Source of the DNA: Candidatus Omnitrophota bacterium
GTDB taxonomy: Bacteria; Omnitrophota; Gorgyraeia; Gygaellales; Profunditerraquicolaceae
Reading direction: 5' to 3'
Length of the DNA: 38,772 nt
Assembly: GCA_028718225.1 (NCBI GenBank)
Contig: JAQUMI010000009.1
Coordinates: 1 to 38,772 of the forward strand
Part shown: positions 1 through 38,772 of the stretch, one piece after another
Numbering within the stretch: position 1 is the stretch's first letter
Layout of the letters: each line of letters opens with the position of its first letter
Notes under the pieces: generated by a model
What the model was told of the DNA's origin: nothing
Seen by the model: the letters and a program-made list of their open reading frames with translations, nothing else
The model's database searches: none
Position numbers and translations under genes: made by a program

Positions 1-469
1 CGATCTTGAACTGGAATGGTTTATAGAGTATATCCTTATCCGGAATATTCTTAAAAGCGGATAGGGATAAAGGCAAAAACCCTTCAATACCCATAACATC
101 AACGAGAAACCCGCCTTTTACCTTCTTCACCGGACGGCCCTCAACCAAAGTGCCTTCATGGGAAAATTTGACGATTTTATCCCAGCCCTGGATACTGATG
201 GCCTTTTCGCGCGATAATACGATATTACCGGCATCATTTTCTATTGACTCCAGGTAAAACTCTAATTCTTTACCTACCTCTAGGTCCTGCTGACTAAACT
301 CGGTTATTGCCACAATGCCTTCAGACTTAAAACCCACATCCACCAGGACTTCTTTTGATTTTATGGCGACGATCTTGCCCGTCACCACATGGCCTTCCTT
401 GATAATCTTAATACTTTCATTATAAAGCTGCTCTAGCTCCGAGCGTGTATCTGATTTTATTTCGGACAT
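1..469 (-). CDS. rpsA: 30S ribosomal protein S1, N-terminal part (partial)
   Basis: Translating the minus strand from an ATG at 467-469 gives 156 codons with no stop before the window edge, so the 3' part is missing. The protein begins MSEIKSDTRSELEQLY, then shows the first S1 (OB-fold) repeat with V-x-G-K-I-V and V-D-V-G-F-K-S-E-G, followed by a second repeat (residues about 105-140) with G-F-L-V-D-V and G-F-L-P-L-S. This matches bacterial ribosomal protein S1, which helps recruit mRNA to the small subunit. A strong ribosome-binding site, AAAAGGAG, lies at 479-486 and fixes the start. The gene follows plsC, a common plsC-rpsA arrangement; the cmk gene often found with it is not here. Confidence 0.93.
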   Translation of the reverse strand, partial: MSEIKSDTRSELEQLYNESIKIIKEGHVVTGKIVAIKSKEVLVDVGFKSEGIVAITEFSQQDLEVGKELEFYLESIENDAGNIVLSREKAISIQGWDKIVKFSHEGTLVEGRPVKKVKGGFLVDVMGIEGFLPLSLSAFKNIPDKDILYKPFQFKI

Positions 470-502
470 TTTAAGATTCTCCTTTTGCGTGTGGACACAC
501 AC

Positions 503-525
503 CCGCGCAATTCAGCTTAGCGCGG
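503..525. other. Inverted repeat in the plsC-rpsA spacer
   Basis: CCGCGC and GCGCGG form a perfect 6-bp GC-only stem around an 11-nt loop in the 83-bp gap between plsC and rpsA. It sits about 20 bases upstream of the rpsA ribosome-binding site. No U-run follows it on the minus strand, so it is not a normal terminator. It could be an mRNA leader stem or processing site; S1 genes are autoregulated in E. coli, but nothing here proves that. Confidence 0.35.
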
Positions 526-552
526 AGTGTTTTGTTTTATTCTTCAATATTA

Positions 553-1149
553 TTAATTATTTTCATCAGCTAAATTTTTGATATTAGCCATTATCGCCTC
601 GGAAATTTCGCGATAAGGCTTCCCCCTTTCTATGTGAATTTCTTTACCAAACTTAACCCTGATCTTGACGGGGCGCAAAAACTTACCCCCCCTGGGCAGG
701 GCGTATTCTGTCCCGGATACGAATGCCGGTATTACCGGGACATTCAATTTATCGGCCAGGAACCCGGCTCCGGCCTGAGGATTAATGAATGCATTTTCTT
801 GCGTACGCCGCGTGCCTTCGGGGAATAAAGCCAGCCCTTTGCCTGAAGCGGCATTATGCATCGCGGTCTTAATGGCTGAGAGGTCCGGTGCGCCGCGCTT
901 TACGGGTATAGCGCCGACTGCCTTAAGCCACCCGGATAAAAAAGGATACTCAAATAAGGTATTCTTAGCCAGAAAACTGACCCTGCGCGGGCAAGCTGTG
1001 CCCACGGCGATAGGGTCTAAATAGCTGAGGTGGTTGCTGACTAAAATGAATCCTCCTTTTGCCGGAATAAATTCTCTTCCCCGGAATTCAATACGGAATA
1101 ATAATTTGGATAACGCCAGTAATATCCATCTGCTGAATCTATAGGCCAT
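553..1149 (-). CDS. plsC: 1-acyl-sn-glycerol-3-phosphate acyltransferase (PlsC family)
   Basis: This 198-residue protein transfers an acyl chain to lysophosphatidate to make phosphatidate, the second acylation of phospholipid synthesis at the inner face of the membrane. The acyltransferase HX4D motif is seen as H40-LSYL-D45, and the glycerophosphate-binding FPEGTR motif lies at 109-114. A hydrophobic, basic N terminus (about residues 4-20) suits peripheral membrane attachment. The length is typical for short PlsC proteins. The gene overlaps the end of the phosphohexomutase gene by 11 bases and precedes rpsA. Specificity for lysophosphatidate over another lysolipid is inferred from the family. 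Confidence 0.92.
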   Translation of the reverse strand: MAYRFSRWILLALSKLLFRIEFRGREFIPAKGGFILVSNHLSYLDPIAVGTACPRRVSFLAKNTLFEYPFLSGWLKAVGAIPVKRGAPDLSAIKTAMHNAASGKGLALFPEGTRRTQENAFINPQAGAGFLADKLNVPVIPAFVSGTEYALPRGGKFLRPVKIRVKFGKEIHIERGKPYREISEAIMANIKNLADENN

Positions 1150-2530
1150 CTTTCAAAATCAGCTTTTCTCCGAGGGCCAACAGTTTATTTGCCTGCGCCA
1201 GGCTTTGTCGGCTTTCAGCATAAATACGCATGATCGGCTCAGTCCCCGAACCGCGGAACATCAGCCAACTTTTGTCCGCACAGATCAATTTTATCCCGTC
1301 GGATTCGTTAATATTGATGACCTTCTTACCCAACAGTTCTTGCGGTAAATCTTCTTTTCTCGGCTCAACGCGCCTCTTCAAATGCAAATCCATCCGGACA
1401 TAGTAATACTTACCGAATTGTTTTTCAGCCTCATTTAAGATCTTCAGGATATTCTTGTTCCGAAAAGCCATCATTTCAATCAAAAGCAAACCGGCCATGC
1501 TTCCGTCACGCTCAGGGATATAGCCCTTAACGCCCATACCGCCTGCTTCTTCTCCTCCGGCAACGATATCTTCGGTTTCCATGAGATTAGAGATATATTT
1601 AAAGCCTACCGGTGTCTCGTAGAGTTTAATCTTTAAAAAATCAGCGATATTGTCCATCATCACCGTCCCGCAAACGGTCTTGACCAGGCCGCCGGACCAA
1701 TGCCTGTCCTGGTTTAAGTGCAGGGCCAGGAGCCCTAATATCTTCTGGGGATGAATAAATACCCCCCCGGGAGCAACCGCGGCGATCCTGTCCGCATCCC
1801 CATCCAGGGCAATACCTAAATCAAACTTCTCTTTTTTTACGCGCTGCTTTAATTCCTCCAGGTTCTCCTCTATCGGCTCCGGCCTGCCGCCGCCGAAAGA
1901 AGGATTTATGGTATTACGCATAAATTCCAATTTTATGCTCGATCCTTCCAGGATACTGGCGATAAAACTGTCTCCCGAACCATGCATCGCATCGACCAAG
2001 ACTTTGAATTTTTTATTTTTGATTTTTTTTAAATCTATATAATTCCGGATAAATTTAACATATTCCTTGGTCAGGTTTTTCTTTTCAAAAGGGATTGCCT
2101 GGGCATTAGATTCTACCGGCGTATTTTTGTGCAAAAGATTCTCGATTTCCCGGGTTACTTCCACCGGTGCTGCGCCTCCGGAAGGCATCTTGATTTTAAA
2201 ACCGTTATATTCCGCCGGGTTATGCGAAGCGGTAATCATAATCCCTAAATCCATTTTTAGGTCCCGGGTAGCCAGGCTTAAAGCCGGCGTCGGCACAGGC
2301 CTGTCCGAGAGTACGACTTTAATGGCATTATTGCTTAAAACTTCGGCTACTACCGCGGCGAATTTATCCGACATAAAGCGCGTGTCAAAACCGACAACAA
2401 CTTTTTTATTCCTGCCCAGATAATCCGCAACTGCCTGCGAGAGGACTTGTAGGTTTTTAAAAGTGTAGGTGTCTCCTATAACCGCCCTCCATCCGTCTGT
2501 CCCGAATTTAATCCCGTTATTTTGCTGCAT
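1139..2530 (-). CDS. Phosphoglucomutase/phosphomannomutase family protein
   Basis: This 463-residue alpha-D-phosphohexomutase has all four family signatures: the catalytic phosphoserine loop TASHNP at 100-105 (Ser102), the Mg-binding DGDADR at 243-248, the sugar-binding GGEEAGG at 325-331 (GEESG in many relatives), and the phosphate-binding RGSGTEP at 426-432. It interconverts hexose 1- and 6-phosphates for cell-envelope sugars. Whether the substrate is glucose, mannose or glucosamine phosphate cannot be fixed by eye; the EEAG in place of EESG leaves glucosamine (GlmM) less certain, so no symbol is given. It overlaps rpe by 14 bases and plsC by 11, which indicates one transcript. Confidence 0.9.
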   Translation of the reverse strand: MQQNNGIKFGTDGWRAVIGDTYTFKNLQVLSQAVADYLGRNKKVVVGFDTRFMSDKFAAVVAEVLSNNAIKVVLSDRPVPTPALSLATRDLKMDLGIMITASHNPAEYNGFKIKMPSGGAAPVEVTREIENLLHKNTPVESNAQAIPFEKKNLTKEYVKFIRNYIDLKKIKNKKFKVLVDAMHGSGDSFIASILEGSSIKLEFMRNTINPSFGGGRPEPIEENLEELKQRVKKEKFDLGIALDGDADRIAAVAPGGVFIHPQKILGLLALHLNQDRHWSGGLVKTVCGTVMMDNIADFLKIKLYETPVGFKYISNLMETEDIVAGGEEAGGMGVKGYIPERDGSMAGLLLIEMMAFRNKNILKILNEAEKQFGKYYYVRMDLHLKRRVEPRKEDLPQELLGKKVININESDGIKLICADKSWLMFRGSGTEPIMRIYAESRQSLAQANKLLALGEKLILKDGL

Positions 2531-3164
2531 TTCTGATCCTTTCTATGGCTTTCTTTTGGTCTTTAGCGCCGAAGATATAGGAACCCGCGTCCAAGATATT
2601 CGCTCCGGCATTTATAACGCTGCGGGCAGTTAAGTTATTTATTCCCCCATCCACGGCAATATCGCCTTTATAAAGCGCGCGTAATTTTTTAATCTTACCG
2701 ATTGCCGAAGGAATAAAACTCTGGCCGCCAAAACCCGGGTTGACTGACATTACCAGGATAAAGTCAGCGTACTTTAATGCCGGTTTGATCCTGCCCAGGG
2801 CCGTAGCGGGGTTAAGTGATATGCCGAATTTTATACCCTGCGCTTTTAGCTTGGAACGTAAGTTTTTAAGCTTAAGGCCGGAAATTGTTTCTATGTGCAC
2901 GGTAAGCATATCGCTGCCGGCTTTCACAAAGGCATCGGTATACTTTTGCGGATTTTTAATCATCAAATGCACGTCCAAAGGCAGTTTGGTGCACTTACGG
3001 ATATATTTCACCACTGCCGGGCCGATAGTAATATTCGGGACAAAATGCCCGTCCATAACGTCAATATGCAGCAGGTCTGCGCCGGCCTGCTCCACCTTTT
3101 TTATCTCTTCGGCTAAACAGCCAAAATCTGCGGATAATAATGAGGGAGCGACTTTTATCTTCAT
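2517..3164 (-). CDS. rpe: Ribulose-phosphate 3-epimerase
   Basis: This 215-residue TIM-barrel enzyme interconverts D-ribulose 5-phosphate and D-xylulose 5-phosphate in the pentose phosphate pathway. It opens with the family signature APSLLSADF (residues 6-14). The metal and catalytic residues H33, D35, H66 and D172 are visible in HIDVMDGHFVPN, LDVHLMI and AVDGGIN, and the flexible-loop motif VNPGFGGQSF is at 141-150. The length is normal. Its ATG overlaps the nadD stop in an ATGA junction, so translation is probably coupled. Confidence 0.96.
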   Translation of the reverse strand: MKIKVAPSLLSADFGCLAEEIKKVEQAGADLLHIDVMDGHFVPNITIGPAVVKYIRKCTKLPLDVHLMIKNPQKYTDAFVKAGSDMLTVHIETISGLKLKNLRSKLKAQGIKFGISLNPATALGRIKPALKYADFILVMSVNPGFGGQSFIPSAIGKIKKLRALYKGDIAVDGGINNLTARSVINAGANILDAGSYIFGAKDQKKAIERIRNAAK

Positions 3165-3727
3165 TTATACAGCCCTTTTTTGTTGATATAATTAAAAACC
3201 GCCTCCGGGACTAAATAACGGAACGACTTATTTTCTTGGATGCACCGGCGCACTTCAAAACCCGAAATATCTACCGCTCTTATACCCAGTGTTTTAATGT
3301 AGGCCGGAATCTTTTCCAAGGGGTATCCCGGCCGCGTAGCCGCGATGAACTTAACCATTTTATTAATTTCAGCCAGGTCCTTCCATTCATCCAGGTATTT
3401 AAGCAGGTCTGAACCGATAATAAAATATAGCTCGTCAGAAGGATACTTCTGTTTAAACTCCCTGATCGTGTCTATTGTATAAGAACGGCCCTGCCTCTTT
3501 ATTTCTGCGTCGGATACGCCAAAATGCTTATTGCCTTTGATGGCAAGTTTAAGCATTTTAAGCCGGATGCTTCCTGCGGCAATATCGCCGTTATCTTTAT
3601 GCGGGGGCTGGTTAGCCGGCACAAAGATAATTTTTTCTAAGGCTAACTTCTCCCGTGCTTCTTCTGCCAGGATCAGGTGACCGATATGCACGGGATTGAA
3701 TGTGCCGCCTAGTATACCTATTTTCAT
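3161..3727 (-). CDS. nadD: Nicotinate-nucleotide adenylyltransferase
   Basis: This 188-residue nucleotidyltransferase joins nicotinate mononucleotide to AMP from ATP in NAD synthesis. The N-terminal GGTFNPVHIGH (residues 7-17) carries the HxGH adenylylation motif, and PANQPPHK and FIIGSDLL match NadD. The C-terminal nucleotide-binding motif, usually ISSTxIR, reads ISGFEVR here, so the usual Ser-Thr pair is replaced by Gly-Phe. The gene lies between proA and rpe with 4-base overlaps on both sides. The position after obgE-proB-proA is a familiar conserved neighbourhood; the rsfS gene that often follows nadD is absent. Confidence 0.93.
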   Translation of the reverse strand: MKIGILGGTFNPVHIGHLILAEEAREKLALEKIIFVPANQPPHKDNGDIAAGSIRLKMLKLAIKGNKHFGVSDAEIKRQGRSYTIDTIREFKQKYPSDELYFIIGSDLLKYLDEWKDLAEINKMVKFIAATRPGYPLEKIPAYIKTLGIRAVDISGFEVRRCIQENKSFRYLVPEAVFNYINKKGLYK

Positions 3728-4983
3728 TCTCTCACCTGGCCGCTGCCCCAGATTGCATATTTATAACTGGTCAGCTCCTCCAGGGCCATTGGGCCGCGGG
3801 CGTGCAGTTTATCCGTTGAAATGCCAATCTCAGCTCCCAAACCGAATTGATGCCCATCGGTAAAACGCGTAGAGGCATTTACATAGACGCAGGCGGAATC
3901 AACCTTTTTTAAAAACTCCCTGGAGTTATTTTCATCTTCGGTAACAATAGCATCGGAGTGATGCGAGCCATATTTGTTGATATGTCTAATGGCCTCTTGC
4001 GGGCTAGCTACGACTTTGACTGCCAGGATTAAATCCGAATATTCAGTGCGGTAATCCGCATCCTTGGCTTTCTTTATTCTCTCTTTACTAATCTTTAGGG
4101 TAAGAGGACAGCCGCGGATCTCTACGCCTGCTTCTTTAAATTTTTTGAGCATTCCGGGTAAAAACCGGGCGGCAACATCACGGTGAATAAGCATGCTCTC
4201 CATAGCGTTGCATACTCCCGGACGCTGCACCTTAGCGTTAAAACAAATTTTTTCTGCCATATTTAAATCCGCATAATCGTCAACATAGACATGGCAGATG
4301 CCTTTATAGTGTTTGATTACGGGGATACGCGATAACGCGGTTACTTTTTTAATCAAGGCCTCTCCGCCGCGGGGAATAACCAAGTCGATATAATCATTTA
4401 ATTTAAGCAAGATATTGATGGCCTGCCTGTCTTTAGTGGCAATAATATTTATAGTGCCCGGCGGCAGGTTATTCTTCTTGACTACCGCATCCAGTGCCTT
4501 AAAGATAGCGATATTGGAATTCAGGGATTCGCTTCCGCCTCTTAAGATCACGCTATTACCGGATTTAAAAGCCAGACCGATACAATCCGCGGTTACATTC
4601 GGACGGGACTCGTAAATAATCGCAATCACGCCAATAGGAACGCGTACCTTGTGTATCTGCAAACCCGAAGGGACATCCCAGGCTTTAATTTCCTCTCCTA
4701 CCGGGTCAGTAAGCCTGGCTACGCCCAAAAGTCCGCTAACCATCTCCTCTATTCTTTTTTCATTAAGCGCCAGCCGGTCGATAAAGGCTTCGGATAAACG
4801 GCCGGCCCTGGCTGCAGCAATATCCTTTTTGTTGGCTCTTAATACCTCCTCTTTCTGCCCTTTAAGGTTTTCAGCCATCTCTACCAGAATCCTGTTTTTT
4901 TCAAAGGACGCTAGATTAGACAGGGTCCGAGAAGCATTTAATGCTCTTCGGGCAATCCGGGTGATTTGTTTTTTAAGCTCCAT
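3724..4983 (-). CDS. proA: Gamma-glutamyl phosphate reductase
   Basis: This 419-residue member of the aldehyde dehydrogenase superfamily reduces gamma-glutamyl phosphate to glutamate semialdehyde with NADPH, the second step of proline synthesis. YESRPNVT at 124-131 and the catalytic cysteine C258 in RPGVCNAMESML are diagnostic, and the C-terminal region with NASTRFTDG and GLGAEIGIST is complete. The length equals the family norm. It starts 4 bases after the proB stop and overlaps nadD by 4 bases (ATGA), so proB, proA and nadD are translated as a tight unit. Confidence 0.97.
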   Translation of the reverse strand: MELKKQITRIARRALNASRTLSNLASFEKNRILVEMAENLKGQKEEVLRANKKDIAAARAGRLSEAFIDRLALNEKRIEEMVSGLLGVARLTDPVGEEIKAWDVPSGLQIHKVRVPIGVIAIIYESRPNVTADCIGLAFKSGNSVILRGGSESLNSNIAIFKALDAVVKKNNLPPGTINIIATKDRQAINILLKLNDYIDLVIPRGGEALIKKVTALSRIPVIKHYKGICHVYVDDYADLNMAEKICFNAKVQRPGVCNAMESMLIHRDVAARFLPGMLKKFKEAGVEIRGCPLTLKISKERIKKAKDADYRTEYSDLILAVKVVASPQEAIRHINKYGSHHSDAIVTEDENNSREFLKKVDSACVYVNASTRFTDGHQFGLGAEIGISTDKLHARGPMALEELTSYKYAIWGSGQVRE

Positions 4984-4987
4984 CTTT

Positions 4988-6049
4988 TTATAGTATTACA
5001 ATGTTGTCGCGGTGGATTATTTCTTTGCTAAAACGTTTTCCCTGCACTTTTTCCAGTTCCCGCAGGGCCAGCCCGGCTTTGCCGCGGGCAAACTCCACCT
5101 CGCGGTTATCGCAGATACTCACGATATCGCCGCCGGAAAAATGGCCTGAACAGGAAACTATCCCTACTGAAAGCAGGCTCTTTTTATCCACTAATGCTTT
5201 TCTTGCTCCCTCATCAACCAAAATCCTGCCTTTAGGCTTAGTCCCAAAGGCCATCCAGTGTTCTTTTGCGCTCAAGCTTTTTTTGGACACAAACAATGTC
5301 CCGCTTGATTCAGGCCTACGTACAAGCGAAGGAATAATATTTTCGGTTCGACCATTAGCGATAACACAGGGTACACCCGACTTCACTGCCATATTGGCCG
5401 CCCCAATTTTAGTAATCATCCCTCCTACGGAAGTGCGATTCTTCGTTGAATAAGCCAGGGATTTTACCTGGGCATTTATTTCATCAATTACCGGAATGAC
5501 TTTATTATCCCTGTCTAATAATCCATCCACATCCGAAAGCAAGACTAAAAGATCTGCCCCCGCTAACTTGGCCACCAGAGCAGAAAGAAGATCGTTATCT
5601 CCAAACTTTATCTCGTCGGTAGAAATAGTGTCATTTTCATTGATTATCGGCACATAGCCTAATTTTAACAGCTCCAGAAGCGTATGCTTGGCGTTTAAGT
5701 AGCGGCTGCGGCTACAAAAATCTTCATAGGTCAAGAGGACCTGCGCACAGTTTATGCCGTACCCGGAGAATTCTTTATTGTATTTGTCCATCAATGAATT
5801 TTGCCCCACTGCTGCCACTGCCTGCAGTAGAGACAACTTTTTGGGCCTACTCCCCATCTTAAGTAAATCCATCCCTAAAGCAATTGCGCCAGATGATACA
5901 AGGATGATCTCCTTATTTTCATTTTTAATTAAATCGCTGATCTGTGCAGCGATCTTATGAAAATAGGCCGTATCCAGCTTCTTAGCGGCATAGAATAGGC
6001 TCGAGCCAACCTTGACCACTACCCTCTTATAATTTTTGTGCAACTGCAT
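4988..6049 (-). CDS. proB: Glutamate 5-kinase
   Basis: This 353-residue enzyme phosphorylates glutamate to gamma-glutamyl phosphate, the committed and normally proline-inhibited step of proline synthesis. An amino-acid kinase domain occupies roughly residues 8-255 (VVVKVGSSLF, LVSSGAIALG, NENDTIS, FGDNDLLSA, LLSDVDGL, GGMITKI), and a C-terminal PUA domain follows from about 270 (GRILVDEGA, GDIVSI). The start overlaps the end of obgE by 23 bases; no better in-frame start lies nearby, since the kinase motif begins at residue 9. Confidence 0.96.
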   Translation of the reverse strand: MQLHKNYKRVVVKVGSSLFYAAKKLDTAYFHKIAAQISDLIKNENKEIILVSSGAIALGMDLLKMGSRPKKLSLLQAVAAVGQNSLMDKYNKEFSGYGINCAQVLLTYEDFCSRSRYLNAKHTLLELLKLGYVPIINENDTISTDEIKFGDNDLLSALVAKLAGADLLVLLSDVDGLLDRDNKVIPVIDEINAQVKSLAYSTKNRTSVGGMITKIGAANMAVKSGVPCVIANGRTENIIPSLVRRPESSGTLFVSKKSLSAKEHWMAFGTKPKGRILVDEGARKALVDKKSLLSVGIVSCSGHFSGGDIVSICDNREVEFARGKAGLALRELEKVQGKRFSKEIIHRDNIVIL

Positions 6050-6992
6050 CCAGTAATCCTTCCAGGCCGTCTTTTCTCAAGGCGGAGATAGGGTAAATTT
6101 TTTTCTTTACTGTTTTTTTGAATTTTTTCAAGTTCTCTTTTGCGCCTTCTAAGTCTATTTTATTAGCAGCGATGATCTGGATCTTCTTGCTGAGTAAAGC
6201 AGCGTAACCCTTTAATTCCTGGTTTATCGTCTTGTAATCCTCAAGCGGGTCCCGGCCTTCAAAACCCGACATATCAATCATATGGATCAGGATCTTGGTG
6301 CGTTCAACGTGCCTTAAGAACCTGTCGCCCAGGCCCTTGCCGCTGCTTGAACCTTTAATCAAGCCGGGGATATCCGCTACAACAAAACTTTTATCTTTGC
6401 GGTTAACCAAACCCAGGATCGGGATTTTAGTAGTAAACGGGTATGCCGCAATTTTAGGCTGGGCATTGGATATATTTGCAATAAAAGTGGACTTTCCCAC
6501 ATTCGGGAATCCCACTACCCCAACCTCAGCAATCAGCTTAAGATCCAGGACCAGTTCTTTTTCTTCGCCCGGCTCACCGCAAGAACCCTGGCGATTATGC
6601 TTATTATTACCCTTGCCGCCCTTACCGCCGGCAGCAACGATTACTTCTTCGCCGTCTTTTTTAAGGTCGCGTAAAATACAGTTATTTTGGAAGTCGGTAA
6701 TAGCCGTACCTACCGGCACCCGGATAACCAGGGGCTGGCCATCCCGGCCTCTCTTATCATTGCCTTCGCCATGCCCGCCGTGAGCGCCTCTAAAATGCTG
6801 GTTATATTTTAAATCCAGAAGGGTATGCAGGTTCCTGTCCGCGCGGATGACGATATCCGAACCCTTGCCGCCGTCCCCTCCGTCGGGCCTGCCCAAACGC
6901 ACAGACCGATCGCGGTATAAACTGGAACTGCCCCTGCCGCCGTCACCTGCCTTCACATAAATCTTAGCCTGATCAACAAATCCGACAGACAC
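6027..6992 (-). CDS. obgE: GTPase Obg
   Basis: This 321-residue GTPase acts in large-subunit ribosome assembly and stress control. The glycine-rich Obg fold fills residues 1-158, rich in GGxGGxG runs, and the GTPase domain follows with G1 GFPNVGKS, G3 DIPGLI, G4 NKID and G5 SAL. The optional C-terminal OCT domain is absent, as in many bacteria. The start is a GTG at 6990-6992, four bases after the rplU stop, with GGCGGA in the end of rplU acting as a ribosome-binding site. The rpmA gene that normally sits between rplU and obgE is missing. Confidence 0.96.
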   Translation of the reverse strand: MSVGFVDQAKIYVKAGDGGRGSSSLYRDRSVRLGRPDGGDGGKGSDIVIRADRNLHTLLDLKYNQHFRGAHGGHGEGNDKRGRDGQPLVIRVPVGTAITDFQNNCILRDLKKDGEEVIVAAGGKGGKGNNKHNRQGSCGEPGEEKELVLDLKLIAEVGVVGFPNVGKSTFIANISNAQPKIAAYPFTTKIPILGLVNRKDKSFVVADIPGLIKGSSSGKGLGDRFLRHVERTKILIHMIDMSGFEGRDPLEDYKTINQELKGYAALLSKKIQIIAANKIDLEGAKENLKKFKKTVKKKIYPISALRKDGLEGLLDAVAQKL

Positions 6993-6996
6993 GGCT

Positions 6997-7314
6997 TTAT
7001 CCGCCTATTTCAATGGATTTGATCTTGAGCCGGGTAAGCTTTGCGCGGTGGCCTTTTTCCCAATGCGAGTTTTTACGGCGGCGGTATTTAAAAGCAGTGG
7101 TTTTTTTTGCGCTTACCTGGCCTAAGACTTCCGCAGTCACCTTGGTATTTTTAAGGTATGGCTGGCCTATTTCAACTTTTTTGTCTTTAGAGACTAAAAG
7201 TACCTTATCCAGGACAATATCTTTGCCCGCTTTGGCTAATTGCTTATCCACTTCCAATACATCGTCTTTAGTCACCTGGTACTGTTTTGCTCCAACTTCA
7301 ATTATAGCATACAT
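6997..7314 (-). CDS. rplU: 50S ribosomal protein L21
   Basis: This 105-residue protein is bL21 of the large subunit. It begins MYAIIEVGAKQYQV and ends with the typical basic block KYRRRKNSHWEKGHR and the terminal LKIKSIEIGG. A GGGAG ribosome-binding site precedes the ATG. It is the first gene after the near-consensus promoter at 7361-7389 and so heads the operon that runs through obgE, proB, proA, nadD, rpe, the phosphohexomutase, plsC and rpsA. Confidence 0.97.
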   Translation of the reverse strand: MYAIIEVGAKQYQVTKDDVLEVDKQLAKAGKDIVLDKVLLVSKDKKVEIGQPYLKNTKVTAEVLGQVSAKKTTAFKYRRRKNSHWEKGHRAKLTRLKIKSIEIGG

Positions 7315-7360
7315 TTTCGACTCTCCCGTTTAGTAGATTTGGCTAAATTTTAAGAAATGT

Positions 7361-7389
7361 ATTATATATCAATAAAGCGGAAGGGTCAA
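7361..7389 (-). promoter_or_regulatory. Sigma70-type promoter for the rplU operon
   Basis: On the minus strand TTGACC (7384-7389) and TATAAT (7361-7366) are separated by exactly 17 bases, a perfect -10 and a 5/6 -35 box. Transcription would begin near 7354, leaving about 40 bases of leader before the rplU ATG at 7314. The -35 box lies just 13 bases past the rng stop, so rplU can be transcribed independently of rng. Confidence 0.85.
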
Positions 7390-7396
7390 GGTAAAA

Positions 7397-8845
7397 TTAG
7401 GCGATGTGCACGTCTTCGATATGCAGGGTAGGATTGGAGATAAAGCTTATTTTGGTCTTAAATTTATATTCGATACCCCTCAGGTCTTCCTTATGCTTTA
7501 ATATTTCCTCAATAACCACGGGAGAAAGAGTGACATTAACCTCCCTTAAGGACTTGCCTTTTGCCTGCAAAAATTTCTTTAACTCCTTTAAGGCATAAAT
7601 CCCCATAGTCATCGCAGACTTTACCCTTCCCCGGCCAGAGCAATAAGGGCAGGTCTGATACGAAAGCATCTGCACGGTTTTATGGATCCGCTCACGGGTC
7701 ATCTCGACTACCCCGAATTTAGAAATCTCCTGGATATCATATTTTGCGCGGTCTGCGCTTAATGCCCTTTTAAGCAGGTTAAACACCTCCCGGCGGTGCC
7801 TCTCTTTTTCCATATCAATGAAATCAATGACGATTATCCCGCCCAGGTCACGCAGGACCAGTTGCCTGGCCACTTCCAGGGCTGCTTCGCAATTTACTTT
7901 AAAAGCAGTCTCTTCCTGGCCAAACTTTCTCTTAAATCCGCCGCTATTTACATCAATAACTACCAGGCCCTCGGTCGGTTCAATAACCAGATAGGCCTTA
8001 GATTTCAAGTAGACCCTGCTTTCATATATCCGGTTGATCTGTTTTTCAATATCCTTATCGGAAAATAGATCATCTCCGCGGTAGAATTCCACTTTTTTTA
8101 CCAGGTAATTCAGGAAAGTACGCATGAAATGCTGGATACGGTAATACTCAGACTTGGAATCAACGAGCATTTTTGAGACGTCTTCGGTAAAAGAATCCCG
8201 GATAGCCCTTAAGGTCAGATCATACTCCTCATAAATCAGGCTGGGCGCTTTTTTCTCCTTGACAACCCTCTCCAGCCTCTTCCATAATTTATAGAGAAAT
8301 TGCGCATCACGGCCGAGTTCCAATTTGGATTTACCACAGGCCGCGGTGCGCACAATAAAACCCACGTCTTTCGGAAGTTTAAGCTCATTGAATATCTGGC
8401 GCAAGCGCCTTCGCTCAACGTCATCTTCAATCCTGCGCGATATCCCCACCTGTTTATCCTGGGGCATTATTACCAGGTACCTGCCGGCTAAACCGATGTG
8501 CGTGGATAATCGCGGGCCCTTGGTGCCAAAAGATTCTTTAACTACCTGGACCAGCACATCCTGGCCCTTCTTTATCTCTTTGGGTGCCCGGACCTTTGGC
8601 TCATCCACCAATTCAAAAGCGAATTCTATTTCGGAGAGATAAAGAAAACCTTTCTTCGGCAGGCCGATGTCCACAAAGGCCGCGCCCAAAGAAGGCAGGA
8701 CCGCTTCAATTTTCCCCTTATAGATATTGCCGACGATGGTCCTGTCCTGCGGCCTTTCTATAGAAAATTCCTGAAGCTCGCCGTTTGAAACTACGGCTAC
8801 GCGTTTTTCCTGCGGCTCAATATTAACTAAAATTTCTTTGGACAT
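7397..8845 (-). CDS. rng: Ribonuclease G/E family endoribonuclease
   Basis: This 482-residue protein is a single-strand-specific endoribonuclease for rRNA maturation and mRNA decay. It has an N-terminal S1 domain (about 36-118), the catalytic metal-binding aspartates D298 (VVIDVNSGG) and D341 (IVIDFIDME), and the zinc-link CPYCSGRGR at 399-407. The length fits RNase G; the long disordered C-terminal scaffold of enterobacterial RNase E is absent. DUF2344-rng-rplU-obgE is a conserved order in many bacteria. The start overlaps the upstream DUF2344 gene by 23 bases. Confidence 0.94.
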   Translation of the reverse strand: MSKEILVNIEPQEKRVAVVSNGELQEFSIERPQDRTIVGNIYKGKIEAVLPSLGAAFVDIGLPKKGFLYLSEIEFAFELVDEPKVRAPKEIKKGQDVLVQVVKESFGTKGPRLSTHIGLAGRYLVIMPQDKQVGISRRIEDDVERRRLRQIFNELKLPKDVGFIVRTAACGKSKLELGRDAQFLYKLWKRLERVVKEKKAPSLIYEEYDLTLRAIRDSFTEDVSKMLVDSKSEYYRIQHFMRTFLNYLVKKVEFYRGDDLFSDKDIEKQINRIYESRVYLKSKAYLVIEPTEGLVVIDVNSGGFKRKFGQEETAFKVNCEAALEVARQLVLRDLGGIIVIDFIDMEKERHRREVFNLLKRALSADRAKYDIQEISKFGVVEMTRERIHKTVQMLSYQTCPYCSGRGRVKSAMTMGIYALKELKKFLQAKGKSLREVNVTLSPVVIEEILKHKEDLRGIEYKFKTKISFISNPTLHIEDVHIA

Positions 8846-9128
8846 ACCCTATCTCTATCCCCGGAGGCAATTGCTCCTGTAATTTATTTTTAAACTCTTC
8901 TTCTTTAACCGGAAGTCTTAAAGTAACCGCTGCTTCCTCCCCTTCGCTCTCTAAGCCTAATTTTAGCGCCCGCTTAAAACTCAATTTCGGATGCGGTGAG
9001 AACCCTTCAGACATTTTAAGCGGCAGGCCTGCGCGGCGCATTGCCCGCATTAACAGGCGCATCAGGTCTAAATGCCCTATATATCTGGCCGGGCCTTTTT
9101 TAGAAAAAACAAAATTTAATTTATACAT
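8823..9128 (-). CDS. Short DUF2344 (TIGR03936-type) protein
   Basis: This 101-residue protein starts YKLNFVFSKKGPARYIGHLD and has RAGLPLKMSEGFSPHPKLSF, the hallmark of the radical-SAM-linked DUF2344 family, whose role is not established. Family members are commonly about 200 residues or longer, or fused to a radical SAM protein; this copy ends after roughly the N-terminal half. The stop lies inside the start of rng, which it overlaps by 23 bases, and no downstream DUF2344 reading frame remains, so this is a compact gene rather than a visible frameshift. The partner radical SAM gene (TIGR03960 type) is not upstream here. Confidence 0.85.
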   Translation of the reverse strand: MYKLNFVFSKKGPARYIGHLDLMRLLMRAMRRAGLPLKMSEGFSPHPKLSFKRALKLGLESEGEEAAVTLRLPVKEEEFKNKLQEQLPPGIEIGYVQRNFS

Positions 9129-9135
9129 TAAAGCA

Positions 9136-9552
9136 CTATTCTTTCTTTTCGCAATCTTCCGATATCAACAAACTGCCCGTACTAACGGTAAAGATAGTCT
9201 TACCGGTCAGTTTGCACCGGGTAGGCAGGGCATGGCAGCTATATCCGCCGGAATCCAGCCGGCTGCAGCTATAACCGTAGCCTTTTATAGGCGATTGTTT
9301 TACGTAATCCCTATCCAGATAAGCGGGGGCGCTTTGCGTCAAAACGGATATTTTGTCCGGGTAAACTCCCCGGTTATCTTTGGCATAGTTCTCCAAGGCC
9401 GTAGAGATAAGCTTAAGCGTGGACTGGGCATGGGATTCGTTTTGCGAGCAAGTCAAACGGATAGCTTTATCCGCGACGACCCTCAACAATAAAGCAGATA
9501 AAGCGATAACAATCATTATCACTACAAAACTTCTGGATTTTTTATTTTTCAT
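9136..9552 (-). CDS. Pseudopilin-like membrane-anchored protein
   Basis: This 138-residue protein has a basic start (KNKKSR), one hydrophobic segment at about residues 9-25, a helical stretch (QSTLKLISTALENYAKDNRGVYPD) and a Cys-rich C-terminal part with six cysteines from residue 85 on. The phrase LENYAKDNRGVYPDKISVLT closely resembles the helix-to-globular junction of GspG-like pseudopilins. It lacks the standard G/A-F-T-L-x-E prepilin cleavage motif, so it may be a degenerate pseudopilin or an uncleaved anchor protein. It lies 7 bases upstream of the DUF2344 gene. Confidence 0.6.
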   Translation of the reverse strand: MKNKKSRSFVVIMIVIALSALLLRVVADKAIRLTCSQNESHAQSTLKLISTALENYAKDNRGVYPDKISVLTQSAPAYLDRDYVKQSPIKGYGYSCSRLDSGGYSCHALPTRCKLTGKTIFTVSTGSLLISEDCEKKE

Positions 9553-9589
9553 AGTGGTTTTATTTTAACACAAAGCGCGGCTTTAGCAA

Positions 9590-11536
9590 TTACTTTTTAT
9601 GCATAATTTTAGTTAAGAAATCTCTGGCTTCCCAATGGCCGGGATTAATCCTGATTGCGGTTTTTAACTCCCCCACTGCTTCTTTTTTCAGCCCTTTTTC
9701 CCAAAAAGCTACCCCTAAATTAAAATGCGCCTCGCCATAAAAAGGCGCAAGTTCCAGCGCTCTCTTAAACGCGGGAATAGCCGCATCCAGAAAACCCTGA
9801 GAAGCAAGTTCTGCGCCCAGATTATTGTAAAAGATAGGCACAGGGCGGAGATCACCCGCTCTCCTGAGGTAAGCAGTAACCGTTTTCAAATATTGTTTAT
9901 CCCGGATAACCTGCGGACTTATTTCCGGCAGGGATTTTAATATCTCCCGCGCCGCCGGGTCTAATTTCCCTCTCAAAAGATAGACCCTGGCCATATTAAA
10001 ATGCGTAAAATTCAACTTAGGGTCTAAGCGCAGGGCAAGATTAAACCTGTCCATCGCCTCATCCAGCAAGCCTTCGGCTTCATCAAGACAACCCAAGGCA
10101 TACTCTATCCGGCCTTTTTTCTTTAGCGGCACATTCTTTTCTGCTTTAAGGTATTCTCTTCTGGCTTCATTAAACTTACCCATTTTGAAATATAAATTAG
10201 CCAGGTTAGAGCGTGCCTCGAATAAATCCGGGTTGATTTCCAGGGCTTTTTTATATTCTATAATTGCCTTAGTATAGAGAAAACGGCCTTCATATTGCAG
10301 GCCTAAATTATTATGCGCTTTAAAGCTGGACGGCGAGAATTGAATTATTTTCTCATAAAAAAGCTCGGGGCTTCGCCACTCCAGGTTCCGGCAGAGGGTC
10401 AATAAGCCGTAAAAAACGACCAAGCCAATTATGGAAAAAATAAATACCCCTTTCCCCAGATACCTGTGGAGCAAATAGGCCAGCAACATAAAAAAACTTA
10501 TTGATGACAAATAAATGAAGTGCTCGGCGATAAAAGCGTTAATCGGCAATACCCCTGACTGCGGAAAGAAAAAAATTAAAGCCCAGCCTAACATAAAGGC
10601 AGGAGCCTTATTATTTTTTCTGTTCCTTAACGCATAGGCGCAGGCAACGCAAATCAAAACCAGAAAGAACCAGCTCAGGAAAAAATGCAGAAAACTCACC
10701 GGCTTACTCACCGTCCAGCTCATATGCAGGTCCAAGGGTAAAAATAATAACCTTAAATAGGTAAAGATTACCTCGGGTAAAGCCGTAATCCTTAAGAGTA
10801 AAGGATATTTAGTCAACGCCGGGGGGTAGGTACGGGGAAAACTGAAAAAACTGACTCTTGATAATATATATATAAAGTCAATCACTAAGAACGGCAAGAG
10901 CGGCTTGAGCAAACTGCCTGGATCTTTTAGTTCTTCCCGGCGGTAATAAAATAAATACGCCAGAATAACCAGAGGAAAAACTATAGCCAATTCTTTAGCC
11001 AGTAAAGCCGGAATAAAGGCCAGCCAGGCTAAAAAACGGTACCCCCCCCTGATAAACAGAAGCAGGGACGCCAGCAGGAATAACCCCATAAGCATATCCG
11101 CCCTGCCGGAGATATAGGTGACTGCTTCGGTATGCAGGGGGCTTACGGAAAATAGTAAAGCCGCGCCAAAAGCTGAACTGATTTCTTTAAGGATGGCGTA
11201 ACCGAGTAAAAAAACAAGAAAGGCGACTAAAGCATGCAGGACAATATTGGTCAGATGGTACCCGTAGGGATTCAATTGCCAAAAATGATAATCCCACATA
11301 TAAGAAACTGCCTGCAGCGGTCGGTAGAAATTTGAACCAAAATCTATTCCTGAATATAAATCGCTGGTAAATACTGCAGGTAAACCCGTCCAATTGCGGA
11401 TAACCGGATTTCTGACAATCAAGGCCTTATCGTCCCAGATAAAAGGATTTTGCAGGGAATTGGAATAAAAAACTATGCAAGACCCCGCGATGGCGAAAAA
11501 TATTAATAGGAGCAGGCCTGGTTTGAGTTTAGGCAT
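9590..11536 (-). CDS. TMTC-like GT-C glycosyltransferase with TPR repeats
   Basis: This 648-residue protein has about ten hydrophobic segments (residues about 8-385) followed by a TPR domain (about 395-645). An acidic pair, WDDK at residues 34-37, sits in the first external loop, and FYRPLQ at 70-75 with PYGYHLTNIVLH matches the family containing eukaryotic TMTC O-mannosyltransferases. Such proteins transfer a sugar from a lipid carrier to protein outside the cytoplasm. The TPR units read YKKALEINPDLFEARSNLA-like in several copies. It lies 29 bases downstream of a type IV pilin gene, which makes pilin glycosylation a reasonable, unproven guess. Confidence 0.75.
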   Translation of the reverse strand: MPKLKPGLLLLIFFAIAGSCIVFYSNSLQNPFIWDDKALIVRNPVIRNWTGLPAVFTSDLYSGIDFGSNFYRPLQAVSYMWDYHFWQLNPYGYHLTNIVLHALVAFLVFLLGYAILKEISSAFGAALLFSVSPLHTEAVTYISGRADMLMGLFLLASLLLFIRGGYRFLAWLAFIPALLAKELAIVFPLVILAYLFYYRREELKDPGSLLKPLLPFLVIDFIYILSRVSFFSFPRTYPPALTKYPLLLRITALPEVIFTYLRLLFLPLDLHMSWTVSKPVSFLHFFLSWFFLVLICVACAYALRNRKNNKAPAFMLGWALIFFFPQSGVLPINAFIAEHFIYLSSISFFMLLAYLLHRYLGKGVFIFSIIGLVVFYGLLTLCRNLEWRSPELFYEKIIQFSPSSFKAHNNLGLQYEGRFLYTKAIIEYKKALEINPDLFEARSNLANLYFKMGKFNEARREYLKAEKNVPLKKKGRIEYALGCLDEAEGLLDEAMDRFNLALRLDPKLNFTHFNMARVYLLRGKLDPAAREILKSLPEISPQVIRDKQYLKTVTAYLRRAGDLRPVPIFYNNLGAELASQGFLDAAIPAFKRALELAPFYGEAHFNLGVAFWEKGLKKEAVGELKTAIRINPGHWEARDFLTKIMHKK

Positions 11537-11565
11537 TGCAAGCGGATTGCTTCCGGGAAGCTTCT

Positions 11566-11967
11566 TTATAACGGCGTAAACACACCTCCGGTACTAGCGG
11601 TGTAGGCTAGGGTACCGGTTACTCCTGATTTAACCGGATCAGCCGCTAAAGTATAGCCTTGAGAAGCCAAATTGCAGCGATACTGGTACCCCCTAGAAAT
11701 AGTAACTGCCCCAGAGGCATCGGCGCAATAAGAACCGGCCGTACCGATGAAAGCAGTTAATTGCGCTACCGTAGCCGGATAGGCGCCGTTATTAACTACG
11801 GCGTATCTTTCGCAGGCAGCCGACAGGTTACGGATATTCTCCTTGGCTGCTTGCGTGTTGGCCGTCATTTGCGCGCTTAGAATATTGGGTATGGCTATGG
11901 CGGCTAATAACGCGATAATGGCTGCGACAATCATGATTTCAACAAGTGCAAAACCCTTAATTTTCAT
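11566..11967 (-). CDS. Type IV pilin-like protein (outlying prepilin)
   Basis: This 133-residue prepilin has a short leader MKIKG and the cleavage site G5/F6 followed by ALVEIMIV, with the glutamate at mature position 5. The hydrophobic helix runs to about residue 28 and contains AIPNILSAQ as in PilA/GspG proteins. The globular part holds cysteines at 47, 81 and 98. GAGAGGGG-like purines precede the ATG. Unlike the other prepilins it lies outside the pilus cluster, between mtaB and the TMTC-like glycosyltransferase. Confidence 0.87.
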   Translation of the reverse strand: MKIKGFALVEIMIVAAIIALLAAIAIPNILSAQMTANTQAAKENIRNLSAACERYAVVNNGAYPATVAQLTAFIGTAGSYCADASGAVTISRGYQYRCNLASQGYTLAADPVKSGVTGTLAYTASTGGVFTPL

Positions 11968-11995
11968 TATCTAAATCCCCTCTCTCTTTAATTCT

Positions 11996-13234
11996 TCAGT
12001 ATTTATAGCACCTGCCTCTTATTTTGTCAAGCGCACACTCGCCAGAGATATTCCTAAGCCGGACAAAGATAAGTTTATTTTTTAAACTGCGGCGGGATTT
12101 TAGCAAAACCCTGATATAATTATCCGTATAGCCCTCCCAATACCCTTTAATCTCTTTTGATCCGCCCTCAAAAAGCACCGGCACCCTGGCTCCAAGAAAA
12201 CTCTTTTTATAATCTTTGGCGCAGGTAGCGGCCCAGCTTTTAAGGCGGTTAACCCTCTCTTTTATTATGAACGCGGGAATTCCGCCGGATAATTTTGAGC
12301 CGGCTAAAGTACCTTCTCTCCTGGAATAAGGGAATATGTGCACCTTTAAAGGAACTGTCCTCTTAATCAGCTCTAAAGTGTTTTGGAAATGCTTTTCCGT
12401 CTCTCCCGGGAAACCCACCAGGCAATCCGTAGTCAGGCCCAGGCCGGGGATCTTCTGCTTTATTTTTCGGATAAGCCTGATATAGTAAGAACGCGTATAC
12501 CTGCGCCGCATCCTTTTTAAGATTTCATCGTCGCCGCTTTGCATAGGAATATGCAAATGGCGGCAAAGTTTTTTAGATTCAGCCATCTTATTAATCAACG
12601 CATCCGAGATGTCCCCTGCTTCTATTGAACTTAACCTTATGCGCAGTATACCGCCTATCTTTTCCAGCGCTGCGACCACCTCCACCAGGCTGATCTTTGG
12701 TTTTAAATCCCTTCCGTAAGCGCCCAAACAAATCCCGGTAAGGACAATCTCCTTAAAGCCGTTTTTAGCCAAACGCCGGGCCTCCAGGACTATTTCTGCC
12801 AGGGGTCTGCTTCTTGAGCGGCCGCGCACTAAAGGCACCTTGCAATAAGCGCAAAAATTATCGCAGCCGTCCTGGATTTTCAGGAATGCGCGCGTGTGGG
12901 AATGAAAACTGCTTATTCCTGCGGCAAAAAAACTTTTATTTACGATAAAACTGATTCCTTTTATTTTAGCCAACTGGCGGCTGTCATTTTTAACCAGGCA
13001 GCCGGTAACAATAATTTTAGCTTTAGGGTTCTCCTTAATACAGCTCCGGATGGCTGCGCGGGATTTTTGATCGGCGCTGGAGGTAACCGTGCAGGTATTG
13101 ATAAGATATACATCGGCTTTTCTGGAAGCATTAGGTTCTTCCTTAAAGCCATGCTCAAAGAAACGCTCTCTTATACTCTGGGTATCATACTGGTTTACCT
13201 TGCAGCCTAAGGTATAAAATTTAATTCTGGGCAT
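11996..13234 (-). CDS. mtaB: tRNA (N6-threonylcarbamoyladenosine(37)-C2)-methylthiotransferase
   Basis: This 412-residue methylthiotransferase turns t6A37 into ms2t6A in tRNAs for ANN codons. The N-terminal UPF0004 domain has cluster cysteines C11 (YTLGCKVNQ), C48 (NTCTV) and C79 (VTGCL). The radical SAM cluster is C124-x3-C128-x2-C131 in GCDNFCAYCKVP. The LGCKVNQYD and CKVPLVRGRSRSR forms favour MtaB over MiaB. A TRAM-like C-terminal part follows. Its start overlaps rsmE by 14 bases. Confidence 0.93.
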   Translation of the reverse strand: MPRIKFYTLGCKVNQYDTQSIRERFFEHGFKEEPNASRKADVYLINTCTVTSSADQKSRAAIRSCIKENPKAKIIVTGCLVKNDSRQLAKIKGISFIVNKSFFAAGISSFHSHTRAFLKIQDGCDNFCAYCKVPLVRGRSRSRPLAEIVLEARRLAKNGFKEIVLTGICLGAYGRDLKPKISLVEVVAALEKIGGILRIRLSSIEAGDISDALINKMAESKKLCRHLHIPMQSGDDEILKRMRRRYTRSYYIRLIRKIKQKIPGLGLTTDCLVGFPGETEKHFQNTLELIKRTVPLKVHIFPYSRREGTLAGSKLSGGIPAFIIKERVNRLKSWAATCAKDYKKSFLGARVPVLFEGGSKEIKGYWEGYTDNYIRVLLKSRRSLKNKLIFVRLRNISGECALDKIRGRCYKY

Positions 13235-13979
13235 ATAATTCTATGCAGCTGGCTACGGCGAGGCTGGCGGTATCTACACGCAGGACCAGATCTCCGAGGG
13301 TAATCGGAATAAACCCTGAATCTATAGCCAATTGCACCTCTCTGGCGGAAAAATCACCTTCCGGTCCGATTAAAGCCAGTATTTTAGGGATAAATGGGGG
13401 CGGTTCTATTTTTCTAAAAAATTTGTCCAAAACAACTTTCAAGCTCTTTCTCTCCCCCAACAGGTGCGGGACTAGCTTTAAATCAAATTCCGCAGAGGAG
13501 GCAATTACCTCCTCAAAACTCTTCACCGGCTCAATTATAGGCAGGTTATTCCTTTGGCTCTGCTTACTGGCGCTGAGGGCGATCCTTCTCCAACGGATAA
13601 GGCGACTGGCTTCTTTAGGCTTATCCAGTTTTACAATTGTGCGTTCTGTCTTTAACGGGATTATCCTGCTTACACCCAACTGGACAAGTCTATCCACGAT
13701 ATCGTCCATTCTGGCTTTTTTAGGTATAGCGCAGGCAACAGCTAATTTAATCCTGGATATCTTTTGTCCCGACGATATTTTACCTTTAACGTCCAGGTAA
13801 ATTTTATCCCCTATTCCGGAGATGATACAATTATACTCATTCCCTTTTCCGTCAAAGATTATTGCTTTTTCTCCTTCTTTGAGCCGGAGGACATTTTTTA
13901 TATGGTGCGCCTGGTCTTTATCCCCGATAGTTATTTTATCCCCTGCGCTATTTGGAACCGGACAAAAAAAGCGGTGCAT
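13221..13979 (-). CDS. rsmE: 16S rRNA (uracil(1498)-N(3))-methyltransferase
   Basis: This 252-residue SPOUT-class enzyme methylates U1498 of 16S rRNA. It has an N-terminal PUA-like domain (MHRFFCP, HHIKNVLRLKEGE, FDGKGNEY) and the knotted SAM-binding domain with ALIGPEGDFS and SLAVAS. The usual knot motif LGxRILRxETA reads LGDLVLRVDTAS, a variation that keeps the framework residues. SKQSQRN, a hallmark of the family, is present. It begins directly after the stop of the DsbD-like gene with no gap. Confidence 0.92.
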   Translation of the reverse strand: MHRFFCPVPNSAGDKITIGDKDQAHHIKNVLRLKEGEKAIIFDGKGNEYNCIISGIGDKIYLDVKGKISSGQKISRIKLAVACAIPKKARMDDIVDRLVQLGVSRIIPLKTERTIVKLDKPKEASRLIRWRRIALSASKQSQRNNLPIIEPVKSFEEVIASSAEFDLKLVPHLLGERKSLKVVLDKFFRKIEPPPFIPKILALIGPEGDFSAREVQLAIDSGFIPITLGDLVLRVDTASLAVASCIELYAQN

Positions 13980-14630
13980 TTAAAATACCCCCCTTATAAG
14001 CTGCAAGCCCATTATTATTATAATCAAGCCACAGATAGTCTTAAATAATTTCCTGTAATTGCTCTCCATACTTTTTAAGAACCCGGGCAGTAAACCGGCT
14101 AAAGCCACCAAAAGTAATAAGGGGGACAAGCAGGTACCTAAGCTGAAAGCAGTAATATACAGTAAATTCTCAAAGGCACTTTGCGCGGTTAAGCCGGCGT
14201 AAGTCAGTATAGTGATTAGCGGCGCGCAAGGCAAAATACCTATAGCCAGACCCAATATAATCAGGCTCTTACGGTCGTTTTCCAAAATCTTCCTCTGCAG
14301 AAAATTACAGGGGGCTAAGTTTAGGCTTTTACCTAAAAGCATAAGCATGCCGAGCAAGATGATAAATACCCCTGCTGTGATTGAGATGGGCCTGTAGAAA
14401 AAGGCAAGTTTTTCAAAGACTAATCTTCCGAATAAGAAGAAGAGCACCCCCAAGACTAAGTAGACAGATATCCTGGAGAGCGAAAATAACAGGTAAGCGC
14501 CTAGGCCTTTAAAAACATTTTTTTGGGTTCCGGCAACATAGGCCAGGATAAGCGGCCCGCAACTGGCCAGGCACGGCCCCCAGCCAAATGACAGGCCCAA
14601 GATAAAACTACTGGCTATCTTCTCAATCAT
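13980..14630 (-). CDS. DsbD/CcdA-like membrane thiol-redox protein (DsbD_2 / TauE-SafE type)
   Basis: This 216-residue protein has six predicted membrane helices. Cysteine C20 in the first helix (GWGPCLASCGP) and C135 in the fourth (GILPCAPLIT) match the redox-active pair of the DsbD transmembrane domain and CcdA, with C24, C108 and C167 extra. Such proteins carry electrons from cytoplasmic thioredoxin across the membrane to periplasmic thiol or metal-handling partners. No thioredoxin domain is attached. It overlaps the MEMO-AMMECR1 gene by 4 bases, which suggests it supplies reductant to that module. A heavy-metal transport role, as in other members of this broad family, is the alternative. 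Confidence 0.75.
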   Translation of the reverse strand: MIEKIASSFILGLSFGWGPCLASCGPLILAYVAGTQKNVFKGLGAYLLFSLSRISVYLVLGVLFFLFGRLVFEKLAFFYRPISITAGVFIILLGMLMLLGKSLNLAPCNFLQRKILENDRKSLIILGLAIGILPCAPLITILTYAGLTAQSAFENLLYITAFSLGTCLSPLLLLVALAGLLPGFLKSMESNYRKLFKTICGLIIIIMGLQLIRGVF

Positions 14631-16126
14631 TCTTTAAGCCCTTTTTCTGAAAATACTTCGGCAGTAAATGTATAAATCTCGGTAGCTTTATCCTTCCAGG
14701 CGTCCGCGGCCAGGCCGGCTTTATGCAGGCAGAGGTTGGACATAAATTCTTCTTTTGACCAGCCGGTTTCCGTAGCTACCTGAGGAAGGAATACGCCGCT
14801 GCGCAACCCTTTACGCACCAGGACACCATGCACTCCCAGTTGTATTTCATCAGGGTCAGCAATTTTTTCCATCGGTGATAAGACAGATATTTCAATATCG
14901 ACATCTTCTAGCCCTGATAAGCTGAGAGGGTTAAAGCGCGGGTCTTGCGTCGCCGCCTCAACCGCCATATCTCTAACCGTTAAATACAGAGGACCTGAGC
15001 CGACGAGGCTGCCGATACAACCGCGTAACTGGCCGCGCTCATTTAAAGTAACAAAAGCGCCCATAACCCTGTTTAAGAGAGGATCAGTCTGGCTTACCTC
15101 CAGTTTTTTACCTGTTTTTAAATAGGTTTCTATACTGTTACGCGCAATTGCAAGCAGTTTTTCCCTCTGAACATTATTCAACATATCCTTCTCCCTTTTT
15201 ATCTGAACAGGCCTAGCCTTTAGTGCATTAATGACGCAACTGGCGTATCCTACGGTCCAGATACCTTTTTTCTTATTGCCGGTAATCTGCGCTGAATCGG
15301 TATGCTCTAAAACCTTAACTTTATTATAGCCGAACTCTTGAGCCAAAATCAACGCAGTTACTACGCCAAAACCTCCGCACATCTGCATTGTTCCGTCGCG
15401 AAGGCCGTAATAAAGGCCTTCGCTGTCCATATTTTTTAGAGCGTCCAAGGTCAGCTCATCCGTTACCCCGGCTTCTTTATAATCGTAACCATGATACATA
15501 TCCGTAGAAACAACTACTAAAATATCTTTACGGCCTCCGATTGCGTCTTTAAGCAATGCCGCAAATTTTTTACAGGTATTCCAAGAACAATCACCCAAAA
15601 CTACAGGTACAATCTTAAAGCCAGTAAGCGTCTTTTGGAGAAACGGGAGCTGTACCTCAACACTATGCTCTTCTTTAAAAGCCTGCGGGATAAAGCTTAT
15701 TTCCGCCTCCTGGTTGAGCAGCTTGCGGGTAAAATCATTATCCACGCTTATCTCCCCCAGGGGAGTTTTAAATATACCTTCGGGATAGATTGACGCGCCG
15801 CTAAAAGGATAACGGTGGCTTGTTCCCAGAATAACCACCGTCTTATAGGGCCTGTCTTTAATAAGCTTGTAGGCAAAAGCAGCTACCTGTCCGGAATAGC
15901 CATAGCCGGCATGCGGAGCGATAATCGCAAATATCCGTTCGTCTACTTTTTCAGGACTGGCCTTTTCTAGGAATCCCTCAATCATTAAAGAGAGCTCACC
16001 GGAGCTTCCGGGATAAAAAGCCCCGGAGACACAGGGTTCTTTTACGCTGCCGGCATAACTGAAGGCATAAAATAAAAGAAATAAGATTAATACGCTAGTT
16101 CCATACGCCTGCGATTTTTTTCCCAC
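14627..16126 (-). CDS. Fused MEMO1 and AMMECR1 domain protein with signal peptide (AmmeMemoRadiSam B+A)
   Basis: This 499-residue protein joins two domains usually encoded separately. Residues about 8-25 form a signal peptide-like segment after MGKKS, ending FSYAGS. The MEMO domain (about 30-300) keeps H72 (APHAGYGYSG), H104 (GTSHRYPF) and C250 (QMCGG), the positions matching the metal site of human MEMO1. The AMMECR1 domain (about 320-495) keeps the invariant LRGCIG at 368-372. These proteins form a conserved but biochemically unsettled triad with a radical SAM enzyme, which lies just upstream and overlaps it by 32 bases. Confidence 0.88.
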   Translation of the reverse strand: MGKKSQAYGTSVLILFLLFYAFSYAGSVKEPCVSGAFYPGSSGELSLMIEGFLEKASPEKVDERIFAIIAPHAGYGYSGQVAAFAYKLIKDRPYKTVVILGTSHRYPFSGASIYPEGIFKTPLGEISVDNDFTRKLLNQEAEISFIPQAFKEEHSVEVQLPFLQKTLTGFKIVPVVLGDCSWNTCKKFAALLKDAIGGRKDILVVVSTDMYHGYDYKEAGVTDELTLDALKNMDSEGLYYGLRDGTMQMCGGFGVVTALILAQEFGYNKVKVLEHTDSAQITGNKKKGIWTVGYASCVINALKARPVQIKREKDMLNNVQREKLLAIARNSIETYLKTGKKLEVSQTDPLLNRVMGAFVTLNERGQLRGCIGSLVGSGPLYLTVRDMAVEAATQDPRFNPLSLSGLEDVDIEISVLSPMEKIADPDEIQLGVHGVLVRKGLRSGVFLPQVATETGWSKEEFMSNLCLHKAGLAADAWKDKATEIYTFTAEVFSEKGLKE

Positions 16127-17198
16127 AGAATTTACACCTTCCTTCTTTTAAATTATTCTGCACGATAAAATACCCCCTGCGCTCAATAACAATTTTTTTG
16201 CACCTGGGGCAATATGTGTTTTCCGCCGGATTAGCCGGAATATTGCCGATATAAACGTAATTTAATCCGCAATCGATAGCTATTTTCCTGGCCCGCTCAA
16301 GGGACTCTAACGGAGTTGGATTGAGGCTGGTTAGTTTGTACATCGGGAAGAATCTCGAGAAATGCAAGGGGGTATCCGGGCCTAAATTATCTTTAATCCA
16401 AAAGCACATCTTCTTTAGCCCGGAGGCATCATCGTTAAAACCGGAAAGCAGCAAAGTCGTTATTTCAATATGGACTCCCTCTTCTCGCAATATTTTTAAG
16501 GACTTCAATACCGGCTCAAGGCTCCCTTCAGTTAATTTAGCATAATATTCGTCGCTAAAGCCTTTTAGATCAATGTTGGCCGCATCAAGGTATTTAGCCA
16601 GAACCCGCAAAGGCTCCTCGTTGATATAGCCGTTTGAGTGCATAATATTCTTAATGCCCCTTTCCCGGGCCAGCCTGGCTATTTCCAGCATATATTCATA
16701 AAAAACAGTTGGCTCGCTATAAGTATAGGCGATTGTAGGAGACCCCGAGGCTTTAGCTTTTTCTACCAGTTCCAGCGGCTCAAGATACCGGTATTCTGCT
16801 TCTTCGGGCCGGCTTTGCGATATCTCCCAATTCTGGCAGAATTTACATTTCAGGTTACAGCCGGCAGTAGCCAGGGAATAGGCAGTCGTCGAAGGGAGAA
16901 AATGAAACAAGGGTTTCTTCTCTATGGGGTCAATATGTATGGCTACAGGCTTGGCATACACCAGAGTATACAAAACGCCGTTACGGTTTTGGCGCGTTCG
17001 GCAATAACCGCGCCGGCCTTCAGGAATTACGCAGCTCCGGGGGCAAAGCTGGCATTGAACAGTATTCCTATCCAGCTTTTGGTAAAACGCCGCCTCCTTT
17101 AATTGTTCGAGGCTATCTAGACCAGGAAGAAAAATACAGGGAATAAATAAAGAGAAAAGGAAAGCTATACCAAAAACCAACCTACCGACATTCTTCAT
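16095..17198 (-). CDS. AmmeMemoRadiSam system radical SAM enzyme with N-terminal hydrophobic segment
   Basis: This 367-residue protein carries the radical SAM cluster C114-x3-C118-x2-C121 (AGCNLKCKFCQNW), an N-terminal Cys set C49, C52, C56, C66 (CQLCPRSC, YCRTR) and a C-terminal pair of CxxC motifs that probably bind zinc. This layout matches the AmmeMemoRadiSam radical SAM family, related to pyruvate formate-lyase activating enzymes. Unusually, residues 7-26 are a hydrophobic stretch after a basic start (MKNVGR); family members often start near KEAAFYQKL (residue 34 here). No other ATG or clear ribosome-binding site supports a shorter start. The MEMO-AMMECR1 partner follows with a 32-base overlap. 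Confidence 0.88.
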   Translation of the reverse strand: MKNVGRLVFGIAFLFSLFIPCIFLPGLDSLEQLKEAAFYQKLDRNTVQCQLCPRSCVIPEGRRGYCRTRQNRNGVLYTLVYAKPVAIHIDPIEKKPLFHFLPSTTAYSLATAGCNLKCKFCQNWEISQSRPEEAEYRYLEPLELVEKAKASGSPTIAYTYSEPTVFYEYMLEIARLARERGIKNIMHSNGYINEEPLRVLAKYLDAANIDLKGFSDEYYAKLTEGSLEPVLKSLKILREEGVHIEITTLLLSGFNDDASGLKKMCFWIKDNLGPDTPLHFSRFFPMYKLTSLNPTPLESLERARKIAIDCGLNYVYIGNIPANPAENTYCPRCKKIVIERRGYFIVQNNLKEGRCKFCGKKIAGVWN

Positions 17199-17234
17199 AC
17201 TGCAATATTTTGGGCTTTTGTCGAAAAATTTAAG

Positions 17235-17307
17235 TGGAGCTGAGGAGGATCGAACTCCTGGCCTCCTCGTTGCGAACGAGGCGCTCTCCCAGCTGAGCTA
17301 CAGCCCC
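17235..17307 (-). tRNA. tRNA-Ala(CGC)
   Basis: The minus strand folds into a complete cloverleaf of 73 bases: acceptor GGGGCTG/CAGCTCC with the G3-U70 wobble pair that identifies alanine tRNAs, D arm GCTC/GAGC, anticodon stem CCTCG/CGAGG with loop TTCGCAA (anticodon CGC, codon GCG), T stem AGGAG/CTCCT with loop TTCGATC, and discriminator A. CCA is not encoded (CTT follows). It stands between the minor-pilin run and the radical SAM gene. Confidence 0.98.
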
Positions 17308-17317
17308 ATAAAGGATG

Positions 17318-17346
17318 AATTTAACATACTTTATCATTTTACGCAA
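17318..17346 (-). promoter_or_regulatory. Possible promoter of tRNA-Ala
   Basis: TTGCGT (17341-17346) and TAAATT (17318-17323) are 17 bases apart on the minus strand, with the -10 box 10 bases upstream of the tRNA 5' end. The match to consensus is only 3/6 and 4/6. A T-run lies just upstream at about 17347-17352, with no strong stem, so termination of the pilin transcript here is uncertain. Confidence 0.35.
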
Positions 17347-17365
17347 TAAAAAAGGGCGGTTATTT

Positions 17366-17965
17366 TCAATTAGTTGAAAGCGAAGGCAAAGTGAGGGTAG
17401 TAGACATGGCCATACCGGGGTTGCTGGAGGTATTGCAGGTCAGCGCAGGATCCCAGCAACCGGTAATAGTAACATTCATATAATTACCTTGCGAAAAATC
17501 TTTAGTAACGGAAAACGCCGTTATACCCTGAGCAAGTACCTCTTCGGTGCCGGAACATACGGCGCAGTCCGCATCGGCACATTGGTTGCAATAACTAAGG
17601 TCATGGCTGGTAGTATTAAGACTATACCTGATCCAATAATCACCTGCGTCCGGATTCCTCAAGCCATTGCCGTTAGTATCCGTAAAAAAGGATAAGGTAG
17701 TGGTATTGGTGGAGTCCGGGCTGATATATATGGTAGTATTCGACCCGTAAACTGTCTCGTTGCCTATTGAGTTGCCGGCACTTTTAGTTATATGCTCAAG
17801 GCTGCGCGAAACATCATTTTGCACTTTAGCCCGTTGGTCCGCAGAAACAAGATGGCGGCGGCTGAAGATATCGATATTATTAATACCCAAAATTATCACC
17901 GCCAGCAATATTACGGCAATCATTAACTCGATAAAAGTGACGGATTTTAAGCGGGAAAACATCAT
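17366..17965 (-). CDS. PilW-like minor pilin (prepilin)
   Basis: This 199-residue prepilin has the leader MMFSRLKS, cleavage probably S8/V9 followed by TFIELMIAV with Glu at mature position 5, and a hydrophobic helix to about residue 28. The larger globular part and the features SADQRAKVQNDVSRSLEHITKSA and YWIRYSL resemble PilW/GspJ-type minor pilins that prime assembly at the pilus tip. It overlaps the PilV-like gene by 4 bases. It contains a Cys-rich stretch CNQCADADCAVC that could hold metal or disulfides. Confidence 0.82.
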   Translation of the reverse strand: MMFSRLKSVTFIELMIAVILLAVIILGINNIDIFSRRHLVSADQRAKVQNDVSRSLEHITKSAGNSIGNETVYGSNTTIYISPDSTNTTTLSFFTDTNGNGLRNPDAGDYWIRYSLNTTSHDLSYCNQCADADCAVCSGTEEVLAQGITAFSVTKDFSQGNYMNVTITGCWDPALTCNTSSNPGMAMSTTLTLPSLSTN

Positions 17966-18306
17966 TCAGTCCAGTTAATTGCGGCTTTCACTTTCTTGAC
18001 GGTAGCGCCAGTAGTATTGTTCGAAAGGTTGCTAATCGTATAGACTACCGTATAACTGCCGTTAGTCGAATTAGCCAGCGAGTCAGTACCAAAACAATTG
18101 GAATCCCAGGTATCCTGCCGCACATAATACTGCAAAGGGTCAATAAACAGCTTGCTTATTTCTCCCGCACTCATGCGGTAACGGCTATGCTGGATAAGCT
18201 GCCGGCCTGAAATAAAAACATTAACCAGGCCGGTAATAACCAAAGCCAGTATCACCATTGAGATAATAATTTCCAGCAAGGTAAGGGCTTTTTTATTCAA
18301 GGGCAT
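17962..18306 (-). CDS. PilV/GspI-like minor pilin (prepilin)
   Basis: This 114-residue prepilin has leader MPLNKKA, cleavage A7/L8 followed by TLLEIIISMVILALVITG, with Glu at mature position 5. LTLLEI and its small size match GspI/PilV minor pilins. A single cysteine lies in the globular part. It overlaps the downstream PilW-like gene by 4 bases and follows the previous prepilin by 6 bases, placing both at the end of the prepilin run, as minor pilin pairs often occur. Confidence 0.82.
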   Translation of the reverse strand: MPLNKKALTLLEIIISMVILALVITGLVNVFISGRQLIQHSRYRMSAGEISKLFIDPLQYYVRQDTWDSNCFGTDSLANSTNGSYTVVYTISNLSNNTTGATVKKVKAAINWTE

Positions 18307-18312
18307 TCTGCT

Positions 18313-18738
18313 TTAAATACAATTCGCAGACGTAGAAAAATCTTTAGTATCAAAATCCGCGCTGGCTAAGCTATATATGCAGCTGCCGCTTTTAGCCGTG
18401 GCGGTAATATTAGCCGTCTTGGAACCTACGCTGCCGGCAGTCACAACGCCATAGGACCAATTTTCCGTATTTATTACGCTTTTTAACAGAGTGCCACAGC
18501 CTGAGGCGGCGACGCAGTCTGCTGAATTAGTGCAATTGCAATCCACATAATCGCCGTCTTTCATCCTTACTATCATTTCTCCCGTAGCAATAAGCTTAAT
18601 ATTAACAAGGCCCTCTTTTTGCACCATCTTTTGTTTGGATTTAGTATAGAGTGGAATTGCGGTGGCAGCAAGAACAATAACCACCACGACTATAATGGTG
18701 AGCTCAACTAAAGTAAAGGCACGTTCTTTTTTTCGCAT
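18313..18738 (-). CDS. Prepilin, paralogue 4 of the run
   Basis: I start this gene at ATG 18736-18738, giving 141 residues beginning MRKKERA/FTLVEL; a longer frame exists upstream but would overlap the neighbouring gene and bury the prepilin leader. Cleavage is A/F with Glu at position 5. Two cysteine pairs are visible, CNCTNSADCVAASGC in the middle and a C-terminal C-x19-C loop whose last Cys is followed by one Ile. The start lies 1 base after the preceding gene's stop. Confidence 0.85.
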   Translation of the reverse strand: MRKKERAFTLVELTIIVVVVIVLAATAIPLYTKSKQKMVQKEGLVNIKLIATGEMIVRMKDGDYVDCNCTNSADCVAASGCGTLLKSVINTENWSYGVVTAGSVGSKTANITATAKSGSCIYSLASADFDTKDFSTSANCI

Positions 18739-18739
18739 T

Positions 18740-19144
18740 CTATATGCAGCCCGCGCCTTTTGCAGGATCACCCGTAAAATTATCGCTGCTACTGATGGTA
18801 TACACGCACTCGCCCCTGGTCCCTTTGGCAGTGACCACGCCGGCAGCAGTAATCCCGTTATCAACAGAATAGGACCAATTCCTGTCGTTAAGTTTAAGCT
18901 TTAAATTGGAGTTCAAAAGCGTAGCCCCGGTCTCAGTACCGCTCAAAAACGGGTAATAAGCTGTCTGTTCTATCCTGTATAAACGTTCGGCAGCGGCAAT
19001 AAGCTTAAGATTGAAAACGACCTCCTTATTCAGTGCCCTATTCCTGGCTTTGTTATAATTGGGGATTGTGATCAAGGCAAGCGTAACAATAATGACAACC
19101 ACCGAAATGAGCTCGACTAGCGTGAAACCCTTATTTTTACTCAT
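18740..19144 (-). CDS. Prepilin, paralogue 3 of the run
   Basis: Started at ATG 19142-19144 this is a 134-residue prepilin with leader MSKNKG and cleavage G6/F7 (FTLVEL). An upstream extension to 19195 is possible but would place 17 extra residues before the leader and overlap the previous gene, so it is rejected. AIPNYNKARNRA-like residues (ITIPNYNKARN) follow the helix. The C terminus has a C-x19-C pair (GECVYTI ... GAGCI) nearly the same as in its downstream neighbour, so the two are probably a tandem duplication. Confidence 0.87.
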   Translation of the reverse strand: MSKNKGFTLVELISVVVIIVTLALITIPNYNKARNRALNKEVVFNLKLIAAAERLYRIEQTAYYPFLSGTETGATLLNSNLKLKLNDRNWSYSVDNGITAAGVVTAKGTRGECVYTISSSDNFTGDPAKGAGCI

Positions 19145-19145
19145 T

Positions 19146-19526
19146 TTAAGGACATGTTGGGGCTGACCCCGCACTCTTCTTGCCCCCGGAAACACACATA
19201 TAATAATTTACCGACCCGGCAGTAGCTATAGCCTGCACATATCCGCTGGCCACATTATTTAATGCTGTTGCAAAATTGAAATTGCTGCTTGACGGCGCAG
19301 AATCGTACCTGTCCAGGTTAGACCAGGTAGTAGTATAAGCGTCATACTCTGTAAAATAACCGGTCTCCGCAGAAGCAATATCCGCTAATACTGAATATGC
19401 TTCTGCAGAGCGCGCCTTCTCTAAAGCGCCGTAATACTTGACCAAAGCGACTCTCGCTAAGATAACGATAATCGCCACTACCACCATTAACTCTACCAGA
19501 GTAAAGGCGCACCTTTTCTTAAGCAT
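19146..19526 (-). CDS. Prepilin, paralogue 2 of the run
   Basis: This 126-residue prepilin has leader MLKKRCA and cleavage A7/F8 (FTLVELMVV), with Glu at position 5. The helix continues into KYYGALEKARSAEAYSVLADIASAE, similar to the first pilin of the run. It carries an unusual leader cysteine (C6) and a C-terminal C-x13-C pair ending with C-P. The stop is 1 base from the start of the next gene. Confidence 0.87.
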   Translation of the reverse strand: MLKKRCAFTLVELMVVVAIIVILARVALVKYYGALEKARSAEAYSVLADIASAETGYFTEYDAYTTTWSNLDRYDSAPSSSNFNFATALNNVASGYVQAIATAGSVNYYMCVSGGKKSAGSAPTCP

Positions 19527-19559
19527 ATCTTATTTTATTAATCCCGTACTTTAATATCC

Positions 19560-19958
19560 TTAAGCGCAGCCTGTACCGCTTGAGCCGGTTGCGCCGGTAG
19601 ATACATTCATGGTGTAAGTACAACCTCCGGCCCCGCTCTTATTTGTAGCTGTAATATTGGTAGTAGCAGTGTAGGTATAAGTAAAATTATTGGAAATTGG
19701 TATAGATACTACCATTACAGCGTCACCATCAATGGTTACCGTAATAGCAGTGGAATCGCCAGGATAAACCGCATTAGCTGCATAGTAGCCGAGAATTCCT
19801 TCCCTGATTGAACGCATAGTAGAATATGCCTCAGCTTTTCTGGCCTTTTCAATATTGGCAAAATACCGCGGGATAGCCACGAGTGCCAAGATTCCTATGA
19901 TTACTACTACGATGATTAACTCAATTAGGGTAAAAGCCCTCTCCATCCTTTTCTTCAT
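19560..19958 (-). CDS. Type IV pilin, likely major subunit of the run
   Basis: This 132-residue prepilin has leader MKKRMERA and cleavage A8/F9 (FTLIELIIVV), then VAIPRYFANIEKARKAEAYSTMRSI, a typical pilin helix. The C-terminal loop is bounded by cysteines 19 positions apart, the last followed by Ala. An excellent ribosome-binding site, AAAAGGAGG at 19966-19974, is 7 bases from the ATG, the strongest among the pilin genes. It is first after the assembly genes. Being the main subunit is inferred from this site and position. Confidence 0.87.
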   Translation of the reverse strand: MKKRMERAFTLIELIIVVVIIGILALVAIPRYFANIEKARKAEAYSTMRSIREGILGYYAANAVYPGDSTAITVTIDGDAVMVVSIPISNNFTYTYTATTNITATNKSGAGGCTYTMNVSTGATGSSGTGCA

Positions 19959-20052
19959 CCTTCTTCCTCCTTTTCTCCTAGCTCAGTCTTGTTTATCCTG
20001 TTTTTCTTCTATACGCTATGTTAATACATTTTTTTAAAAAAAACAAGCTTTT
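19959..20052 (-). other. AT-rich spacer between assembly genes and pilin genes
   Basis: This 94-base gap is the longest within the pilus block. It contains a run of T8 and A7 on the minus strand (about 20029-20043) beside AAAAAAGC/GTTTTTTT, which can pair only weakly, and a strong ribosome-binding site near its end. No convincing promoter boxes are seen. It could allow a different pilin transcript level, for example by processing. Confidence 0.35.
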
Positions 20053-21297
20053 TTATCTACCGCCTATCTGAGAAATTTCAAATATAGGCAGGAACATGCC
20101 GATGACCATTATGCCGATTACTGCCCCGATAAAAACAAGCATTATAGGTTCAAACATGGAAACAATCCGGGTTAGGAACGTTTCCAGGTACTCCTGGTAG
20201 AATGTATCCAGCCGCTTAAACATACTGGATAATTCGCCGATCTCCTCTCCGATATTAATCATCTGCACAGCCATCGGGTCAAAGAAATTACTTTTCTCCA
20301 AAGCTTGCCCCAGAGGCTTGCCTACACGTACGTCATCTTTAATATTGCGTATAATATCCCCTAGGACAAGGTTGTCTACGCTGCGCTCGGAAATCTCTAA
20401 AGAGTAGAGTATCGGCACGCCACTCTCTACCAGGGTAGACATTTCAGAAGTAAAACGTTCAATAACTAAAGTGCGGAAAAATTCCCCGAAACCGGGCATC
20501 TTCAAAAGAAACCCTTCAAACCTCTTCCTGCCTTCCCGGGTCGAAATATACCTGCGGATAAGCCAGAAGCCTATAACTAAGGCAGCAATAATAATTAAGG
20601 AATACCCCCGGATAAACTTGCTCGTCTCTACCAGGATAACGGTTAGAAGAGGCAGTTTGATATTAAAACCGCTGAATATATTGGCAAAGGTAGGGACTAT
20701 TTTAACCGTCATAAATAAAAGCGCGGATATACCTGCTATTAAAAGTATCGCTGGATAAATCAGGGCCGATATAATCTTCTTTTTAAAGGCCCCGTATCTT
20801 TCCAGGTAAGCTGCCAGGCGCGAGAGGACAACCGCCAGGTTACCGCTGGCCTCACCGCTCTCTACCAGATGAATCCAGAACTCCGAAAAGATATTGGAAT
20901 GCTTGGACATGGCGTCATGGAAACTTAATCCTGCTTCCATATTCTTTTCCAAGTCTTTGATTACCCCTTGCAGGCGCCTGCTGGAAACCTGATTGGAGAT
21001 TATGTCCAGGCTCCTTAAAATAGTCACGCCTGCGCCAAGAAGCGTGGCTAACTGACGGCAGAAAAGGGTCAAATCCTGCGAAGTAATCCGGTTATACCTA
21101 GGTTTAAATTTACCCTTAAATACTTCCGGGGCATTAGGGGAAACTGCGGCGCCTTTACTATCTTCACCGGTAACACTCACCACCAGAAGGTCCTTCGATT
21201 GCAGCCGGCTGACTATTTCATCCTGGCTTACACCTTCTTCAACCCCGTTAACTTTTGTCCCGGCTTTATTCCTGGCAACGTAAAAATATTTAGGCAT
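20053..21297 (-). CDS. pilC: Type II secretion/type IV pilus platform protein (PilC/GspF)
   Basis: This 414-residue inner-membrane protein is the rotor-like platform under the pilus. Two T2SSF repeats are seen, about 80-205 (FCRQLATLLGAGVTILRSLD, then FHDAMSKHSNIFSEFWIHLV) and about 285-407 (FTSEMSTLVESGVPILYSLE). Three transmembrane helices lie near 182-204, 232-252 and 385-405. An N-terminal ARNKAGTKVNGVEEG segment is typical. Its ATG overlaps the ATPase gene stop by 1 base (TAATG). The name PilC is used by context; GspF is equally defensible. Confidence 0.93.
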   Translation of the reverse strand: MPKYFYVARNKAGTKVNGVEEGVSQDEIVSRLQSKDLLVVSVTGEDSKGAAVSPNAPEVFKGKFKPRYNRITSQDLTLFCRQLATLLGAGVTILRSLDIISNQVSSRRLQGVIKDLEKNMEAGLSFHDAMSKHSNIFSEFWIHLVESGEASGNLAVVLSRLAAYLERYGAFKKKIISALIYPAILLIAGISALLFMTVKIVPTFANIFSGFNIKLPLLTVILVETSKFIRGYSLIIIAALVIGFWLIRRYISTREGRKRFEGFLLKMPGFGEFFRTLVIERFTSEMSTLVESGVPILYSLEISERSVDNLVLGDIIRNIKDDVRVGKPLGQALEKSNFFDPMAVQMINIGEEIGELSSMFKRLDTFYQEYLETFLTRIVSMFEPIMLVFIGAVIGIMVIGMFLPIFEISQIGGR

Positions 21298-23030
21298 TAT
21301 TCTGATCCTAAGGTAATTAAAAGCGCATCTTCCAGGGAAGTCGAACCTTCCTCAACTTTCTTTAACGCAGATTCATATAAAGTCTGCATGCCATTAGCCC
21401 TGGCTGCTTCCTTTATCTTATAGAGCGGTTCTTTCTGGCTTATTAAACTTTTTATCTCTTCGTTGGTAATCATAATTTCGGAGATGCACATCCTCCCCTT
21501 ATAACCGGTATTATTGCAGGCTGCACAGCCCTTAGCCCGGTAAATCAATTCCGCTTTTAATTTTATATTCTTGAGCTCTGTTGTGTTCGGCTCGTAGGCC
21601 TCTTTGCAATCCGGGCATAATTTCCTCACCAGGCGTTGGGCAATTACCGATACCAGAGAAGATGAGATCATATAGGGCTCAACGCCAATATCCATAAGCC
21701 GGCTTACCGCCGTAGGCGCATCATTAGTATGCAAGGTACTTAAAACCAAGTGGCCGGTCAAAGCAGAGCGTATGCATATCTGGGAGGTCTCTAAGTCACG
21801 CACCTCGCCGACGAGCATTATATCCGGGTCCTGCCTCAAGAAGCTGCGCAAGGCCGCGGCAAAAGTCAAGCCTATTTCGGGTTTAATCTGGACCTGATTA
21901 ATTCCTTCTAGCTTATACTCTACGGGGTCTTCAATAGTAACAATATTCTTACTGGGGCTCTTGATTTCATTTAATATGGCATACAAGGTAGTGGTCTTAC
22001 CGCTTCCGGTTGGCCCGGTCAGGAATATCAACCCATAAGGAGTAACAATACTTTTACGGATAAGTTCCAGTTGTTTAGAGTCAAAACCTAACTGATTTAA
22101 ATCCAGGACTACCTGGCTGCGGTCGAGTAAACGCATAGCTACTTTCTCGCCGTATATTGTGGGTATGCTGGAAACACGGATATCTATGGGCTTGTCTCCG
22201 ATTTTCACTAAAAACGCGCCATCCTGAGGCAGGCGTTTTTCGGCAATATCCAGCTTGGACAAAATCTTAATACGTGAAACAATCGGCAGGTGCAAGTGCT
22301 TTGCCGGAGGAGGTATTTCGTATAATTTCCCGTCAATGCGGTATCTTAAAGATATTTTGTCTTTAAACGGCTCAATATGGATATCCGAGGCGCGCTCATC
22401 AATTGCCTGCCGGATAATCAAATCCACTAGTTTTACTACCGGTGCTTCTTCTGCCCGGGCAACTAATTTATCCAAACTCAATTCCTGGTCAGCGTTGGCT
22501 TCTGCTACTGCGGCTTCAGAAGTCAATTCAGCGGGAGAGACGTCATAACTGGCTTCTACTGCCTGCTTCAACATTGCGGATTTACCGTAAAAACCCTCAA
22601 TCGCCTTAAGGATATCGGATTTAGTAGCTATCACCGGATTAATCTTACAGTTAGTCAACCTTCCTAGATTATCAATGAGTATTAAATCCAGCGGGTCTGA
22701 CATAGCTACGGTCAAAGAGCGTAAAGTGCGCGATAAAGGAAGGACAGAATTCTTTATGGCAAAGTCGTGCGGGATAAGCCGCTCAAGGCCCTGGTCCATT
22801 GCCGGCTTAAGCATGCCCGTAACAAAAGAGAAATACGGAACATTAAGTTGTTTACCCAGGACTGCTACCATCTGGTCTTCTTTGACCATACCCAGCTTGA
22901 TTAAAGCCTCGCCCAGCCGTCCCCCTTCCTGGCGCTGGGAGGCAACTGCCTGCTCTAACTGGGCTTCAGTAATCAGGCCTTCCTTGACCAGTAATTCGCC
23001 TAATTTCAGGTATTTGTCTTTATTCAACAT
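21297..23030 (-). CDS. pilB: Type IV pilus extension ATPase (PilB/GspE)
   Basis: This 577-residue ATPase powers subunit polymerisation. It has an N-terminal T2SSE-N domain (LGELLVKEGLIT, LGMVKEDQM), then the motor core with Walker A GPTGSGKT at 339-346, the Asp box, Walker B DIMLVGEVRD at 403-412, and the His box HLVLSTLHTND. Two CxxC pairs, C472/C475 and C502/C505, form the zinc site found in PilB and many GspE proteins. No PilT retraction motor is encoded in the window, so a type II secretion-like pseudopilus remains possible. Confidence 0.94.
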   Translation of the reverse strand: MLNKDKYLKLGELLVKEGLITEAQLEQAVASQRQEGGRLGEALIKLGMVKEDQMVAVLGKQLNVPYFSFVTGMLKPAMDQGLERLIPHDFAIKNSVLPLSRTLRSLTVAMSDPLDLILIDNLGRLTNCKINPVIATKSDILKAIEGFYGKSAMLKQAVEASYDVSPAELTSEAAVAEANADQELSLDKLVARAEEAPVVKLVDLIIRQAIDERASDIHIEPFKDKISLRYRIDGKLYEIPPPAKHLHLPIVSRIKILSKLDIAEKRLPQDGAFLVKIGDKPIDIRVSSIPTIYGEKVAMRLLDRSQVVLDLNQLGFDSKQLELIRKSIVTPYGLIFLTGPTGSGKTTTLYAILNEIKSPSKNIVTIEDPVEYKLEGINQVQIKPEIGLTFAAALRSFLRQDPDIMLVGEVRDLETSQICIRSALTGHLVLSTLHTNDAPTAVSRLMDIGVEPYMISSSLVSVIAQRLVRKLCPDCKEAYEPNTTELKNIKLKAELIYRAKGCAACNNTGYKGRMCISEIMITNEEIKSLISQKEPLYKIKEAARANGMQTLYESALKKVEEGSTSLEDALLITLGSE

Positions 23031-23043
23031 GGATAAAAATAAT

Positions 23044-24612
23044 TTAGCGCTTTATCTCAAAATTATTCAAGTAGGCGCTGATACTCTGTTGCCGCGTAAG
23101 CGCAATGGCCCGAGTTTGCTCTCTTAACGGCAGGGCTGCTTTTTTAACCGGGACTGAACTGGATTTTGTATGTTTTATAATATGCGGGGTGATAAAAACC
23201 AGCAACTCGCGCTCAATATTCGGGCTGACGTTTTTGTGTCTGAACAAGGCGCCTAATACGGGAATATCTCCCAGGAAAGGAAGTTTGGTTATGACTGTTG
23301 ACTGCTGGTTACGGATCAAGCCTCCGAGGACAATTGTCTCTCCGTCACGCACGCGCACAACATTCTTGGTACTGCGCGTTTCGGGGTTAACAAAAGTATA
23401 GGTCTTGGTCGTATCGCTGCCGGCGGCAAATGACGACTTGGTTGAAGAGGCCTCCGTAACCTGAGGATAAATAAACATGGTTATCTCTCCGGATTCCAAA
23501 TCAATCTGGGGGGTCACCCGCAATGAAACCCCGGTTTCATACCTCTCTGCGGTTACGGTGGTCGAAGAAGATGTGCCTGTCCCCTGCTGGACGCTGCTTA
23601 CGCCGATAGCCTCATCAGTAGTAATTTTGATTTCGGCAGTCTCGTTATTTAACGTAAGGATCCTGGGCCGGGCAAGAAATTTAGTATCGGTCTGTGTCCT
23701 TAAAAAATCCAGTTGGATATTATAAATACTTGTGCCGTTATTGCCGGTACTGATATCTATTGTTCCGGGGGTGATAGCCTTGGTAAAATCTTTATTGGAA
23801 TACATACCTGATGAAAAAGGGAATGCGCTGCTGATGCTCGCGCCTGTCCAAGCCATACTAAAAGGAGTTTGCCCGAATTTAAAACCTATGGTATCCACTA
23901 TGCTTTTATTCACATCCAACATTTCTACTTCCAGCATAACTTCCGGGACAGGGACATCCAAAGAGGCAATGACTCGGGCGATGACCTCCATCCGGCTGGG
24001 TATATCCGTAACCGTAATACTGTTAGTACGAAAGTCTTCAATTAGCGAACCATCCTTGCTTAAAAGCTTCTTCACAACCTCAGTAAGGCCCGCTTCTGAA
24101 GCGGCCTTCCATTTACCGCTTTCTGAATCGCTGCTCGAATCGCCTGATGAAGATGAGCTGCTCGAGCTACCCTCGCTGCTTAAATTATTTTTCATCTCTT
24201 CCTTCAGCTGAGAAGAAGAAACAGTGGCATATTTCAGGTAAAAAACTCTTGTCACTGTCTGCGTTGTCGGCTTTCCCCAGTCATTCACGATGAAAACGCT
24301 GGCTTCCTGGTCTAAATCATAGGAAAGGTTGTTGGCTTTAAATATCTTATCCATTGCTTCCTGCAAAGGCACTTGATCCATATAGAGGGTCATTTTTCTG
24401 TCCTGGACTGCCTCAGAAGCGATGAAATTCAGGCCTGACTGGATAGACAGAAGCTTCAAAATGTCCTTTAGGGAAGCATCCTGCAGGTCCATAGATATAG
24501 ATATATTTTTATATGCCGATAAGGGCGGCCCCTCTAACGCGCTTAATTTAGGGATCAAAGTAAGGTTAAACAAGGCAAAGATAAAAACGAATGACCTGAA
24601 ATTAATCTTCAT
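23044..24612 (-). CDS. Outer-membrane secretin (PilQ/GspD family)
   Basis: This 522-residue protein has a signal peptide ending near ALEG (residue 27), an STN domain (about 38-110) and a single secretin N-domain (about 120-225), then the beta-barrel secretin domain with the signature VRDGETIVLGGLI followed by LPFLGDIPVLG and LLVFITPHII. The N-domain contains a serine-rich loop at 145-166, rich in Ser, Asp and Gly. Only two N-domains make it short. A secretin proves a diderm envelope. Gene order after the PilP-like protein matches PilMNOPQ. Confidence 0.93.
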   Translation of the reverse strand: MKINFRSFVFIFALFNLTLIPKLSALEGPPLSAYKNISISMDLQDASLKDILKLLSIQSGLNFIASEAVQDRKMTLYMDQVPLQEAMDKIFKANNLSYDLDQEASVFIVNDWGKPTTQTVTRVFYLKYATVSSSQLKEEMKNNLSSEGSSSSSSSSGDSSSDSESGKWKAASEAGLTEVVKKLLSKDGSLIEDFRTNSITVTDIPSRMEVIARVIASLDVPVPEVMLEVEMLDVNKSIVDTIGFKFGQTPFSMAWTGASISSAFPFSSGMYSNKDFTKAITPGTIDISTGNNGTSIYNIQLDFLRTQTDTKFLARPRILTLNNETAEIKITTDEAIGVSSVQQGTGTSSSTTVTAERYETGVSLRVTPQIDLESGEITMFIYPQVTEASSTKSSFAAGSDTTKTYTFVNPETRSTKNVVRVRDGETIVLGGLIRNQQSTVITKLPFLGDIPVLGALFRHKNVSPNIERELLVFITPHIIKHTKSSSVPVKKAALPLREQTRAIALTRQQSISAYLNNFEIKR

Positions 24613-24624
24613 AACTTCCTCCTT

Positions 24625-25086
24625 TTATTTTGCTGCTGGTTGCTGACCACTGACAACCGAGGGGGACAAAATATATTCCTGATTGGCAAAAACTACGGTT
24701 ACACCCTCTTTGCCTATTTCTATAATCCTGGCCTCCCCCAACATATCGCCTTTTTTTACTACCTGGTTATTTACAATTGCCTGCGGGAAAACCCCTCCCC
24801 AGACTACACCTTGCACCGTAAAATTAGGAAGCACCTTATCTGGCTCCGGAACAGCCGCTGCGCTAATTTTTTTCTCCGTAACCAACGGTTGAAAAGGGTC
24901 CCTTGAGCCTTGCGCCTTATATTCTACTTTAGGGCGATTAATCAACCGCTGCTGGCCCGGGCTATTTTTTTCCGGCATTTTAGAATCCGTTTGGGCTGCC
25001 CTTAAAGGCCTGGCATAACACACTCCCATTATTAATAAAGCTGTCCAAAAAATCATTAAACCAGGAAGCTTTTCCATTTTTATCAT
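24625..25086 (-). CDS. PilP/GspC-like periplasmic assembly protein
   Basis: This 153-residue protein has an N-terminal hydrophobic segment (about 8-24), a linker, then RDPFQPLV (63-70) and a beta-rich domain with VQGVVWGG, PQAIVNNQVVKKGD and VTVVFANQEYILS, the hallmarks of PilP and of the HR domain of GspC, which link the inner-membrane complex to the secretin. The ATG at 25084-25086 shares one base with the PilO stop; MEKLPG three residues in is another possible start. Confidence 0.78.
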   Translation of the reverse strand: MIKMEKLPGLMIFWTALLIMGVCYARPLRAAQTDSKMPEKNSPGQQRLINRPKVEYKAQGSRDPFQPLVTEKKISAAAVPEPDKVLPNFTVQGVVWGGVFPQAIVNNQVVKKGDMLGEARIIEIGKEGVTVVFANQEYILSPSVVSGQQPAAK

Positions 25087-25604
25087 CAGTTTGTAGCGCT
25101 AACAGAGCTTATTTTTAGGTTAGCCGTCAACCCTTTCCCGCCCAGTCCGGATTGAGGGCTTATACCAATATTATCTATCGTGTAAACATTGCTGGAAGAT
25201 TCCACTCCGCTGATAAACCTGGAGAGAGCGTCATAGCTGGGCGCGTTAACACTTACATCAAAAACATCTTTAATATAATCCCCTCCCGGTAATTCCTTGC
25301 GGGGAGGCTTAACGGATAAAACCTCCACTCCTACACTCTTGGCGATATCGTTGATATTGCCCATAACCAGGCTCGCTTCTTTCTTGGTGAGTAATTTCTT
25401 GTACCCCTTAATGCGACTTTCCAGCTGATTTATCTTCAGCAATTCACCGCTCTTTTTATCTTCTTCGCTAATCTTGGCTTTCAGGGATTCAATCCGGGTC
25501 AGGCTGCCTTTATAGATGTTGCCGGCAACAATCAAAAAGACGAGAATCATTCCGATGTTCACAGCCTTGTTCCTATATTTATCAATTAATTCTGTCCGGT
25601 TCAT
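25086..25604 (-). CDS. PilO/GspM-like inner-membrane alignment protein
   Basis: This 172-residue protein has one transmembrane helix (about 18-33), a coiled coil (about 38-75, SRIESLKAKISEEDKK and ESRIKGYKKLLTKKEA) and a ferredoxin-like domain with VFDVSVNAPSYDALSRFISGVESSSNVYTIDNIGIS, the PilO/GspM pattern. It pairs with the PilN part of the upstream fusion and with the PilP-like protein downstream to form the periplasmic alignment complex. It begins 10 bases after the PilM-PilN gene. Confidence 0.82.
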   Translation of the reverse strand: MNRTELIDKYRNKAVNIGMILVFLIVAGNIYKGSLTRIESLKAKISEEDKKSGELLKINQLESRIKGYKKLLTKKEASLVMGNINDIAKSVGVEVLSVKPPRKELPGGDYIKDVFDVSVNAPSYDALSRFISGVESSSNVYTIDNIGISPQSGLGGKGLTANLKISSVSATN

Positions 25605-25614
25605 ATTATTCTTT

Positions 25615-27159
25615 CTATTGTTTAGCCTTACTGGAAATCACAAAAGTAGTTACCCGGTTACCCGCAAATGAACCTTGATCTAGAGATACTTTTATATCTT
25701 TGAAATAGCCGGTAAATACAGGGTTGTTATTTAAATTACTAAAAAACTTATTTACTGCCTGGAATTCATTATTGCCGTTATTCAGATAAGACACACCTTC
25801 TAAGATAAGCTCGGCGCCGCCCCCTTCTTTTTTATCCAAAGAAATCCTGGTAAGCCATACTCCCGGAGGAAGGGCGCCCGGGATAATATTCAATATTTCC
25901 GTAACATATAGCTGTTTATTAACCAGGTTATCTAAATTAACTATAGCCTTTCTATCTTTTAGGCTGGTTGCCCGAAGCGCTTCGTAGCTTGTATTCGGGC
26001 TGAGGCTGGTAAGTTTGGACCATTTGCTGGTTAGCTTACCCAGTTCTTTTTTCAGGGAAACTTCCCTGGAGGTCCCATAAATTAAAGCAGCGGCACAAAC
26101 CAATACCCCCACGATAATAATACGAAAATCTAGTTTTATTTTATTAAAGAAATTCTTTAATTCCAGCTGTATCCTCGCACTATCTACCTTACCCCCTCTT
26201 AATTTACTTTCAACTAAGTTGAGCCTTACCTTGATACCCACCTTTCTGGAGATGGCTATACTGTAGCTCTTCGTAAAACTCGAAGAAAAGGCCATGGGGC
26301 TGCCGACGGTCTTGGCAATATCAATAAACTTACCGGACAGGCCCAATTCAGTCAGGAATACTTCGATTTCCTGCCGCTGTTCCGCATTAGACATGACAAA
26401 TATATTTTTTAAGGATTTCGAAGGAAACTTACGGTGATAATAATCTAATGACACGCGGATCTCTGATTTCAATTTCTCCATAGAAAACGCAGGCGCAGAT
26501 GGCTCCAGGTCGTCAAAATCACTCACCGGGACGCTGCCTAAACTGATATCGCGGTTAAATAGAGGGAAACCATTTTCTAAAACCAAGAAATTAATCTCAT
26601 CGACCCCTTGGGAATCAAAACAGAGAACGGCCGTTATGCCGCTTTCATTCAACTTGACTAACTTTAACATCCTTAAGATACTGAATCCGGAATACTCTAT
26701 AGAGCTTATCCTGATATTCAACGGTTTAAGGATGGAAATATATTTATCAAAGGTCTCCTTTTTGATACCCATAAAAAGGACGATATTTGCCCGGCTGGCC
26801 CTATCTACCTCCACTTGATAATCTGTGATCAGCTCTTCGATTTTAAAAGGTATATATTTTTTGGCTTCAAAGTTTATGGCATTCTTTAATTCATCTCTGG
26901 GTAGTATAGGGATCTCGAAGGTCCGGATAATCAGGTCTTTCCCCGAAAGGCAAAGCATTGCTTCCTTAACCTCAATTTTATTCCTTCTAAAGGCTTCATT
27001 AAAAGAAGCGGCTAACTTTACCTCAGCAGGCACCTTCTCATCCAGCTCATTACCGCCAACCTCGGAAAAAGGTATCTGAATGCTACTGACCAGCTTATTC
27101 CCCCTGGTTTCAGAAACATCAATAACCTTCGGCCCGAAATATACCCCTAGATCGCTCAT
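25615..27159 (-). CDS. PilM-PilN fusion (GspL-like) assembly protein
   Basis: This 514-residue protein carries two partners of the pilus inner-membrane complex in one chain. Residues 1-308 are PilM-like, an actin-fold cytoplasmic domain (LGVYFGP, FEIPILPRDELKNAINFEAKKYIPF, SLDYYHRKFP). Then comes a PilN-like segment: VRLNLVESKLR (311-321, like the INLLP motif through which PilN binds PilM), a transmembrane helix (346-363), a coiled coil and a ferredoxin-like domain to the end. T2SS GspL has the same layout. There is no stop or frameshift between the parts. Its ATG overlaps the HTH gene stop (ATGA). Confidence 0.85.
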   Translation of the reverse strand: MSDLGVYFGPKVIDVSETRGNKLVSSIQIPFSEVGGNELDEKVPAEVKLAASFNEAFRRNKIEVKEAMLCLSGKDLIIRTFEIPILPRDELKNAINFEAKKYIPFKIEELITDYQVEVDRASRANIVLFMGIKKETFDKYISILKPLNIRISSIEYSGFSILRMLKLVKLNESGITAVLCFDSQGVDEINFLVLENGFPLFNRDISLGSVPVSDFDDLEPSAPAFSMEKLKSEIRVSLDYYHRKFPSKSLKNIFVMSNAEQRQEIEVFLTELGLSGKFIDIAKTVGSPMAFSSSFTKSYSIAISRKVGIKVRLNLVESKLRGGKVDSARIQLELKNFFNKIKLDFRIIIVGVLVCAAALIYGTSREVSLKKELGKLTSKWSKLTSLSPNTSYEALRATSLKDRKAIVNLDNLVNKQLYVTEILNIIPGALPPGVWLTRISLDKKEGGGAELILEGVSYLNNGNNEFQAVNKFFSNLNNNPVFTGYFKDIKVSLDQGSFAGNRVTTFVISSKAKQ

Positions 27160-27347
27160 TGGTTTACCCCTGTTTTGGGCATACGCTTGCTGCTTTGCAG
27201 CCAGTTATCAACATCCTTACGGTCAAATCTCCAGACACCCCCAACTTTTATTCCGGAAATTTTGCCTTGGCTTAACCAATTATAAATGGTTTGTTTTTTA
27301 AGCTTCAGGTAATCCGCTAATTCGTCAATATCTATAAGTCTGGTCAT
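27156..27347 (-). CDS. Excisionase-type helix-turn-helix DNA-binding protein
   Basis: This 63-residue protein is a bare HTH_17 (MerR-like, excisionase family) domain: LIDIDELADYLKLKKQTIYN, WLSQGKISGIKVGGVWRFDRKDVDNWL. Such domains bind DNA and appear in excisionases and in small regulators. It is the first gene of the pilus operon, overlaps the PilM-PilN start by 4 bases, and sits directly beneath the promoter at 27386-27414, so it may regulate its own operon. No integrase is near, which argues against an excisionase role. Confidence 0.82.
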   Translation of the reverse strand: MTRLIDIDELADYLKLKKQTIYNWLSQGKISGIKVGGVWRFDRKDVDNWLQSSKRMPKTGVNQ

Positions 27348-27385
27348 AGTTATTCCCTAAACTACTATAAACAATAATGGACTAA

Positions 27386-27414
27386 ATTAAAACATAAAAG
27401 CTTTATCTTGTCAA
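27386..27414 (-). promoter_or_regulatory. Sigma70-type promoter for the pilus operon
   Basis: TTGACA (27409-27414, perfect) and TTTAAT (27386-27391) lie 17 bases apart on the minus strand. Transcription would start near 27379, about 32 bases before the HTH gene ATG. This is the only strong promoter seen before the HTH-pilMN-pilO-pilP-secretin-pilB-pilC genes, whose gaps are no longer than 13 bases. Confidence 0.83.
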
Positions 27415-27430
27415 GTGTTTTTTTACGTAT

Positions 27431-27450
27431 ACTTACCTAAACTTACTTGG
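27431..27450. promoter_or_regulatory. Two direct repeats upstream of the pilus promoter
   Basis: ACTTACCTAA and ACTTACTTGG are adjacent 10-base units, one helical turn apart, starting 17 bases upstream of the -35 box. The second half overlaps a small inverted repeat AAACTT/AAGTTT at 27439-27457, and TACGTA with GTATAC lies at 27424-27431. This could be an operator for the neighbouring HTH protein, but the similarity is short. Confidence 0.35.
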
Positions 27451-27563
27451 GAAGTTTAAATAGCGTCGGAAAGGCCAATAATGCAGAATAGGAGAATATA
27501 ACAATTTTACCTAGATTATAATAGACTTACCGGAAAGAGAAGTAAAATACCTTGCGGATCAGC

Positions 27564-27995
27564 TTAAGGAGTATAAGTATAGTCAGTTGTTATATCTATC
27601 TGGGTAACGTTACCCGTTAATAAGGCATTTTCAGCTGTATCACGGGGAAAAATGGTAACTAGAATATTATAGGGTATATCACTATCATCAGGTATCGTAT
27701 AAGTATAGGGAGGAGTACCGCCTAAAGCAGTGCAATTTCCATGGCAGGCATATCTTGTGGTACCGGATCCAGAGGCATCAGAACTCCAGGTTCCCTGCCT
27801 GAGCATATCCAGGGCATAATTCATCACGCCCTTAGTAGCATAATAAGCTTTGATCCGGCTTACCTGATGGGTAGATAAGCGGAATTGATTAGAAACCAGC
27901 CCTAATATAACTCCTGCCAGGATAGTAACGACTAATATGGTAGCTAAGACTATGAATAATACAACCCCTTTCCTGGCAGTAGGACACTTAAGCAT
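27564..27995 (-). CDS. PilX/GspK-like minor pilin
   Basis: This 143-residue protein has a basic leader (MLKCPTARKG), then VVLFIVLATILVVTILAGVILGLVSNQF and STHQVSRIKAYYATKGVMNYALDMLRQG, the pattern of the PilX/GspK N-terminal family. The probable cleavage is G10/V11; the usual Glu at mature position 5 is absent, as in GspK-like tip pilins. The globular part has Cys-x3-Cys. It overlaps the winged-helix gene by 8 bases and lies before the pilus operon promoter. Confidence 0.8.
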   Translation of the reverse strand: MLKCPTARKGVVLFIVLATILVVTILAGVILGLVSNQFRLSTHQVSRIKAYYATKGVMNYALDMLRQGTWSSDASGSGTTRYACHGNCTALGGTPPYTYTIPDDSDIPYNILVTIFPRDTAENALLTGNVTQIDITTDYTYTP

Positions 27996-28194
27996 CTTTT
28001 CTTAAAGATACCCGGTAATCGTTGCCTACCTGTTGCAGGAGTACGTGGCCTTCTCTGGCCAGCCAACCCAGGCTCATAAGAACATTATCCCGGGACTTAT
28101 CTGTGTTTTTGACCAGCTCAGTTAAAGTAACTTCCCCTCGCTGGTCCAAAAAGTGCCATATTTCTCCGGCAACTATACCAATCTCTGTAATCAT
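27988..28194 (-). CDS. Winged-helix protein of the DUF2582 type
   Basis: This 68-residue protein matches the DUF2582 winged-helix family: IGIVAGEIWHFLDQRGEVTLTELVKN, NVLMSLGWLAREGHVLL and a short wing QQVGNDYRVSL. The family is usually taken as a small DNA-binding or structural protein of unknown role. A strong site GGAGGAG precedes the ATG and a promoter is 19 bases upstream. It is followed with an 8-base overlap by a PilX-like pilin, so it may belong to pilus control. Confidence 0.8.
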   Translation of the reverse strand: MITEIGIVAGEIWHFLDQRGEVTLTELVKNTDKSRDNVLMSLGWLAREGHVLLQQVGNDYRVSLRKDA

Positions 28195-28212
28195 TTTCTC
28201 CTCCAGAAATTC

Positions 28213-28240
28213 ATTTTATAAGAAATACACTTTATGTCAA
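28213..28240 (-). promoter_or_regulatory. Promoter for the DUF2582-pilX pair
   Basis: TTGACA (28235-28240, perfect) and TAAAAT (28213-28218) are 16 bases apart on the minus strand. The -10 box lies 19 bases from the ATG at 28194, so the leader is short but includes GGAGGAG. The -35 box begins 7 bases after the stop of the TPR gene. Confidence 0.75.
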
Positions 28241-28246
28241 CTGTTT

Positions 28247-30514
28247 TTATTTTCCATTTTTCCTAATTCGGCTGATCCGTTCCTCAGCATATCTAGACTC
28301 CGGGACATTCATCTGAGATATCTTATTATAGGTATCCAATGCTTCGGGAGCATCCCCTCTATCCTCGTAAATCTGGCCTAAGCGGAGCAAGGCATTCACC
28401 AGGAATAGGTTATTCTCCTGGCCGGATAAGCTCGCTACTTCCAGGTATTCTTTGATGGCCTCTTCCAGCCTGCCTTTAGCCTCCAGGGCCTCGGCTATTT
28501 TAAGGCGAATTCCGGCTAGCTCTTGGCCGGCAGCTTCTTCCAGGCCCTTACGGTAATAATCCAGGGCGCTATCGTAATTACCTGTTTTAAAAAATACTTC
28601 GGCCATCGCAACAGCTGCCTTAGGCTTAATATCCGGCTTGTTTAAATCCAGGGCTTTTTTAAGATTGCGCAGAGCTTTCTGGAATTGGCCGCTATCAATA
28701 AGAATCAAACCCAGGGCATAATGGGCATCGGCTAATAAACCGCTTTTAGGAAAATCCTGGACAAGTGACAAAAAATACCTGGCTGCCAGGGCCGGCTCAC
28801 TATGTTGGTAATAGTACCTGCCCAGCCACCAGATAATCTCGGGAGTGAAGATAGAGTCCGGATATTTAGAACGTAAGGCCTTAAATTTCTTTAAGGCCTC
28901 TTCTTCTTCTCCTGACTGATAAAAACAATCCGCTATGCCATATTCGGCTTTCTGAATCAGCTCAATATCCTGGGTAGAAGACCGGGTAACCTCCTTAAAG
29001 GAGCGCCGGGCAGCCGCATAATCACCCAGACTATAGAAGCAATTCCCCAAAAGATAGAGTGCCTTAGGCCTTAATCCGCTTTCTTTAAACCCATCTTGAA
29101 ACTTTTCCAGGCTTAAAATCGCAACCTTATAATCGGAATCTTTAAAGCCTGCCGAACCTAATTGATACCGGACATAATCGCTATAAGGGTTATCCGGATA
29201 AGCCTCTAATACTGCCTGATATGACTTTTGCGCTTTTTTATAATCGCCGGATTCCTGATAGATATCGCCTATCTGACAGAGGGCGCTTACTTTCAGCTGC
29301 AGGTCACTACTTGTATCAGCTACTTTTTGAAATTCTTTCACCGCTGCTTTCGGGTCGCCCTGCTTCAATAAAGACCAGCTTAGATTATAATATAATTTAT
29401 CGACAATCTGGCTGGAAAGGCCCTGGAGATCAACCTCAGACAGCGCCTCCCGGTAGGCCCGGGATGCTTCTTTATAATCCGCTAAATTATAGAAAGCATC
29501 CGCCCTGCCTATATAAGCCTGGGCTAAAATTAAGGGGTCGCGCTCTTCGGACAACAATTGCTCATATATTTTTTTAGCTTCATTCACGCGGTTAGTATCC
29601 ATATAGAGGATGGCTTTACCTAAAAATAAAATATCCCGGCTCCTTTTCTCCAGGGACTTCTGTTTTATCGACCAAAAAATATCTTCCGCTTCTTTATAGC
29701 GTTTTAATTTAAGGTGAGCCCAGGCCAGGTCCAATTTAATCAACTCCTGCATTTTTTCATCGGGGTTACTGGCTAAAGACTTGGAATAAGCTTCTATAGA
29801 TCCGTTAAAATCATCCAGATAGTAATTCGCTTCCCCTAAATAAAAATAGAGGTAAGCCATACGCAGCCTATCCCCGGAGAAGAGCCCAAGCAAAAAAGCG
29901 ATCTTGTTTTTAAGCTCGGAATAATCTTTTAAGTTGTATAAACATTCTGCCATTTTAAATGCGGCGTCTTTACCCTGCGGTTCCCCGGGGAATTTTTCTG
30001 CCAGGGTTTTAAAATAAACCAGGGCGTCCTGAAATTTATGCTCCTGGAATAAACACCAGCCAATAGAATAATAGGCGATCGGCACATAAGAAGAATTGGG
30101 AAATTCCTGGATTATTTTCTTATAATAAACAACTGCCTGGGCGAAATTATCTACTTTAAAATGGGCTTCAGCCGTCCAGTAATAAACAGCGTCTTTAATG
30201 CCTTTAGCTTTTGGTTCTTTTAAAAGCGCCTCAAATTTGGTTAAAGCTTCCGTAAACTTATTCTGCTGGAAATAACATTCCCCAGCCAATAACTGCGCTT
30301 TTGGCACCTTAAGAGAATCCGGATAATCATTTAAAAAACGTTCCAGGAGACCGAGGCTTACCTCATAAAAGCCATCCTCAAAGGCTTTCTTAGCCATAAA
30401 AAGCGTTTCTTCTTCTTTAAGGCCGGCCGGCGTTATCTCCTGGGCCGGTAACTCCCCTAATGGAGCCAGGACTAGTAAAATAACCAAAAGTATTCCTACT
30501 CTATGCATCTTCAA
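28247..30514 (-). CDS. Exported TPR-repeat protein
   Basis: This 755-residue protein has a signal peptide (MKMHRVGILLVILLVLAPLG, cleaved near LPAQE) and then almost only TPR repeats, with units like LFMAKKAFEDGFYEVSLGLL, YYKKIIQEFPNSSYVPIAYYS and KAQKSYQAVLEAYPDNPYSD. This resembles the BamD/YbgF/Tol-Pal TPR families of the periplasm, which bind envelope partners; the exact role is unknown. It begins in an ATGA overlap with the uvrA stop, so translation is coupled to a DNA-repair gene, an odd pairing. The last genes of the transcript precede the DUF2582 promoter. Confidence 0.8.
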   Translation of the reverse strand: MKMHRVGILLVILLVLAPLGELPAQEITPAGLKEEETLFMAKKAFEDGFYEVSLGLLERFLNDYPDSLKVPKAQLLAGECYFQQNKFTEALTKFEALLKEPKAKGIKDAVYYWTAEAHFKVDNFAQAVVYYKKIIQEFPNSSYVPIAYYSIGWCLFQEHKFQDALVYFKTLAEKFPGEPQGKDAAFKMAECLYNLKDYSELKNKIAFLLGLFSGDRLRMAYLYFYLGEANYYLDDFNGSIEAYSKSLASNPDEKMQELIKLDLAWAHLKLKRYKEAEDIFWSIKQKSLEKRSRDILFLGKAILYMDTNRVNEAKKIYEQLLSEERDPLILAQAYIGRADAFYNLADYKEASRAYREALSEVDLQGLSSQIVDKLYYNLSWSLLKQGDPKAAVKEFQKVADTSSDLQLKVSALCQIGDIYQESGDYKKAQKSYQAVLEAYPDNPYSDYVRYQLGSAGFKDSDYKVAILSLEKFQDGFKESGLRPKALYLLGNCFYSLGDYAAARRSFKEVTRSSTQDIELIQKAEYGIADCFYQSGEEEEALKKFKALRSKYPDSIFTPEIIWWLGRYYYQHSEPALAARYFLSLVQDFPKSGLLADAHYALGLILIDSGQFQKALRNLKKALDLNKPDIKPKAAVAMAEVFFKTGNYDSALDYYRKGLEEAAGQELAGIRLKIAEALEAKGRLEEAIKEYLEVASLSGQENNLFLVNALLRLGQIYEDRGDAPEALDTYNKISQMNVPESRYAEERISRIRKNGK

Positions 30515-33297
30515 TGTAATAATGCCTTTTTTAGAAACTGGGCTGTGTATGATCTTTGATTACGGATAAGCTCTTCCGGGCTGCCCGAGGCGACCAGCTC
30601 TCCCCCCTTATCCCCGCCTTCCGGGCCTAAATCAATGATGTAGTCTACGCTCTTAATCACCTCTAAGTTATGCTCGATAACCACCACGGTATTGCCTTTA
30701 TTCACTAACCTCTGCAATACGCTGATTAACTTGGCGACATCGGCAAAATGCAAGCCCGTAGTCGGCTCATCGAGTATATAAAGCGTCTTCCCTGTCGCGC
30801 GCTTACTTAATTCGCTGGAGAGCTTAATCCTCTGCGCCTCGCCTCCGGAAAGAGTGGTAGCGGACTGGCCCAGTTGTATATACCCTAAACCCACATCATA
30901 AAGATAAGAAAGCGTATTATTTATCTTCGGGATATTATTAAAGAGCTCAAGCGCCTCTTCTACGGTCATCTCCAGGACTTGGGCGATAGACTTACCTTTA
31001 TATTTTACATCCAGGGTCGCCTCATTAAACCTCAACCCCTTGCAAATATCGCATTTTACATAGACATCCGGCAGAAAATGCATTTCAATCTTCTTGATCC
31101 CGTCGCCCATACAAGCCTCACAGCGGCCGCCCTTAACATTAAAAGAAAACCTCCCCGGTTGATAGCCGCGTACGCGCGACTCAGGGAGCCGGCTGAATAT
31201 ATCGCGGATATGGCTAAAGACCCCCGTATAGGTAGCCGGATTAGAGCGCGGAGTCCGGCCGATCGGCGACTGGTCTACCTCAATTACCTTATCAATGAAT
31301 TCTGCCCCCGTGATCTTTTTGAACAGGCCCGGTTTTTCTTTCGCTTTATAGATTTTTTGCGCCAGGGCCCGGTACAATATCTCGTCAATAAGCGTAGATT
31401 TTCCCGAACCGGATACGCCGGTAACTCCGATAAAAGCTCCTAAGGGAAACCGGATATTAATATTCTTAAGGTTGTGCTCAACGGCGCCTCTAACCTCCAG
31501 GAATTTTTTATCCTGCCAATTCCTCCTTGCCGCAGGCAGTTCTATTTTTGATTCCCTTCTCAGGTATTTAGCCGTCAGGGAATGCCGGTCTTTTAAAAGC
31601 TCCTCTTTAGTCCCCGCAAAAACCACTTCTCCGCCGTGCCTTCCTGCCCCGGGCCCTAAATCTACGATATAATCGGCACTCAGTATGGTCGCCTCGTCAT
31701 GCTCGACTACCAGCAGGGTATTGCCCAAGTCCCTCAATGACTTAAGGGTACTTAGTAATTTGGCATTATCCCGCTGATGCAGTCCGATACTCGGTTCATC
31801 CAATACATATAGTACGCCAACTAACCCGGAGCCTACCTGGGTAGCCAGGCGGATCCTCTGCGCCTCGCCTCCGGAAAGGGTAGCACTCTTCCTGTCTAAG
31901 GCAAGGTAATCTAAACCCACATCAACGCAGAACTTTAACTTCTGGGTTATTTCTTTTAGGGCCTGGTAAGCGATCAGTTTTTCTTTCGCGTTCAATTCCA
32001 GGTTACTGAAAAAACCCTGGGCCTCCTTGATAGGCATCTGTGTTACTTCCCAAATATTCTTCCCATTGATTCTGACGGCCAGGCTTTCTTTTTTAAGCCG
32101 GGCGCCTTTACACGCAGGGCACGCCGAGGAAGACATAAACCTGGAGATTTCTTCTTTCAGGTAATCGCTCTCGGTCTGGCAAAATAACCTCTCCAGGTGC
32201 GGGATGACCCCTTCAAAGGGCTTATTGCCCACATATTCATCCGAACCGTAAAGTACTGCCTGCCGGATATCTTTCGGCAATTTATTAAACGGCGTATCTA
32301 AATCAAAATGCAGTTGAGCAGCTAATTCACGGATAAGCCAGCGGTAATAAAGAATATAACCCCGGCCACCTCTTTTCCAGGGAGCAATAGCCCCCGCATT
32401 TATGGATTTGCTCTTATCAGGAATAACTAGATCCGGGTCAAATTTAATCTTCGTCCCCAGACCGTTACACTCAAGGCAGGCGCCGTAGGGAGAATTGAAC
32501 GAAAAAACCCGCGGTTCAACTTCGGCGTAATTTACCCCGCACTTAGCGCAGGCGTACTGCTCGTTAAAAACTAAATCCTGTTTAGCGCTAATAATCACCA
32601 CGCCCTTACCCACCTTGAGCGCTGTCTCCAGCGAATCCGTAAGCCTGCCTTTGATATCCTCTCTTAAAGTCAGCCTGTCTACTACTACTTCTATATTGTG
32701 GACTTTATATTTGGCTAACTTAATTTTCGCGGGCAGTTCATAGATTTTCCCGTCAACGCGGCAGCGCACAAACCCGGATTTCTGGATTCCGGGGAATATG
32801 TCTTTATGCTCGCCTTTTTTCCCGCGCACCAAGGGAGCCAGGACCTGAATATCTATACCTTGAGGCAGGGACATTATTTTTTCAACAATCTCCTGGCTGC
32901 TTTGTTTCTCGATCGGCCCCCCGCAGCGGTAACAGTAGATTTTACCGATGCGTGCAAAAAGAAGCCTTAAATAATCGTAAATTTCCGTCTGGGTCGCTAC
33001 CGTGGAACGGGGGTTTCCTCCGGCTGCCCTTTGCTCAATAGCGATGGTAGGCGATAGGCCCGATATATATTCCAGGTTGGGTTTCTGCAGTTGCTCTAAG
33101 AATTGCCGGGCATAGCTTGAAAGGCTCTCTACGAACCGGCGCTGGCCTTCGGCATAAATAGTATCGAAAGCCAGGCTGGATTTACCCGAACCGGATAAAC
33201 CGGTAACCACAATAAGGCTATTGCGCGGAAGCGTAAGGCTTATGTTTTTCAGGTTGTGCTCTTTGGCGCCGCGGATAATAATGGATTCACTTTGCAT
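30511..33297 (-). CDS. uvrA: UvrABC system protein A
   Basis: This 928-residue ATPase is the damage sensor of nucleotide excision repair. It contains two ABC modules: Walker A GLSGSGKS at 33-40 and a second GVSGSGKST in the C-terminal half, each with an ABC signature TLSGGEAQRI. Zinc modules with CxxC pairs are visible (CYRCGG, CAKCG, CLECNG, CEACMG, CDICKG). The length is close to the family norm. It starts 2 bases after the membrane glycosyltransferase gene; no uvrB or uvrC is near. Confidence 0.97.
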   Translation of the reverse strand: MQSESIIIRGAKEHNLKNISLTLPRNSLIVVTGLSGSGKSSLAFDTIYAEGQRRFVESLSSYARQFLEQLQKPNLEYISGLSPTIAIEQRAAGGNPRSTVATQTEIYDYLRLLFARIGKIYCYRCGGPIEKQSSQEIVEKIMSLPQGIDIQVLAPLVRGKKGEHKDIFPGIQKSGFVRCRVDGKIYELPAKIKLAKYKVHNIEVVVDRLTLREDIKGRLTDSLETALKVGKGVVIISAKQDLVFNEQYACAKCGVNYAEVEPRVFSFNSPYGACLECNGLGTKIKFDPDLVIPDKSKSINAGAIAPWKRGGRGYILYYRWLIRELAAQLHFDLDTPFNKLPKDIRQAVLYGSDEYVGNKPFEGVIPHLERLFCQTESDYLKEEISRFMSSSACPACKGARLKKESLAVRINGKNIWEVTQMPIKEAQGFFSNLELNAKEKLIAYQALKEITQKLKFCVDVGLDYLALDRKSATLSGGEAQRIRLATQVGSGLVGVLYVLDEPSIGLHQRDNAKLLSTLKSLRDLGNTLLVVEHDEATILSADYIVDLGPGAGRHGGEVVFAGTKEELLKDRHSLTAKYLRRESKIELPAARRNWQDKKFLEVRGAVEHNLKNINIRFPLGAFIGVTGVSGSGKSTLIDEILYRALAQKIYKAKEKPGLFKKITGAEFIDKVIEVDQSPIGRTPRSNPATYTGVFSHIRDIFSRLPESRVRGYQPGRFSFNVKGGRCEACMGDGIKKIEMHFLPDVYVKCDICKGLRFNEATLDVKYKGKSIAQVLEMTVEEALELFNNIPKINNTLSYLYDVGLGYIQLGQSATTLSGGEAQRIKLSSELSKRATGKTLYILDEPTTGLHFADVAKLISVLQRLVNKGNTVVVIEHNLEVIKSVDYIIDLGPEGGDKGGELVASGSPEELIRNQRSYTAQFLKKALLH

Positions 33298-33299
33298 GA

Positions 33300-34499
33300 T
33301 TAGTTAAAAGGGATGAACTGTCTGGCCTTAAGCAGGAAAAAACTTGTGGGGTCATGAATACCCTCTCCGATAAATAAATAATAAAAATTGAGACAATCGA
33401 AAAACGCCAGTATAATGACCAGCACAAAAGTTAATTTCATGGCTCGGCGCGGATAAATCCTCTGCGCTATCTTATTGAGCATGAGCAGAGAGAACAAACG
33501 CATCGGCGTATCTAAAATAATCATGTAACGCACATTTTTCAGGAAAATACTGAATACGACGAAAGTAAGTAAAAAAACAAAGATAAAATACAGCGCTAAT
33601 TCATCTTCTTCCCTCTTTAAAAAGAAGCTAAAGATAAAACCGATAGTTAAAATAACGACCCACGGAGAAAGAAGCATGAAATCTACCAAATAGCGGTACC
33701 ATGGCCCGGAACAAAATAAGGAGGCGTAAGAACCAGCCGGCGCAGGCATTAACAAGACCTTGATAATGCCCGGCATATAAACTAGAGCGCCGCTGGCCAG
33801 GTAAGCCAGCCCAGCGAGAACAAGGGGAAGCGCCAAAAGCAACGCCATTTCTCTCAAGGGAACTTTTTTCTTATAAATAAACCTGCTGGCTGATAAAAAA
33901 GGGAGGAAAACGAAAATTAATAATAGCGAAGTCTCTTTGATTAAAATACTGCCGGCATAGGCGAGGATAAAAAGAATAAATTTTAGCCTGCCCCCGTTCT
34001 TTAAAAAGTCCCAAAATAGCCATATCGTCAGCAGGGAAAATAAATTTAAAGTACTGTCTATAAACGCCCTGCGGGCCATGGCCATCTGGAGCGGTGAAAA
34101 AGCCAAAAGAATAACCAAAAGCAAGGCAAACTGCTCTCCCAGGTATTTTCGGGAAAAATAATAAGAAAAAACCAAAAAAAGCGCATAGGAAAACAGCGAT
34201 AAATAAGCTAAGTTCAACAAAGAATAACCCAGTATTTTTAACCAGGCTGCGGACAGGATTATAAATCCGATCCTCAGCGGATGAGGATTAAACCAGTTCG
34301 GCTGGTCGGCGATAAATCCTTGAAAAAGAATAGACAAGCCATTAAAGCCTTTTTCGCCCAGGTAGGTTGCGTATTTGAAGTAACATACATCGTCGGCGTA
34401 GGAAAAATAAGGCACCCGGGCCAGAGTAGGCAAAAGCAGAGTTACGGCCAGGATAATAACTAATGCTAAAAACAGCCTATAGGTTGATTTTGTTGCCAT
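33300..34499 (-). CDS. GT-C family membrane glycosyltransferase (PMT_2-like)
   Basis: This 399-residue protein has about ten transmembrane segments and the GT-C acidic motif YADD at residues 34-37 after the first helix, followed by loop residues and a second loop with MARRAFIDS. This fits the ArnT/PMT_2 group, which moves a sugar from a polyprenyl carrier to lipid or protein at the periplasmic face. The substrate cannot be told. The region upstream holds the 34531-34570 palindrome, and uvrA begins 2 bases downstream. No clear ribosome-binding site precedes the ATG. Confidence 0.75.
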   Translation of the reverse strand: MATKSTYRLFLALVIILAVTLLLPTLARVPYFSYADDVCYFKYATYLGEKGFNGLSILFQGFIADQPNWFNPHPLRIGFIILSAAWLKILGYSLLNLAYLSLFSYALFLVFSYYFSRKYLGEQFALLLVILLAFSPLQMAMARRAFIDSTLNLFSLLTIWLFWDFLKNGGRLKFILFILAYAGSILIKETSLLLIFVFLPFLSASRFIYKKKVPLREMALLLALPLVLAGLAYLASGALVYMPGIIKVLLMPAPAGSYASLFCSGPWYRYLVDFMLLSPWVVILTIGFIFSFFLKREEDELALYFIFVFLLTFVVFSIFLKNVRYMIILDTPMRLFSLLMLNKIAQRIYPRRAMKLTFVLVIILAFFDCLNFYYLFIGEGIHDPTSFFLLKARQFIPFN

Positions 34500-34530
34500 A
34501 AGGTATATTTGGGGAAGCCCTGGGGAACTT

Positions 34531-34570
34531 GGGGACGGTTCTGTTTTTTAGAAAAAACAGAACCGTCCCC
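34531..34570. repeat. Perfect palindrome (REP-like element)
   Basis: Two 19-base arms, GGGGACGGTTCTGTTTTTT and its exact complement, enclose only AG. The left flank has related tandem pieces (GGGGAAGCCCT, GGGGAACTT) from 34511. A T6 run follows on the plus strand, where no gene is transcribed; on the minus strand there is no T-run after the stem, so a terminator for the real genes is unlikely. Such GGGGACGGTTCT-type palindromes resemble those spread by Y1/RAYT transposases, but no transposase is visible here. Confidence 0.7.
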
Positions 34571-34588
34571 TTTTTTCCTTTTTTTTAC

Positions 34589-34828
34589 TTATCTTTTTTT
34601 CTTTTTACCGCCTCTTTTCATCTTGGCGCAGGAAACATCGCCTTTCTTGTCCAAGAAATAAAGGTAGCCTTCTTTTCTCTTGATGCCGCACTTAGCTACC
34701 TTCTTCGGGCTTCCCCCCTTTTTCGCGCCCCTGGCCATCTTAGCACAGGAGACGTCACCTTGCTTGTCAATGTAATAGAGGAAACCCTTCGCTCTCTTTA
34801 CCCCGAGTTTCACTAATTTCTCTGCCAT
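34589..34828 (-). CDS. Small basic protein made of two Cys-containing repeats
   Basis: This 79-residue protein (83 if a GTG at 34838-34840 is used) is two copies of a 34-residue unit 39 residues apart. In the 83-residue numbering they are 8-41 and 47-80, with 22 of 34 positions identical, including GDVSCAKM, KR, DK and RG. Each unit carries one conserved Cys. Lys and Arg exceed a quarter of residues, and it ends in a Lys-rich tail, so it is strongly basic and perhaps binds nucleic acid. I choose ATG 34826-34828 because the purine-rich AAGGGGGG lies at a workable distance, whereas it abuts the GTG. I do not recognise a named family. Confidence 0.75.
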   Translation of the reverse strand: MAEKLVKLGVKRAKGFLYYIDKQGDVSCAKMARGAKKGGSPKKVAKCGIKRKEGYLYFLDKKGDVSCAKMKRGGKKKKR

Positions 34829-34874
34829 ATTCTTATTCACCCCCCTTCTTATCGTTCGTTATTGGTTAATTTCG

Positions 34875-35696
34875 TTAGGTGCCGATCCTCACCGGATCCA
34901 AGATCTGCCTTAACATGGCCATCGCGGAAAGAACCGCTAAATAGCTTGTTTTAGGATTATCCGGATGCAAGACGTTTTCTGTGCGCGTCGTGATATTGCC
35001 GGCAACAGACTCAACCCTCACTTCATGTATATTCCTGGTAACCTTAGGAGAAGCAATAATCCTGACCCTGGTCTTATTTACGCCTATCCCTGCCAGGCTC
35101 AATACCGCGGCAACATTTATATTTTGCGGAAAATATCTGACTGCCTCACCTGCTCTTCCAGAAAATAATACAATATCCCTTTTTATCTTTTTTAAATTTA
35201 TCCCCCTGGCTTCTACATATTTGACGCCTTCGAAAGAACCCGGATTCTTGGTAGTAGTAAGGGTTATCCGTTTTATCCTGCCCGCTTTGGCCGCTTTTAA
35301 TCCGTCAATACCGCAAAGGGCACCGCTGGGGATATAAACTTTTGAGCGGTTATTTTTAGCCAAGGTAACTAACTGGGCAAAACGGCTGGCTATGCCCCCG
35401 ACGCTCATAATCATTACATCTTTTCCCGCGGACAATGCTTCTTTAGCAATATCCCAGGAAGCTTTTGCAGATGATGCCTCAATTATCAACTCTGATTTCC
35501 GGAGCAACTGCTTTAGGTTATCCGCTGCCAGGTTAGCCCGGCCGGATAATGCTTTGGATAATCCTTGGGCCCTGGCGCTATCTACGTCAAAGAGCGCGCA
35601 GAGCTCTGCCTCCCGGCTGAACTCCTGGACAACTACCCCGGCCAGGGAACTCCCGATTGCGCCGCAACCAACGATCCCGATCTTTAACTTAGGCAT
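34875..35696 (-). CDS. nadX: L-aspartate dehydrogenase
   Basis: This 273-residue enzyme oxidises L-aspartate to iminoaspartate for NAD synthesis, replacing NadB. It shows a Rossmann motif GIVGCGAIG (7-15), GALCGIDGLKAAK, and the C-terminal DUF108-type region NVAAVLSLAGIG, TRNIHEV (conserved H224) and NPKTSYLAVLSAMA, which together match NadX/TM1643-type enzymes. It lies 3 bases after panC. nadD elsewhere in the window would serve the same pathway; nadA and nadC are not seen. Confidence 0.88.
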   Translation of the reverse strand: MPKLKIGIVGCGAIGSSLAGVVVQEFSREAELCALFDVDSARAQGLSKALSGRANLAADNLKQLLRKSELIIEASSAKASWDIAKEALSAGKDVMIMSVGGIASRFAQLVTLAKNNRSKVYIPSGALCGIDGLKAAKAGRIKRITLTTTKNPGSFEGVKYVEARGINLKKIKRDIVLFSGRAGEAVRYFPQNINVAAVLSLAGIGVNKTRVRIIASPKVTRNIHEVRVESVAGNITTRTENVLHPDNPKTSYLAVLSAMAMLRQILDPVRIGT

Positions 35697-35699
35697 TAC

Positions 35700-36545
35700 T
35701 TAAGCCCTCACTATTATGTTATCGATCAACCTGGTCCTGCCTATGCGTACCGCTAAAGCGATTAAGCATTCTCCGGAGATTTTCCTGACCGGTTTAAGGC
35801 TTGCCGTGTCAACAATAGCGATGTAATCAATCCTGGAGCTTTTCTTCTTATTAACCACCCTTTTCATCCTGTTGATAATTCTGGAAGCATCTCTGGCCCC
35901 GGACTTGATGAACAATTTAGCTAAATTTAGAGCAGCGGATAATACTAATGCGTCCTTTTTCTCTTTTTTATCCAAATAGGCATTCCTTGAGCTTAAGGCC
36001 AATCCGTCCCTTTGGCGCACCGTCGGCATTATTTTCACTTTAACCGGAATATTCAGGTCCCTGGCCATCCTCTTGACGATAATCGCCTGCTGCGCATCTT
36101 TCTGGCCCAGATAAATTATATCCGGCTGTCCGATATTAAGAAGCTTGGCCACAATGGTCGCCACGCCGCGGAAATGCCCGGGCCGCGATTTTCCGCAAAG
36201 GGTTTCGCTTAACCTTTCAACATTGACATAGGTAGAAAAACCCTCTCCATACATCTCCTCCGGGCGGGGGGAAAAAACAAAATCTACTCTTTCTTTACGG
36301 CAAAGCGCTAAATCTTTATTCAGCGGCCGCGGGTACTTTTTAAGGTCTTCCTTAGGCCCGAATTGTGCCGGGTTAACGAAGATGCTCACCACAACAATAC
36401 TGTTTTCCTTGCGTGCCTGCCGGATTAAGCTCAAATGCCCGGCGTGCAAAGCGCCCATCGTCGGGACGAAACCGATCGTCTTGCCCGCTGACCTGGACTT
36501 TTTTAAACTTTTATATAAAACTGCAGGCAATTTTATTATCTTCAT
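35700..36545 (-). CDS. panC: Pantothenate synthetase
   Basis: This 281-residue ligase joins pantoate and beta-alanine with ATP in vitamin B5 synthesis. The nucleotidyltransferase motif VPTMGALHAGHLSLI (27-41), NPAQFGPKEDLKKYPR, RPGHFRGVATIVAKL and GLALSSRNAYL are all family signatures. The length is normal. It overlaps the folK gene end by 4 bases (ATGA) and is followed after 3 bases by nadX; panB is not in the window. Confidence 0.97.
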   Translation of the reverse strand: MKIIKLPAVLYKSLKKSRSAGKTIGFVPTMGALHAGHLSLIRQARKENSIVVVSIFVNPAQFGPKEDLKKYPRPLNKDLALCRKERVDFVFSPRPEEMYGEGFSTYVNVERLSETLCGKSRPGHFRGVATIVAKLLNIGQPDIIYLGQKDAQQAIIVKRMARDLNIPVKVKIMPTVRQRDGLALSSRNAYLDKKEKKDALVLSAALNLAKLFIKSGARDASRIINRMKRVVNKKKSSRIDYIAIVDTASLKPVRKISGECLIALAVRIGRTRLIDNIIVRA

Positions 36546-36943
36546 ATAATTTCTGACAAAGGCCCGATTACAAAATCCCGGACGAACATACGCGAATGAG
36601 GGATAATCAGCTTTTTCCCCCGGATGACCTTATCCCCGTAAAGCAGGATATCCAGGTCTATTGTCCGCGGGGCGTTACGCACGCTTTCCTTACGCCCTAA
36701 TTCTTTTTCAATAGCCTTTAATGCTTTAAGGAGTTTTAAAGGAGAAAGGTCTGTCTGTATTTTTAGGGCGGCGTTCAAAAATTTCGGCTGGCCAGCCGGG
36801 CCTCCGACAGGAGCGGTTTGGATAAATGCGGACTTTTTCAGCACCCTGGTATTTTCCAAAAGATTTATCCTGTTCACAGCTTGTTTTATGCTCAATCTCC
36901 TATTGCCTAAGTTTGCACCCACGCCTAAATAGCATATTTCCAT
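36542..36943 (-). CDS. folK: 2-amino-4-hydroxy-6-hydroxymethyldihydropteridine pyrophosphokinase
   Basis: This 133-residue enzyme transfers pyrophosphate to hydroxymethyl-dihydropterin in folate synthesis. It starts with YLGVGANLGNR and has the signature NAPRTIDLDILLYGD (residues 97-111) plus the C-terminal IPHSRMFVRDFVIGPL. It is short among FolK proteins but has all core motifs. It is separated from dapL by 22 bases and overlaps panC by 4. folP and folB are not nearby. Confidence 0.95.
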   Translation of the reverse strand: MEICYLGVGANLGNRRLSIKQAVNRINLLENTRVLKKSAFIQTAPVGGPAGQPKFLNAALKIQTDLSPLKLLKALKAIEKELGRKESVRNAPRTIDLDILLYGDKVIRGKKLIIPHSRMFVRDFVIGPLSEII

Positions 36944-36965
36944 AAACGCTCTTTTTATGAAAAAA

Positions 36966-38123
36966 CTAAATTCTCTTCAGCCGTTCCAGCGCTTCTCTGA
37001 GGCGCTCTTTGCTGACGGTAAGTGCCATACGGATATAGCCCTCCCCGTATTTGCCGAACCCGACTCCGGGAGTGACTACAATATTTGTTTTATCTAACAA
37101 AACTCCGGCAAATTTTATAGAGCTTTTAGCCTTAGGGACTTTTATCCAGACATAAAAAGTTGCTTTAGGGCTGTGCGCCTTCCAGCCTAATAAAGCCAAG
37201 CCTTCCATCAAACAATCCCGCCGCTCCTGGTAAAGGCTGCACATACTTTTGACATATTCCTGCGGCCCGGATAACGCGACAATCCCGGCTAATTGCACCG
37301 CCGAAAAAATTCCGGAATCAATATTGGACTTGACCTTAGCCAGCGCCGCGATTAATTTTTCGTTGCCGCTGGCCCAGCCCAGGCGCCAACCGGTCATATT
37401 GTAAGTCTTGGACAACGAATGGAATTCTATGGAGACTTCCCGCGCCCCCTCTATCTCTAGGATGCTTGAGGGCCGGTATCCGTCATAGCTCATCTCCGAA
37501 TAAGCCAGGTCCGAAACAATAATAATTTTGTTTTTGCGGGCGAATGTAACCAACTCTTTATAAAAAGACTTTTCGGCGGTCGCCGACGTGGGATTATTGG
37601 GATAATTAACAAAGATTATTTTTGCTTTTTTACGCACGCCTAAAGGTATTTTTTTAAGGTCAGGTAGAAAGGCATTTTCTTCCAAAAGCGGCAAAGAATA
37701 GGGCTTTGCCCCGGCTAAAATAGTCCCGCCTTTATAAGGAGGATAACAAGGATCAGGGACAAGAGAATAATCGCCTGGATTTAAAAAAGCTAACGGGAAA
37801 TGTGCCAGTCCTTCTTTGGAGCCGATTAACGGCAAGACTTCGGAATCAGGGTTTAGACTTACATCAAACCTTTCCTTATACCAGGCAGCGATTGAACGGC
37901 GCAAGGCCGGCATACCCTGGTCCAGGGCGTAACGATGATTAGCCGGGGAGAGCGCGGCCTGATATAACGCTTCAATTATATGCCTGGGTGTCGGCTGGTC
38001 AGGATCGCCTATTCCCAAATCAATGATGTCACGGCCAAAAGCAACTGCTTTTCTTTTAGCCTTATCCATCTCCAGAAATAAGTACGGCGGAAGATCCTGT
38101 ATTTTTTTAGATAGTTTAAACAT
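36966..38123 (-). CDS. dapL: LL-diaminopimelate aminotransferase
   Basis: This 385-residue PLP enzyme makes LL-diaminopimelate directly from tetrahydrodipicolinate, the DapL route of lysine and peptidoglycan synthesis. DLPPYLFLEMDKAK, DLGIGDPDQPTP, GSKEGLAHFP and FHSLSKTYNMTGWRLG (PLP Lys239) are typical of DapL. I start at ATG 38121-38123 because AGGAGA sits just before it and after the dapB stop; the upstream in-frame extension would run into dapB. A generic class I aminotransferase is the alternative, but dapB beside it supports DapL. Confidence 0.92.
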   Translation of the reverse strand: MFKLSKKIQDLPPYLFLEMDKAKRKAVAFGRDIIDLGIGDPDQPTPRHIIEALYQAALSPANHRYALDQGMPALRRSIAAWYKERFDVSLNPDSEVLPLIGSKEGLAHFPLAFLNPGDYSLVPDPCYPPYKGGTILAGAKPYSLPLLEENAFLPDLKKIPLGVRKKAKIIFVNYPNNPTSATAEKSFYKELVTFARKNKIIIVSDLAYSEMSYDGYRPSSILEIEGAREVSIEFHSLSKTYNMTGWRLGWASGNEKLIAALAKVKSNIDSGIFSAVQLAGIVALSGPQEYVKSMCSLYQERRDCLMEGLALLGWKAHSPKATFYVWIKVPKAKSSIKFAGVLLDKTNIVVTPGVGFGKYGEGYIRMALTVSKERLREALERLKRI

Positions 38124-38131
38124 ATTCTCCT

Positions 38132-38772
38132 CTACTTTAATACGTCCTGCATTGAATATAATCCGGCGGGCTTGCCAAAAACCCACTTGGCCGCTTTTAA
38201 AGCCCCTAAAGCAAATAAATCGCGCGAATGCGCCTGGTGTTTTATTTCGATGCGTTCGGAATTTCCGCAGAATATAACCGTATGGTCTCCTACGATATCT
38301 CCCAGGCGGATAGAATGCGCGGGTACCTGTTTTCCGCCGGCCTCACTCAAAATCTCTACCAGTTTTTTAGCCGTCCCGGAAGGCGCGTCTTTTTTTGTTT
38401 TATGATGCGCCTCTACAATCTCCAGGCTATAATCCGGGCCTAGTTTCCTGGCAATCTGCGGTAATATCGCGAATAAGACATTTACGCCAATAGCCATATT
38501 CGGGCTAAAAACTATGGGCACGACCCGGGAAGCCTCTTCAACCTTTTTAACCTGGGTATCGCTCAGGCCAGTTGTCCCCAGGATAAGCGCTTTTTTATAT
38601 TTAGCCGCATAATCAAGGTTTATTTCAGCTGCTTCGGGGACGGTAAAATCCACCAGCGTATCAATAAGGAATAACCCGTCGGTATTGGAAGATATTTTTA
38701 ACTTACCGATATCCTTGCCTATGGCCGGAGTCCCTTTTTTTTCCAGGGCCAGGGTCAGCTCAAAATCCGGAT
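38132..38772 (-). CDS. dapB: 4-hydroxy-tetrahydrodipicolinate reductase (partial, 5' end outside)
   Basis: The reading frame is open to the window edge, giving 213 codons; the N terminus with the NAD(P)H-binding motif is missing. It contains DTLVDFTVPEA, ILGTTGLSD, SPNMAIGVN, EAHHKTKKDAPSGTA (catalytic His and Lys) and HSIRLGDIVGDHTV, all diagnostic of DapB, which reduces hydroxy-tetrahydrodipicolinate. The GTG at 38653 is internal, not the true start. The stop TAG is 8 bases before dapL. Confidence 0.95.
   Translation of the reverse strand, partial: PDFELTLALEKKGTPAIGKDIGKLKISSNTDGLFLIDTLVDFTVPEAAEINLDYAAKYKKALILGTTGLSDTQVKKVEEASRVVPIVFSPNMAIGVNVLFAILPQIARKLGPDYSLEIVEAHHKTKKDAPSGTAKKLVEILSEAGGKQVPAHSIRLGDIVGDHTVIFCGNSERIEIKHQAHSRDLFALGALKAAKWVFGKPAGLYSMQDVLK

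What the first reader, a model, noticed from the sequence alone, without database searches (positions are those of the whole stretch)
13980..17198. Apparently extracytoplasmic AmmeMemoRadiSam module with a DsbD-like partner
Three overlapping genes encode a radical SAM enzyme, a fused MEMO-AMMECR1 protein and a DsbD/CcdA-like six-helix membrane protein. Both of the first two carry N-terminal hydrophobic segments after a basic start (radical SAM residues 7-26; fusion residues about 8-25). The MEMO metal-site residues (H72, H104, C250) and the AMMECR1 LRGCIG motif are intact. If exported, a radical SAM enzyme outside the cytoplasm would be very unusual, because it needs SAM and reductant; a DsbD-like protein could supply electrons across the membrane. 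The alternative is membrane tethering with the enzyme facing inward. The basis is visible sequence plus family knowledge; the joint role is inferred.
Basis: partly seen in the sequence, partly recalled or inferred. Interest (0 to 1): 0.72.

Follow-up and report, generated by a model that had tools for sequence, protein, structure and literature searches.

The report
Radical-SAM enzyme exported from the cytoplasm
This gene trio appears to encode a radical enzyme of a class only described inside cells (as far as I know), together with its partner proteins, carrying signals that send them outside the cytoplasm, and close relatives in many bacterial phyla carry the same kinds of export signals, so it may be the first radical-SAM chemistry known to happen outside the cytoplasm.

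Summary
The window (probably Omnitrophota) encodes an AmmeMemoRadiSam radical-SAM enzyme, a MEMO-AMMECR1 fusion and a DsbD_2 membrane protein as overlapping genes. In the radical-SAM gene no usable start codon lies beyond the hydrophobic segment, so that segment must be translated. Comparative evidence strongly supports export. Of 139 homologues, 104 carry an export signal: 60 Tat-type, 43 Sec-type, 1 fused to DsbD_2. Tat and Sec signals replace one another repeatedly on the tree, while the exported/non-exported state changes only five times. The exported enzyme lies beside tatC or inside a tatA-tatC cluster in some relatives. One relative is a DsbD_2-radical-SAM fusion with the enzyme predicted outside. 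Twelve homologues add a conserved CXXCH (heme c-like) motif. MEMO-AMMECR1 fusions carry Sec or lipoprotein signals; the paralogous stand-alone MEMO and second radical-SAM enzyme in the same genomes do not. All eleven conserved cysteines are kept. DsbD_2 goes almost only with Sec-type enzymes (32/43, against 1/60 Tat), and the window genome has no detectable TatC. I therefore favour DsbD_2 as a thiol reductant for a Sec-exported, cysteine-rich enzyme over direct supply of electrons for SAM cleavage. Substrate, SAM source and activity outside are unproven.

The parts
16095..17198 (-). Radical-SAM enzyme of the AmmeMemoRadiSam family with N-terminal export segment
   Evidence: TIGR04337 380 bits; AF2 pLDDT 92 with isolated N-terminal helix 2-22; Foldseek best hit PFL activating enzyme 3cb8
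17112..17198 (-). Codons 1-29 of the radical-SAM gene: basic start, hydrophobic core (residues 8-26) and possible signal-peptidase site (LDS|LEQ)
   Evidence: cleavage site is my reading, not run through SignalP
17001..17054 (-). N-terminal cysteine motif C49 C52 C56 C66
   Evidence: invariant in exported and non-exported homologues
16836..16859 (-). Radical-SAM CX3CX2C motif (C114, C118, C121)
16125..16211 (-). C-terminal cysteine motif C330 C333 C355 C358
   Evidence: 96-99% conserved among 104 exported homologues
14627..16126 (-). MEMO-AMMECR1 fusion with signal peptide
   Evidence: TIGR04336 and TIGR04335 over cut-off; human MEMO1 and AMMECR1 structures matched
16052..16126 (-). Signal peptide of the MEMO-AMMECR1 fusion (residues 1-25, SYA|G)
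   Evidence: 25/25 fused homologues in the order have one; 0/21 stand-alone MEMOs do
16137..16145 (-). Shine-Dalgarno-like GAAGGAAGG before the fusion's GTG start
15230..16042 (-). MEMO domain (H72, H104, C250)
14651..15160 (-). AMMECR1 domain (LRGCIG), the only AMMECR1 found in this genome
13980..14630 (-). DsbD_2 (CcdA/DsbD-like) membrane protein, invariant C20, C24, C135
   Evidence: PF13386 84.5 bits; alignment A2; positive-inside N-out/C-out in 16/16

Best explanation
This is the extracytoplasmic form of the AmmeMemoRadiSam system. The radical-SAM enzyme and the MEMO-AMMECR1 fusion are made with N-terminal signals and work on the outer face of the cytoplasmic membrane. In lineages with Tat the enzyme is exported folded, presumably with its [4Fe-4S] cluster. 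In Tat-less lineages such as this one it uses a Sec-type signal or signal anchor, and the co-encoded DsbD_2 protein passes thiol electrons outward, keeping its many cysteines reduced so that the cluster can form or persist. The exported enzyme then does SAM-dependent radical chemistry, of the PFL-activase kind, on an unknown extracytoplasmic substrate handled with MEMO-AMMECR1. Shown by sequence: signals, their interchange, partners, conserved catalytic residues. Inferred: export itself (about 0.9), radical catalysis outside (about 0.6), DsbD_2 as thiol reductant of the enzyme (about 0.45). Unknown: SAM source, low-potential donor, substrate.
For: 104 of 139 homologues have an export segment and 35 do not. 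Tat motifs such as SRREFLK are matched by the Tat signal models TIGR01409 (13 of 60 members) and PF10518 (12 of 60). No Tat model appears among the hits of the 43 Sec-type N-termini in NCBIfam (Pfam was run on the Tat set only). Tat and Sec interchange with at least 8-9 supported switches, while exported/non-exported changes 5 times on the tree. The enzyme lies next to tatC (L058, L060, L063) and between tatA and tatC (L064). In relatives TatC is found in 11/13 genomes with Tat-type and 1/24 with Sec-type enzymes (Fisher 1e-6). L168 is a DsbD_2-radical-SAM fusion (Pfam) with 12 positive charges on one loop face and 0 on the face carrying the enzyme. A conserved CXXCH follows the Tat signal in 12 homologues. 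MEMO-AMMECR1 partners carry Sec or lipoprotein signals, against signal-free stand-alone MEMOs in the same genomes. 46 of 63 columns conserved in non-exported enzymes are at least 95% conserved in exported ones, including all 11 conserved Cys. DsbD_2 lies nearby in 32/43 Sec-type against 1/60 Tat-type loci.
Against: No experimental localisation. SignalP and DeepTMHMM were not available; signals were called by hydropathy, motif and eye. The window's own radical-SAM segment has no twin arginines, no lipobox and only a weak cleavage site, so it may be an uncleaved anchor. Sec export of a [4Fe-4S] enzyme would need cluster assembly outside, for which no machinery is known to me. No source of SAM or low-potential electrons outside was identified. 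The DsbD_2-Sec association is not significant after phylogenetic pairing (about 3 pairs for, 0.1 against, p about 0.25). Eleven Sec-type loci lack an adjacent DsbD_2.
Confidence: 0.7

Rival explanations
1. The N-terminal segments are membrane tethers and the catalytic domains face the cytoplasm.
For: The window's radical-SAM segment has no clear cleavage motif; SAM, ferredoxin and cluster assembly are cytoplasmic (established knowledge).
Against: Tat-type signals in 60 homologues with tat gene neighbours; clear signal-peptidase or lipobox sites in the fusion partner; basic N-termini and acidic C-flanks predict C-out; the DsbD_2 fusion puts the enzyme on the low-charge outer face; CXXCH motifs behind Tat signals.
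Confidence: 0.08
2. The enzyme is exported, but the DsbD_2 protein (sometimes with NapH-like ferredoxin proteins or heme c) is the transmembrane route for the electrons that drive SAM cleavage.
For: Direct gene fusion L168; NapH-like Fer4_5 proteins in L066, L067 and L069; a weak, non-significant fold similarity of the DsbD_2 model to RnfA/NqrE.
Against: DsbD_2 is near only 1 of 60 Tat-type enzymes; thiol potentials are too high for SAM cleavage (established knowledge); the fold match is not significant (E 0.15).
Confidence: 0.2
3. The exported proteins have lost radical chemistry and use the cluster or cysteines for something else, such as metal binding, electron transfer or a stress role.
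For: No SAM or low-potential donor is known outside; MEMO1 has been reported as a metal (copper/iron) binder (my recollection, not checked). No tool result here favours it directly.
Against: The SAM-binding and cluster residues are conserved as in cytoplasmic paralogues and the model keeps the PFL-activase fold.
Confidence: 0.2
4. Artefact: mis-called starts, chimeric MAG contigs or chance hydrophobic codons.
For: Most sequences are MAGs; starts are predicted.
Against: No alternative start past the segment in the window gene; the segment recurs in 104 homologues from more than 15 phyla and in the isolate Mangrovibacterium marinum DSM 28823; the paralogues lack it.
Confidence: 0.02

Closest known systems
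AmmeMemoRadiSam system (TIGR04335/04336/04337)
   Same: All three components over curated cut-offs, encoded together.
   Different: The NCBI models do not separate exported from cytoplasmic members; here enzyme and MEMO-AMMECR1 carry export signals, MEMO and AMMECR1 are fused, and a DsbD_2 protein is added. A signal-free enzyme and a stand-alone MEMO remain elsewhere in the genome.
Pyruvate formate-lyase activating enzyme (3c8f/3cb8)
   Same: Closest solved structure by sequence profile and fold; CX3CX2C cluster.
   Different: Far below the PFLA cut-off (54.8 against 231.75 bits); extra N- and C-terminal cysteine motifs; no formate-lyase partner; PFL-AE is cytoplasmic.
CcdA/DsbD transmembrane thiol relays in cytochrome c maturation
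   Same: PF13386 match, Cys in TM1 and TM4, N-out/C-out topology; there too a Sec-exported apoprotein needs reduced cysteines.
   Different: A third invariant Cys (CX3C in TM1); partner is a radical-SAM enzyme rather than CcmG or apocytochrome; fold match to solved CcdA not seen.
Tat-exported iron-sulfur proteins (for example hydrogenase small subunits, DMSO-reductase family)
   Same: Twin-arginine signal on an iron-sulfur enzyme in the Tat-type relatives.
   Different: None of those is a radical-SAM enzyme (my knowledge); the window's own copy is Sec-type and its genome has no detectable TatC.

Membership tests
AmmeMemoRadiSam system | Radical-SAM enzyme over TIGR04337 cut-off | tested here: met
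   380 bits against 220
AmmeMemoRadiSam system | MEMO and AMMECR1 partners over cut-off, encoded nearby | tested here: met
   252/26 and 184/99 bits, one fused overlapping gene
Radical-SAM superfamily | CX3CX2C cluster motif and TIM-barrel fold | tested here: met
Radical-SAM superfamily | Reductive cleavage of SAM to 5'-deoxyadenosyl radical | not testable with these tools
   needs biochemistry
Extracytoplasmic (exported) protein | Hydrophobic signal segment at a well-supported start | tested here: met
   location itself not tested
Tat substrate | Twin-arginine motif (window copy) | tested here: not met
   MKNVGRLVFGIAFLF has none; met in 60 homologues
Tat substrate | TatC in the same genome (window) | tested here: not met
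   no match in an 83% complete genome
CcdA/DsbD family | DsbD_2 Pfam match and redox cysteines in TM1 and TM4 | tested here: met
CcdA/DsbD family | Fold of solved CcdA/DsbD | tested here: inconclusive
   model pLDDT 74, no significant PDB match
PFL activating enzymes | Over TIGR02493/02494 cut-off | tested here: not met
   54.8/231.75 and 54.7/174.35 bits

The most novel reading that the evidence does not exclude
A phylum-spanning family of radical-SAM enzymes works outside the cytoplasm, so SAM, an intact [4Fe-4S] cluster and a low-potential electron route must be available there. Export uses either Tat (folded) or Sec plus a dedicated DsbD_2 reductant, and some members carry their own heme c.
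Probability: 0.55. Interest if true: 0.92.

Novelty: new variant of a known kind. Interest (0 to 1): 0.82.

Why it matters
To my knowledge radical-SAM enzymes are treated as cytoplasmic, because SAM, reductant and cluster assembly are there, and no paper in the searched library describes an exported one. If these are active outside, the field needs a source of extracytoplasmic SAM and strong reductant, and possibly cluster assembly outside the cell. The uncharacterised MEMO and AMMECR1 proteins, conserved up to humans, would gain a setting in which substrate classes can be tested. The paralogue pairs (exported and not) in single genomes make it directly testable.

Tried and rejected
Burroughs 2019 (JBC) on MEMO/AMMECR1 is not held. 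The short-start artefact was rejected. A lipoprotein reading of the window's enzyme was rejected: C21 is not in a lipobox and the Cys is not conserved, although several MEMO partners look like lipoproteins. PDB sequence search for the DsbD_2 protein found nothing and fold search nothing significant. Automatic positive-inside scoring was unreliable, so TM limits were set by hand. A role for the neighbouring type IV pilin genes or for RsmE/MtaB was considered; the synteny is conserved in many relatives of the order but was not seen outside it, and a tRNA-Ala separates the pilins, so I leave them out. The membrane spermidine-synthase-like protein (K6) was considered as a core part: it is a frequent neighbour elsewhere but was not found in this genome.

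Full report
What is there. On the minus strand, 17198..13980, three overlapping genes encode a TIGR04337 radical-SAM enzyme, a MEMO-AMMECR1 fusion (TIGR04336 + TIGR04335) and a DsbD_2 membrane protein. The enzyme gene has no start codon past the segment until well into the domain, and the fusion gene has a single GTG start behind a good Shine-Dalgarno sequence, so both segments are translated. The genome is probably Omnitrophota: contigs of named Omnitrophota MAGs match relatives of the window by sequence and length. It is 1.04 Mb and 83% complete.

Internal controls. The same genome holds a second TIGR04337 enzyme, 44% identical, that starts directly at the domain (MKEAFLYEKL), and a stand-alone MEMO on another contig. 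In relatives, 21 of 21 stand-alone MEMOs read have no signal, while 25 of 25 MEMO-AMMECR1 fusions have a hydrophobic segment, nearly all with a small-residue cleavage site just before the domain (two of these, L049 and L052, judged by eye from the printed sequence). The only AMMECR1 found in the window's genome is the signal-bearing fusion. So each genome tends to keep a signal-free set and a signal-bearing set side by side.

Two routes, one destination. Homologues in the order and in other phyla show either Sec-like segments or clear twin-arginine signals (SRREFLK, ITRREFIKK, NRRKFLY). Independent Tat models (TIGR01409, PF10518) are the top families for the Tat-type N-termini, and no Tat model is among the NCBIfam hits of the Sec-type ones. 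On a tree built without the signal region, Tat and Sec change places many times while exported/non-exported changes five times. Two unrelated signals replacing each other is hard to explain unless export itself is selected. In relatives, Tat-type enzymes sit in genomes with TatC (11/13) and Sec-type in genomes without (23/24) (Fisher 1e-6; not corrected for shared ancestry), and some Tat-type genes lie beside tatC or between tatA and tatC. Signals were classified by a script with a few corrections by eye; one row (L069, 5780) is ambiguous.

Further signs of an outside location. L168 (Lentisphaeria MAG) is one polypeptide: DsbD_2 then radical-SAM enzyme. Its loops carry 12 positive charges on one face and none on the face of the termini, so the enzyme should be outside (TM limits set by hand); the 16 stand-alone DsbD_2 proteins show the same N-out/C-out bias. 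Twelve Tat-type enzymes related to L136 have a conserved CXXCH motif before the domain; c-type heme is attached only outside the cytoplasm (established knowledge), but heme binding is not shown here. Several MEMO-AMMECR1 partners have lipoprotein-like signals.

The enzyme looks intact. All eleven conserved cysteines and most other residues conserved in non-exported enzymes are kept among 104 exported ones. The AlphaFold model is confident (pLDDT 92), with the N-terminal helix separate from the barrel, and the nearest solved fold is PFL activating enzyme, in line with the sequence profile.

The DsbD_2 protein. It is near 32 of 43 Sec-type enzymes, 1 of 60 Tat-type and 0 of 35 non-exported, plus the fusion. 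Its C20, C24 and C135 are invariant in 16 sequences. The raw association is strong (Fisher 4e-16) but phylogenetically paired counts are few and not significant. I read it as a thiol reductant needed when the cysteine-rich enzyme travels unfolded through Sec, by analogy with CcdA/DsbD and apocytochrome c. That is inference.

What is not known. No localisation or activity was measured. The substrate, the source of SAM and the low-potential donor are unknown. A membrane protein with a spermidine-synthase-like domain (K6) is a frequent neighbour outside the window's close relatives, lacks the usual GGGDG motif, and could bind SAM or a relative of it; this is a lead only. Literature searches in the held library found no exported radical-SAM enzyme, but most subscription papers are missing from it, so novelty is to my knowledge only.

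Noticed in passing
L050:1543-3678, L063:8099-10348, L169:1308-3791 and others: A membrane protein with a spermine-synthase-like domain (PF01564; PRK03612-like) is next to exported radical-SAM genes in many phyla, often MEMO-AMMECR1, K6, radical SAM in that order; its usual GGGDG motif is altered.
   Followed up: partly
L136, L125, L141, L207-L215: Tat-type radical-SAM enzymes with a conserved CXXCH motif and a distal His between signal and domain.
   Followed up: partly
L168:6185-8011: DsbD_2 and radical-SAM enzyme fused in one polypeptide (Lentisphaeria MAG).
   Followed up: yes
L235: The sequence before a radical-SAM domain reads like the C-terminus of AMMECR1 (WTFTAEAW) in one open frame, a possible AMMECR1-radical-SAM fusion without a signal.
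   Followed up: no
L058:3435-5703, L063:5831-8102, L069:1048-10777: Tandem exported radical-SAM paralogues (two or three copies) in one locus; L069 also has a lipoprotein-like copy and a NapH-like ferredoxin protein.
   Followed up: no
L066:4175-8159, L067:5796-11851: Exported radical-SAM gene with K6, DsbD_2 and a NapH-like polyferredoxin in one run; thioredoxin gene nearby.
   Followed up: no
window 17366-27159: Type IV pilin/secretion gene cluster upstream, same strand, separated from the trio by tRNA-Ala (17234-17307); this order is kept in many relatives of the order.
   Followed up: partly
L002/L073, around the second radical-SAM gene of the window's genome: The signal-free paralogue sits between a HAD-type phosphatase-like gene and an ATP-pyrophosphatase (ThiI-like) gene, not with MEMO or DsbD_2.
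   Followed up: no
G084:C21:17322-19628 and G110:C39:2223-4529: About 810-residue open frames in which the radical-SAM match is split by several hundred residues; possible insertion or fusion.
   Followed up: no
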